A stretch of DNA of 64,000 nucleotides, taken from assembly GCA_003971905.1 (NCBI GenBank), contig RSEE01000010.1, positions 496,001-560,000 of the forward strand, given 5' to 3'. This DNA is from Moniliella sp. 'wahieum'. Its lineage: Eukaryota; Basidiomycota; Moniliellomycetes; Moniliellales; Moniliellaceae. Position numbers and translations under genes: made by a program. The notes under the pieces are model-generated. The model saw nothing but the letters and a program-made list of their open reading frames with translations. It did no database searches and was not told where the DNA came from. Each line of letters begins with the position of its first letter. Position 1 is the first letter of the stretch. Of the stretch, positions 1 to 64,000 are shown one piece after another.

Positions 1-5
1 TTCCC

Positions 6-112
6 GTGAGATCAATGCCGATTCCAGTGAAGTCAATGCCGATTACAGTGAGGTCAATGCCGATTCCAGTGAGGTCAATGCCGATTCTACAGTGAGATCA
101 ATGCCGATTCCA
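6..112. repeat. Tandem 21-bp repeat, five units
   Basis: Five consecutive copies of a unit of the form GTGARRTCAATGCCGATTCCA. Four units are 21 bp and one is 23 bp. Copies differ by one to three bases. The array may continue off the left edge. Its period is three times the 7-bp period seen in other intergenic repeats of this window. No coding potential is visible. Confidence 0.85.
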
Positions 113-954
113 TGAGGTTCTTGGAGCTCAGAACGTCGGTCCCGTTCCGCCCCTGCCGTTCACGCCTCCCACTGTCATGCAATCATGCACCTCAGGCTTG
201 ACCTCAAGGTACACTCCAGCGTGTAATGCTGCCTAACCAGTGACTAGCCAGGTCGGCACAGCTCTCTTCTATATCCGGACCTAACCCACCTCTCAGGACC
301 TATAGACTCCCATCCTTCTCTGGCCCCAGCTGAGCTGACTAGCACTCCCTACCGCGATGGTAGTCGACCGTGTATATATAGTACCTTGACGTTCATCGTT
401 GGCCGAGGGGTGTCCATCAAATATGTAGCAAAAGTTCTGGGCTCTTTTAGAAGCCTATAAAGTCTCTGTTGTCTCTTCTGACCTCGGTCTCACACGAACA
501 ATGCCGAGAACATATCATTCTTTTTCAGCATATTCGTCTCCATCTTCTTTCAAAAGTGTATATGGAAATGATGAGTGAGAAGCACAGACGCAATCCACCA
601 TCCACTGTAGTACTAATATAGCCTCCATATATGTACTCACATGATGCGGGGAGAGTAAGGGGGGGGGGGGTGCTATCCGCCAAAAATACAATAACGTGGA
701 GTGGATGCGCCGCGCGTCCAAGAGTACCTCTATTATATATCAGTACATCAGTAGAGTGTAGAGCAACCGAATCCGAACTCCACGCATCACCCTCTTCCCC
801 GGGCAGTGCACCCCCCAACACAAAGAAGTCAGTTTCCCCTCAGTACTAGAGAACGTCCATTTCATTGGCAGACTTAAGAAGGCTGGGACAGGGGAACGCT
901 ACGTCTAAACCTAACCGTTCATCTTGCGGGGGTTACTTAGGGGCGCCACCAGGG
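113..954. other. Intergenic stretch without a recognised gene
   Basis: No open frame here looks conserved. It contains a run of ten G at 661-670 and short TATATA stretches. Nothing else can be supported. Confidence 0.5.
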
Positions 955-1266
955 TCAAGGAACCAGGGGGATCGCCAGGATATCAGGACCCTCCGGCTCA
1001 CGCCATCCGGTCCCGTACCCTAGGAAGCGCGTATGGACACGGAGGAACGTGGTTGACATCCGAGCGAGGAACCATTTCCACTGAGACTTAGTAGCCAACT
1101 CCTTCCAATGCACAAACAACTTGCTCGCCGTCTTGGTGCCGTAGTATCCTCGCGTCGTCAAAACCAGGGGGAAAAACGTCTCTTGAGTGCGTCCCTGGTA
1201 CTTGGCGTTCTTCTCGCATTCTGCTTGTTCAAGCATCCGAAGCAGCTCCTTCTCCCGGCGTTCCAA
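955..1266 (-). pseudogene. Possible non-LTR retrotransposon reverse transcriptase C-terminal remnant
   Basis: The minus-strand frame gives a basic segment KNAKYQGRTQETFFPLVLTT followed by RG and, about 35 residues later, a W-x-x-x-R-x-S-x-x-F-L-R pattern. This resembles the region after the polymerase domain in LINE-type reverse transcriptases, where a basic stretch leads to 'F-T-P-L-V-x-S-T-x-G-G' and then 'W-I-R-x-R-L-S-F-x-L-L-R'. The polymerase domain itself (YxDD) is absent and the frame is short, so this would be a fossil end of an element. The resemblance is by eye and weak. Confidence 0.35.
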
Positions 1267-1965
1267 GGGGGGTTGCGGTGCTCGCGTGCACCACCCTCCG
1301 GAACGCGCTCTGCGCTGCCAGTGATCCTATATAATGCTCTACTGTTCCTCTCGTCTATAAAAGTTTTTGCCACTTGAAATGAAAGAGACAGATTTTTGTG
1401 TTAGACGTGGTACATGTTAGGCACAGTCTCTCGCTCGAGGCCCCACTGTCTTAATATTTGCTGTGACGCGTGACGGCGTTCTCGAAGCTCTCGACCCTCT
1501 GTTGGTCCCCTGGCGACTTGAACGCGGGGGTAACCGGTAATGGGTAATGGAACGCGTAGCTAGAGCACAATATATAACTGGCATAACCTCCTGGCGCGCG
1601 GTAATACATACGGCACTCTGCCCTTTTAATTGTATTTTCGCAGACTATTCGATCGTTGTGGGACCACACTACGCAGCGGTACTAATTGTACAACCGCTCT
1701 CCTCCACAGCTGCCCGCCCAGGGGGCGCAATTTCCTCTGCTCCTTGGGCAGCACTGTGCGCCTTGGCGTTTTTGTGGCGCGCACCCGGCACTGGCATTGT
1801 ATCTGTCGCCTAGTACTGACAACTGGCATACCCGCGGCAGGGGCACACGTCGGCGCGTGGCTCGTGGCTCGTGCGCCTTATTATATATATAGGAAAAGTG
1901 CCTCCGTCAGAGTTAATTCGTTCGCACCACCATCTCTGTCGTTAGAGTCGTTGTCGCTACCGCAT
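1267..1965. other. Intergenic stretch upstream of the phosphofructokinase locus
   Basis: No conserved frame was recognised. The 298-codon frame that begins at 1630 is a read-through into the phosphofructokinase locus and its first part has no recognisable content. A TATA-like element lies at 1882-1891. Confidence 0.5.
1882..1891 (+). promoter_or_regulatory. TATA-like element before the phosphofructokinase locus
   Basis: Five consecutive TA steps lie about 75 bases before the first plausible ATG (1966) of the phosphofructokinase reading, a typical spacing for a fungal TATA element. It is assigned only by position and composition. Confidence 0.45.
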
Positions 1966-4790
1966 CATGGCTTTGCACGCAGCGCTTACTCCACCTCGGT
2001 CTCGCACTCAGCGGCGACGCAATCAAGCGGCTCGACAGGACAGCAGCGCCGCAAAACCCGTGTTGCAGTAATGACTTCGGGGCGGGATGCGGCCGGAATG
2101 AACGGCGGCAGTGGGCTGTGGTCAAGTTTGCAATCTACAAGGGGTGCGAAGCGTATGTTATCCGGGAGGGCCTCTCGGGATAGTATATGGAAATGCCAAT
2201 GCCGAGCCTGTAGCCGCGTGTCAGCCCCCTCGCCAGCCCCGCCGTTTCGACCGCGGCGAGCCCGGCACTCGGACCCAAGGCGAATGTGGACCAGATCCCC
2301 GGCATCTCAATTGGTACGGGGGTACCGCTATCCCTGGGAGAAACCTTACAGTCGCCATCAGCGCTTTGTTCCGACTTATGGCTACGGTGAGCTCCTACGT
2401 GAAGGTGTAGGTGGAGCGTCCGATACTGGACTGAAGGGACGCTACATTATCCGCGTTGGGTGGGACGACGTTCGGGGCTGGTCCGAGCAGGTACGCATTT
2501 CACCCTCTCTGTATTCATTGTCTTGACTTCATCACACAAGTGTCCTAACACACATTATTACGTTTCTGTGGGGCTTCAGGGAGGAACGTGATTGGTACGG
2601 CACGATGTCAGGAGTTCCGAGAACTTCAAGGTAGACAGAAAGCTGCCCTCAACTTGATTATCAATGGCATCGACTGTCGTTGCCGTCGTCGGGGGTGATG
2701 GAAGCTTGGCCGGGGCAGACATGCTACGCAAAGAGTGGCCGGATCATATCAGTGCCCTCTTTTCCGAAGGAAAAATCACCCAACTTCAGTATGACAAGTT
2801 CAAGCATCTTCGCATTGTGGGCCTAGTGGGATCAATCGACAATGATCTAGCCACAACTGACATGACCATTGGCTGTTCCACCGCCTTGGCGCGTGCATGC
2901 GAGGCCGTCGACTCCATTTCATCCACTGCTGCTCCCACTCGCGCGCCTTGTTGTCGAGGTTATGGGCAGGCACTGTGGCTGGATTGCTGCAGTGCGCCAT
3001 CGCTTCTGGCGCTGACTACATCTTCATCCCGGAACAACCTCCGCTGTGCAATGATTTTCAAGCCGAAGAAGGGTAGGGAGGAGGAGGCAGAGAAAGGGTG
3101 GGCACAGGAGATGTGCCGCGTTCTAGAGAAGCACCGCAAGGCAGGAAAACGCAAGACCATTGTCATTGTCGCAGAAGGGGCGATCGATAAAAACCTCAAC
3201 CCAATCAAGTCTGCGACGTGGCTCAAGTTCTTTCAGAGCAGCTTGGGTTGGATACACGGGTCACCACTCTCGGCCATACTCAGCGCGGGGGGAAACCGGA
3301 TGCAAATGACCGTGTCCTTTCCACCCTTCAAGCCGTGGAAGCAGTCAAAAACATTGCTTCAATCTACGCCGGACACTCCCTCGTATGTGATTGGTTCACG
3401 GGAGAGCAAAGTAATTCGGTGTACCGCTCAAGGATGCCATTGAACAGACCAAGGCGGTGGCAGCGGCTATAGCCAACAAACGGTTTGGCGATGCTTTACG
3501 TGCCACGGGGGGATGCATTTCTGAGGACCTCAAGGCTTGGAAATTCGTTCCGAAATCAACCCTGAAGATCAGGTCGAACCAGAGAACCGCATCCGAGTCG
3601 GCGTCATGCATATTGGGGCACCCGCGGGGGGGATGAACGCGGCCACTCGGGCCATAGTGCGGTATCTCCTTTCTCGGGGGCACACACCCTTTTGATTTCC
3701 AACAGCTATCCGGATTACTGGGAGGACAATGTTCAGGAAGTGGACTGGTTGCGTGTTGACAATTGGGGTTCGGGGTGGCTCCGAAATAGGGACAAACCGT
3801 GTGTGCTGCCTTCCATTGACTTTGGAGCTGTGGCGGCTAAGATTCAGTATCATGACCTTGATGGGTTAATTTGATTGGGGATTGAGTCGTTCCATGCTGT
3901 CAAGCTCATGGACGACGCCCGGACTCAGTATCCTGCATTCCGAATCTTGTTGCCATCCTGCTACGTTGAGTAACAATGTGCCAATGAACGACTTTTCCAT
4001 TGGGTCCGATACGGCCCTCAACGCTCTAGTCGACGATGCGATGCCATTAAAAACAATCTGCCAGGGCAAGTCGGAATCGCGTTTTTGTTGTGGAGACGCA
4101 AGGAGGAAACTGTGGCTTCTTGGCCGTCTTGGGTGGATTGGCGACAGATGCTGCCCTCACTTACATCCTGAAATGGGCTTATCGCTCTCCCAGCTCTACA
4201 AAGACGTTGAGTGGCTCAAAAAACGGTACAGTCTCGACCAACCGGGCAAGTCAGAAGGCCGTCTGATCATCCGCAATGAGGAATCAAGTAGTGTTTACAC
4301 AACCGACTGCTGACTTCTATTCTCAAACAAGAGGGGCAGCAACACTTGATGCTCGTTCTGCGACATTGGGCCATACCTTGCAAGGGGGCAACCCTTCTCC
4401 TTTGGACCGGTGTCGTGCTACTCGGTTGGCTATTCGCAGTTGTCAGTGGCTCGAAGGGAAGGCTCGCCCGGAGCTTCTGCAATATGAAGAGTGGTCAACC
4501 CCTTCGATGAGGAATGTGCGGGACATTCAGGAAGAGATTCGGACACGGGCATGGGCATGGGAGACGTCATTTTCCATACTCGTCAATCCCATCAGAGTAA
4601 TGAGGGATACGACCCAACCTCAGCAGCTATCATCACATTCCGTGGTTCATCAATCGAGATGACCCCAGCCCGGGACATGGCCAAGGAGGCCGACATGAAA
4701 CATCGCACGGGTCGCAGTGCATGGTGGTATGGAGTAAAGCGTCTGTTGACATTATGGGGGCGCGAGCCTCTATTAACCTTGATCCACGCT
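1966..4790 (+). pseudogene. 6-phosphofructokinase (fungal double-domain type), heavily frame-disrupted
   Basis: Fragments of fungal ATP-dependent phosphofructokinase, the committed step of glycolysis, appear in order across all three plus frames. N-half: RVAVMTSGRDAAGMN (ATP-binding start), [83 protein letters not shown]-type segment, [13 protein letters not shown]-half: [46 protein letters not shown], and a C-terminal SSIEMTPARDMAKEADMKHR. A GT-AG intron lies near 2491-2579. I count more than ten frame changes, many more per kilobase than in neighbouring genes, and the conserved TSGGD glycine is Arg. The catalytic-loop TDMTIG Asp is kept. Either this copy has decayed or this locus is unusually error-rich. 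The start at 1966 and the end are approximate. Confidence 0.75.
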
Positions 4791-5548
4791 GAAGCCCATC
4801 TCACATCCTGCTGTGTATATCTGCGCTCCCCCCTCCCAGCGACAAAAACAATACCGCATGAAAGGACTCAATCCGGTAAAGAAATACGAAACATGACGTT
4901 GTGATACGTTGGAGAAGATAAGGCGTCTTCGTTTTAAACGAAGCAACAAGGGACGATCATTGGCTCTGCCCCACTCGTCAGATGTCGAGGGAAAAGCACA
5001 ATTCCACCATATATACAAAACAACGAGGTTTGTAGTTGTAACACAACCGCGTCCTGCAGAAGGATTTGCATGGGTGAGAATTCAAACCGGACCTCACAGC
5101 GGTTGGCGGTGGGACGGTGGACGGGAATGGTGGCTACGGTGGCTATGGTGAGCCAGTACGAAATCCGGGCTGTAATAGGTCTGTGGTGGTCTCCGAGATG
5201 CGATGTTGGTGCTTAAACGATAATTTCCCAACCCGTCCGCTCAAGAAATGGAGGCGATACAACTTTCTCTCAGGCAAAAGTCGTACCCTTATTAATATTG
5301 ACGTATCCATAGTATAATTCCGAAGAACGCACATTTCTGTCCTTCTTCGTCCCTGAGTTCCCCATGTTTAATTCACAACCATTCCCACGATCCATCAACG
5401 CCCCTGGCGCCATTGGCCCTTGCATGCCCGGTAAAGCTGAGGTGACATGATGAAAAGAAGACAAAGACCAGAGGAGAGAGAGCTATACTATAATAGAAGT
5501 GTGGAGGGGTTTGCCTATACTGTGTGTGGATTGACGAAGGTGGAAACT

Positions 5549-5725
5549 GTCACAGTCGGGGCTAAGGCGAGGGAGACCAGGATCGGACTAGGCCAAGGGG
5601 TGTAGCAATCGTTCGTGGGGAAGAAGCAAGAACAGAGGACATGGTGCGAAGTGGAAGGAACAGGGAAGGAGCGAGACGCTCGAGACGAAGAAATTGGAAA
5701 TGGGAGCGAGATCAGCCAAACTATG
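5549..5725 (+). repeat. Dispersed ~178-bp repeat, copy A
   Basis: This segment, from GTCACAGTCG to GCCAAACTATG, recurs in the same orientation at 23588-23766. By eye, close to nine in ten bases match, and most differences are single-base gaps. Neither copy has a convincing open frame. It could be a short non-autonomous transposon, a solo fragment of a larger element, or a structured RNA gene. Flanking target-site duplications were not obvious. Confidence 0.8.
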
Positions 5726-5894
5726 ACAGAAACGCCGATGCATTGACAAAGACAGGAAGTGAAGAGACAGATTGATCTTCGTGTGGGAAAGTGAGCGCGC
5801 AGCGCGTATTATACTCAGTACTCCGACAGTCAGGCCTCAGGCCTCAGGGCCTCACCTGCCAGTCAGGCTCGCCGTACGGCCCCCGTCTTCGCTC

Positions 5895-6207
5895 GTGACG
5901 TGTGACGTATGACGCGTGACATGTGACAGCGCCCTCTCTTTCGAACTGCGTGGTGCGGAGCAGGTGGTGGAGCTTCGACGGGGCACAGTAACTAGTAACT
6001 AGTAACTTTTCTCTAGTACCGCGTACCGCATAACGCCACAATTACGCCTTGCGCACACATCATGCCGTCCGGGCGTTTTGCTCTTTATATACCCGGGAAA
6101 TATCCCTGGAAATATATGATTTGAAGCTTCAAGGGACGAATGATTAATGATGTATGATTAATGATGTATGATGCATGATGATGCGTGACGCGCTGACGCG
6201 TGACGCG
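5895..6207. repeat. Cluster of heptamer islands
   Basis: Four arrays with a 7-bp (or 14-bp) period lie close together. At 5895-5929 there are five units of the GTGACNN type; at 5987-6007, three exact AGTAACT units; at 6140-6180, two exact 14-mers ATGATTAATGATGT plus a partial third; and at 6186-6207, three TGACGCG units, which create two ACGCGT hexamers. Confidence 0.85.
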
Positions 6208-7237
6208 TGGCGAGCGGGCGCCACAATGTTTGAGATCCGCGCCCTATCTACCTTCTATCTCGGGCCGACATCCAAAATACATGTGCATAGGAAGGTACAT
6301 ACTGCTAGGCACGAGTGTGTGAAAGACTTGGCTGCTGTGCTTAGACTTTAGGGTTAGGTACGTTAGACGCACGTTTAGACGTTGATGCAGTGGAGCGTGG
6401 AGCGCTGAGCTCATGCTCAGCTGACATGCATTGAACGCTTTTCTGCATGATACGTCGATGCATAGTCGCCGCGGTCGATGGCGTCGATGCTCGATGCTCA
6501 ATGAATTTGACGGATATTGTTTCTCGCCGCAAAACAGGTGTTGGGTTTATCGAGTTTATCCATTAACATATCCATCCATTTTTAACGGATTGTCGAGAGA
6601 ATCCGGCGGTTAGAGTATCCTAACCTAACATGTTTGGAAGACATCAAAACGCTTCAGCGCGCCGTTATACGCGTGCGGGGTATTGGCATCGGCCACCCAA
6701 CGGCACCTCTCCACAGGGATATCAAAAGAAGCCAACCCCTAATTCGGGCCAGAGGCTGCGAAACAAGGGACACACAGAAAAACGAGGAAACATCGGACCA
6801 CACACCTATTGACCTGTGGAGCTTGAAGAGGGCCCTAAAGAACCTTGACCAGAAGTCCGTGCCACTCCGTACGTCGGAAGCTCTGGTCAATTTCTTTTAC
6901 ACCCAATGATTAATGAGATGAAGGGAGCTAATTGATATTAGACCATTGGAAAGAAAAACAAATGCCGGTGAGGAGAGACAGAGATCAAATGCTGATGAGC
7001 ATTTGAGCTATAAGGACATAATGACTTTCCAGAAGGTTGATGGGTTGTCCAAGCTGGCTATGTATATCATGTAGGGGCTGCCTTCACACACAGAGAGAGA
7101 GAGGCAACCAAATATTTGAAGAGCATCTGATGATCCGTGGTGATGGTAAATAATAAATCTAGGCCAGTGTCTTAAAGAAAATGAAGCAATCCCGAACAGA
7201 GAATGAAGAAGGGACTCAGAATCCCACCCTCGCCTCT

Positions 7238-8483
7238 TCATCTGCTGTTTTGCTCTGATGCAGCGAACGAGAGGGGCTGGGTTAGGGTCACTGATGAAGG
7301 ATCGTGCATCTGCATCACCTGTGTCTCGACCGTGAAGGGGACGTTGCCCACACGGTTGGGAAGGGAGGGGAGGGTCGAAAAATGGGTTATGGAGCTGCGC
7401 TCACACTCTTTGATTGCAGATGTGTTCTCCATCTCGACTTGATCAACCACGGCTTGGGTGACAGTAGAAATTTGAATCGTTGCGGGGCCTTCTTGTTTCC
7501 CACTACCGCATGAGAGGGAGGGGTATCCCGCAATACCTTTCAAGTCCAGGCCACCGCCCAGCTTCAGCAGCACGAGACGGTATGCACAAATGGCGGTAAA
7601 AGCATTGGCCATGGACCCATTAATGCTGGAAAAAGTCCAGCGCTTGCCGAAAAAGACCGCGTTGAGCAAGTTGATAGAGAGGGCACAGAAAAAGTAGATC
7701 AACCCGTCAGACATAAGACGTTGCTGTACGACCTTGGTCAACACAGTTTGCCTGGTAATATTAACCCCCCCGTGTGCGTCAAACAAGAAAGAGGCAAAGG
7801 CAAGCGAAGTGATGAGTGTGTCGAAGACAATGTTGCAGACAAAGTATGCCCACGGAATTTCGTGTCCTGGCATCGCGTAGACACACACACCCAGGTTAAG
7901 CGCATACGGGCGAAACCAGTTGTTGAGGACAATATTGACCACAAATTGGGCCAACCAAAGGAGCGCAACGACTATCATAATATAGCGATTGCGGTGCCAC
8001 ATGGCCCAAGTTCGTACGGAAAAAATGAAAGAGGCGGAGGAGGTAATAATGCTGCCGAGAAAGACCGACGCACGCCCCACATGGTAACACTCTTGAGTTG
8101 TCCAAGAAGGTTTTCGAAGGGCATTAATGTAGAGTCCGATGCAAATTGGGCTTGTATAGCGCGCGATAAGAAAAGCTGGAGTGACAAGCCATTTGAAACC
8201 CCGCTTCCTATGCATGCGGATCTCAGCTGGAAAGGTGATAAGTATGCTTCCAGAGGAGGTTATGTGTCAGCAGAGGTGCAGGCGTAAAAATGAAAGAGGA
8301 TAGGATGAGAAATGGAGAAGGGGTAACGGCGTACTCCCACAGCAGAAAAGCAAGAGCAGCACCTAGGTACATACCCCGCACCAAGTCCTGTTCCAATAGC
8401 CAAGTTGGAACAGATGGGGGCAAATGCACCCTCACTCCGGGCGCAGCATGCTGCATCATATGGGTAGGTGGGTTGTCAGCCAT
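7238..8483 (-). CDS. Seven-helix integral membrane protein, basidiomycete orphan-receptor-like
   Basis: An open exon (7238 to about 8222) plus a first exon (about 8327 to 8483) gives seven hydrophobic segments: around MYLGAALAFLLWEY, WLVTPAFLIARYTSPICIG, VFLGSIITSSASFIFSV, YIMIVVALLWLAQFVVNIVL, WAYFVCNIVFDTLITSLAF, LIYFFCALSINLLNAVFF and ANAFTAICAYRLVLLKL. A roughly 90-residue Ser/Thr-rich cytoplasmic-type tail follows. This matches the plan of the large basidiomycete family of seven-helix proteins carrying DUF6533/DUF6534-type domains, whose function is unknown. The ATG at 8483 was chosen because MADNPP precedes the first helix; an in-frame ATG at 8558 is possible. The intron near 8222-8327 has a pyrimidine-rich end but its exact splice sites are uncertain. 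The main exon has no frame change, unlike most genes here. Confidence 0.75.
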
Positions 8484-8582
8484 ATGCGCAAAGGTGATGG
8501 CGATCGTGTTGGTCGTGATGTGGGGGGAGAGGTAGAGAAAATGAGAAAATGCCAGCATGAACGCGCGAACGTTACCTCGACC

Positions 8583-8590
8583 TTTATATA
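8583..8590 (-). promoter_or_regulatory. TATA box of the seven-helix protein gene
   Basis: TATATAAA on the minus strand lies about 100 bases before the chosen ATG at 8483. It is close to the fungal consensus, and the spacing supports an ATG at 8483 rather than 8558. Confidence 0.6.
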
Positions 8591-8811
8591 CACTTGAGCG
8601 CTTAATGAAGCTTAAACGTTAAACCCCCACAAACCGTGCCAAACCCTGAAAGTGACGAACGTACATATCGTGAGTACCGGAGAGCATTTGTGTACCGAGT
8701 TATTCCTGCGGCCCTTAGGCCTAAGGCCGGAGGGGGCTGGAGACACAATCTTCACAAAAGTGGCCGACACCCAATCTGAGGACTTGAGGCCGGTGAGGCT
8801 CGCGCTCAGGG

Positions 8812-8956
8812 ATCATCAATCATCGATCATCGATCATCGTTCAGACCCTGCATTAGGTCCCACAGGCCCCACTAGTGAGTACAGTGAGTGCTGTCACTCG
8901 ACACGCGTCACGTAGGCTGATCATCGAGATCATCGATAATCGATAATCGATAAATG
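8812..8956. repeat. ATCATCG heptamer islands
   Basis: At 8812-8839 there are four consecutive units of ATCATCR with exact 7-bp spacing. At 8929-8956 there are four more heptamers of the form ATAATCG/ATCATCG. Intervening sequence is unique. Confidence 0.85.
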
Positions 8957-9827
8957 ACCCCAGGCGCCACAAGTGGCGCTTACGCAGGGGCACTGTGCTT
9001 GCCACACTTCGAGTACCTCGTCGATGAGTCCACGTATGTATACTGTGTGCTGCACTTCTTTTTGAGGATTGGAAATTATGAGAAAGCGAGAGAGAATGAT
9101 TCACAATATCCACAACCATCACGCATCACTACCTCTGAGATCTCAGTGAGATCCGATGCACTCAGACTCAGCAGTTGAGTACTCATGGTGGGGCCGAATT
9201 AGATCTTCAAAAGCTTTTCAAGCTCTTCAACATTCAATAAAGCCTCAAGCTTCAAGCTGGAATGAACGTACCACTCCACAGGCTGTGGCCTGCTGTGGCT
9301 CTTGTGGCACACGGCAATATCCATCTTGTATCTAAGAGGTGGACGAGGCGGAGTCGATCGATGATCGATGGTATAGATGCGCGGCACGGTTCAAAAGAAA
9401 CCCCCTAATGTTGCGTTTCGCATTCATCTAAATATTTACAGAAGTACGGCTGGGACAAAAGAAACGCTCTGGGCGCCTTCGGTGCTGCGCGTATAACCAG
9501 CTAACACACCCGCCGCGTCCTGCTTGCTCGTGTCATTCGTGTCATGCATGTCAAGTATGTTAACCCAATTGGGAGAAGTGGAGCTAGTGGAGGGTAGCGC
9601 GGAGAAATGAAAAAAGTGGTATCTCCATGTGACAACATATGACAGCAATGAATAACGAGGAAGTGCTATTCGATGATATTCGTATTTCTATATCGGAGGG
9701 TGCAAAAGAAAATGCCAACAACCCTCTTTTGCCCGCCGACCTGCACGTGGTGGGTGGGTGGGGCTGGCTACGCCAACGATCGGGCATATGACAGAGTCGC
9801 GTCGACGCGTCCCTTCACTACCTTAAA
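8957..9827. other. Intergenic stretch without a recognised gene
   Basis: No conserved frame was recognised. Sequence at 9205-9260 is rich in AAGCTT/TTCAAG words, like a degenerate heptamer island. Confidence 0.5.
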
Positions 9828-10061
9828 ATGCCCCCTATCCGTGCTCACTGGCGGTGCCCCCATTGCCGCATCAACGAACACACTCGCGCACAGTGCCCCT
9901 ACAATCACGCCGAGAGTAATACCGTCATACCCTCGCCCTGGTCACAAAAGGGTGCCGACTGCCCACATGCTTATTTTGCAAGACGGATGACCACCCGACG
10001 CGTCTCTGCCCTGCCCCTAGCTCTCGGTTCGGATCATCTTCCAATGATCTATAGCGTTTAA
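9828..10061 (+). CDS. Small ORF with a CCHC zinc knuckle, possible transposon fragment
   Basis: The frame starting at 9828 encodes 77 residues with RCPHCRINEHTRAQC near its start. The spacing is C-x2-C-x4-H-x4-C, the exact pattern of a retroviral-type zinc knuckle, which binds single-stranded nucleic acid in Gag-like and LINE ORF1 proteins. The usual Gly before His is Glu. No protease, polymerase or integrase frame adjoins it, so it is most likely a stranded element fragment. A chance match to this short pattern cannot be excluded. Confidence 0.3.
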   Translation: MPPIRAHWRCPHCRINEHTRAQCPYNHAESNTVIPSPWSQKGADCPHAYFARRMTTRRVSALPLALGSDHLPMIYSV

Positions 10062-11253
10062 GCTCGATAGGGTGGATGGGTGTGTTATTTCATGCCTGTC
10101 ATCCTATGGGGACTTCACTACTGGCTCAAAGGGAGCAGTGATGCAAAGAGTACCCGCGATAATAGCACAACAGGCGGAGTGGTGAAACAAGGCGAAGATG
10201 TGGAGAGCAATTGGGGCCTGTGGGACAAAAGAGGGGGGGGAGGTGGAAAAGGTGATCGGTGGACCAGAGGTGGTGGGCTCGACCCATGTAACGTGATACG
10301 ACGACCCCAGTGGGCCCTGCCAGGGGCTCTCACCCAGGTTGATGGGGTACAATCCCTTAGATGAAGGACGATTCACGGTAGTTTCGGGTTTGGGTTATTT
10401 GGTGGCGTGAATCATCAGTTGGCCGGAAACCGTCAGGAGTTGGACAAGAAAGGCGGGAAGGGACGAGAATGGAAGGTGGGATAAAGGATCCCCACTGCTG
10501 ATTGAGGATGCTGACTGTTGGTTGACCCCTTTTGGTAACCCCCTTCTGTCTAAGCCCATCGCACCAGTGGCATAGATGTTGACAGAGCGAAGCAGACGAA
10601 GCTGCTATAGAGTGCGACTTGGAGCACTCCCGATCCTATGGATGAGCTGCAAAGCAGCCTTCAGACAGGCGTAAAGGCAAAGGGGTGAACACAAGTCTTC
10701 AAGCAACATCTGAAGGAAAGGAGACAGGAGAGAGAGAAAAGGGAGATGGAGCGAGCAGGGCGTGTGCGGCCTGCGAGCGGAACTCTTTCGACCGGCTAAG
10801 CGAGAGCGCCACCGATCCACGGAGGGTGGGCGCAGGGGAAGTCTAGCACTGCCCCCCAACAGAAGCAAGCGAAGACTGCCAAGGCACTAAGAATATCATC
10901 CGATAGCACTTCCTCGTAAATTATTGCACTGGCACTGAGTAGTACAGATTGAGTACGGGGGCCTCTTGGGAAGACCTACCGTATCAATTGTAACGCTTAT
11001 CCCTATCCCCGTGTGAACATCATTGTCAACACGCAAAGTGGGGGCAAACTGTGTCGTATATAGTAACTGCATCAAGTGCGCGCTTCTACCGAATTTGAGA
11101 ACAAAACAGGCGAAGCCTTGGGCCTGGCCACCCATGTTGATTTCTTCTTGTAAAACCACATCTTGTAATGGTCAACGATTATCGATTAGGGATCATCGGC
11201 GGCACAGCACAACATTCCATTCACGTATACACGCCCCGGTCATACTTGACACG
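10062..11253. other. Intergenic stretch without a recognised gene
   Basis: Open frames on both strands between 10080 and 10870 are G-rich or C-rich shadows without motifs. Nothing further is supported. Confidence 0.5.
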
Positions 11254-12326
11254 CTAGGGCGCGTTGATCACGATTTTCCCCAAGGCACGGTTGGTCAGGA
11301 GACGCTGGTATGCGTCCTTGGCCTCGTCAAACGCAAACTCCGAATCAATTACGGGCTTGATCGACGTAGCGGCGTCAGCAGTGATGTACTTGGCGCCCAG
11401 GACCGGCATCTGGAGTTTGTCAATCATCTCTTCCTTGTATGTCCTTGGCACACCCGAAAAAATCGAGGCAGTAGCACCAGGCGCGCCCGACTCCACAAGA
11501 ACTTTAACACTGCTCCGAGACTCTGGCCTGGCAGCAAGTCCGTTGCCCCGATGTTACAATAGACCCCGTCCTTTTTGAGGAACTTGTCCGACGCGTATAA
11601 AATGCTTAAGTCTCCAACGCAATCAAGCACAGCGTCGAAAGCTTCGGTGCTGCTGGTGGCATGGGACTGCGCCAGCTCAGTGGGGAGCGAAACCGCACGA
11701 TAGTCCAGCACTTCGTCTGCGCCCAGCGACTTGACCACCTTAATTTTTTCCCCGAAGCGGTGGCAGTGATAGACTTGGCCCCAAGGAAGCGCAGGATCTG
11801 GATGAGGATGAGGCCGACACTGGTGCTACCGCCCAGGACCAGGGCGCGGTCGCCGGCCTTGACGTAAGACGAGAGCTTGAGGGCAGTAAGCGAGGTAAGA
11901 GGGAGCGCGGCACCCTGGGAAAAGGATAGGCGCTCCGGTAGGGGCGCAACGCCGGTTGCATTGGAGCATGTATAGGTGGCAATCGTGCCTGGCAGCTTCG
12001 TAAATGCCACGTCAGCCGCATCATTGAGCCCGCATACGCGAGCGCCAATAGGCAGGGTCTTCTTCTGCTCTTCACTCAGGGGGCCGTGATCGGCAACAAT
12101 GCCAGCAAAGTCGCTACCCAGCGTACGGGGCCAGGTTTGCAAGAAAGCTGGCGCGACAGCAGTAAGCTTCCAGTCGACCGGGTTGATCGAGCTGGCGCGG
12201 ACCTCGACTAGGATCTGGCCCTTGCCCGGCTTGGGGAGCGGCATCTTCTTTTTGCATCGTCACCGGCGGCAAGCCCGCCTTATGCACACGCCACGCAGTG
12301 GCGGTGGAGGGAAGAGTAGTGGACAT
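11254..12326 (-). CDS. Zinc-type medium-chain dehydrogenase/reductase (quinone oxidoreductase-like)
   Basis: This is an NAD(P)H-dependent medium-chain reductase. In order it shows MSTTLPSTATAWRVHKAG; PLPKPGKGQILVEVRASSIN followed by PVDWKL (family N-terminal GroES-like fold); TLGSDFAGIV; the nucleotide-binding ALVLGGSTSVGLILIQ; SLGADEVLDYR; and a C-terminal RALGKIVINAP. Structural zinc cysteines are not evident, which points to the quinone-oxidoreductase / reticulon-4-interacting-protein-1-like branch. The frame changes at three points. One extra A near 12255 and missing A bases at runs 11744-11749 (T6 on the plus strand) and 11503-11505 restore a continuous protein of about 355 residues. The substrate cannot be predicted. 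The start at 12326 is the first Met of the conserved frame. Confidence 0.8.
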
Positions 12327-13237
12327 GATGGTGAGAGGAAAAAGGCAGCAGGTTGCTTGGCCCGAATCCTTTCGCCCAACTCGTGTGTTAATATGCTATC
12401 GGGGGGCGGACGTAAGGCTATCTACGCTCTTCGATCACTGGGTCGCAGAAGCCGAGATGAACTGCAGCTTCAAGTTTTCTGTAACTTTCCAATGTCAGTG
12501 CAGTATGTCAATAACCACTTCTCAGATCTCACCACTGCTCACCACATCACTGGCACTACAGCACTGCGGACAAAAGGGAACTGGCCGCCGGACGCCCACA
12601 GAGGGCCAGTGCCGACGCAGTCCCGCCGAGGCTGGCCGACTGGCTAAACCCCATGCCGAGGCCGCCCGAGCCTCCGCCGTCGCCCTTATTTCCGGGCCAC
12701 AAGAACCCCTTACAGGCGTGGCGGACTTTGAGGCGGAACACTGGCGCAGGAATTGAAATGTACAGCGGGGGGTGGCAGGCGGAGGCCACGTGTCCAACTG
12801 AAATGAACGCTGGAGGCGTGCCCTTCGTTGCAAGCGGGTTACGTTGGTGCGCGACGCCCACTCAGTGAGTGGCAATCGTGTTGCGTGTTGGGTGTCGCGT
12901 CAGACTAAGCGCTGAGCATCCGACACGACCAGTGCAACCCTATTCTCCCTCCACGTAGCCCGTGCATGACGTAGAGACGGACAGGGGCAGTGTGGGGGTC
13001 ACCCATCCCGTTGCTTCGTCGCTCGCCAGCGTGAAGGCGCGGGGCCAGTGTCGGCACTGGGGCTGCTCTGGGGCCATTGCGAGCATCATGCATCGCTCCA
13101 TGTCACCCCCGCCCCCACGGCCCGCAGCATCCATCTGAACCTCCACCTCCCCTCCACCTCCACCTCCACTCCACCTCCACCTCCACCTCCACCTCCACCT
13201 CCACCTCCACCTCTGCCCGAGGTTGGGCTGAAGACAC
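12327..13237. other. Intergenic and 5' leader region
   Basis: This stretch separates the divergent reductase (minus) and membrane/coiled-coil protein (plus). It contains a CT-rich hexamer array at 13141-13213. No separate gene was recognised. Confidence 0.5.
13141..13213. repeat. CTCCAC hexamer array
   Basis: About twelve near-perfect units of CTCCAC with two small interruptions lie directly before the ATG at 13238, probably in the 5' leader. Apparent poly-Pro or poly-Gly open frames here come only from this repeat. Confidence 0.85.
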
Positions 13238-16200
13238 ATGTCGCCCTCCGCGCCATCGCCAGTACCCGCCGCTCTCGAACGCAGCGCCCCCGCCGTGCGG
13301 ACCGGTGCTCCGCCCTCGGCTCCTCCACAGGGCCCGCCGCGCGCCGGTCCTCCTCCCTCGGCGCCTCCGCAGGGCCCGCCACGCGCCGGTGCCCCGTCGC
13401 ACCCCCCGCTGGCCGTCCCGCCACGGTGCCCCATCCGCTGTCCCCTCTCTGTCGCTGCCACCACCACGGCCACTCCGCCTCCACGCAGTGCTCCCGCCCT
13501 GCGTGCTGCTGCTCCCATATCGGTTCCCACACCGCTTCGCTCAAGGTGTCCGACTCCGCTCCGGCCCCGCCGTCGACCACCGCCTCGCGCAAGGCAGCCG
13601 CTCCAAAGTCTAAGGTAGCCACTCGAAAGCCCAGAACACGCTATGAGCCTCTTCCTCACCGCCGGGCTGGGAGGAATTTGCTACGCCACCTGTTGCGCCT
13701 AGGTATTCTTATACTCTGTATTATCCCTCTGGTCTTGTCCCAGCACGCCCTTTTCATTCACGTACAACGCTGCCGACTCGCGTGGCCTCTGCCGCACTCT
13801 GGCTTCCACTGGTGAGTTACTTGGCCCACATTTAGGTCCCTATGCCCAAGCGCTCGATGATCGGGCAGCCCCGTATGTGGCGGCAGTGGCGCCTATTGCC
13901 CAGGCTGGGTTCCGTGCCACCGCCCCGGTGGTCAAGGGATCCATCATGCGGGTCATCAGCTGTACCACAACCACGTGGCACCCGTTCAAGCTCGCTGTAC
14001 GACTGCCGCCTCATCTTGGGCCGCACCCCATCTCGCCAATGTGCATGCTGTGATCGATCCACACCTTCAAACCCTCAAGACCCAGTTGGGACACTACAAC
14101 GACATCTATTGGCGTGACGTGCATCAGTATGTGGCTGCAGCGCATTCTCATGTTGATGCGGGTGCCCGTGCTGGGTGGAAGGTGTATTTGAAACCATGCA
14201 CACCCGCGGCTGGTGCGGGTGTCTCAAGCCACTACTCGTTCTTGGCCGACCGTCTGTTCCCTTTGATGCTCGCGCTTACGCCACGCACATCCTGCCCATC
14301 TTCGCTCGCTTGGGACTAAAGTGTGGGAAGGCAAGCTGGCGCTACGCACCCGTTGAAGCCATCGCTTCGACCCACGTCCGCTCTCTTGGTCTCACTATTT
14401 CTGGTTGGTACACCCACGTGTCGGACAAGGCCGCGCGTGGACCCAGCCTCGAAGCCAAGAACCCGACCCTGCGTTCCTGGAATCATTGACTGCTGAAATC
14501 CGTGCGCAGATCCTAGGGGAACAAGCAGAGGAGGAGGCTCGCAGGGATCAGCTTCGCAAGGAGGAGGAAGCCACCCGTTTGACCGTCTCAACCTATGGGA
14601 AGTAGGCCTGACAGAGCACATTCGCAAGTCGTACAAGACTTGGACGGACCGAATCGTGAACCTCCGGGACAGCACCATCTGCTGACTTGCCTGTTCGCTT
14701 TGCTACCCTTACCGACGAGTTTGTGGACAGCGAAGCTGGTGGCCATTGCCCGCTTGGAGCGGCGGTTTGAGGCCTTGTCGTCGGCCAAGGACCCGCGTCC
14801 GGTCGAGGAGAGAGTGGAAATTGCCAAGCGTGGACTAAGCGTGAGCAGAACAAGCTCTTGGCTGAGGGTGCACAGCTGCGCAAGGAACTGCAGGCCGTGC
14901 TCACTGAGCTGGATGAAGCTGAGAAGGCATCGACGATCAAATCGGCCGACGACGTTGCGCAATTTGCCGACACTGCCATCTCATTCCAGCAACGACTCAT
15001 GTCGCAGGCGCAATACAGCGAGACAGTCTCCCGGTTTGGTCGGTGGGATCTGAGCATGCAAATGCGCGCCAAGCTCTATCGCTCCGAAATTGAGGACGTC
15101 CTCTACCGTGGTAAGCCTGTCAAGGCCGACCTGGACGTGGTGGACCCAACAAGGCCGCTCCAGATGTGGCGATGCACGTAGCCGACCTGCAGCAAACGAA
15201 CTGCCCTCCTTTACTCCGCTGCAGCTGACGCCATTCGTCGTCGATACGGTGTCGAGGGCATTGAGGAGCTGCGTCGCAGCCCGAAAGAGGTAATTTCTGC
15301 CGAAGAGGGGGGAAAGCGGCACCAGCTTGCCCTCGACGCCCTTAAGCGGGTCGCCGAGGCGGCCAAGGACATTCAGACCCAAATTCCTCGTGCTCTTCTC
15401 GATGCGGCGTTTAAAGCCCGTGAGAGTCTTGGATGGGAGGGAATTGTCCCCGAAAACCCAGATGAGGATCTCTGGGTTGGCCCCCCTCCCGAGATTGACA
15501 CTACTACTCGCATCGACGCGGCGGCAGAGGTGGAAAACAAGGTGAGAGAGCATGAAGCAGAGCAGATTGATCTTTCTCCCCTTGAGGAGGTGTCGGCGGC
15601 CACGGAGGAGCTCACTACGACTATTCCCATTGAAGACCACTCGGAGGAAGAGATCGTCTTCCATGGTGCTACCACTAGCGTACCCCAGCCTGTGGCCACA
15701 CCTACGTCAACGGACGTGCCGTCCTCGGTGGAACCACAACTCCAGGTGGGCACGACTGGTGTAGTCCAACCTGTTGGAACGGAAGACGCTGCGTTGAGTG
15801 CATCGTTTGCTCAGAGGCTGCTACTGCGTCCGCGGCCTCCGCCTCCGCCTCCGCGACCGCGGCTGCGACCGAGAAGACCACTCTGGATGCCTCCGTAACT
15901 ACTTCTGCGCCGGAAGTAATCGACACGGTAGAATCGGAGGAGGCACCTGTTGCGGAGGAGGCACCTGTTGCGGAGGAGGCACCTGTTGCGGAGGAGGCAC
16001 CTGTTGCGGAGGAGGTACCTGTTGCGGAGGAGGCACCTATTGCAGAGGAGGTACCTGTTGCGGAGCCTACACCAACCGAGTCCACCGGGGCTGCTCCTCC
16101 CGATGCCACTGCTACGAAGGTCGCTTCAGAGGCGCTTGAAGTGGAGGAAATACCCACGGAACCACCACTGAAGGTTTCCGCATCATCTTCCCTTCCGGTG

Positions 16201-16263
16201 ACGGCTTCGGCGCGCTCTGAGTCGGTCGATGAACCCACGTCAGTTGAGCACGAAGACCTATAA
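13238..16263 (+). CDS. Large basidiomycete membrane and coiled-coil protein, often mislabelled 'HOXA13-like'
   Basis: The product is assembled from several plus frames. The N-terminus is Pro/Ala-rich with two copies of [12 protein letters not shown] basic stretch leads into one strong membrane helix, [16 protein letters not shown] luminal-type region rich in 'PYV/AP' follows ([20 protein letters not shown]), then a charged coiled coil around [20 protein letters not shown], then [18 protein letters not shown], and finally an acidic tail with seven EEAPVA-type repeats ending EHEDL and a TAA at 16261. This order (helix, repeated Pro-Tyr-Val segment, long coiled coil) is familiar from basidiomycete proteins that databases call HOXA13-like. 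I see no homeodomain and that name is misleading. At least six frame changes occur. The start at 13238 is inferred from codon pattern. Location in a membrane system is inferred; function unknown. Confidence 0.6.
15937..16062 (+). repeat. In-frame 18-bp minisatellite, seven units (EEAPVA)
   Basis: Seven head-to-tail units of GAGGAGGCACCTGTTGCG; four are identical and three carry one or two changes ([12 protein letters not shown]). It is a whole number of codons, so length changes would keep the reading frame. It forms the acidic tail of the host protein. Confidence 0.95.
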
Positions 16264-16696
16264 CCTTTTTGGCCTCAACCTCGCATGTACGGTGGAGGAG
16301 GCACGTGGCCCTCTCGCCTTGATATGGGGTGTGGATATCTGGCGTGATCGTTTCTCTGGCCATTGTAGGCTCGTTAAAGAATTTTCCTATAGCGGACTTC
16401 CATCAAGCTTGGGTCTTGACGGCCTGAGGTCTGAGAGAAGATAACTCTACTGTTGGTAGCTTCTATGTATGTGGAACCCGCCTTGGAAAACGTTTTCTTG
16501 TCAGAGGGGAACGCAGAAGTGCCTCTGTAACATGTAATAACGCGAACTGGGAACTTCCAAAATTGTACCTTCCCCATCCGATGATGTCGATGATGATCGA
16601 TGATTAATGGATTAATGATTACAAAAGCAACCCATTTCGGCTTCGGCCATAGTCGGGGATGAAACGGTCTAGCTTGCCACCACCACCGCCGTCGAG
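16264..16696. other. Intergenic spacer
   Basis: Short spacer between two plus-strand genes. It contains a GATGATCGATGATTAATGG-type patch at 16576-16620 related to the ATCATCG heptamers. Confidence 0.5.
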
Positions 16697-17184
16697 ATGT
16701 CTCTGCGCCTTTCTGTACCGCTCGCTAGGGCTGCGCGGAGCGCATTTCTCCCCCGTTTGGCGCTGTCTCCACGCAGCAGGGTGTACCCCATGCCTATGGG
16801 CAGAGGGCGTTCAGCGTCTCCTCCACCTGCCGCGCCGAGCCCATCGGAGTGGACGTTGAAGCTTCCCCTGCGGCTCCGGTCGAGCAGGAACAGACTGAAG
16901 GCGAAAAGCAAATCCTCTCCGTCTTGGAGGCCAAGTTTTCGCCTTCGATGCTGAGTGTTACCGATGTGTCGGGAGGCTGTGGGGCGTTCTACACGATTAT
17001 GATTGCCTCCAAGCAATTTAATGGCCTGTCCACTCTCAAGCAACATCGCCTGGTCCAGACGGAACTCAAAAACATCATCAAAGACATCCATGGGCTTCAG
17101 GTGTGTCCTCTTCTTTCAGTGAAGCCAGGGCGCTGACCTTTCTCTTGCCAGTTGCACACAATTCCAGAGCCCGAGGAGGCATAA
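16697..17184 (+). CDS. BOL3: Mitochondrial BolA-like protein 3
   Basis: BolA3 proteins work with glutaredoxin 5 and Nfu1 in handing [4Fe-4S] clusters to mitochondrial enzymes. The reading starts with an Arg/Ser/Leu-rich presequence, MSLRLSVPLARAARSAFLPR, continues through RAFSVSS (a likely processing region), and enters the BolA domain: EGEKQILSVLEAKFSPSML, VTDVSGGCGAFYTI (the conserved G-G-C-G loop with the cluster-ligand Cys), and KQHRLVQTELK with the invariant His. A 50-nt intron from 17101 to about 17151 (GTGTGT to TTGCCAG) joins to a last exon encoding LHTIPEPEEA and TAA at 17182-17184. One missing base near 16802-16812 separates the presequence from the domain. Length is as expected for the family. 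Confidence 0.88.
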
Positions 17185-19724
17185 ATATGTGCACGTTGTG
17201 CTAATCAATCTCCAGCTAAAGTCCGTCTGATGGTCGAATGAGAGGAGACGAACGGGTTAAGGGGGGTTCGCTTTGTGTGCAAGAAGACAACATTAGCGGA
17301 AGTAAAAAAGCAAGTCATATCGGGAGGCGAGGTCAGAAGCCAGGCGGGGGCTGTTGCTGGGATTAAGGGGGGAGGAATCTCGTCCTGGTTGGCCAAGGCG
17401 ATTCCTGTCCAGAGGATGCATTGACAGCCGCCATTATGCTCCGTGTAGACTTCCCTGCTTCAGGCTTGGGCTGATGCTGCACATCATCTACCTCATTATC
17501 GAGTAGTCGGAGCATGCGGTCTTTAGGAGGGAGTTTCCCACCCAAGACCCAAAGCGAGAACATGAAAGCGAAACGCACTAGCTCTTAATGTTGCCTCACT
17601 GGCCTCACCAAGGTCCGGGGCAATACGTTCAGAAGGATGCCAGTGTGAGGGTTCTGCGCCCGGAGAAGCGGAGTCTCTTCCACCGCAGGCACCCTAAACT
17701 TGAGGTCACGCCGTTTTCAGAGCCCTGCGTGCATATGATTGGTTCAGCGTCTCGGGTATACTCTTAAGGAACGAGGCCTCTCTTATTCATAGTAGTGTAA
17801 AAGAACAATGCAGCTTGCGAGAAACCGTTGCAGAAGAGATTGTGGTTAGGCAGCGCCAGTGCTTTTCGAAACAGCATCTGCATTTGATGGAGATGGTGCA
17901 AAGATCTGGCACGCAGTCAGTCGGGGCTATATGGCAATAGAACTGTCATATCTCAATGCTGCCAGATGCACTGAGACGTGGGGGGGAGGGGGGCAGACTA
18001 GGAGCTTTGCCAGATTATATATCTCTTTCTTTCCCAGGAACTCGTGCCGCGTGCTCTTGAGCGTCACGTTACAGGCACCACAAGAGTGATATGTGGGTGG
18101 CGAGGCCCAGTAAGGCAACAGGAGGATGGACCGAATGTGACTATAGCTTAGCCTCCAACTAGCCATTCAATCATCTCTCCTCACCTTGCTAAATGCCATC
18201 TGTGGGCTGAGGCGCTGTTGAGGCCTGACTGGGGCTCGCATCAGACATCCATTTCGGCCCCTCATACTATCGTATGCGGCTGTCCAACTTTTTCTCTTTT
18301 TTCCTTCATTTGCTCCATTAAGGTCATTGTCTCTGGCTTCCCCCCCAACGAAACGTGTTTCCTGTCAGGCCCTGCGAGCCACGGTGCTTGTATCCGAACT
18401 AATCCATCACACTTCCCCAACCATCATGATAAATTAAACCACTACATCTAGAGGAGTGCGGTGGTACTAGTTCGTACGATGAACAGTGGTGGACCGAGTG
18501 GGCCAGGGACACCGAATGTGTTGTAAAGGGGGGGAGACAGACACCTTTTGCCTAGTAGGCTGCGGTGCCGCGTGGGACAGAAGGATACAGGGTGTGTGTG
18601 TGCACGCAGCGCGCGCCCCTCTGCTCCTCTCTTCAGGCCTTCAGGCCTCAAGAGCCCTGACCTCAGGCTTCAGGGCCTCAGGCCTCAGGCCTCAGCCTCA
18701 TCTGATCTGCGATCGTGTCATGTCTCGGTACCACCGCTCCGTTTTCTTTGCTCCACTCGAAACAGCATTTCGCTCATCATGCGTCAACGCCCAATCCGCT
18801 TTTTCATTGCCACCAACATAGCACCACAGATGACGGAGGTCGCGGGCCAACGTTCGACTCTCTCCACTGGGTTAGTGAGTACTGAATACAAAAGTACTTC
18901 CGAGAGTGCCTTGTTCTACGATGCAGTAAGTGTGGACCGAGTCCGAGTAGCCGAGAGTGAAATGGACCGAATGGACGAAAAAGGACTAGGCGGAGGACAC
19001 CTTTCCAGCCCAGACGCCGTGGGCTCCACAAGGCCCAATAGAGCCAGCCTGACATTGGTACCTTTCTCGGGTTGGGCCAGTGTTGTGCCTGGATCAATGC
19101 ACCATCGACGCCCTTGCTGGAGCAAGAATATGGTGGCACTACTCACGCCTTACTCTCATCCTGTGGCCGACGTCTCGGGTGGTGATCATGTGGTGGGGTT
19201 TGGAACGCCCGCAGGGACGGTGCAACGGCGAGCAGCGCTGCTGAGGCTCAGCTGCGAGCTGGCGCTGATGGATGAAGAAAAGCCACCGCGGAAGGCAGGG
19301 CAGGTGGGATTGTGACACGTGAGATCTGAGAATGGGCGAGCGTGCCTCCCCAGTCTCTCCCGTGTTCTCCCCACCGCGCCGAGTGGACGGGGCCCCAGCA
19401 GGAGGCCAGTGCCAGCCAGTGCCAGCCAGTGCGTGCCCGTGCCTGTCTCGGCCTTTGCAGCCTGCGCCTCTCGCGGGGCACCGTGGGGCGGCGAGCGGGG
19501 TGTCTGAGAACTGGCGCACCCGCCGCATGTTGCACCGGCCCTCCAGCACACTGCCCCCATGTGCCAGTCACCCTGGCCGATGCGCACGGATCAGAGTGCG
19601 CACGCCGCTATATTTGGGCGTGCCCAAGCCACCGGCCACTCATCTTCCGCATCACCATTACCGCCACTACCACCACCACCATTCCCATTACCACTTCTAC
19701 CTCCACACCTCCCACCCCCCTGCC
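17185..19724. other. Gene-poor spacer with a CCTCAGG-type repeat patch
   Basis: No conserved protein was recognised in 2.5 kb. At 18632-18704 lies a patch of TCAGGCC-like heptamers mixed with 8-bp spacings. The 255-codon frame from 18548 has no motif and crosses this repeat, so it is not called. A TATATTTGG element at about 19609 could serve the galactokinase gene. Confidence 0.5.
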
Positions 19725-21423
19725 ATGTCCTCCCACCCCCCCGAAGACGTTATCCCCGTGCACGACTCCCTCGGTGAGATCTACTCTGCGGAGCGCCTGC
19801 CCCGCGAGCAGGCTCGCTGGCACGCCCTCCACAATGCCTTCCAAGCCCAGTTTGGAACCCGCCTCGACTTTGTCGCCCGTGCCCCTGGCCGCGTCAATAT
19901 GATCGGCGAGCACGTCGACCACCAGGGCTTCTCCGTCTTGCCGGCCTCGATTGAGATGGATATTCTCATGGCCACCCACGTCGAGTGGAGCAAGAATGTC
20001 ACCCCGCCCAACCAGACGACTGAGTTTGTACTCCACAATGTCACCCCGCGTTTGAGGGTACCTCCTTTACCACTACGTGGAAAGAAGGCCTGCCGGACGT
20101 GCAGCTCCACAACTCTGGTCCCGACCGTTGGGCCAACTACTTTAAAGTCGCCCTCCACGGCCTTCTGCCTCACCTCCCCGCCGCGACGACCGCAGCAACG
20201 ACACCCAAGCCTGTGCGGGTCAGCATATTGGTCGATGGCACGGTCCCCCCCGAGTCGAGCTTGTCCAGTTCGGCAGCCATGACCACAGTAAGCAGCATCT
20301 TGATTCTTGAGGCGCTGGGCGTGCGCCAGTTTATCGATCGCAAAGAGATGGCCAATGTGGCCATCGAGTCGGAACGTCTGGTGGGCGTAAGCTCGGGTGG
20401 CATGGACCAGTCGGCCTCCATTTTTGGCCGGCCCGGGTACTTGCTGCACATTGGATTTGTACCCCACCTCTGGATCCACCCGATTCTTGCCCCGCATGGT
20501 CCGCCCAAGACGGAGACGTACAAGTGGCTGATCGCCAACACACTTGTCGTTTCCGACAAGAAGGTGTCGGGCCCAATCCACTACAATCTTCGTACCGCTG
20601 AACTTCGCATGTCAACGCGGGCGCTGGGCAAAGCGCTAGGCATTGCACCCACCCCTACTAACTATACTCTCAACGGTATGTTGGGCGACTACTTCAAGCT
20701 CCATCCAGTTGATAAGCTATGGTACGTTACTTCGGACGAGCGGGCCGAGTGGCTCAAGGAAGCCGGTGAGGAAGGTGTGCGCATCAAGTTTTTCGAATCG
20801 CTCGCGCTCTCCCACTTGCCTAAGGAGCCTGTGACTCGCGCGGAGGCCGAGACTTTGACCGGGTATGAAGGTGAGGCGTTCACCAAAGAGTTCCTCACTA
20901 CCTTCCTGTCAAGGCAGAAAAGTTTGACCTTTTCAAGCGCACCAAGCACGTATTTGACGAGGCGTATCGCACTCCGCTTTGTTACACTCCTCCAAGTGGC
21001 AGCGTCGCGGGCTGAGAACGATGAGATCCCCGAGGCTGATGCCGCGGTGCTTTACAAGCAACTGGGTGAGCTAATCAACCAATCCCACTACTCGATGCGT
21101 GACTACTATGAGGCTTCCTGCCCTGAACTTGAGGAGGACACAACGATTGCGCGCAAAGCAGGTGCCCTTGGTGCCCGTTTGACAGGTACGTCCTTTCTCC
21201 TCTGCCATGAAGAAGAGACAATGTGACTGATTTATGGAATAGGTGCGGGGGGGAGGATCAACCGTCATCCTGGTACCTGGGAGCAAGGTGCTGCTGTAAC
21301 CAAGGCATGACCGCGCAGTACTTTGCTGTCCGCCACCCGGAGCTGGATCAAAACGGTTTGAACGATGCTTTGCTTCTCACGGAACCGGCGGGCGGAGCAT
21401 GCGTGTACAAGCAGACGATCTAA
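19725..21423 (+). CDS. GAL1: Galactokinase, or galactokinase-like GHMP-kinase protein
   Basis: This would phosphorylate galactose at C1 in the Leloir pathway. From MSSHPPEDVIPVHDSLGEIY the sequence carries the galactokinase signature RAPGRVNMIGEHVDHQGF, the GHMP loop region VPPESSLSSSAAM, the VGVSSGGMDQSASIFG segment with the catalytic Asp, ANTLVVSDK, and near the end YFAVRHPEL and a C-terminal EPAGGACVYKQTI. A final intron lies at about 21186-21240. Frame breaks are repaired by single bases at the T run 20051-20053, CC at 20905-20906, near 20963, and the G run 21247-21253. One oddity survives the indel noise: the loop consensus G-x-G-L-S-S-S-A reads E-S-S-L-S-S-S-A, with both glycines changed by in-frame substitutions. 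The protein might bind nucleotide poorly and act as a sensor. No GAL7 or GAL10 was seen nearby. Confidence 0.85.
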
Positions 21424-21760
21424 CATGATCTGATCTCTGATTGCTCCCGGACATGGGTTTTGCTTAGTTGCTGTCGCCCCACCCGCACTCGAGGCTATGT
21501 CCTATTGGAGCGGCAGTCAGTTGTGCTGCATCCTCGCCAAGTGCACTTGAATGAACGAACAGCTGGGCGTTCAGAGTGAATCTAAACGCTGAAGATATTA
21601 CTGATGCCAATATTATGATGCAAAAGATGCGCATGATTAGTGATGAGTGATGGTCGATGGACGTAGATGCGGATGGCGGCGCTGCGAGTCCGGAATACGT
21701 CGGAGTTGAAACGACGTGAGTCTATTTCTTGGCCATCTGCCACCATCTCCCGTAGGCACG
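21424..21760. other. Short intergenic spacer
   Basis: Separates galactokinase and the MFS gene, both on the plus strand. No motif was recognised. Confidence 0.5.
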
Positions 21761-23501
21761 ATGCAAGAGGGACAGCGGTTGCTTGCCAGAGTCGAAGCTG
21801 GCATTGAGGAGGAGGGCGAAGTGCATCCTCCCATCCCCGCCTCAAGTCCAGAGAGTGAGCCAACGCTCCCGCCCATGCGGAAACTGGCACCCATTCTGGT
21901 GGCACTATGGGTGCCGGCCCTGGCGAGCGGGGTGGAGGGCACAGTGGTCACAACGCTTTTGGAGAGTGTGGGGAGTACCTTCCGCTCGGCAGAGAATGCG
22001 TCATGGCTCGGAACTGCCTTTCTTCTGACGCTGTGCTGCGGCACACCCCTCTCGTCTCGAGTATGCGAGAGCCTGGGGCGTAGGTCCACGCTCCTTTTCT
22101 CCGAGGGACTGTTTACCTTTGCTACATTTCTGTGTGGGATCTCCCCCAGTATGGGAGCCTTGATTGCGGCCCGTGCTCTCGCTGGGTTGGGTGCCGCAGG
22201 ATTGGTGACAACGGTGAGCATTGTCATGTCCGATTTGGTACCGATGCGGCAACGAGCCTGGTACCAAGGGTTGACCAACCTTTGGTTCTCGGCCGGGCTG
22301 GGGCTGGGGGGGCCCTTAGGTGGATGGGCCGCTGACACGGTCGGATGGCAAGCTGGTTTTCTTTTGCAAGTTCCCTTGCTGTTGTTGGCCGTAGGCCTGA
22401 CCTGGGTCTATGTACCCGAGGGCTCAGCTACTCGGACCAAATGGGAGTGGAGCCGGGTCGACTTGATGGGTACGGTGCTCTTGTTCTGTGGGATCGCCAT
22501 TCCCCTCACGTCCCTTAGCATTATGGGTACGCAGGATATGGGGGTTTCGAATGTACGCGCCTGGGGTGGTCTCCTTCTGGGTGGGGTGTGCATCTTGGCT
22601 TTCTACCTGAATGAGAAACGACCTTCGTTTCCCATTCTTCCCCTCTCTTTACTCCATCGCCCATCGAGCCTCAACGGAATGGCGCATGCCATCTCTAGTT
22701 TGTCCCTGTGTACTGCCGTCTTTGCGTTCTTGTATTCGGTGCCGGATTTGTACCAAGCTGTACTGGGCCAGTGCATCGCGTGCGGGCATGCTGATGCTTC
22801 CCTACTCGATCTGCATCTCTCTCGGTTCCATCATCGCCGGTGCTCACATCAGAACCCACGGCACGTTTAGGCGCTTCACTCTGTACTCAAGCTATGGCAT
22901 GCTGGCTTCCTCTGCCCTTTTCCTCGGCACCACTGTCTATCTTTCCTCTCATCCTCCGGTGCCCGGAACGGAATATGTGCTCTGTTTGGGCGCGATGCCA
23001 GTGAGTTTTGGATTCGCAGCGACGGTGACAACCAACCTGATTGCCTTGTTGCACGGGGTTCCTCGTACCTCCATTCCCCTTGCCACCGGAATGTCTTACC
23101 TCTTTCGCCAGGCGGGCCAAGTGTTTGGGGTAGCTTGGGCCGGGGCTATGGTTCAATCACTGCTGCGGTTTCTCTTACCGGGCGCACTTTCCTACCCCGA
23201 TCCGCAGGGCAATGTGCTTTCCCCCGACGAACGGACACGATGGGCGCAACGGTTACGACACGAACCAACCCGGCTGCCTTCGCTTCCTTCTCACCTGGTG
23301 GGCCCGGCAAGAGCCGCGTACGCCCGAGCTCAAGTGTCGGTTTACCTGTTGGTTTTCCTTGGTGTGGCTGTAGCTACACTTGCCAACAGCCAACTGGACG
23401 AGACGGGTTTTGCTCAGCCCACAGCGTCTCAAACGCCAGAGGTTGGGAACGAGACGCCGAACCCGCAGTCACGTTATGGTGCAACGGAGCAAGAACCTTG
23501 A
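21761..23501 (+). CDS. Major facilitator transporter, DHA2/Vba-like (about 14 helices)
   Basis: A drug/proton antiporter-family membrane transporter. After a hydrophilic head (MQEGQRLLARVEAG) comes the first helix region LAPILVALWVPALASGVEGT, then WLGTAFLLTLCCGTPLSSRV, the loop motif ESLGRRSTLL (motif A-like), ALAGLGAAGLVTTVSIVMSD, and GLGGPLGGWAADTVGWQAGF, the motif C-like stretch of antiporters. Further helices run to VYLLVFLGVAVATLA before a polar tail ending EQEP. The pattern resembles fungal vacuolar basic-amino-acid transporters and related multidrug exporters. One frame break at GGG 22765-22767 is restored by one G (VLGASASRAGMLMLPY). The start at 21761 is preferred; an in-frame ATG at 21716 is possible. 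The substrate cannot be predicted, and adjacency to galactokinase does not imply sugar transport. Confidence 0.82.
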
Positions 23502-23587
23502 GTAGCACACATGATCTTACCGTTGTCGAATGAAGACGAAGACTTCGATCATCTTTGCCTGCAATAGGTGTACCGATGAGGCTCGTT

Positions 23588-23766
23588 GTCACAGTCGCGG
23601 GGCTAAGGCGAGGGAAACCAGAATCGGGACTAGGCCAAGGGGTTGTAGCAATTTGTGGGGAAGAAGCAGGAGCAGAGGACATGACGCGAAGTGGAAGCAA
23701 CAGGGAAGGAGCGAGACGCTCGAGACGAAGAATTTGGCAAATGGGAGCGAGATCAGCCAAACTATG
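23588..23766 (+). repeat. Dispersed ~178-bp repeat, copy B
   Basis: Same orientation and near-full-length match to 5549-5725. It lies just after the MFS gene and upstream, by position, of tRNA-Ser, a common place for small transposons. This copy has fewer apparent single-base losses than copy A. Confidence 0.8.
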
Positions 23767-23906
23767 GCACTCGTCTTGTGATACTGGGAATGTGGCACAA
23801 GATAGTGGGATGTGGTGAGGCCTAGAGAGGCTTTGGGTGACCGAACCGGATGGCTTAAGATGGCAGATGGGTGGGCAGAGGGAAAATATTGTTGGGGAAT
23901 AAAAAA

Positions 23907-24013
23907 CGACACCTGTGAGATTCGAACTCACGCCCTCAGAGAGGATTCGCTGGCCCTTGAAGCAAGGTGCTACCTATAGCAGGCGAACGGGGTAACCACT
24001 GCCCTAAAGTGTC
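23907..24013 (-). tRNA. tRNA-Ser (GCT) with intron
   Basis: On the minus strand the acceptor GACACTT pairs with AGGTGTC, with discriminator G. The anticodon stem TTCGC/GCGAA encloses loop CTGCTA-A, giving anticodon GCT. A 25-nt intron follows position 37. The long variable arm (CCTC...GAGG) marks a class II tRNA, and the T arm is GTGAG-TTCGAAT-CTCAC. A run of six T follows immediately (23901-23906), a Pol III terminator. Confidence 0.95.
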
Positions 24014-25331
24014 GATTGGTTCAATTGCGTTTTGTCCTCAAACTTAACCGTAAAACCACTCACACTATAATGGGCCCGCAGCGTTGCATAGCACCCGGCA
24101 GGCCCAATCATTTTCGGCAATGATGAACCCCTTCCAGTGAATGGGGCAAGCCCAACCTTCTTGGTGAGGAGGGGGGAAAGGAGGTTTCTACTCAGGTAGC
24201 CTTTTTTGAGTGAGGGGAACTTGTCTATTGCCAGAAGCACCATGATTGCATGCGGACAAAAGATGGTGGACAGAGCCGCGGTTCTTCGATAATCTCAGTG
24301 GTTCATCGTTGCTGCCAACACCTCGGCACGAAACATCTCTTCGGACATGTTAAGGCAGACTTGCATCTCGCCCTTGCTGCAGCCTTCTTGTCTTCTCATT
24401 CTCTTCGTTCAGCCAGGGCACTGGATGAGCTGGCTGTCATGGGGTGGGGAAAAGGACCGAGGGCAAGAGGCTATACGCAACCCCGATGCGGCCGCCTCCT
24501 TGAAAGAAGCCCTGATTGCTTTGTGGCGCAGGCCGCATCGACCGGGCAGGGTCTGGCAGGGCTAGAATTAGTGCAGACGTGCTACCGAACAACCAGCGCT
24601 GTTGCGTTGTTACCACTTCACAGGTCCCAAGAAATGGGCAGAAGGATGCATAGCGTTTTTGATTCCAGTCAACAGAAAAAGGGTACATGCACAGCCCGTT
24701 ACGCGGGTGTTGCGCATTGGCATGAGGCCATCTGCTCCTCGCAACAGGGACTGCAAACACAGACTTGCTAAAAGCACAGATGTTAGTTTTGAGCAGTGCT
24801 GCTGCCTCCGGGAACGACGATGGAGTCCTGGCTGCTGGCTGGGAGGACAGGAGACCACACGCACGCGTGGAGGCCTTAGGATGCGGGAGGGGCGAAGCAA
24901 AGCAACAGCGCAACATTAAACAAGTCCTACAATCGCAGGGGGGCAAGCCCCTGCGATCCATAGCTTCTACTCAGTACTCATGTTCAATCCTTCTCATGAC
25001 GAAAGAGACTACAGGTCACAAGTCCAGTAGCGGTCATAACCCAATGCTTGATTGAGAAAATGGCTTGAGGGGGACAGCAGACGCTAGAGTCCCACTCAGG
25101 ATACATGAATGGAAGAGGGGAGGTGGGAAAAGAACAGAAAGCAGCCCACTGTGTGATATATGGGGGAGAACCAGACTCAATGTCTGGCAGGGAATCGCGG
25201 CAAAGAGGGGGATCATAGAGCCAGGCGGATGCGGGCAGCAGGAGAACGGCAAGCACAAAGCCTAACGGGCCGACAGCGGAAGAGGAAGGGTTGCCATTGC
25301 CACATGGGCTTACCAAGGCATGGCATGGCGT
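24014..25331. other. Intergenic stretch without a recognised gene
   Basis: Open frames at 24250-24960 on both strands overlap one another and lack motifs. Nothing is called. Confidence 0.45.
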
Positions 25332-25630
25332 TTAGCCGGCGCGAGCGCGGTTCTGGGCCTCAGCCTGCTTCACACGGGCCTCGAGGGTAGAGGTCTTGGC
25401 GAGCTGGGCGGCAGTGGGCTGGCCGTCGTGAAGGGCCGGGTTTGGCCGGTCGGAGTAACGGGTGGCATCGGCGTTGCTGCCCTGGTAGGACGAGGTGGTA
25501 CGGGTCAGGCCTTCCTGAGCGGCAGGCTTGGAGGTCTTTTCGGGCGAGGAGAAGCAAGAACCCTGCGGGAGGCAAGAGCGGGTTAATATGGGACAGAGGG
25601 CGAGCACGCAGCACCGGGGACACGCACCAT
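25332..25630 (-). CDS. Small predicted N-myristoylated and palmitoylated protein, 77 aa
   Basis: The only ATG that fits is at 25630-25628. It is followed at once by GTGCGT, a good donor, and a 65-nt intron ends in a pyrimidine-rich CCTCCCGCAG at 25563. Splicing gives M-GSCFSSPEKTSKPAAQ... to ...KQAEAQNRARAG and TAA. Residues 2-6 (G-S-C-F-S) fit the N-myristoyltransferase pattern (Gly2, Ser6), and Cys4 is well placed for palmitoylation, so stable attachment to the plasma membrane or vacuole is predicted. The C-terminal third (AQLAKTSTLEARVKQAEAQN) could form a helix. No known family was recognised. A TATA box lies about 90 bases upstream. The frame is clean, with C/G-ending codons typical of expressed genes here. 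Confidence 0.7.
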
Positions 25631-25719
25631 GATGAGGGAATAGGAGCTGGGTGGGGGGGTGAGAGTAGTAGAGGTGGTGGTGGGGAAAAACGCGGGCGGC
25701 GGGGCCAGGGCGCAGAAAC

Positions 25720-25725
25720 TTTATA
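25720..25725 (-). promoter_or_regulatory. TATA box of the small lipidated-protein gene
   Basis: TATAAA on the minus strand, about 90 bases before the ATG at 25630. It supports the one-codon first exon as the real start. Confidence 0.6.
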
Positions 25726-27051
25726 GCGACGGCGGAGGGGTGGGGAACGGGCGACTGTGGGCTACTGGGAGAGAGGGCGTGCGGGGGCGCAGGGGCAGTG
25801 TGAAGAAGGTGCGCGGCAACGCGCGGTGGTCGTGCGCGTGCAGCAGAGGACGCAGTGTGCCGTGCCGGCAGTGCCCCCGACCGACGCGGAGAGGATGATC
25901 GATGATCCTGAGACTTGCCCGACTTGCGTGGGGGCAGTATTTCGGATGCATGATGGATGGTGCAGAGGGCGGGCTGGGTGATTCCGAAGCCAAGGGAGCA
26001 GGGCAGCCAGCAGGACCCAGCTCGGAAGTCCAAGGCGGTGTGACATTGGCATGGGACATGGCCCTGGCCGTGGACATGGATGGACATGGCTGGACTGGAC
26101 ATGGGCATGGTGCAGGGACGTCGACATGGGACAGGCAACAGGTGACATGGTGACATGGTGACAGGCGACACTGAACGGGTGCTGCATCTGGCTTGTGCGC
26201 GCTGGCGTTCAGTCGGAGAACGCTGGGGCGCTGAGGCCTGGGGAGCTGAGGCACGGAGGCGCTGAGGCAGCAGGCGTGAGCGAGTGAGCGCTGACCAATG
26301 ATTGGATGACCGGTGACGCGTGACGGCCCAGATTGAGGATCCGGGGGCAGAGAGTGGGGGCAGTGTGGGCCGGGCTGGGCGCGTCCACCAGGGCTGGGCA
26401 GTAGGCCAGCTGTGCGGCGAGAACCGGGCTGGGGCTGCTGGGGCGCCCGTCTAGCGTCTGAGATCTGGGCCGAGGCAGTGCACTGTTAATGCGGTTACTA
26501 GGTTACTGTCCCACAGCAAGGGCGGCCACAGGGATCGATCGATACTCTACCCCCAGAGCAGCCACCACGTCTGCAGCTTCTTGCCGCGGTGCGTCAGCAG
26601 CAGCAGCGACAATTGCCATTGCCAGCGGGCGCTGCTGGCCGTTGCGCGGCACCCGCACCCGCACTGGTGGCAATCGACAATCCACAAAAGTCAGGCCGTG
26701 GCACAGGAGGGCACAGCGCCGGCCTGGTTGCCTGCTCGCGCTTTGGAGAGGCTGGTGCCAGTGAGCCAGTGTGACCCTGAGGCTTAGGCCTGCCTGAGCC
26801 TGAGGCCCTGAGGCCGATGGGAGAACGAGATGGTCAGGAGACTACACACTGCGATCGAGCTGGAATAGGCTGGAATTCATCACACATCAGCCATGGCATG
26901 CATGAGCATGAACGCTCCGCGCCAGGGAGCAAGGGCGCGCGCAGCGAGCGCATGCCAAAGGCTGCGGCCGTCGTAGACACACATACATACTCCTTCTCAG
27001 ATCGCAGATCTCAATCTCACATCCCAGATCCCGGGTCGATCTCAACCACTA

Positions 27052-27086
27052 ATCATCGATCATCGATCATCGATCATCGATCATCG
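27052..27086. repeat. ATCATCG heptamer island, five exact units
   Basis: Five perfect consecutive ATCATCG units followed by ATC. It is the longest pure heptamer array in the window. Confidence 0.95.
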
Positions 27087-27299
27087 ATCTCAATTATCTC
27101 ACATCTCAATCTCACCGGTCATTGTTTCAACCTCCATTCTCAACACGCAGATCCTCTGGCACGCTTCCACAGCGTCCGCTCCACCAACACCAGGGGCATC
27201 ACATTGTCACGGTACTCTCAGGACGTCCAATTAGACGTTCAGTCTAACGCGTGTCACATGTTCACACGTTCACATTCAATAAGTGGCTAGTGAAGCTAA

Positions 27300-27320
27300 T
27301 GACATGTGACATGTGACACG
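27300..27320. repeat. TGACATG heptamer island
   Basis: Three units of TGACATG/TGACACG, followed by further CATGTG words. Same structure as the islands at 39000 and 53648. Confidence 0.85.
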
Positions 27321-28733
27321 GCGACATGTGTGTGCACATGTCACGCGCCACGTGTGTGATGGCATGGGTTCGTTCAGGTGATCGAGGTGATCCCGGTGAT
27401 CTGGCAACCATTCCTGTCACATGTCATTTCCATCGTACCCGGTCTTCTCTTTCCTCTACCAACGATTGCCTTGCCTCCTTTGGAGCACTGGGAGTACTTG
27501 GTTCGCTCTATTTGCCGCTTCCCCGACATCTCTCCACGGCCCAGTTGGGGGTACTCGATACTCCCTGATGCACCTACTTCTTGGGTGGCGCTGAGGGCAT
27601 CGGAATGAGAAGCGGCACTAGTGAGACGTGCCACTCTTTCAGTGTTGCCTCTCGAGTTGGAGCGGCCACCCCCACCACAGACCACACCACGTTGAAGGTA
27701 GTAGCCCAAAAGTTAACCAACAAACTGCGTCCCACATTCGGGAGGGGCCAAAGCCAGGCTTTTCTCCTTGTGGAGCTGGGCTTGTTAGAGTATGGCATGA
27801 TCGTGCACTCACATGCTATTTAACTTACTTTTGCGGCCAAGCCACTGGTACTATGCGGAAGTCTTCTCTTTGTTCTGCCTCTCGAGCGCATCGGACAGGG
27901 TATCCCTTGCGGGCCTCCTTCCCCTTCCTTTCTTCTCTCCCTGTTGTTCACAACGTCGGACTAACGTCAGCGCGTCAGGCTACTTCGTTAATGGACAACC
28001 GCCGTTCTGGGCTCTCATTGAGGTGACCGATCCATCGCGCTGACCCATTGATCACACAGTATTGCGCTCGCCCTAGCCCCCATTCCATTCTTTCGTGATA
28101 GCTGTCATAGGGAGGGGATCCCGAGGTGGAACCCCCTCGTGGTGTAGGGGGTATAAACCCTTGGACAGGCCATCGGTGTCTCGTACGTTAGGTCCTACTC
28201 CAGATCCTGTGTGGTTGAACCGAGCGGATGTAGAGGCGAGGAGAGACCCTTTAGTTCGGGTTTTGCTGCCTGCGTGCAAAGGCCGCAGCTCAGACCCTCC
28301 TAATGTAGGAGCCGCGCACGTAGGTCGTTATACCAGTTGAAGGGGTCCAGGAGCTCCGAAAGTCACTCTGTTCCTCGTAGCGTTACCATACTACTCGGTA
28401 CGCTGTAGTATGCGGCAACAGACAGAGTCCTAAAGAAGATCAAGCGCTACTGATGGTACTGATGCGAGTAACCGCGCAGCTTGCAGTGTACTCGACGTAA
28501 GTCGTAAATTCGTAAGCGTAAAAATGGTAGAAGGTGGAAGGGCGAGAGAGGAACTGGTAGTCGGGAGGACCAAAGACAGGATGGCCGACAAGGACCACAT
28601 ATGCAAGCCTTAGACATGGCTGCTTACATACAACAGAAGGAACCAGGCCTCAAGTGCCCCATGATAAGTATAGAGAGAATGCGGAGCACCTTCCAGAGAG
28701 GTATAAGGACTAATGCACAGCCAATGCTCTCAA

Positions 28734-28775
28734 GGGCGCTGACGGTGCGTAGTCGGGCGCTGACGCTGCGTAGTC
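28734..28775. repeat. Direct repeat of a 21-mer
   Basis: Two adjacent copies of GGGCGCTGACGSTGCGTAGTC that differ at one base. No function is apparent. Confidence 0.85.
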
Positions 28776-29189
28776 GGGCGCAGCAGGAAGGATTCCAGCA
28801 AGACTGACTGTGCAATGGGCACAAAGCATCGTACCGATGAGCGCATGCGACCATGGCGGGCCGCGTAGCGCCCCGTAACTTCCTACTACTACTCTTCCGC
28901 CCTCCTTATAGTCCTAACCCGAAGAGAGCGACTTCTCCATCGTTCTCTCTACCCTCGGCCTCAACCTCAACACCTACTGGCCCTACCCCTAAACCCTATT
29001 ACCTCATCACTTTTCCCTCCCGGCCCCAACCCCACTCCACGTCACTCTCACCCCAACCTCTCCACCCCCAACCTCCACTGCCACGACTAATACCTGACAA
29101 CTCCCTTCCTCCAACCCCATTTTTCGCACCGTTCCCACCAACCTTCCCCGCTTTCACCTCGACCACTACTCTGTACCACTCTACCCAGC

Positions 29190-29951
29190 ATGAACAGCGA
29201 CAGTGAAGCGGGCAATCAGTTGACTCCACCGACCCAGGCTGCTCCTGCGATGGTCTGGCCGCAGTTTGTGTTCCTGCGCAACGGCCCTCATGATGATGGT
29301 TACCAGCGCGTTCTTACTGCACTCCCACACATTTTCAATGGCGACGCGGTTGTGACGAAATTGCGCGGCGGACAAAAATGGCAAGCCGAAAGCAGGGTCG
29401 CCTGTACCTGACGACGGCCCTGAGTACGAAGTGGTGAACTGGTTTCCTACTGCATTAACACTCTGGGCAAGAAATTCATCAAGGCAGAGGATCTGTTGTT
29501 TGTGAAAATCATCGCCACAACCCGCCCCAAGGACACCGTGGCAAGCCTCCAAGCCCAGCTCCTCCAGCTGGTAACTGATCTTTGCAGTCACAATGTGGAT
29601 GTGGCATGGCGTTCCTACTACCGTCTTGCCAACTTTCTGTTTAGTGACGATGACTTTATCCCCATCGTTACTTCCGTCGATCCTGTCTTCGCATTTGGCA
29701 AGCTCGGTGTTCCCAAGGACTCGCCTCTGTACAAAGCACAACGCGACGGCCTAAGCTGGGCAGATTTTGACAAGGACAAGGCTGCAGCATTTCATACTTC
29801 GTGGTCTCCGAAGCGGCGTTCCCTTGCTCTTCGCGAGAATCTTGAAGAGTGGCGCAAATTTCTGGACTTTCCATTTATGCTGTTCTTCTTCCTGGCGGTC
29901 ATCTATATGTCCTGTCGTGCTCAAAAAGGTACTAGCGTCAGGAGCTTATAA
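29190..29951 (+). CDS. Unrecognised hypothetical protein
   Basis: A C/T-rich leader of about 300 bases ends at ATG 29190. The reading begins MNSDSEAGNQLTPPTQAAPA, has VFLRNGPHDDGYQRVL, changes frame near 29380-29490, and continues through LFVKIIATTRPKDTVASLQA and SWADFDKDKAAAFHTSW to an Arg-rich amphipathic stretch and a hydrophobic end (MLFFFLAVIY). Codon choice supports coding in both frames. I do not recognise a domain; the second half looks helical and charged. It may extend across an unseen intron after 29930. It might be a lineage-specific gene or a transposon-derived protein. Confidence 0.5.
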
Positions 29952-30672
29952 GAAGCTATCTGTGACTGTTTCGTATCTTCCCTTGCACAGGGCAATCATC
30001 CTTAGCTTGGCAGCGTATAGCTACTTTTCAGTGTAGCTACTTCTCGGATAACGGGCAACCCAGTGTAGTCTGCTTCGCCCTAGCCCCCGTTCTTTCACAG
30101 CTGAGCAGAGCCTGTCAAAACTATATTCCCCCCCGCTGCTCGCTGGGTGCTTGGCAGGGGATGGCGGAAGGGTGGTGGGATGTTCCCCCTTTGGACTGTA
30201 AACCAACCTACCCGGTCTCTGTGTGTCGTTTTGAGGACTTCAGTTGCAGGAGGTGTTTCAATGGAACCACGTGGCTTGGTGATGTACGCCACTTTTGGCG
30301 TTACGCGTTACGCCTTACCACTTTTCTTTGACTGAGGCTGTTGGACTTTCTGAGAATGGATGCAATGCTTCCATGCGGGCGACGTAATGTTTATACTGGT
30401 AGATCTGACTTACCGGCATGCCAGCAGATTCTCTCCACCAATCCATTCCTCTATTGCTGTGTTCGTCCACTTTGGCAACGGCCTGCCACCCGCACTCGAA
30501 TCACATACGCAACCCACGCAATGCCAGCGTTACAATGCCAGTCTTTGTATGGCCCGTCCCTGCTGGCGAAAGGATCGTGATGCGTGGTTGGGATGAAGAT
30601 AGGAAACAGAGAGGCAGGAGCAAGGCAGAGTACAACAGGACCTGTTCCATCTGAGTGTACGGTTGACATTGT
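29952..30672. other. Spacer before tRNA-Pro
   Basis: Short coding-looking fragments at 30360-30600 have no motif. Nothing is called. Confidence 0.45.
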
Positions 30673-30756
30673 GGGTTCGTGGTGTAGTGGTATCATGCCT
30701 CTTTAGGGTTTCAAAACTCGTAGAGGTGGTCCTCGGTTCGATCCCGGGCGGACCCC
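30673..30756 (+). tRNA. tRNA-Pro (AGG) with a 12-nt intron
   Basis: Acceptor GGGTTCG pairs with CGGACCC (one G-U pair), discriminator C. The D arm GTGTAGTGGTATCAT is typical of Pro/Gly tRNAs. Anticodon stem CCTCT/AGAGG encloses T-T-AGG-G, then a 12-nt intron after position 37, then T. The T arm is CTCGG-TTCGATC-CCGGG. Six T follow directly. Confidence 0.95.
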
Positions 30757-30762
30757 TTTTTT
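30757..30762 (+). terminator. Pol III terminator of tRNA-Pro
   Basis: Run of six T immediately after the discriminator base. Confidence 0.85.
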
Positions 30763-31388
30763 GGCTGGCGTTTGCTTGCGCCTTAGCGATTTTCCCGACT
30801 ATCACTGGCCCATAAGGCGCTTCCCGGCACCACGCTGGCACGGCGCACGCACGACATGGCGGGGGTGCAGGACCACTGGCTACTTGGATTGGCAGCATCT
30901 CCATAGTGAAGTAGGAGGGAAGAGATGGCTTGAACGGCCGCTCTCTTCTGTGCTCTTGCCCTCAGACGCCAGCTCAGCTGTCGCCTCGAATATAATAGCC
31001 CCTTGACTACAGTACATACATTATCCTCGCCTGTCTTAGTCTGCTACTCCTTCTAAGCACTTCCACCGCTTACTGTATTGGCTCCTGTATTTCCCTTCAT
31101 CGATCATCGGACGAGCGACTAGTGACTAGTGACTAGTGAGACGTAGACGACCCGCCCTTGTTTGCCTGTGGTTGATATAGAATAGACCTACTCCCTGTCC
31201 CTTTCAACAGTACCATACCTACATTACCCACCCAAAGCATGCTCCTATACTAATGCCGTTTTTTCTTCATCTTACCTTCTGTATCTCGGGGGGCAACGTA
31301 ATATGGACCAACAGTCATGAAATCGGTGCGGTAGGGGTGCAGGTGCAGGTGCAGGAAAACAGATGCGATACGGAGGCCAAAAGCAACT
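30763..31388. other. Spacer with a GACTAGT heptamer island
   Basis: Contains three exact GACTAGT units at 31117-31137 next to a CATCGATCATCGG patch. No gene was recognised. Confidence 0.55.
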
Positions 31389-33462
31389 TTACTCGTCCGC
31401 TTCCTCCGGCAGCGGTCCATGCCTGCGGCCCGAGAAGGAGCGGGTAATGCCAACATCATCAGGGGGCGACGCTGGCATAGGCTGACCGTCGGCCATGGCC
31501 TCCTTGATCATCGAAATCGTCGACTCGATCGACCGCCGACGCATGGAGGGGGAAGACATGGTGGTGCCCAACGACGAGGAACGGGAATGATGATGGCCCC
31601 GACGAGCGGACTTTTGGCCACTCAGGTTGGCCTGTCCCTTGGCATTGATGAAAGAGCCAAATGGGTTTGGCGGATCGCTCGACGTGTCCAGCGGGGGCAG
31701 GGTGGTATGCTTACGCGAGCCGGGTAGAGTGGGTTCTTTGGGCAATTCGGGCAAGGCAGTCTCCTTAGGTGACTCGGGCAGAGGTACCGGCTCGCCCATG
31801 GGTGAATCCGTTAGTGCCCCCTCGGTGAGCGGGTCGGACGCATCCATCAACTCAGGAGGGAGACGTTCGTTCTCAATGTCCACCTTGCGCGCATCGTCAA
31901 ATCCGCGAATGTTGTCCTTGACTTCCTCAGAGCCAAGAATCAGGGAATCGTACGGCAAACTCGTCTCGGTGACAGGAGAACGCAGTTCCGAGGAGCGCTC
32001 CGTCTCTTCACGCAAAAGGGAAAAGACGCGTGACATGCGGCCAACAGAGATGATCTTGTCCTGGATTCCCTCATCGTCGGTTTGCATCGCCTCGGGCCCT
32101 GGCTCTGGTTCAGGCTTCGTTTCCTCAAGGAGCAGATCATCTTCGTCCTCTTCCTCCAGTTCCTCTTTGGAGCAAATGTTGAGCAGCGAAACCAGCATGT
32201 CGGTGATTTTCTCCCCACAAAAGGAAGAGACCACGTAAACACGTCCATAAAGTTGGGCAGCCAGTACGGGTGAGGGGTGGCGTTGAACTGTCGAATGTTC
32301 ATGACGTTGTTGTCGTACTTGAGTACGGCAGCCTTGTTGTTGTACACGTCAAGGTAGTTGGGGGCAGAAAAGATGGTCATGACAGAGGGAAAGCCTGTGT
32401 GTCTTGGTTTTGCGGTACATGCGGTACCCAGCATCTTGAGCCTCATGTGCACGAATAATGGACAGGAGGTTGTTCCGCTCAAGGAACTGGCAGGTGGCAG
32501 CATAGGTGAAAAAGTAACTGCACCCTCGGACATGATTGTGGAGGAAGAGTTCACCGTTTCTCTCTGAACCAAATTCCTCGCACGGGTCGGCCCAGGGATA
32601 TCGCACATGAGGCCGTGTGGGGCTCACGGAACCGATTCAGGTCACGAAGATCGTCCAGCGTCGTAAATTCCGGTGAGAGACCGCCGTGAATGCAAAGGAA
32701 TTGTTTGTTCATCAGCGCGCCGAGAGGTAGTGTGCAGAAGGATTCCATGCACTCGTCATAGATGGCCTCGGGTATTTGTGTTTGCCTATTGGAAATGTCA
32801 CATGCCGTCCAGGTACGGTGGTCAGCAGCCACCCTCGAAGGGGTGGAAAGGAACGTACATTCGAGCTTAAAGGTAAAATAGTCAGTCAGGTGCCGGCACT
32901 CGTGGTTTCCACGCAGAAGAAACACAGAGTCGGGGGGTAGCAGATCTTGAGAGCCCAGAGGTAGAGAACACATTCAATGGAGAAGTGCCGCGGTCAACAT
33001 AGTCCCCAAGAAAGAGGTAGCGCGTCTCGGCCGGTTGCCGCCGACTTCAAAGAGCTTCATCAGGTCGTAGTATTGGCCATGCACATCGCCACAGACAGTG
33101 ATGGGTGCTTCGACTTCGAGCAGATTAGGCTCGGCACGGAGGAGGGCGGTGGCGGTGCGGATGAGATAAAGGGCCTGGTCATTGGTGAGGCGGCCCTCGT
33201 GGTAGAGATGGTCTTTGAGGAAGACTAGATTGGGCGTGGTGTGCTGGGCATCGGCGTAAAAGTCGGCGTCAGAGGGCAGAGCAACGGCGGGCGCGGCTAC
33301 ATCGGTGATGACACGCTGGCGGGTGGAGACGGTGGTGCCGTCGTCGAGGACGTGGACGCTAAAGTCGATGTCGGGGACGGAGGCGGCCGACTTGCGCTGG
33401 ATCTCGCCGAGGGCAGCATGGAGGTGTTCGCGGTGGGCCTCGGCAGCTGGGGGCAGGGCCAT
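31389..33462 (-). CDS. CNA1: Calcineurin A, catalytic subunit of the Ca2+/calmodulin-dependent phosphatase
   Basis: This subunit dephosphorylates Crz1-type targets in calcium and stress signalling. In order: [40 protein letters not shown] (metal motif GDVHGQ); [88 protein letters not shown]; the calcineurin-B-binding helix region [20 protein letters not shown]; a calmodulin-type stretch after an acidic run ([12 protein letters not shown]); [18 protein letters not shown]; and a Ser-rich tail. An intron at 32786-32858 (73 nt, GTACGT to AATAG) splits the codon joining LE to CKHKYPEA. Frame breaks are fixed by one base each at G runs 32213-32216, 32595-32597 and 32933-32938 (plus-strand coordinates), and near 32988. 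All metal ligands seen are intact, so the gene is probably functional. Confidence 0.92.
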
Positions 33463-34145
33463 GGTTGGGGGGGGGGGGGATGGTGGCTGCTGCTGCGCTG
33501 ATGCGGATGGGGATGCTGCTGATGGATGCGGGCGGGCGGAGCTGGGGTGGCGCAGAGGCGCTGGGGCTGCCTCGGGCACGCGCCCTGAGGCGTGACGTGA
33601 GGCGTGATGCATGCGTGCGAATTGGCCCAGAGGCGCGGTGGGATGCGGTGTGGTGCCCTGCCGCTGTCTGCTGCCTGCCGCTGCCCAGGAGCACAAGCGA
33701 GCTGCGTCGGACGGGGAGCGACGCCTGGGGTAACATTTCACAGCTGCACGGGGTAAATAGGGGCGCTGCGACACGTGACATGTGATGACGCATGTCACAT
33801 GGCACATGCCATGCATGCCACGGGTCGTTCGCGTTAGTCGTTAATCGCCCTCTGCAGGCAAGCGCTTCGTGCTGCGAAGAGAGAGCACAGCAGGGCCACC
33901 AGTATCCCTGCTCTCGGCTGTGTATATATCTCGCGCAGCACACGGATATACGCAGCGCTCTCCGTACCAAACAAAGCTCGACGATCCGGCGATCCCATCC
34001 ACACTCAGTCTCAGAGAGCACACCAGCCGCCCGCCGGCGATCGCTCAAGACGCCTCAGCATGAGAGGGTGAGATGATGCAGACAATCACTGGGATGGTCG
34101 GACGGCGCCCGCCCCCTCTCTCCTCCTTTACTTCCGCATCCTGCC
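33463..34145. promoter_or_regulatory. Divergent promoter region between calcineurin A and the FSH-fold gene
   Basis: 683 bp between two divergent starts. It holds a TATATA element near 33921-33928 and a patch of GTGACATGTGATGACGCATG-like words at 33773-33800. A run of G directly precedes the calcineurin ATG. Shared regulation of the two genes is possible but unproven. Confidence 0.45.
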
Positions 34146-35579
34146 ATGCCCGCCTCCTCCTCGTCCCGCCGCCCTCTCCGCCCGGGGCGCATCCGCCCCT
34201 GCGCGTGCTCGCTCTCCACGGCAAGGGCGCCTCCGGCTCCATCATGCGTGCCCAGCTCACCGCGCTCGCCCGGTACACGTCGCTCGAACCCCACCTGGTC
34301 TACGTCGATGCGCCCATGCTCGCCCCCCCGTACCACGGCGTTGAGACCTTCTTCCCCCCGGCGCACCACACCTACCACGCCTGGTACCATGCGCCCTGCC
34401 CTCGCACCATTCGGCAAGCCCATGCCCATCTTCAAGCACTCCTCACCCCCCGCCTGCGCTCCCGCCCAGTGCGCATGTCCACTTCTCCGCCCCTTCCCCC
34501 CCTCCTGCACCCGTTCCCGGCCGACCCCCTCACCATCGCCAGCTCTCACGAAGAGGAAACGTACCCCCCCGACCTCTTTATCCCCCCCCGCTCAACATCC
34601 ATGACGGCGCTGGATGAGCAGAGAGGAGACTATGCGCTTTCGGGTCCCCTATTTGAGCGGCACCACTTCACCGCTTCCAATGACCTAAGTCATTATGTGG
34701 CGTCACCTTCTCCTACCATTGCAGCGCACAGTATCGTATGGAGCCAATCGAGCCACGACAGCCCTCCATGCAGCAACGGGACGGGGAGCTATTCAACCAG
34801 TCCCTCGGACACTCCGCCGCAGTCCAAGTCCCCTCCACGCGAGAGCAGCCCGATTGTTGAGCGCCCGTCGCTGAGCAAACTCCGAACCAAGAAACGTGTC
34901 TCCTTTGGCCCCGAGCCTGACGAGAACGACGACGAGCCACTGTTGCACTCACCGGCATCCACCCAAACGCGGGTGCGCACTGCTTCCCAACTCCGTCCGG
35001 CTTTGGTCCAAACCTTTGCCCCCAGTGGCATGCCAACAGCCCATTTTCCTTCCAAACAGAAGGCGATTGCTACGACGGTGCCATCTGTTTTGCCCAAGGA
35101 TGTGCTGTCATGGCAGGCTACCTGCTCCAGCGTGCGGCAGCCGAGGCGCTAGGGTGCATTCATCTCATGCGGCCTTTGCCCAAGTTTGTCATCTTCATTT
35201 GTACGTCCCCCCCATCAGTTCGTGCCCAGCAGAGCTCTTAAACTGACCACATATAATATGCTCTCTGTTTCAGGTGGCAGTCGCCCCACTCGGCACGGGG
35301 CGGGGCACAGTACGAAAAAGTGGACGCAGATCAAGTTCCCTTTACGGTCCCCGGACGTCTGATTACTGTACCGACACTTCATCTCATTGGGCGTCTGGAC
35401 GGGGCGAGGAACGAGGGCCACGGGCTTGCACGTATGTGTGACCCACGCACTTCGGAGGTGGTTCAATTTGAAGGAGGACATGCACCACCGCGAAAGCAAG
35501 TAGATTTACGGCTGATTGGCCGGCGGTGGAGCGCCTACTGAAGCGCGCGGGACTGGAACTGTTGGCAGAGAAAGAGTGA
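34146..35579 (+). CDS. FSH-family (serine hydrolase fold) protein with large disordered insert; nucleophile replaced
   Basis: FSH proteins are small alpha/beta hydrolases related to yeast Fsh1. Here PPLRVLALHGKGASGSIMRA and PHLVYVDAPMLAP match the first strands and the 'VDAP' loop. A Ser/Pro-rich insert of about 200 residues follows, containing KKRVSFGPEPDEN (RVSF at 34895-34906, a PP1-docking pattern). An intron appears to end at 35060, and the next exon gives YDGAICFAQGCAVMAGYLL, where the family has G-F-S-Q-G: the nucleophilic Ser is Ala. After a 73-nt intron (35201-35273) come VPTLHLIGRLDGARNEG and FEGGHAPP, the usual Asp and His sites, and the end LLKRAGLELLAEKE. The start at 34146 assumes one missing G in 34184-34187; an ATG at 34073 would avoid that. 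At about 450 residues it is nearly twice normal FSH length. Confidence 0.72.
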
Positions 35580-36666
35580 AGAAGAAGGTCGGACGAACTT
35601 TTAGTTCAATATGTATACTCCGTTCACTATAGATATTGCGGGATTTGTTTGCCATTTCCCCACGTTTGACTGTTGCTTTTCTTCGTGTGAGGAAGAAGGC
35701 CTCTTACTTTCCACCTCCGCTCCGCTCCCCCCTTTTCTCTTTCCTTTCCCATCTCCATTGATGCACAGGGCCCCCTCATTGTCCTCTCCTTCCTCTCGCT
35801 CCTTGCATGAATCCCTGTTGGCATACTCTTCCCAGCCCTACCCCAAATCCATATTCTCATCACCTTTTCCTGTATTGTCTTCTTCTTCTCTCTTCGTTTC
35901 CTGTACTCTCCATCTGCGTCAACTCCGACTGACAACAGCATCCACGATCTGTTTACCGCTTCCAAAATGTATCCCACAAGCAACACCATATGCCGCAGCC
36001 TGGTGGCGTCCTCCCATCAAGCCTCAGGTTTGTCACAGCGCTCTAGCTGCTTTTCTCATTCCCTCATTCTCCTTCTCTACCACTCACTCTCTTTTGATTC
36101 CGCCGACGTGTTAATGTGGTGCACACAGCACCCTCCCTCAATCAAAGCCATTATATGTATACTTGAACCACAGTCTGAGACTTCCATATTCCACCCTTGC
36201 CCCGAAGGCTTTTCGGCTCCTGTCATGCGTCACAGTTGATGTCAACTGCCCACGTTCAACCTCGTTCACCATTCACCTGATCTCGTCGACAGGCAGAAGG
36301 GTCGACCTTGCAGTTCTGGATGGAATACAGACCACAGCAGCCAGGCCGCCTCTGTGGCACAGTGGATGGCAGCGCATGGGGGGAAGTGCAGCATCTCAGT
36401 CTACTACTAGCATCAACCTGTCGCAATGGCGTAGGAGCCACACGAGGTCCTCCCACACCACGGTCCATGATCTGAGACGTGGCATTTACGGTCTATCTTC
36501 TACCTCCTCGGTGAAAGGGAGGGGCAGGAGGGACGGGTAGCACGAGGATAAGCATTGTTCTTCCAGCATCAGGGCATGGGGGAGAGGGTAGATTAGTGCG
36601 CGAACGCTACCGAACACAACGGTAGTAGTGATCTAGTGAACATCAATCAGGGCAACAAGACAACCA
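35580..36666. other. Unresolved region with a long pyrimidine-rich leader
   Basis: 35690-35930 is strongly C/T-rich and is followed by ATG 35967 and a possible donor after CAAGCCTCAG, like the start of a gene. The next 500 bases give only short frames with no recognisable domain (a patch reads TLQFWMEYRPQQPGRLCGTV). A lost or very divergent gene is possible. Nothing firm can be called. Confidence 0.4.
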
Positions 36667-38304
36667 TCACGGAATCATGGGCGTAGCGCTGCTTTTCGGG
36701 TGGAGACGAAGGTCATGCATGGTAGCCAACTTCTGCCCTTCGGTCGTGCCCGTGGCCCAGGCACCGTGGACCGAGGCAAACCAGTCGCGGTGGGTGGCTT
36801 CACCCGCAAAGCGAAGCGTATGAGACCAGATTGGGTGGCCGAGCTCCAGCAGGTCCCAGCTCGATGCCGAAGCTTGCGTCGTGTCGCGCGGGGGGATAGG
36901 TGTACGACCCGAGCGCGTGCGGGTCGGTGCGCCAACGGGTGAGAACGGCGTGTTGGAAGGCCGGCGCCTTTTGTCCGGGGGGCAAGAGGGCGGACTGGAG
37001 ACGGGCATGCAGACGATCAAACAGTTCGGCCTCCTTTTCCTTGGGGATGGTCTCCATCACTTCGGCCAGCGTCGGCGGAATAAAGGCCATGAGCACAGGG
37101 TGACCATGGATGCTGGTGTAGTCTTGGATGTGGAAGTGCCGCGACACCACCTCGTCAATCGCTGTCGTCTTCTTCTCCTGCACGGCACCAGGGAAGGTAG
37201 GATTGGCGTCATCCACAATTTCAATCCAGCGGTCCAGATTCCTCTCTCCCTCCTTGGCCCACCAAGACGAAGGGTAATGGAGGATGATCTTGTCGAGCAA
37301 GCCGAATCCGAGACGCTGGATGGAAGCAAGTTTGCGCTGGGGCAACGGCGGGGTAAAGGGCAAGCATTCTTCAAAACACCAAGAGGCAGTGTGCAGACAA
37401 TGTAATCGGCATAGAAGGTCTCTTCCCCTTGGGGGGTGGAGGCCGTAACCGAATGTTTTCCTCCATCTACGCCCTGGGTGACGGCGGTGACACGGTGCTG
37501 GAGCTTAACCTGCCCAGCATGGGCAAAGAACTGGAGAGCCATGTAGTTGATCACCTGTCCAAACCCTTGCGGTACCACCGCATCATCTCCCACTGTCTCC
37601 TCGTCCGTGCCCCACCAGCGAAGAGCGACCTTGTCAATAGGAGCTCCGGTCCACCCTGCCCACATCTCGGGTTGGGCCAGGATGCGTTCCTTGGCGGTGG
37701 CAGGGATGCCGTCCCAGAGCTGGTCCAGCTTGGCTTTGGTCTTCTCCGGGTGCGGGTCCGAGGGCGAGACGTTTCCTAGCAGCGCATGCCACAAACTCAA
37801 ATCGTCCGTCGGCTCCCAGTCGTCCGTACTCTGGCTCAGTTCCGAGAGACGAGCAAAGGTAACCTCGTATGAGTGTTCAAACTCTTTAGATGCCTCGTCC
37901 ATCGGGAGAATAATTTGGCCATGGGAGGTGGAGCGGAGAGTCTGGAGCAGGGTGGGCTCGGTGGGCCGGGCGAGGGAAAAGCCGGGGACGACACCAATGT
38001 AGGCGTTGAGCGGGTTGTTGTCAGCGCCATGGACAAAGGAGGCACCCAAGTCGGCGGGGACACGGGCGGGGTTGAGTTGATAGGGCACGGCCGGGTCCTC
38101 CTTCTGGCCCGTCATGTCAATCGTGTGGATCCGCCCGCCGAGCCGATCCCGGCTTTCCAGCACAGCGACTCGCATCCCGGTCCGGGCCATTTCGCCAGCA
38201 GCTGCCAGGCCCGAGATGCCGCCGCCAATGACGAGGGCATCGTACTCGTTGTGCGAGGGGGCGGAGGCGCTGGTGGTGAGGGCTTTGGGCGCGGTGGGTG
38301 ACAT
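36667..38304 (-). CDS. Flavin amine oxidase, polyamine-oxidase/Fms1-like
   Basis: FAD-dependent enzymes of this group oxidise spermine and related amines. From MSPTAPKALTTSASAP the protein shows the FAD-binding Rossmann fingerprint ALVIGGGISGLAAAGEMA with the acidic end of strand 2 (VLESRDRLGGRIHT), then ADLGASFVHGADNNPLNAYI, PQGFGQVINYMA, IVCTLPLGVLKN, GFGLLDKIILHYPSSWW, and the C-terminal flavin motif HTLRFAGEATHRDWFASVHG with A following. Two frame changes (near 37360 and 36890) interrupt the reading; each is bridged by conserved sequence on both sides. The expected length of about 530-550 residues fits Fms1-type enzymes. Neither a peroxisomal targeting signal nor a SWIRM domain is seen, which argues against an LSD1 histone demethylase. 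The substrate is inferred only. Confidence 0.85.
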
Positions 38305-38999
38305 GTAGGCGATTGGTTCGTGTCGAGGGGCGAGCAGGGGAGAGGCGAGGGACGAAGATGGCCGATGTGACTGACAGCGTCCTCGCAGCGCACACTTTAT
38401 GGGCCGCCCCAAGCCCAGGCACCAATCATCAATCACGCGTCACGCGCAGAAGAAGACGGCACTACGCCAGCCGGGGGAGCACACTGCAGCCATGCGGGGG
38501 GGGGGGCGAACGAGGCCTCGTGGGGGGCATCCAATTGGACTTCTGCGCGTTACGCTTCAAACTGCAAGCACAGATGGCGAACTTGAACGTTCAGCCTGAA
38601 CTGAGCGCGTCCCACCGGCACCGGCGGACCGGCGGACCCCGCGGCTGCCCCGCCTCGCAACACAGGGGCGCCTCTGCGCGTCCAGCGCTTAGATCGGCAA
38701 GTTCAGTAGCAACCCTACCTACCGCCTTGGACGGCATTGCCCCCCCTCCCCGCCGCTCCTTTGCCCGTCGCCCCCCCTCTTCCACACCCTCACCCGTCAC
38801 CCGCACCGCCTTTTCACAGGAGCCCACTATCGACTATCTGTATCAGCGCTACGCGCTACGCGCTCCGAGCTCAACGTGCCTCGGGCGCCAGAGATAAGAA
38901 CCCAACCCCGGCCCTGAGCCTGACGCCTGACGCGTGGGTTCTGAGTATTGAGTCACTGAGTACATGCCTCGCCACTAGTGCTGTCAGCAGAGTGACCGA

Positions 39000-39041
39000 T
39001 GACCAGCCTGACCAGTGACCAGTGACTAGTGCAAGTGACAT
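39000..39041. repeat. TGACNAG heptamer island
   Basis: Units TGACCAG, TGACCAG, TGACCAG, TGACTAG and TGACATG with two short interruptions. The TGAC start is constant while the last three bases vary. Confidence 0.85.
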
Positions 39042-39555
39042 GTGACAACTACTCGTGCAGTGCCAGTGAGATCTGAGACTTCGACCCACGCCAAGCTTGG
39101 CCCCAACTCGCGGTGCTCGATGTGCCTCTGCCGATATACTTGCCGACGAGGCAGAAGCGCAGAGTTAGCTGTGATATCCGAGCCAAAGGACGATGTTGCA
39201 GGGACATGGCACGGTGAGTACTACCAGTGGTCCAGCACCCATCTCGGCGTTTCGTATCAGTACGTTATATCAGTACCAGTACTCAGGGTTCAGGCACACA
39301 TTGTCTTCCGACACTGGCCGTGTATAGAGCCGGGGCCGGCGCATTCCCCCCTACTTTCCACCACCTTCTGACTTGCGAACCCATCTCCTTTGCCTATCGT
39401 CAGCACAGCCCACCAGACCGGTCCGTGGTGTAGAAGACCAGAGAGCAGGCAGTTGATGTGGAGCATTGCATTGCACATGATGAGCTACAACAGAGGCCAG
39501 AGAATCTTCCCGCCCTCCAGGACGGAATATTGCAAGGAGTGGAACGTAGTGAACC

Positions 39556-39584
39556 TGAAGCTCTGAAGCTTGAAGCTTGAAGGT
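39556..39584. repeat. TGAAGCT heptamer island
   Basis: Three exact TGAAGCT units (one preceded by an extra C) and a fourth TGAAGGT. They create AAGCTT palindromes. Confidence 0.85.
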
Positions 39585-39689
39585 TCCGAGCTTGGGCTAC
39601 TGGCGCCACTACACCAGTGTGGCTTCCCACGTGGCGACAGGGTCCTTTATATTCATTGGCTTCTGGCATGTCTTACTCGGAAAACACTT

Positions 39690-40031
39690 GGCCCCCGGGC
39701 GCTGCTGGACGGCGAATCTGAGGTGGGAGAGCACTTTGCCAGGCGCGCCGGGCAGTCGCGGCAGTCGCGGGGTTCGGCAGTGATCTCGTCTCCGGGATTG
39801 ACCTGCCCCACACCTTTCGGTGTGCCCGTGAGGAGCAAGTCGCCCACCTCGAGTGTCATTGCATGTCATGATGCATCCTGGTCCTGTGTAGGCTGCGCGC
39901 CGTCACATGTCGATGGCCAATGTGTGCCCATCAATGTACCCCTTCGTCTTGGCTGCTGCAACGTCCTGTCCCGCCTTGCCCATCCCAACACCCAGCTCGA
40001 CTGGGAATGGGAACCACGTCAGGAACTCATT
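39690..40031 (-). pseudogene. FAH-family (acylpyruvate hydrolase-like) gene with internal deletion
   Basis: Two parts of a fumarylacetoacetate-hydrolase-fold protein lie close together. The upstream part reads FPVELGVGMGKAGQDVAAAK and GYIDGHTLAIDM, which is the metal-site strand of FAHD1-type enzymes ('VELGVVIGK...YIAGYTLAIDMT'). The downstream part reads [20 protein letters not shown] and, in another frame, [14 protein letters not shown]. In intact relatives about 85 residues separate these parts; here only some 35-45 bases do, and the middle (K-G-F-D-x-F segment) is missing. The N-terminal segment before FPVELG also does not match the family. An intron cannot explain the loss, so this is a deleted copy. 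A short direct repeat (GCAGTCGCG twice, 39757-39775) lies in the C-terminal part. Confidence 0.7.
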
Positions 40032-41271
40032 GGCTGGTTCCATCTCATCGATTTGGAGGTGGTGCACCGCACTACCCACCCCCGTCGCCCGCGTCATTCC
40101 ATCTGCATAGAAGGACGATTTATGTCCCGTTGCTAGTGTCCTGACTGTGTGGTTTAGGCGTGGGCGACCGAGAAGGATCGATAGGTTACGAAAACCCCCT
40201 CCGTAAAAATATTTACCTGCTATCACTAGCAATGCGCTGATATCGATCCAGCTTCCAATCCACTGCGGCACTTGGCAAGTTGCAGAAGTAGAGCCAGGTG
40301 TACTCTGATACCATTTCAGTTCCCATCTTTAGGCCCCATCGAACGATCGAGCCTGTCGTCTCTCTCCATGGCGAAGTTCTCAGTCCAAGATGGTGGGCGC
40401 GTGAGAACTGAGCCTCAATCCTGAGCAGAAGCATCCAACACGTGACATCACGGCGCACGTATAATACTACCCAGGTTGGCCAGACAACGTCCATGCTTGC
40501 GTCCGTAGGAATTCATCGATGATTGGTCAGATGGCGGCATTGGAATACTGACTGCGTTGACGTTGATGCTCGGCCCAAGTCGTGTCAAAAGTTGGTCTCT
40601 GCTGAAACGGCTGAAGGCTGAAGCTTGGTACCAGAGAAAGGGATGTGATACACGAGTAAACGTTGGCCGGGGTGCTGGGAGGCAGAGGCGGGGCGAATCG
40701 GCATATGCTAGACCTGCTGCATCGCACAAGCTACAGCAAGTTCTACGCCCTGGGGGTTCCGGCAGTGAACCTTGTGAACCTTGTCTCATTATGCCGTTCA
40801 TATTTAACTTTGAAGAATCCCGCTTGACCAATCATCTCCTCTTCTCTTCTCGCCGTCAACGGTACACCCTACCTCTCACGCACGTATGTCTCCCGGACAC
40901 GGCCTCGTCGCGGCCGGTCCGTACTGGGAAACGGTATTGCGCAATGGGAGCGCTCCCACGCACCAAGAAGCACCAGCACCGATCCGATCCGAGCATCGCA
41001 TCCCTGCTGCGCGCCATGCGGGGCGAACGTCCGCGGCAAACGTCCGCGGCGTGTAGGCTACCATACCCGTGCCCCGATTACGCTGACATGACCAATGGGA
41101 TCGAATCGACCCAGTCTCGGCTGTCGACCCAGTCCCGGCTGGGTCGGCGGCGCCGAAAGCAACCAGTCTGGCTGCCTCCAACCCATCAAGCACTAGGAGT
41201 GGGGGCGTGGGGGTAGAAACCCATGCGTGGCTCGCAATGCGGGCAAGCGACGTGGGCGTTGGAGACGGTTG
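40032..41271. other. Intergenic stretch without a recognised gene
   Basis: The 219-codon frame from 40557 has no motif or codon bias typical of neighbours. Nothing is called. Confidence 0.45.
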
Positions 41272-42253
41272 TTAGCCGGAAGGGACTGGGGAAGGGGACA
41301 AGGCGACGACGGGCGAAGCCGGTGGCGCATCGTCCCACTTGCCTCGGAGCGGGGGCAAGGCCAAGGCAAAGGCGTCGGAGGAAGTGGCTTGGTCCTCGGC
41401 GGGGCTCCATCCTGCTCGGGGAGGCAAGCTTCGTTCAAACGCCATGAGCGCATGCACGAATCCCAGGTTGGGACACGCCTGTCGTCGTTGGCCTACGACA
41501 AAGTCGTACGCGCGTACCCAGGACCAGTGGCGGGCGTGCATCAGGTACGCGACGACGGCCACCACAGACCGGCTTTGGCCAGCAAGACAGTGGACGTACA
41601 CTGGGCTCTGGGCTTGGTGAGCGGCGTCTGGATCAGAGTGCCAGGGGGTAGGCTAGGGGTGAGTGGGGCGCCAAGCGCAGCGCGCTCTCGCGTCTGGGGC
41701 GGAGCAGGTAGGGCAGGACACATACCAAGGAAAACACACGCTTGTCGCATCCCGTCCTCCACCTCGGGCGCATCAACAAAGTCCCGGAGAGGGATGCGGT
41801 GGACGAGGTCAAAGGTGGAAGCAGATGCAGGTTGGGCCATCCGCCGGGGGGGATTTCCTCGGCCATATTGAGGATGCGGCGCACGCCGAGCTGGTGCAGA
41901 CTGCGGACCTGGGCGGGGGTGGTGATGTCAGGTCCGAGGTAGAGAAAGTTGGGGATGATGCAGCTCACCTCCTCCTCCTGCTTGGGTGCAGGGGTGTGGA
42001 GGAGGGGCGCGGTGTTGAGTCGGGTGAGCTGTGGGCGGCGTGTTTTGAGGGGGGGGGCGAGGGAGGGAGCGCGGCGGGGAGCGGGGGAGGGCGGGACAAG
42101 GGAGGGGGAGCCGAGCGGGCTGCTGGGCTGGCTGGAACGGGGGGGGAGATCGGCCCAAGGACGGCGCTCATGGCGCTCGTGGGGGGGGGACGGGATGCCT
42201 GGGCGGGAGTACGGGGAGGCAGGGCGACGGGGGAGGCGAGCGGGACGCTTCAT
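41272..42253 (-). CDS. Dual-specificity protein phosphatase (MAP-kinase-phosphatase type)
   Basis: A Pro/Arg-rich head of about 90 residues (from MKRPARLPRRPASPYSRPG) is followed by the DSP domain: CIIPNFLYLGPDITTP, QLGVRRILNMAEEIPPGGWP, FDLVHRIPLRDFVDAPEVED (general-acid Asp region), and the active-site loop YVHCLAGQSRSVVAVVAYLM, matching H-C-x5-R-S. An intron at 41628-41725 (98 nt, GTATGT to ATCCAG) joins CVFL to DAAHQAQSP just before the loop. One frame change occurs near 41815-41825. The C-terminal AYDFVVGQRRQACPNLGF matches the 'V...R....PN.GF' end of the domain. Overall plan resembles fungal Msg5/Pmp1-like MAPK phosphatases, which turn off cell-wall or pheromone MAP kinases. The target is inferred. 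Confidence 0.85.
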
Positions 42254-42510
42254 GTGCGGGGGCGGATGGAGGAGGAGGCGGTTGGGGGGGCAGGCGGCGG
42301 GAGAGTGGTGTGGACCCAAGCTGGGCCAGAAGGCCAAGGCCCAATCATAATCACCGCCCAGCCGCAGCTGGAGCATGGCATGCGTCCTGGGCCAGCAGGC
42401 AGGCACTTAGGCACACTATGCCTATGCCTAGGCACGACGCACTGCACCCGCAGGACGGGCAATGGGACGCAGCGCACGCCAGGCACCGCAGTGGCACTGC
42501 CAGGGCCAGT

Positions 42511-42538
42511 GTCACGCGTCACGCGTCACATGTCACAT
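42511..42538. repeat. GTCACNN heptamer island
   Basis: Four consecutive heptamers: GTCACGC twice, then GTCACAT twice. The first pair creates two ACGCGT hexamers. Confidence 0.9.
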
Positions 42539-42748
42539 GCATCCGCCTCAGCAGCGCTCTGCCTGCGCTGCGCTGCGCTGCCCTCGGCTGCCGCGGCGCC
42601 TGCAGCGGCCCAGCTTGCTCCAGCATGCAGCACTCCAGCACCCCAGTGCCCCCGCGCCCAAGCGCTCCAGCCTGCTCCCGCCCGCTCCAGCCCCCAGTCG
42701 TCGGAGCTGCGGAGAAGGGCGGACCGATCGGTGGCGGCGGCGGGTAAA

Positions 42749-42788
42749 CAAACGCTACAACGCTACAACGCTACAACGCTACAACGCT
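42749..42788. repeat. ACAACGCT octamer array
   Basis: Four exact ACAACGCT units preceded by a near copy. This is the one clear 8-bp array and so an exception to the 7-bp rule. Confidence 0.9.
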
Positions 42789-44646
42789 AACGTTGCATGG
42801 CCAACCGTAGCGTTACATGTTACCCCGGCAGAATAACCGGTGACTGAAAATCAAGTCACTAGCGAACCAGCAACTCCGGAATGGTACCAGAATCCCAGCC
42901 TCGCGCACCGCCCATGCCTCCCTTGCGCTCCGTCTTGCCCCCTCTTTCTGCTGCGTTCGCCCCCCCCCCCATTTATTTGTTCCAGCCGCAGCGTTCCACA
43001 CGTTCCACGTCACACACTACACATGCCCACGCTCCACCGCATCCGCGGTAGGATGCTCGATGATGGATATTGTGTCGATGATACCAGCTGTCCCCGCGCT
43101 CCGCTGGCACCCGGCCACCCTGCCTTTGGTCCTCGGTTGCGTTCGCCTCAGTAAAGCTAGTAAGACGTTACCCGGTGACCGGTGCCGGTGAAGGGTGAAG
43201 CTCGGTACTCGTGTGATCAATATTCAATGCCAATGCCCCTCAACCAGCCCGGAGCTCTTTCCGTTGGCCCGCCTAACGTCTACCTCTACCACACTACCGA
43301 GAGAGTCCACCAGACGCAGTGCTCGGCCAGCCGGCCAGGCCTGCCTCAGGCCTCAGGGCCATCTCGTCTTGAAATACGAGTGATGCGTTCGGGGGATACC
43401 CCTTCGGCGTATAGGTTTGCCTGGACCGGGGTGGGTGGGGGGTGTTGGGCATGGACGACGGCGTAAATTACACCCGTACGGCAGAGTCTGTGGTAATGGA
43501 AATGGAAATGGCAGGAGAACAGGACATGTGACATGCATGTGACCCAGGCACGGCAGATGAAAATACGGGGGTGCCAGCGTCGAGCGCGCCAAACCTCCAG
43601 AGCTCCGCTACGTTGCGGCAGGGGGGCAGCCACCGTCGCCTGGGGCCGCAGAGGGCACTAGACGGCAGCTCCTGGCTGACCAGTGATGGGATTGCCCGCT
43701 GAACGGTGACCGGTGACCATGTGAATTTTCAGGTTTAAAATTTAATTCAGGGCCATTTATTGGATCGTGGCGCCAACGCCATGCCAACGCCAACGCTTTT
43801 TGCCGCCCAGCCCCAGTCCCTCGGGCATTGGCTGCGTGTGCCGAGGTCAAACGAGGGGACTTGTACTTGCCACGGGCGTGGGGGAGGGATCGCTTCCGCC
43901 CGGTTGAACGTGACGTGCGTCTGGGCCTGAGGATCTGAGACCCCAGCGCCTCAGCGCCCCAGCCTGAATAAGGAAGGCACCGAGTCGAAGCGGCGCTGGG
44001 ATCTGAGAGCCAGGCTGCGCCGTGGGCTACCAGACGCGCTGATCGCTCCGTTGATCGACAACATGAGTCGATCATGCCCATGAGAGATTGTCGGTTGCAA
44101 CAAGTCCCCTGCATCGTGAGGGCGTCAGACATGTGACCGACGATCGTGTCCATCCCGGTCGCACCACAGCCGCATCTGCCGCCCCCCACAGTCCGAGCTG
44201 AGAAGCTCCCGCCAGCGCCGCACCTTCCCTGGCAAGCCCATCAGATTCGTCCAACCCTTCCTCTGCATTACCTGATGCCTCAGGGCCTCAGGCGTGACAC
44301 GTCTCATCGAGCATTCTCGTCAGGCATCCCTCCCCCATCTCTCTCCAGGGTAGCTCAGGGGAGTAGGAGTACTGAGGATCTGAGTGCTTTCTTCGTCTGC
44401 CTAATTAAAAGCCGGGCCAAGCCTGGCCAAATGCCAGACCCGTATAGCCGCTTCTGCTCGCTCCACACGCCGAGAATCCGCCAGCCCGCTTGCCTCTTCT
44501 GCAGACGACGAATAAACAATGTTATACCTAGCACAGCTCCACATCCAACATTCCAGCCTCCCGCATCTGGCCACCGCAACCAAGCCCCATCCGGCACCAT
44601 GCACCATGCACCAGCCCCCTGCTCCACGGACCGTCTGTGCCAGCGG

Positions 44647-46731
44647 TCAAGCTGGAGCGGGAGCCTCGCCCGAGGCGGATTGGTCCAGCATGCTGCCCAA
44701 GGCGCCTACCACCGCATCCACCTCTTCCACCGGCACACCCCCGCACGAAATGGAGATGAGACGGCGGTACGCGGCCATGGCGGGGCCGGTGCCTTGGGCG
44801 GCGAGCGCCGCGTCGCAGTACGCCGTCTCAGCGGCCGAACAGGCCTTTTGGGCACGTAGGACCGCGTCGCGCGCCTGGGCCAGGTCCGCGTCCAAGTCGG
44901 TCGCAGGTTGCAGGAAGGCTTCTACCGTGCCTGGAGCCGCGTTCGGAGTGGCGACCAAGGTGGTACCGCCGCCGGCGGTGCGGAGACGTTTGGCACGAGC
45001 GCGCATCGACGCATAGGACCGCGCTAAATCTTCGCCCGCCGTTTGGCCACGGCAGCTTCGAGACGCGGTCGCGCTTCGCCTCGTGCTTCGAGCGCGCCTT
45101 GGCCTGCCTTGGCGCGCTGGGCTAGCGTTTCCAGTGCCCGTTCGCTCTCGGCCGACTCGGTGGCAATTTGCGTCTGCAACGCTTGGGCTTGCGATAACAT
45201 GCGGTCCGACTCGATCAGCTCGGCATCGTACGCGTCGGCGAGCGCAGTCAGGTGGGAGACCATGGGGCCTACCTGGCTCGCTGCTCGCTGCGCCGCCTCG
45301 CCCACATGCGCTCGCGGAGGAGGCAAACTCATCTCGCCTGGCGCGGCAGGCCCAGTGCGCGGCGGCGAGGCACGGAACCGTTCGTCTTCCACAATGTAGT
45401 CCTCGGCCGACTTGCCTTCGTTGTTGCGTTTCTTGGCGTCCCCTCCGTGTTCGAGCAAGAGACGCACGAGGCGCTTGGAACGGGCCCGCGCGGCCATCGT
45501 CAGTGCCGTCTCGCCCTCGTCGTCAGGAAAGTTGAGGATTTCGGCCAACTGGGTCCCGTACTCGCGTAGTCGCGTGAGCATCGTCTCGAGGTAGTACCGC
45601 GCTGCATGAGGCTTGCCTCGGCTCAGGGCCAAATCAATGGTATGATGGAACACGGTGCGGTCCGAACGATCAATGTTGAGAATGCTGCGGTGCAAGAGAT
45701 CAAACAGTTCGGGGAACTTGCGTAGATCGTAATTGTGCTAAACATGACTGCGCGCATCAATGCCGTCTGGCCCGACGTGTTCACCCGAAACATGTCCGCC
45801 CCGGCCGACAAGAGCAGCTTGACAATCCGTACCCTGCCCATCGCACACGCCAATGCAACGGGGTATGCTCGTCATCGTCAATCGACATGTTGGGATCAAA
45901 GTCAGCGGGGGGCGAGAGCAGCAGGTGGGGCACAGTGGTGCTTTCCGAGATAAAGTAGTCGAGAATAATCTCAGCATAGCGCGCCGCATTGTCCACCTCG
46001 TCTCCGGGGTACCGTCCATACTGGTCTGGCTCGAGCGCCGAGCCACCGCGCACAAACGGTTCTGCGTCCATGGGCGAAGGGGGCGCGACGAGCTCGGGCT
46101 CTCGCTCGGTGGCGGGCTGAGACTGCCATCGCTCGCAGCTTGCACGGACGCCTGCCGCCTCGCGCGGCTCCGCGCGCAGGCGGGTCGAGGTCCATGCTGT
46201 CCGAGTCGGCCGTGGGCTCGCGCTTGGCCTTGGCTACGGCCGGGGTGGCCTTCTTGGCCTTGGTGGTGCTGGCGGTAATGTTTTGGGTGCTGGGGGCGGC
46301 GAGGTGGCACTGGGCACGTAGCTGGTGATGGGCTCGAGAAGGTGAGCAATGTTGTACACATGCGCCAGCTTGATCGCACTCTCGAGCGGGATCCAAGTAC
46401 CTGGCAGACAGAGAGGGTCAGCTTGCGCGCGCCGACGGGCCACGCGCCACGCGCCACGCGCCACGGGCCGGGACAGGACAACGAACGTACCTTGGTACTT
46501 GCCGTACCCGCCCTGGACCTTTTCGTGCGTCTCGCGCTGCACGTCGCGCTCGAGCACGCGGGTGCGCTGGGGCTTGTCCAGGCCGACGACCTTGAGGATC
46601 TGGGTAGCGTTGAGCCAGTTGTCGGCGCGGCGGCGCATGACGGCGACGCTGTTGACCACGCATTCGTACACGGGCACGCCGCTGTAGGTGGCCTTGTAGA
46701 TCTTGCCTTCGACGGCGTTCTTGGGCGCCAT
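44647..46731 (-). CDS. MBP1: Mbp1-type APSES cell-cycle transcription factor (MBF DNA-binding subunit)
   Basis: MBF subunits bind MCB boxes (ACGCGT) and switch on G1/S genes. The N-terminus [20 protein letters not shown] leads into the KilA-N/APSES domain: [40 protein letters not shown] and [21 protein letters not shown] 100-nt intron at 46401-46500 splits YQ-GTW. Next come a Pro/Ala-rich linker, an ankyrin-type block ([49 protein letters not shown] with [11 protein letters not shown]), and a C-terminal coiled coil ([20 protein letters not shown]) expected to bind Swi6. Several frame changes occur; one is fixed by one A at 45031-45032, turning a false stop into [15 protein letters not shown]. 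The start has an in-frame ATG directly before the conserved APSES fold. Confidence 0.9.
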
Positions 46732-47596
46732 GGCGATGGGGGGGGAGGGGCAGAGAGGGGCGCGGGAGAAGAGACGCGCAGGACGGCGGGGGGAGGGAGG
46801 GGGCGGCAGCCGCAATGGACGCGCCGCGTGTCTGCGCACCCGCACGCCCAGGCAGCCAGCAGCAGCCAGCAGCACCCAGCAGCACCCAGCTGCCAGCTGC
46901 CCCCCAGTACGCCGCAGCGGCCAGAGCGCGACGCTTACCTCATGCAGCTCCGCGCCAGTGTGCAGCCGTGCGCACCCACCGCTGCGGCCCCCACACGCCG
47001 CTGCCCATTTCAAGTTTCCATCCCCCGGGCGCATTTCACATTTCAAATCGCCATCCCCACCGGATGCGCACCCCGCCACGCTGGCAGCTGCCCACGCGAC
47101 CCCAGCCGTGTTGCACCGATCCACGCAGGCGCATGGTCTCCGTCCGCCCGTCCGTGCACAACTCGCCTCGGGCTACTCTTGCGCCCACCCCCCTTGGGCT
47201 GGCGCACCGTTACATTGGACTATATATTATACCAGCCCAGCAGCAGCCGGGCGCAACCACGCAGCACGTTCCCCCTTCCCTTTGGGCGCAGCGAGCAGGC
47301 AAATGAGAGTCCAGATGGGGGGAGAATACGAGCAGGTTACAGTACGGAGGATGGGGACAAGGAGAGAGTGCGGAGAGGACAGGAACCGAAAAAGGCATCA
47401 GTGAGAACAAAAAAAAGAAGAGCAAACGCGTCGCAAGAAACGCTGGCACAGATGTAGGTACAGAGCAGGGCGAATGGGGGGTTGTCCCCATTCCCTGGCA
47501 CCCAGCTTGGCTGCGACATGGGGCGAGGAGAGGGGGAGCGCAGCACCCTCATCAAGCGCTGCACCCCACGCCTGCAGCCTACCATAACGCAAGCGG
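46732..47596. other. Spacer between Mbp1 promoter and chitin deacetylase 3' end
   Basis: Long plus-strand frames here are antisense or promoter shadows rich in CAGCAGC words. No motif was recognised. Confidence 0.5.
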
Positions 47597-49068
47597 TTAC
47601 AAGGCCAGTGCAGCCGCGCCACCCATTGCCGCGAGGGCCGCCGAGCCCAAGCTGGCAAACTGGGTGAGCGCCACGTCGCCAGACTTGGAGCCGTGCTGTG
47701 CATCGTCGCTGCTTCCCTTGCTGGATCCAGAAGAGGAAGAGGCGCTGGGCTTGAGAGTGGCCTGGGAGCTGGAGGAGACAATGCCCACTTCAATCGAGCC
47801 GACGGAGGAGGCGGTGATGTCACTGGCCGAGGGCAGGCCGGAAGGCATGATGTTGCCACCGGTGTACTGCTCAAAGTTGGGGTAGACAAACGATGCTTCA
47901 CGGTACGGTTGGGTCTTGTTCTGGCACACGTGCACAGGGGTGATGTACTTGTAGGCACCGGCGATCGAAGGGTACTCTACAGGAGCAGGCAGCACACGTT
48001 AGTAACACAATCCATCGACCAGCAGAACACGTGCCAAGGAGGGGGGGGGGAGGACGTACCAGTCATCATCATTTGCATCGTGTTCGCGTTGATTTCATGG
48101 GTCAGAACCACGACGCCGCCAGTCTGGCCAGCGGGACCCTTGGCCTTGCTCACGATCGAGGCGTAGTTGGCTTCAATCTGGGAGGTAGGGGCCGAGCCTT
48201 GGGGCTGGATGTTCCAGTCGTCCGTGTCGTCGGTCAGATGATCGTCTCGAGGCCCAAGCCATACGCAATGGCACGCACGCGGTCATCCACATCACCAAAC
48301 GGCGGGCGCCAAGAGGTAACGGTGACGCCCGTCACCCACTTGATCGCTTTGACCGTGTAGAACAGTTCAGCAAACACTTGGCTGCTGGTGAGCGCCGTCA
48401 TGTAGTGGTGGGACCACGTGTGGGCACCAATTTGATGACCGTCCGTCAGACCACTGGGCTTGCAGCGGCCAGTTGAGAACGTTGGATCCAATGTAAAAGA
48501 GCGTGGCCTCTGCTTCTTGGACTTGAGGAAGTCATAGAAGGCATTGTGGGTGCAGTTGGGCCCATCGTCAAAGGTGAGGCCCCAGGTACCAGGCTCGTCG
48601 CAAGTATACGTATCGGGCGGGATCCCAGGCGCCTTGGGATGGACACACTTGGACGAAGTCCACCAGCAGTCCGATCTTGGCCGCATTGTACTGAGTACCC
48701 TGCTGCGAACCCGACGGCTGGCCCTTGGGTGGCGTGTTGGGGATCTTGACTTGCTTCTGGATGTCAGACCAAACCGATTGGGCCTCCTGGTCGCCATTCA
48801 TAATGTCGGCGATCTGCCAGTTGGTCGGGAACGCCTTGGTGAAGGACGAAGCGGGGGCGTAGTTGTAATACTTGCACTCGGTCGCCGTGTCGCTGATGGT
48901 CTGCCACGACTGGTCATTGTAGCTGGCTTGGCGGCGCTGCATGCCACGCTTTGCCAACATCGGCCTGCAATGCGGGGGAAAGACGACGGGGAAGCCGGCG
49001 CCGACGTGGGCGCAGGCCTGGCCCGCCATCAAGGTTGCCGTACTGATCAGGAATGCGAGGTTGAGCAT
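47597..49068 (-). CDS. CDA: Chitin deacetylase, secreted and GPI-anchored
   Basis: Converts cell-wall chitin to chitosan. A signal peptide (MLNLAFLISTATLMAGQACA) and a linker (QASYNDQSWQTISDTATECK) precede the NodB/carbohydrate-esterase-4 domain: TWGLTFDDGPNCTHNAFYDF (motif 1, catalytic Asp), HQIGAHTWSHHYMTALTSSQ (motif 2, H-S-H type metal site), SWRPPFGDVDDRVRAIAYGL (motif 3), DTDDWNIQPQG (motif 4), and GGVVVLTHEINANTMQMM (motif 5 LTHE). An 83-nt intron at 47977-48059 (GTACGT to CTGTAG) joins MMMT to EYPSIAGAYKYITPV. The Ser-rich tail ends in a hydrophobic GSAALAAMGGAAALAL, a GPI signal with a plausible cleavage site at S-G-D. Frame changes near 48640, 48510 and 48235 interrupt the reading. 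All catalytic motifs are intact. Confidence 0.92.
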
Positions 49069-50956
49069 CTCGTAAGGGCGATCAAGAACGAGTGGTGCCG
49101 TCGAGGCGCGAAAGAGGTGGAAGGGAAGAGGGGGAGAAAGCTGGGAGGGGTGGTGGTGATGGAGAGACGAAAGAGTTGGATCCAAGGGGGAGGAAGAGAC
49201 GGAGGAAGTGTGGCAATGAGGCTCTTTTGGGGGGCGCGAGACCTGAGGCACAGTGGCGAATATAGAGAGCGAGTGTGCTTTCGCGCAGAGCGAGAGATAG
49301 TATACCAGCCCTTGTCGGCATGCTTGCACCCCCGTCTGCCAAGCCGCCAGGTGCTCGCTCACACCCTTAGCTGGCTTGGCGCTGCGGCTCAACGCGCAAC
49401 GCCCACTCAGGCGCAAGAGTGAGATCATGGTCGCCACGGCAGGCCAGCGGTCAGTCAGCGCTTGTATATACGGAGGCAGGGGAGGGAGCGTAGGCTGGTC
49501 GATCCAGTCAACGATGACTTTCATCGATACCAAGTGCGGTCGTTCCAACGGCGTGTCTTGGGCTGAAGCTTGGAGAGCGAGCGAAGCGATCCCAGCACTC
49601 GCCCCGTGGCGGGTGTGGAGCAGGCAGGCGAGGTGCGGGGGTGCGCGCAGAGCCAAGTCTTTACCCCTCGCACTAGCCCTCTGCCCCTGTGGCTCTTGCC
49701 CTTGCCTGCCCACCGACAGGCCACTCCGGGGCAGAAGGGGAGGAGCAAGTCGGTTGACAATGGCTGGGCGCTGGAGGGGCGGGGCTCTGGCGGCGGATGA
49801 TGTCAATGATGGGCCCGGTGACTTCGATGCTGCGATGATCGATGACGCTGACGAGGGTCTGGTGGAGGGCAGCGGCGTGGCTGCGCAAGGGCGGGGAGGC
49901 CCACGCAAATCTCAACCAGCTGCATCATACATCATCCCTCACGCGTGGCACCTCCAGCAGAACGCCCCCACGCCCAACCACCCACCACACATCCCTGCAG
50001 CAGCCATTCAAACTTTCAAGGCAGACACCCACTTCCGGAGGGCGAGCAGCTGGATTAACAAACGAATCGCCAATTGGAGCGAGAGCAGCGCGTGGGCAGC
50101 CTGCCGTCTTGGCGCGCAATCGCTTCCTTTGGAGCGTCGTCCTACACACGTGTCCGCCCTGTCCTCCCGCGTCCTGACAATCCGTCGTCGCTTTCGGGCG
50201 CTGGCAGCAGGTATGGTCTAGGCCCATACGCACAACGCCCAAGGCCTATGGCACCAAGTCAGGCTAGTCGAGTCGGCCTCAGCATCCATTCAATGTGTTC
50301 TGTCTCCAGCTTCAAGGCGTCCCCCAGGCCTCTTCAAGTCTCAAGCTCCAAGCTTCAAGCTTCAAGGTTGAACGTTGAACGCAACATTAAAGCTAGTGGA
50401 AGGCTTGTCGTCTCAAGATCTTCGACAATCTCGCTCGCAGGAGGAGAGCGCGGCATGACTCGCCTGGCTGTGGCAGCCAGGGGCCATCGGCCCGGCGGAT
50501 TAGGTCATCCTCCTCATCAGCAGTCCGAACAAGACATGGTTGGCGGCCTGTTGGGTGGGAGTAACGGGACCATGCAACGGCGCCTGGGCTGTGCTCGGTG
50601 CCCGCCCTGGAGCAGGTAGGTGGGGTGGCGGTTGGTGGGGGCGCTGGGCGAGCGCTTCAACGTCGAGTGCTAGGTGCCCGGCACAGGGGCGCAAGTCACC
50701 GCCCGAATGCACGGACCCCGGCGCAGCTGGCTGTGGGCCCAGCGCCAGCACCGCAGTGGAGCTGTCTGGGGCAGCTGCCTCCACGTCACCGGTCACCCAC
50801 CGCCCTCCCACACGCCCACGCTTCGGGCAGCTGGAGCGCTGGTCAGGGTTGCGTGGTAGGGTTGGGCTTTGCATGGCGTGCCTAGCCAAGCGGGTGCATG
50901 CAATCAAGCAATGCTGCCACACCCCCACAGACCAACACCTCCTTTGCCCCCACACC
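49069..50956. other. Divergent intergenic region with a heptamer island
   Basis: Nearly 1.9 kb between chitin deacetylase and the WD40 gene. Open frames of 100-280 codons occur on both strands but none has a motif. The heptamer island at 50341-50382 is the main structured element. Confidence 0.5.
50341..50382. repeat. TCAAGCT-type heptamer island, six units
   Basis: Six consecutive heptamers in exact register: TCAAGCT, CCAAGCT, TCAAGCT, TCAAGGT, TGAACGT, TGAACGC. The unit drifts along the array while the 7-bp period and palindromic cores (AAGCTT, AACGTT) stay. Confidence 0.9.
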
Positions 50957-53408
50957 ATGTCCGACATTGACTTTGACTCGGACTACGACGACCATGGCGC
51001 GCGCGTGGCCGACATCTTCTCCTTTATGATCCATTCGCAGGGCATGGGCCCACCCTCGGCTCCGCGCATCCCCATGCCCCCGCCTGGCTTCTTCCCTCCC
51101 CCTGGCGTGCCCTTTATCATGGGTGGCGGCGTCCTGCGCCGTAGCGAGCGTGACGAAGCCGAGGACGACCCGCCCGGATTTGACTTCTTGGATGATGAGG
51201 ACGAAGGCGCAGAACGCCCCTATTATCCTATCTTTGATGACGTTGAGTATGAACAGAGTGAACCGGAAGATGACGACGACTTTCACCGCCGGTATGCCAC
51301 GTTCGGACCGCACTTTATGGGTGCGGGCTGGGACTTTGTTCCCGACGAGCCAGTGCGCCCGATGCCCCCCCGGGTCACCCGGCCCCTGCCGGCCGGCGTG
51401 CATGCGCGCTTCAATGGCGACTTTGGCAAGGTAACTATCCCTTTTTTTCTCTTGCTCGTCTGCACTTGCATGGTATTGATAAGACGCGTCTTGCGCCCAG
51501 ACTCCGCATCGCCCCCCGTGGACCAGCAACTTTTACCTAGACCTAGTGCAGGCGAATCCTGCTATCGCGCACACCTTCCCGCGTCTGTTTCCATTGATGG
51601 GCAAGACAGCATCAGGGAACCTAGATGTCGCCTCGTGGCTAAAAAAGACCCAGCCCTCCGCCAGCTCCAGGCCTTCACCGACGGCGGACTCGGGCAGATG
51701 GGATGTTGCCGATGTGATGCGCTCCTCCTTTGGTGGGCTGGGCAACCCAGCAGAGCGAGTGTATCAGGCCCGTGCTTCTTGTCCTGGAGTGGGGCAAGGC
51801 TGTGGCCGGCCTGACATGTCGACGTATGTTCCCAATGCGTTTGGGGCCGACGTGGCCATGTACCTCGGCTCGCCCTACGTGTCCCAATATTCGGCCGATG
51901 GCTCGCTGTTGGTAACGTGCACACGGGACTTTGCTGCGCACCTCTACGCGACCCAGCCGGGGTGCAGTCCGCCTCTGCACGCGTGGAATGGCAGTCGCAA
52001 AATTGAACTGTCCGAGTGGATGGACACGCATGCCCCCCGGCTGGAACGCGGCTCTCAGTTAACGTCGATGGATTTGCGCAAGACATTTGCCACATCCGAG
52101 CATTACTCCTGGACCTTGACCGACGCCGATCTGTCGGTCAAGAACGATTGGTTGATCTACAGCTCCCTGACTCCGTATGTGCATTTGGCGCCTGTTGCCC
52201 AGTATGTGCACCCGCAGGCACCGCCCGCCGACGCGTTTTCCCCCTTTGACGACGCGGATCCGCCCGAGTACTCGGCCAAAAAGTGGTCCTTGTACTCCTC
52301 GGCGGATCAGGGATCCAAACGGGCGGGCACGGAGGAGAACGACGGTGTGAACGAAGAGGTGGTGCTCAACCTCGGATCCTCTACCGACGATCCGTACACT
52401 TCGGACGGGGCGCTGTTCAGCGTCCGCTTTTCCCGCGACGGACGAGACATTGTGGCCGGGGCACGAGCGGGCCGAATCCATGTGTACGACATTGAGGCAC
52501 GAAAGAAGTCCTTCACCATCAAAGGGCACGGACGGACGTGAATACTGTCGCGTTTGCCGACCCGGCCGGCTCGCACGTTATTCTCAGTGGAGGGGACGAC
52601 CACGTGGTCAAGATCTGGGACCGACGTTCCATCCAAAACAACAAGTCGATGGGCGTACTGTATGGGCACACGGGTGGGATTACCCACGTGTCACCCAAGG
52701 GGGATGGACGATACGCTGTTTCGAACGGCAAGGACCACAATGCCAAGCTGTGGGATCTGCGGATGCTCAGCAATGACTCTGCCTCTGCTTCAACGGCCGG
52801 GACTGCGAGCGGGGGCAGGAGTCGGCCAGGCGGACTCCCGAGTGGAAAGAAGGATGGATCGGTGGTGACATACACTGGGCACACAGTTTCCCAGACCCTG
52901 ATCCGTTGCAATTTCTCGCCCATTGCGACAACAGGGTCGCGGTACATTTATTCGGGTTCGTCGGATGGCTTCATTTATGTACGTTTTTTCCCCAGGCGCC
53001 TTAACGGGTTAGTGGTGTGGTCGTGGTGTGGTCGTTGGCTGACAGGAGCATGCGGGGGAACAGATCTGGGCGTTGGATGGGCGTTTGGTCGAGACGATTG
53101 ACCGATCACAGGCGGCGACGATGCTTCCCGAAAAGTCCTTTTTGACCTCTGACCCCCGTGCGATCGATCCGTCGGGGGCGGAACGAGTGCCGCATGGCAA
53201 CCTGCGTTGCTCGGCCCATTGCGAACATCACCGGGCGGGGTGGGTGGTGGTGCGGGATGTGTCGTGGCACCCGTATGAGCCGGCGCTGATGTCGGCGACG
53301 ATCTCGCATGGCCAGCACCTGGCCAAGCACGAGTGGAAGGGCTTTGGCAAGTCGGGGCTGACGAGCCTGGAAGACTTTGCGGAGAAGACGCGGCGGGAGA
53401 CGATGTAA
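50957..53408 (+). CDS. DCAF11/WDR23-like WD40 protein (CUL4-DDB1 substrate receptor)
   Basis: WDR23-type proteins recruit substrates to CUL4-DDB1 ubiquitin ligases. The head is acidic with Pro-rich patches (MSDIDFDSDYDDHGARVADI), then NGDFGK | TPHRPPWTSNFYLDLVQANP across a 70-nt intron (51431-51500). The WD repeats follow: VSQYSADGSLLVTCTRDFAA, VRFSRDGRDIVAGARAGRIH, DVNTVAFADPAGSHVILSGG, KDHNAKLWDLRML and TYTGHTVSQTLIRCNFSPIA with TTGSRYIYSGSSDGFIY. A second intron (52979-53045, 67 nt) leads to EHAGEQIWALDGRLVETID and VVVRDVSWHPYEPALMSATI. The 'H-T-V-x-x-T-L-I-R-C-x-F-S-P' and 'V-R-D-V-S-W-H-P' blocks are characteristic of this subfamily. Frame changes occur near 51610 and 52535. An acidic head and Pro-rich linker are usual for fungal members. 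The ligase role is inferred from the family. Confidence 0.87.
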
Positions 53409-53881
53409 CACGTTGGCTGGCTGCAGCTCGCGCACGGTGTGTGTGGTGGTGGGGCCCCATGTAGTAGGACGATGTGTTTGGGATGCTGGCGGATGCTTCT
53501 TGTTTCGTTCGAGGTGAGGGACAAGACAGAAAGGCCTGCCGCTCTGAGTGGGAGAATGGGTGTGTGGGTGCCCTGGGGCAGCGTCGACCGCCGGGAGAGG
53601 AAACGGCGAGATCATCGATAACCCCGCGCTGCCAGGGGACAGCACCGGTGACGTGTGACATGTGACAGCTCTCGGGATGACGTCAGGCAGTGGGGCACCC
53701 GCCCAGTGTCGGACAAGGCAGGCCGGCGTGCCAGGAGGCGCAACTGACAGAGTCGATAGTCCCAGCTGCGCACAGACTGAGCGCTGCTGAGCTCAGCCGC
53801 AGCGCCCAGGCTCCCAGCCCAGCCTCAGCCTCAGCTGAGATCGCCAGTGCCCCCCCCCCACCACCATCTCCCTCGCGCCCG
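53409..53881. other. Short spacer between WD40 and MINDY-fold genes
   Basis: Contains GTGACGT/GTGACAT/GTGACAG heptamers at 53648-53668. Probably the promoter of the next gene. Confidence 0.5.
53648..53668. repeat. GTGACNN heptamer island
   Basis: Three consecutive GTGACNN units, preceded by ACCG. Almost the same sequence as the end of the island at 5895-5929. Confidence 0.9.
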
Positions 53882-56493
53882 ATGAGCAGCACCAACCCCT
53901 TCATGCCCGCCTCGGCGCCGCCGGCGAGCAACCCCTTTGGTGCCCCGCCCACCGACGCCCCTGTCGCCGCCAATCCCAATCCATTCGCAGCGCCCCTTCC
54001 GCCGTCTGCGCCCGCCGCCCAAGGCTCCCTGGGTCCTGGCAGCAACCCATTCGCCGCCGCCCCCGCCCTCCGCCTCCCTCTCCACCGACCTGGCTGGGCT
54101 TAGCTTCGGCGCGGAGCCCCAGATGGACGTATTCACTCCCACACCGCGCCTGTACTAGCCCAACCGTCTTCCCCGCTGTCTGCCCCGTCTGGTGATGCGT
54201 TTGGCTTTGCCTCGGCTGCCGCTGCCCAGGGACAACAGGCCTTCTCGCCTCCGTCCGCTGCAGGTACCAACCCCTTTGCCCAGGCTTCTCAGCCTGAAGC
54301 AGGCAGTTCCATGTTTGCAGCGTCACCTTTTGATCTGCAGCAGTCCCAGCCCCAGCCCCAGCCGCCCGTACATACCTCGCCATTTGGAGAGGCACCTCAG
54401 CTGGATACCGCGTTGCCATTTGGTGCCTCCCCCGTGGCAGCTCCATCTCCGTTCGCCATTTCGAATCATCCGACCCCGGGGCTGGGTGCACCCCTTCCCA
54501 TCCCCGGCGTGCCCACCGCTGCACCCGAGAAGGACGAGCCGCCACCGAACGATCATGGGGTTCAGTGGGACGTGAAGAGGGTTTTGTTCCAGCAGCCTGA
54601 TGGAAGTGTAACGGACCGGCAAGTGGTCCAGCAGAACGGGCTGGGCGCTACGCCGCTCATTGCGCTGGTGAATGTCCTCCTCTTGCGCGGGGAGGTGAGC
54701 CTTACGCCTCCCAACCGACCCGCTGTGGACCATGATTACCTCTCGTCCTTGGTGGGCGAGTACTTGCTGGGCCGCGAAGATCCTACTCCCGACGCCCCCG
54801 GTTCTCTCGAGGACGCACTCAGTGTACTTCCGTACCTTTCGCGCCGTGTTACCCTCAACGCCAGCCTGACCGATGCCCGTGCTTTCCCTCCCCCTCCACC
54901 CAGCCAAACTGGCTCCGAGACTCAGGTCGCCCGCATTCACCGTGGCGTTGTCGCTCTTTTCCGCCTGGCCGGGGTGGGCTTGGTACATGGTGGCCTGCTC
55001 GATGCGACAAATCAAGCGGCCATCGACGCTCTCCGTCTTACCGCTACGGCGGATGTGGATCGCTTGAGCAGGTTTGTTGCGCAGGCCGATACGACGGCGC
55101 GGCAAGTTTCCGGTCAGGGCTTGGCGCAGCTGGCTTCCGCCTTTGCTTCTACCGCGGGCAAGGCACCCTCTGTGGTCAAGCTCAACGAGGCAGACGAACG
55201 AGCTGCTCGGGCGGCGATCGCGATGCAAACGTTTTTGAAGACACTCGATCTTGCGCCCGCCTACTTACCCGCTGCTTCTTCTACGACCGCAACCGGTTCT
55301 GCTTCGGATTCTGTGGGTGACCATGGTCTGTCCTGGGCCGCTCTGTTTGCACTGGGAGATATTGTGCGGGGCTCCTTATCAAGCCAAGCAAGTGGCCTAG
55401 CGGCGCTGTACCGCGCAGGACGGATGGACGTGATCTACGTGCCGACACAGGAGCAACTGTCCAAACACGACGCAGCTGCTGGGCACCGAGTCCGAAGGAC
55501 TTCCTGGCCTCCTCGTCCTTGCCAACCAACAGCTTTGGCGGCCGGATGACGATCCGGTTTGGCTGGGAGTAAGTGAGCCGTCGGACCCGTTGGGATCGGG
55601 TCCGGCAGGCGGTGGAAAAGGCACTGCGCTGCCCGTACCGGCGCCTGTGGCCTTTGATGGCCGTCTCCATCCGCTCCCGACAATGGAGCGACGCGCTTGG
55701 CTGCTCCGACTCAAACGCGTGGGCGTTGCTGCGCCGACGCGCGGGGCGGAAAAGCACAGTGCCGGCAGCATCGGATCAGCAACCGGGCGGCGCAAATGTA
55801 TCGATGGACCAAACGGACAGCGAGTAGGTCCTCTTCCCCCGTTGCAGATCTGGTCGTGTTGGGTGTACTAACTTTGTCCTGCTTCTTAGCTTTGCCCTTG
55901 CCCTGCATCTCCAGCAACAGGAGAACCGCCGTGCGGCACAGAGGCGCTATCACCAACGGCATCAAGCGCCGCGCGTCGCTCCTACCCCCGAGCCGATCGG
56001 GGGTATTGGGCACGAATGGTACGACCCATATGGCAATGCGGGATCGGGCGTGGACGGGGATAAGCGTGGGATGAAGGACCTGCTCCGCTTCCCCGGCTTG
56101 GGCAAGAAAAAGAAGCGCACCGATGCGGAGAAGTATGCGCCGGGCGCGCCACGCTTGTCTGTTCCCGAGCCGCGCGAGACTGTGGATGCCGGGTGGGATT
56201 CGGACAACGAGTACGCCCATGGCCATGGCTCGCGTGCACGCACGCCGAATGAGATGGCACGGGACGACTACAGTCCCCCGCCCGGCCAGGACTTTGCAGC
56301 TGGTCCGACGGATGAGGAGGTGGTTGAGATGCGGGATGGGAAAAAGGGAGGCAAGATGGGGCGGTGGATCGCCAAGGCCAAGCATGCGGTTGTAGCGGCC
56401 CTGGCTTCTCTTTCTGCCAACGCAAATGCGTACCCGCCCTGCCCTGTCTATCATTCTCTTCCTGTGCCCTGTCTATCGTTCCCTTCCCTTTGA
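53882..56493 (+). CDS. MINDY-fold ubiquitin-protease homologue lacking catalytic residues, with NPF motifs and C-terminal UIM
   Basis: MINDY enzymes trim K48-linked polyubiquitin. The head has five Asn-Pro-Phe motifs (SSTNPFMP, SNPFGAPP, NPNPFAAP, GSNPFAAA, GTNPFAQA), ligands of EH domains in endocytic adaptors. The MINDY core starts HGVQWDVKRVLF and QQNGLGATPLIALVNVLLLR, where active relatives read Q-N-E-N-G-P-C-P-L: the catalytic Cys position is Thr (codon 54650-54652). EDALSVLPYLSRRVTLNASL, LVHGGLLD and LLVLANQQLW follow, but the F-R-N-N-H-F block reads YRAGRM, so the His is lost too. A 66-nt intron (55824-55889) with branch site CTAAC joins TDS to DFALALHLQQQENRRAAQRR, a good ubiquitin-interacting helix. 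A charged tail with GLGKKKKR ends at 56493. Frame breaks occur near 54070, 54130, 55480 and 55620-55720; the core containing the Thr is one unbroken frame. Confidence 0.8.
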
Positions 56494-57224
56494 TATCCTC
56501 GTTGCGAAGCCCCCCTCTGCTTTTATCTTGGTGGTCTCGGGCGGGGGTTCTCTTGCCCCCCTAGCAGGCCACATTCTTCTGTTCCTTGTGTTGGCTGCCC
56601 ACCCCCGCGGATTGCCTTTACCTGTGATTGGTATCTTGTCACATGCTTTGTGCAGCATGGCACCACAATGGAGTGGACAGGCTCGTTCCCGATTCGGCAG
56701 CGTCTTATGATACTCCCTTGTCCCCCCCCGCTTCTACCCTCGTAGCCTTCCTTGATATCACATGTACCTTGGGCCCGGCGCTCCCGGTTGACAGGACGAT
56801 TAACGACGCGGTTTCCGTAGGCTAGACTGTATCCTCGATCTGCATGTCTTCCAGCATAGAGCGAGTGAGAGAAGGGTTATGCTTTAGCGCAGGAGCACAG
56901 CGTTTCGCACCCGAAGCTCGGCCGCTCGTGCCGAGCTCGCCGAGCTCGGATCGTTGCGGGCGGCTGGCTGCGGCTTCTTCGGGGCCTCTTCGCTTGCGCT
57001 TGAGTTTGAACTTGAGCTTGACCTTACGCTTGCGCTCAACATCAGCTCTCATTTCCTACCCGTGCGCCCTGGCCTTGCTGCGGGGCAGCCCGCCCCTGGG
57101 CATCTCCCTTATCTTGGCTGCAGGCCCGAGCGAATCGCGTTTGCCCCCCCTCCCTGAGGCGCTGACCACCACGACCACAACAAGAGTGCTGTCTGGTCCG
57201 TTGTGGGTATAGCCGAACGTAGTC
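56494..57224. other. Spacer or leader of the next gene
   Basis: Both strands show composition-driven frames. A minus-strand C-terminal-looking end (SMLEDMQIEDTV, stop at 56822) is intriguing but has no coherent upstream reading. Nothing is called. Confidence 0.4.
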
Positions 57225-59743
57225 GTGCGCCGAGTCAGCTTGGCATCGACCTGTATCCTCCCCCCCCAACCTGCGGCTCCCTCAGGGTCTTCCCCCATGC
57301 CTGCCCCAGCGTCCAGATGCTGCTCTCTCGCGCCCCAGCCTGCCACCACAACTGCGGTCGACAGCGCCATGGCACCAGAGGCGCAGACAGCCGTCCACGC
57401 AGAAGCCGTGCCCAGTCTCGCCGTTCGCACCGCGGGCGAGTGCAACCGCAACAACAAGCTCATGTGCGGTGCTGGGCGCTGTGCCAACCAGCGTGGTTGT
57501 CCCCACTGGAGTGAACACAGTAGTAGTGGTGTCCCGTGTGGTTATCGTGCGCACCCCTCCCTTCTATCCCTTTCGATCCCCTTCTCACCTGCGGGAACTG
57601 ACCCGATCAAAAGTGTCATCTCGTGACCCAGTTGGGTGCCCACGCAAGCGTCTGCAGGGAAACAGCAACGAACCGGGACCCAACGCTTGTCGCAAGCGCA
57701 CGGCTGAACAGGCCCCAATCTCGATTCCACCTCAGCCCCCCCATCTCTTCTCGGCTGTCACCTCCAATGCTGTCTCTGCACCAGCTTTGTCTGCCCTTTT
57801 GCCTGCAGACGCGTTTTCCAAAGACGCATTCTGGCCCTCCAAGGGGACAGGAGCTTCAATGCTTTCCTCTGCACGGACAACTCCGTCGGCGGGGCAGTTT
57901 TCCTTGGGCCCCATGTCTCCCAGGGCCTCTCTGGTCCCCGCACAGAGATGGGCGGACTCCCGCCTGGCCCGGGGCTTGAATCAGAAGTACAAGTCACCAC
58001 CTCTGCCTCAGCGTCTCTCAACAGCTTGGGTCTTGCAGCGTTTCTACGTTTGCGGATGCTCAGCAGGTCGTGTGCTCCGACCTTGGGCAGTTGAGCCAAG
58101 ATTGTGCTGCCCCCGAAACCAATCCGTTCCCTTTGGCGCATGATGTGTACCCAGCGGCCCATTCGACCGTCTCAACGGCTCCTACTCTTCCTGCCCGCTT
58201 ACTCCCGTTAAACCTACTGCTTGGATCCGTTCCCGCCTCCCCATCCTTTGAGCCCGTTGCCCCCTCTCCCATTGCGTCGTCTGGTGACGTCAACAACTGG
58301 ATGGACTACTGGGACCCAGAACGATTGGTTCCTGGGCGCACACTTGTGGACTCGAAGTTGGCCCATGCAATCCCGTCGGCTGACTTTGGCGAGTGCGATT
58401 TGGGTACTGTTTCTTCTTCCTCCAAGAAACTGGCCCACCAGGTGTGCACAAACACTCCTATCGTTACGCCGGCACCAAGTACGACAACGGCTACCAAAAT
58501 GGCCCAGTCGATTGCCGTGCCTCGCTCCCCACTCAAGGCGATTCTGTCGGGAAATGACAGGGAGAGCGGTAATGACAAGACGATGGATGACCTGTCCTAT
58601 AGCTCAAGCTCATCCGCGCCAGCCGTACCTCCCTGGACATCAAGTGCTAGTGCCTCCCTCGCCGCGCATTATCCAACGGCATGCTGCCCAATGGGAACGA
58701 TGCGCCCCAAAGCGAGGGTTCTTGCAAAGCATCCAATCTGATTGGGTCCTGCCGGTCTGGGTGCGCCACTCCTTGGAACAAGCGGCCGGGACCGGAGCGC
58801 TAGAAGAAGAGCTAGCAGTTGCTGCTCCCCCTACTTCGCTGTGTACATGCTGGACCAAACACGATGCATCGATACCTGGTCCTGGGGATTCATCTGGCAC
58901 GTTGCAAACGTGCACTCTGTTCCAGTCTGTCCCCATCACCCGCATCATCCCCCCCCACCCTACGCGGACCACAGCCACGCTGGCGCGCAGGATCCCAGCC
59001 ACACTCGCCCTGTTCCTTCTGAGAACAGCCACGGACACAACCTATCGTGGGGGTCGAATCCCCCCGTATTATGCGGGTGCACGTGTCTGTGCGCTGCGGG
59101 GGCAGCGCTGATGCGGATGGAGCGCCAAAAAGCGGCCATAATGGCCAACCAGCCGCCTCTTTGTCTCCCTGACAGCCTAGCCCGTTGGATCCCATTCGCC
59201 CTTCACATCTCCAGGCCGTAAGCGAACGGTGTGTGTTGTTCCTTGCTTGCCCTACCTGCCTCACCAACCCCACGACACAGATGCGCGCAACGTGTTGATC
59301 GGCAGCGCTTTGCAGATCTCCGGCAAGGCGGTGCAAACGCTGCAACCGTTGCGGACGGGGGAGGGAAGTGGGCTGGGCTTAGGTCTGGAAAGGCCCTAGG
59401 ACAAGTGGATCTGGATGTGCAGATTGGTGAGTGGCGTGCGTCCAAAGCGAACGCACGTGAGATCTGCCTGTTTGCCATGAAGCGGGAGCTGCGTGACCTA
59501 CAGGGGGCGTTGAGCCGGGGCACAGGTGGGCAGTACGATCGGCCCTGCCAGCGTTGCCGACGTGGAGACGGACAGCGTTTTGCCACCCGTTTCCAAAGTG
59601 AAACGGAGGAGGGGCAAACCGGACAACCAAGTCCTCATGCCGTTGACCAGCTCGTCCTTCGCAAGCTACATCTTCAATTGGGAGAGATTCTGGTTGCGGT
59701 GGAGAACTTGGAAAGGACTAAAAGGTGGGTGGGCCTCTGCTGA
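57225..59743 (+). CDS. Unrecognised Ser/Pro/Thr-rich protein, frame-broken
   Basis: Plus-strand codon choice suggests a real gene, but I cannot name it. Segments in order: AVPTSVVVPTGVNTVVVVSR; KRTAEQAPISIPPQPPHLFS; ASMLSSARTTPSAGQFSLGP; SASASLNSLGLAAFLRLRML; SGDVNNWMDYWDPERLVPG; SSSKKLAHQVCTNTPIVTPA; RGFLQSIQSDWVLPVWVRHS; then a 63-nt intron at 59218-59280 (GTAAGC to GACACAG) joining WIPFALHISRP to CAQRVDRQRFADLRQ, and finally LDVQIGEWRASKANAREICL with FAMKRELRDLQGAL. The intron with consensus ends and clean phase supports the call. The hydrophobic V-rich stretch could be a membrane or beta segment. At least five frame changes occur, and start and end are approximate. It is convergent with MKT1. 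A lineage-specific gene is as likely as a badly broken known one. Confidence 0.45.
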
Positions 59744-60087
59744 AGCACGTAGGACGTCCCGCCGAACCTCGATCTCTACCGGCGCATCGTAGGGAGAAGC
59801 GCCACCGTCTGGGTCCAACACTCGTTCGCCACAGTGATTTTTCCCCTGCATCGATATGTCATCCGTAGCATCTGCCCCGTTTTTGGTCCTGGCCATCAAT
59901 ACTGTATTGCATCCTTCTCTCGGCTCTCATGGATAGTAGTACGATTGAGTAGTACAATTGTTGCAGTAGCAGCACTAAAGTGAACGCATCTTCCAGGGCC
60001 GGACAGTCTACCTCCCCTCCGCCGCCATTCTGTGCTTCCCGCTCGCATGATTGGCATTGGATTATGGTCCGCATCCTGGGCGAGGGA
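59744..60087. other. Convergent 3' spacer
   Basis: Lies between the ends of the unrecognised gene and MKT1. No motif beyond A/T-rich 3'-UTR-like sequence. Confidence 0.5.
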
Positions 60088-62543
60088 TTACTTGAAGATC
60101 ATGGGCTGCAGCCACTGGTCTGCCAGTTCAAACTGTTGCACATAGTCCTTATCCAACTGGCCCTCCTTGTCCAGCAAGCGGACCGCGACCATGAGGGCCC
60201 GCCAGAAGCGGAAGCCCTGGCCAGCTCAAGGCGCACGTCGCGAATTTCTTGGAAATTGCTTGGAGCATCCCGACCAGGATGGATTTGGCCTCTTCCAGCT
60301 CTCGGCATCCGCCTCGTGCGCCGGCTTGCCCAGGAAGGTGAGCAAGCCTTCGGGTGTAACACTTGACGATCACGCCGAGCCCCGTGTTGGGCTCCGATTG
60401 GAACGGCAGGTGAGCGCAATGCCCAACAACAGTTCGTTGTCTCTGCACTTGGCCGCACCCGAAAGAAGCATGTGGCTGGCGATCGTCTCCGCCAGCGACC
60501 GAAGGGAGCGCGTCATCGCACGCGCAAACGCATGGAACGCCAACAGCTCCCGTGACAACGGCGCATCCCAACTCTGCGGCAAAAGCGTCATGGGTACCAG
60601 AGAGAGCGTTCGCATGACCAAAAGCAGATGCCGATTTTCTTCCAGTGCCGTCTCACCCACTCCGTCAATCGCCTCGAGCGCAGGACCACCGGAAAAGACA
60701 GTCTTGCCGTGATTAAAGTACCGCGCGTGAAGCGCATACGCTCGCACCAACTCGAGCGCGACATAGAGCGGCTCTTGCAGCGGGTCGTTGATGTGCAGCT
60801 CCTTGATCGCAAAGAACAAGGCACGACCAAGCTCGGTGTGCAGGTGCTCATGGTTAACAAACCCTCTCAGTTCAAGCAGACGGAAACGCGTGTTGACCAC
60901 CACCTCGTCCTTGCGTTCCAGCGGGGGCTGGTTCGGCCCGCGAGGAGTGATGGTTGCTTGAGCCCCGTGGGTGTTGGCCGTCGCGCCGAGGCAGAGAAGG
61001 AGGTCAATCCGGCCATACGGCTGCTCCGTCAAAGCCTGTGCGATGGTGCTACCCGGCACATTCCAGCGCGAGACCCTGGTGAGAAGGGCCTGGGTCTCGT
61101 TGGACGTCCATGGAAGCTCATACGCATGGTGCGGCTCGAACCAATACAAGGCGGTGACGCGCCGTGTCTTCCAAAACTCGGACAGCTGGTTTGCTGCCAA
61201 CGCAAGGCTGACACACCGCGGGCTCTGAGGCGTCTCCAACAACGTCTTGCGCAGGAAGTGGTGGTACTCGGGCAACGCTCCTCCTTCCAGTGGCTCCAGT
61301 TCAACACACTGACCACTCAAGAGGGAGTGATAAGCTTGTGTCCCAATCAAACCGCGGGCCATGTGGGTGTAAATCTCATCCGGCAAGCGGTTGAAGAAAA
61401 TCTCATGCAAATCCGAAGGAACCTCGGGAAGAGGCGCCCCCTTGGGCGCGAGCACTCCATTTCCCAATCGGATCAAGGGTGGGTTGCCAGGAGCTGTGGT
61501 TTGCGCGTTCTCGGCCCCCGGCCCAGCACGACGACCATCGCTCCTCTTCCCTTGGGCCCGAACAATGGCCACGGGGATGGGAAGGACCTTGCCGTCCTCG
61601 GAAAGGATAAGGGAAAATTTGATCATCGACCGAGCACGACAGAAGGAGTCGAGGTAGACATTCGTCCGGCTCGGGGGTCCGCCCAGGGCCATCACCGCTG
61701 CCTGCCCACCTCGGTATTGCTTGACCAGAGCGACCACCGCGGGGGGGGTCACCTTAGGCGGAGATCCTTGAGGGAGGGACCCATCCAGCAGGGGGGGGAA
61801 GGTGGGGCAGTGCTCAAAGCCAGAGAGGATGCAGGCATCCAAGAATTCGTCGGAACTGCACTTGAGCTCTGACAGGACGGCTGCTTTGGACACGAAGCTA
61901 AACGTCTTCTTTCCAGGTCAATGGACGTGATGACCCGTTCCACTCCGTCAAACATGAGCAGCATCTCGTTTCCATACATCGAGTGGATAAAGCCTGCATG
62001 GTGCCGCTCGAGGTATGCCAGCTGCGACAAAGGTCAGAAGGGCAGGCAGGCGAGGGGGACATGGGGAAGGGCGTACCTGGGCCGAGGCGAGGAAGGGGGC
62101 GGTGAGGAAAGGGACGCTGCGCACCCGCAGGGTTTTGAGCGTGGTGCGGACAAGGTCCTGGGGGGAGAGAGAGTTGGACTCTGCAAAGACGGCCGTTGCG
62201 GCCTCGAGGTCGTGGGCCTCGTACAGCTCCCACGCGCGGGCGCGGTCAGCAGGGCGGTGGTCGATCTGGCTGAAGGGGGGGTAGGAGCGGACAGGGGCCA
62301 TGCCCTGGATGACGGCAACGGGGATGAGGGCGCGCTGGAGGATGTCGATGTGCTGGGAGATGCGTTCGGCGAGGGCGAGAGGCAGGCCGCCGACGGCGGC
62401 GGTGAGTGGCTCGGGCTGCTCGGCGAGCACAGCGCGGACCCAGACGCTGAGATCGATGCCGATGCGGGTGTCTTGAGCGCATCGAGGGGCACTGTCTTGA
62501 CCAGCCCGTGCTCGTGGAGGTACTCGGAGAGGCCGGTGATCAT
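60088..62543 (-). CDS. MKT1: Mkt1-like post-transcriptional regulator (XPG-like fold)
   Basis: Mkt1 joins Pbp1 and poly(A)-binding protein on mRNAs and promotes translation of certain transcripts. From MITGLSEYLHEHGLVKTVPL the XPG-N-like domain runs TRIGIDLSVWVRAVLAEQPE, ISQHIDILQRALIPVAVIQG. A 55-nt intron (62022-62076, GTACGC to GTCGCAG) precedes the XPG-I-like part LAYLERHHAGFIHSMYGNEM with FDGVERVITSIDLERK. The Mkt1 N and C domains follow: KAAVLSELKCSSDEFLDACI, LPDEIYTHMARGLIGTQAYH, TSNETQALLTRVSRWNVPGS, GFVNHEHLHTELGRALFFAI and HARYFNHGKTVFSGGPALEA, ending VQQFELADQWLQPMIFK with TAA at 60088. About four frame breaks occur; one is fixed by one G near 62472 (ALKDTRIGID), and others lie near 61890, 60395 and 60230. 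A length of about 780 residues fits the family. Confidence 0.88.
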
Positions 62544-63371
62544 GGCGGAGGAGGGGGGGAGGTGGTGGTGGTGGAGGCGAGCCAGTCAGTGCCGCTGTGC
62601 CGGGCGTGGCCCCGGCTGCTGGGTGCGGCTGTGCGCTGCTGTGCCCCTTGCATCTGGCCTCGGCCCCTGCCGCCCCGCTGCTGCCCCTTGCGGCCCCGGC
62701 CGTGTACATTTCAAAAACACATGCTGCTCACGTGGAGCGCCGAGCCGCGCTGGGCCGCATGCAATGCATCATGCATGATGCATGATTGAGCCGCCGCCAG
62801 GTGGCTCATCGATCCTCATGCATCACCGTCATGCATCCCAAGCTTTGTCCAGACCCACGCCAGTTCTCCACGCACCCTCCGACGCAGTCGATCGGCCGGC
62901 CAGCGCCTCTCTTTCTTGGCGACGGTGTGGGCCGTGCGTTTTGGCTTGCATGCATCCACACCCGACGTCTCTCCACGCTTATGTCTTCCTTGTTCCCCCA
63001 TTGTGCACACACACCCGAGCGGATGACGGCCATCATGCACACCATGGTTTGGTCCAGCCCTCTATCACCCCAATTCCCAGACGACAGCACGGCCCACCAT
63101 CGTATAGCGCCGCGGAAATATGCGTTTTCCGACTCTTCCTGCCGGAGAGGTTGTGACGCGCCGCTTTTCCTAGGATTCGGTTTCGTCCAGTTTCCCGTAT
63201 GGGCAGCCGACATGTGTTCCAGAGCATGACGGCGACCTCGTGAATCGTCTCCGTGTCCTCTTATACCGACAGGGACAGGGCCTCCCTAGTCTCAACCTCT
63301 TGCGTCCCGTATCATGCGACATGCTACACACCACTTGGTGGTCTGCCTTCGAGACGTCCGACCCGCCACAT
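62544..63371. other. Spacer between MKT1 promoter and tRNA-Asn
   Basis: Contains a CATGCATCATGCATGATGC patch at 62760-62790, a self-complementary repeat. Frames here lack motifs. Confidence 0.5.
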
Positions 63372-63472
63372 GTTCTATTAGCTCAGTTGGCTAGAGCGTC
63401 CGACTGTTAAAGACGGCCCACACTTGTCTATTCGACATCGGGAGGTCGTTGGTTCGAGCCCAACATGGAACG
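63372..63472 (+). tRNA. tRNA-Asn (GTT) with a 27-nt intron
   Basis: Acceptor GTTCTAT pairs with ATGGAAC (one U-G), discriminator G. The D arm is AGCTCAGTTGGCTAGAGCG. Anticodon stem TCCGA/TCGGG encloses CT-GTT-A, with a 27-nt intron after position 37 and then A. The T arm is GTTGG-TTCGAGC-CCAAC. Five T follow at 63474-63478. Confidence 0.95.
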
Positions 63473-64000
63473 CTTTTTGCCTTCCCCATAGCATGTAACA
63501 CCGTCCTCGCACTGCCGTGGCACCATATTTGCCCTGTTGATTCAACCCAGCCGATGCAGTTCAAGCCGAGGGGTACCAGAAAATGGTAGGGTTTCCTGGA
63601 AGAAGTTTGGGGGCGGGTAGATCACCTCAATAGCATGTGTGGTCCCTGTCTTTCGCTTCGTATACACCGCAGGTGAAGGTGAAGACTTGGCCGTTTTCGT
63701 GGGCGCTTGTGCCATCAGACTCTATGGCCCACATGATTCCCTGATTCCGATGCCACAAGCATCCGGCCCCTGCGTCATCTCACCTCTCTCTCAAGAGCCG
63801 GACAAGAACGGGTTTACTCTTTCCTTTGTCACTCCATCGTGCTCCAATGTTGGTGGTCCATGTGTTCGACGGCAAAAAGCAGGGCGGGGTGCCTCTACGG
63901 GAGTTGTGTTGGTTGGGGAGAGCACGGAAGAAATTCGTTCACTGCACGGCATATAGTAAACAGTGGCCGATCACCTTGGTCAGTTCTGCACCCGTAAGCG
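63473..64000. other. Right-edge region, one uncharacterised ORF
   Basis: A 105-codon plus-strand frame (63639-63956) includes FRFVYTAGEGEDLAVFVGAC and IRLYGPHDSLIPMPQ, with Cys pairs that could suit a secreted protein, but no signal peptide or known domain is visible. It may be an exon of a gene truncated by the window edge. Not called as a gene. Confidence 0.35.

Follow-up and report, generated by a model that had tools for sequence, protein, structure and literature searches.

The window, i.e. the whole 64,000-nucleotide stretch of contig RSEE01000010.1 from Moniliella sp. 'wahieum' that was analysed here, harbours a two-exon gene on its forward strand whose product combines five N-terminal NPF motifs, a MINDY deubiquitinase core with replaced catalytic residues, a MIU-like helix behind a short intron, and a basic C-terminal tail. 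The gene is referred to as pseudo-MINDY hereafter, and its features are collected in Table 1.

Table 1. Positions of the pseudo-MINDY gene and its features within the window.
Feature	Position	Strand	Basis
Whole gene, ATG to probable stop, two exons	53882..56395	+	Four-copy DNA alignment, copy frames, coordinates
Five NPF motifs (53894-53902, 53930-53938, 53978-53986, 54044-54052, 54269-54277)	53894..54277	+	Enrichment; all five aligned in C3
In-frame TAG in the N-terminal region of the window copy, ascribed to neighbouring indels	54101..54103	+	C3 open across the matching region
Pfam MINDY_DUB match (residues 120-346 of the translation of 54206-55546)	54563..55243	+	80.4 bits (cut-off 27)
Gln at the MINDY-1 Gln131 site, kept	54632..54634	+	Alignment A1, where window and C3 both have Gln
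Thr (ACG) at the catalytic Cys137 site	54650..54652	+	ACG in each of the four copies
Gly at the Trp240 site (Leu73 pocket), within HGGLLD (54986-55003)	54992..54994	+	Alignments; intact paralogue has HGWL
Arg (CGG) at the catalytic His319 site, within YRAGRM (55409-55426)	55421..55423	+	Arg codon in all four copies
Asn at the Thr335 site, within VLANQQLW (55515-55538), read in the post-indel frame	55524..55526	+	Alignments
Intron, 66 nt	55824..55889	+	Exon borders align in four copies
MIU-like helix (D)FALALHLQQQE, Asp codon split by the intron	55890..55923	+	Single PDB match, to 5mn9_C (MIU peptide of MINDY-1)
Conserved basic segment GLGKKKKRTDAEKY	56095..56136	+	Conservation, coordinates
Conserved basic tail at the C-terminus, about EMRDGKKGGKMGRWIAKAKHAV, lacking a CaaX box	56325..56391 (start approximate)	+	Copy alignment, conservation

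Gene model, genomic copies and selection

The assembly that holds the window comprises 69.5 Mb on 223 contigs, and the pseudo-MINDY gene occurs in it four times: on the contig of the window (C10) and on C47, C3, and C45. C47 is 97.8% identical to C10 in DNA and C3 is 95.3% identical to C45, while identity between the two pairs is 72-73%. Two further regions of the window, 20000-24000 and 51500-53300, were tested and also matched these four contigs in order; C10/C47 and C3/C45 consequently have the appearance of two allele-like pairs in a genome that is duplicated or hybrid. Across the window region the two near-identical pairs lie ~16-31% apart in DNA, and an intact MINDY gene was found on a further pair of contigs only (C14 and C19).

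The reading frame of the window copy is broken up by indels, and none of the four copies is free of breaks. In the window copy, a 481-codon open frame (54104-55549) holds the MINDY core, the in-frame TAG parts NPF motifs 1-4 from this core in the common frame, and the core frame is broken just past 55462 by a single-base indel that is missing from the other three copies. C3 provides one open frame of 305 codons with NPF motifs 3-5, and a separate one of 415 codons that extends from within the core past YRAGRM and VWLG as far as the intron. The first-pass annotation had extended the gene to 56493; this end depends on a single-base indel near 56390, with the window frame as printed terminating in SFPSL, and was moved to near 56395 because C47, C3, and C45 all stop directly after KHAV. 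The intron proposed at the same time was borne out at its full length. The assembly is noisy, with 28 gap runs between C10 and C47 over 2575 aligned columns. The upstream neighbour at 51483-53101, which resembles a WD-repeat protein in a translation read by eye, is likewise split between frames.

The in-frame TAG and the frame breaks in all four copies are what a decaying pseudogene might display, and selection was gauged by comparing C10 with C3. Seven in-frame blocks, a set from which the frame-disrupted N-terminal region was omitted along with other stretches containing gaps, gave a dN/dS of 0.103 (dS 1.01, dN 0.105). Six of these blocks ranged from 0.088 to 0.120, while the C-terminal end showed zero amino-acid changes over 21 compared codons at a dS of 1.33 (one codon being a gap). 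The pseudogene reading was dropped on this evidence and is regarded as extremely improbable; furthermore, near-identical copies carry different breaks, and breaks also occur in the intact MINDY copies and in the neighbouring gene, as assembly noise would produce. Because dN/dS between the pairs is as low as ~0.10, the gene is almost certainly a maintained MINDY pseudoenzyme rather than a decaying gene.

Loss of the MINDY active site

The 447-residue part starting at 54206 matches Pfam family MINDY_DUB (PF04424) with an E-value of 1.7e-22, which upholds the MINDY assignment proposed for this gene and places the core in the 481-codon frame. A PDB sequence search with E-values up to 10 returned 11 matches, and all eight below 0.001 were MINDY-1 or MINDY-2. 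A PDB search with the 415-codon frame of C3, in which the first core segment is missing, gave eight weak and unrelated matches and no MINDY.

The pseudo-core was aligned both with MINDY-1 and with the intact MINDY that this genome encodes. The intact gene (loci L012 and L013) encodes a protein that is, as read, 36% identical to mouse MINDY-1 and agrees with it at the Gln131, Cys137, Trp240, His319, and Thr335 sites. An hhalign comparison of the pseudo-core profile with the intact paralogue (probability 98.8, E 4e-17) sets RAGRM against the His block, and the direct pairwise alignment agrees. The comparison with MINDY-1 (probability 96.0, E 4.2e-9) is limited to the first part of the core and stops before this block, alignments with vertebrate MINDY-1 misplaced it, and the MINDY-1 and paralogue comparisons put LTYHGL, which precedes it, on different stretches. 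The paralogue comparison was preferred, being longer and ending in matching flanks.

Among the features of an active enzyme, the oxyanion residue Gln131 is present in the pseudo-core, while Cys137, His319, and Thr335 are replaced and the Leu73 pocket of the distal-ubiquitin site is eroded. Within this pocket, Val210 has become Leu, Trp240 Gly, and Phe315 Tyr, and Tyr258 is lost: the site reads Val by the paralogue alignment and Ala by direct alignment with MINDY-1, and Tyr in neither. C3 agrees with the window at sites 131, 137, 210, 240, 315, and 319. The Arg codon at the His319 site is CGG in C10 and C47, with a one-base gap just before it in C47, and AGA in C3 and C45. As Thr and Arg occupy the two catalytic sites in four out of four genomic copies, sequencing or base-calling error was ruled out as the source of the changes, and the codon at the Cys site is ACG throughout. 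The first-pass annotation had reported Thr in place of the Cys and YRAGRM in place of the His block as genuine losses. These readings are confirmed, the latter with the backing of the paralogue alignments, although its list was incomplete: it left out the Thr335 site and the Leu73 pocket, and Gln131 is kept, as is visible in the QQNGLGAT segment that it quoted.

Either C137A or H319A alone abolishes the activity of MINDY-1 in the assays described by PMC4942677, as do mutations in the Leu73 pocket, and T335V causes a substantial loss of activity according to PMC8550791. Since the pseudo-core has lost sites whose mutation impairs MINDY-1, catalysis is very unlikely, and binding of a distal ubiquitin by the core is doubtful. 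Retained enzyme activity, either through an unusual active site or on another modifier, would fit the retention of Gln131 and the uniform Thr in all four copies, and some human deubiquitinases annotated as pseudoenzymes, USP53 and USP54, proved active in the work reported in PMC12037411. Nevertheless, with Arg at the His319 site, Asn at the Thr335 site, and an eroded Leu73 pocket, this alternative is considered very improbable. For the maintained pseudoenzyme, the same pocket also bears on ubiquitin reading: the residues that hold Leu73 are mostly gone and pocket mutation kills MINDY-1 activity, which casts doubt on the core itself as a reader of chains. The earlier suggestion that the protein binds chains and leaves them uncut thus stands in part, namely for a non-catalytic protein under purifying selection, while its core appears a poor candidate for the reader.

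A MIU-like helix, NPF motifs and a tail without a CaaX box

The helix behind the intron had been annotated as a fused ubiquitin-interacting motif (UIM), and this assignment was rejected. A 33-residue segment around it matched no Pfam family up to an E-value of 10, UIM included, in a search where short motifs are easily missed. Its one PDB match up to the same E-value was 5mn9_C, the MIU peptide of MINDY-1; the match is weak (E 0.06 for the whole sequence, 1.1 for the best stretch). By eye, the helix lines up with the second MIU of this peptide, TDLELAQQLQQEEY, with the Leu-Ala pair in register, and the intact paralogue has a similar helix, QTDAQLAQSLQAEEYG. This likeness to the MINDY-1 MIU and the similar helix in the paralogue make family equipment more likely than a fusion, and the motif most likely corresponds to the MIU helix usually found in MINDY-1. 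An L415A/A416G mutant of the MINDY-1 MIU pulled down less K48-ubiquitylated material in the experiments of PMC4942677. Any ubiquitin binding by the pseudo-MINDY protein would more probably rest on the MIU than on the core, and the protein probably reads ubiquitin tags rather than removing them.

NPF motifs are short and bind EH domains. All five N-terminal NPF motifs that had been noted earlier are present: shuffling the 193 N-terminal residues yielded 0.11 motifs on average, and 0 of 20,000 shuffles reached five. Their conservation is that seen in C3, a copy within the same genome. The genome also encodes EH domains, with 20 matching stretches that all lie above the cut-off. A Pfam scan of the N-terminal pieces found no domain, and consequently neither ENTH nor ANTH, and the other pieces gave MINDY_DUB only.

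MINDY members are stated to have a C-terminal prenylation site in PMC11847538, and the intact paralogue terminates in CVVM on both C14 and C19. No such CaaX box was found in C47, C3, or C45, where the stop directly follows KHAV. The tail contains KMGRWIAKAKHAV; its amphipathic moment is only marginally above that of shuffled sequences (5.9-12.5% of shuffles being as high), which makes a membrane role for the tail only a guess.

A candidate endocytic ubiquitin adaptor

Comparing the gene with known systems places it within the MINDY family and sets it apart from the members considered here. It shares the core family PF04424, the retained Gln131, and, going by the weak peptide match, a MIU-like helix after the core with MINDY-1 and MINDY-2 (FAM63A/B) and with yeast Miy1 (YPL191C), whereas the replaced Cys, His, and Thr335 sites, the eroded Leu73 pocket, the five NPF motifs, and the missing CaaX box distinguish it from all three. 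The intact MINDY of the same genome is a paralogue of the pseudo-core by the hhalign comparison and by its similar helix, but has NGPC, HGWL, FRNSH, ATD, and VWESL, no NPF in its coding frame, and a CVVM box that is the same as that of yeast Miy1. Unusual here is the presence of five conserved NPF motifs on a dead core that also lacks a CaaX box. The combination had been put forward as not known to be described, with the ubiquitin motif as one of its parts; the NPF motifs and dead core hold, the loss of the prenylation box has to be added, and the ubiquitin motif is likely the family MIU.

No orthologue was seen beyond this genome, in searches likely to overlook distant ones. The window protein alone had no match at an E-value of 0.001 in a collection of 5.8 billion proteins (7999 candidates scored), and neither had the core alone (7997 candidates scored). 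When a MINDY-1 row was included in the profile, 1453 of 7996 candidates matched, and the named ones among the 120 matches listed were all vertebrate. No relative was found in the viral contigs scanned, and the open-licence literature searched yielded no account of NPF motifs in a MINDY protein. MINDY is reported missing from Cryptococcus neoformans (PMC9599802) and confined to a few isolates among the Tremellales studied in PMC7147457.

I lean towards an epsin-like role for the protein, in which it would be recruited by EH domains and bind ubiquitin via its MIU rather than via the eroded core. Here, the five NPF motifs would recruit pseudo-MINDY to EH-domain proteins of the endocytic coat of the Ede1, Pan1, or Eps15 type, the MIU helix would bind ubiquitin attached to either cargo or coat proteins, and seating at the membrane may be aided by the conserved basic segments. 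EH-domain tethering would take the place of the prenyl anchor and the core would serve as a scaffold, not as a ubiquitin reader, leaving a dead deubiquitinase that acts like an epsin by pairing a ubiquitin-binding helix with NPF motifs. The most economical model would be such an epsin-like adaptor with EH tethering replacing the prenyl anchor. Precedents from endocytosis are alike in function only: the epsins Ent1/2 and Yap1801/2 bring NPF motifs together with ubiquitin binding, with UIMs paired with NPF motifs in the epsins, five NPF motifs in the Yap180s, and Ede1 recruited through EH-NPF contacts, as described in PMC11451990. Fungal Pal1 likewise bears NPF motifs (PMC10672141). With neither ENTH nor ANTH in the scanned pieces and a MIU-like helix in place of a UIM, the window protein is not a member of these families.

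Alternatively, the protein could be a dead MINDY that regulates ubiquitin signalling or its active paralogue, for instance as a competitor for K48 chains or partners. The NPF motifs would then be incidental or serve a purpose away from the endocytic coat. An intact paralogue does exist in the same genome, and the core and tail are strongly constrained, as are the NPF sites. Yeast offers a parallel in YGL082W (Miy2/Miy3), a MINDY homologue for which PMC4942677 reports no detected deubiquitinase activity beside an active one; it differs in keeping its catalytic residues (PMC4942677) and a CVIM box (PMC11847538), both of which are lost in the window gene. The eroded distal-ubiquitin pocket would weaken competition for chains by the core, however, and the conservation of five NPF motifs in C3, in a genome with EH domains, also speaks against incidental motifs. 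A regulatory role of this kind is rather unlikely, and the epsin-like reader is preferred.

A more far-reaching version of the epsin-like reader is put forward tentatively, as a possibility that falls short of an even chance: the gene may represent a new class of endocytic ubiquitin adaptor derived from a duplicated deubiquitinase, which would have abandoned catalysis and the distal-ubiquitin site, swapped its lipid anchor for NPF-based EH tethering, and kept the MIU. At the plasma membrane, the same tags might then be read by the pseudoenzyme and trimmed by its prenylated active paralogue. In the experiments given in PMC11847538, yeast Miy1 needed its prenylation site to influence pheromone signalling, while mutating the catalytic residues did not significantly change this effect. 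To our knowledge, few cellular roles have been assigned to MINDY enzymes. If the proposal is true, a natural MINDY without catalysis or anchor, with the MIU kept and NPF motifs gained, would separate reading from cutting and give the endocytic coat a ubiquitin reader of the MIU type.

Several minor features accompany these loci. Rfam places tRNA genes at 23907-24013 (reverse strand) and 63372-63472 (forward strand) of the window, each exceeding 100 nt and therefore probably intron-bearing, while ARAGORN in bacterial mode places a tRNA-Lys at 30673-30756 (forward strand); no tRNA is common to both. Repeats of ~300 bp flank the intact MINDY locus (L013, 1-306 and 4201-4501) and have many genomic copies elsewhere. 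A dispersed element of ~183 bp at 23587-23769 of the window is ~90% identical to at least 36 further full-length places (40 of 399 candidates scored), including 5548-5728 of the window itself. This element is absent from the sister contig C47, where the flanking matches overlap by 5 bases, like a target-site duplication; it lies near a tRNA gene and may be a solo LTR.
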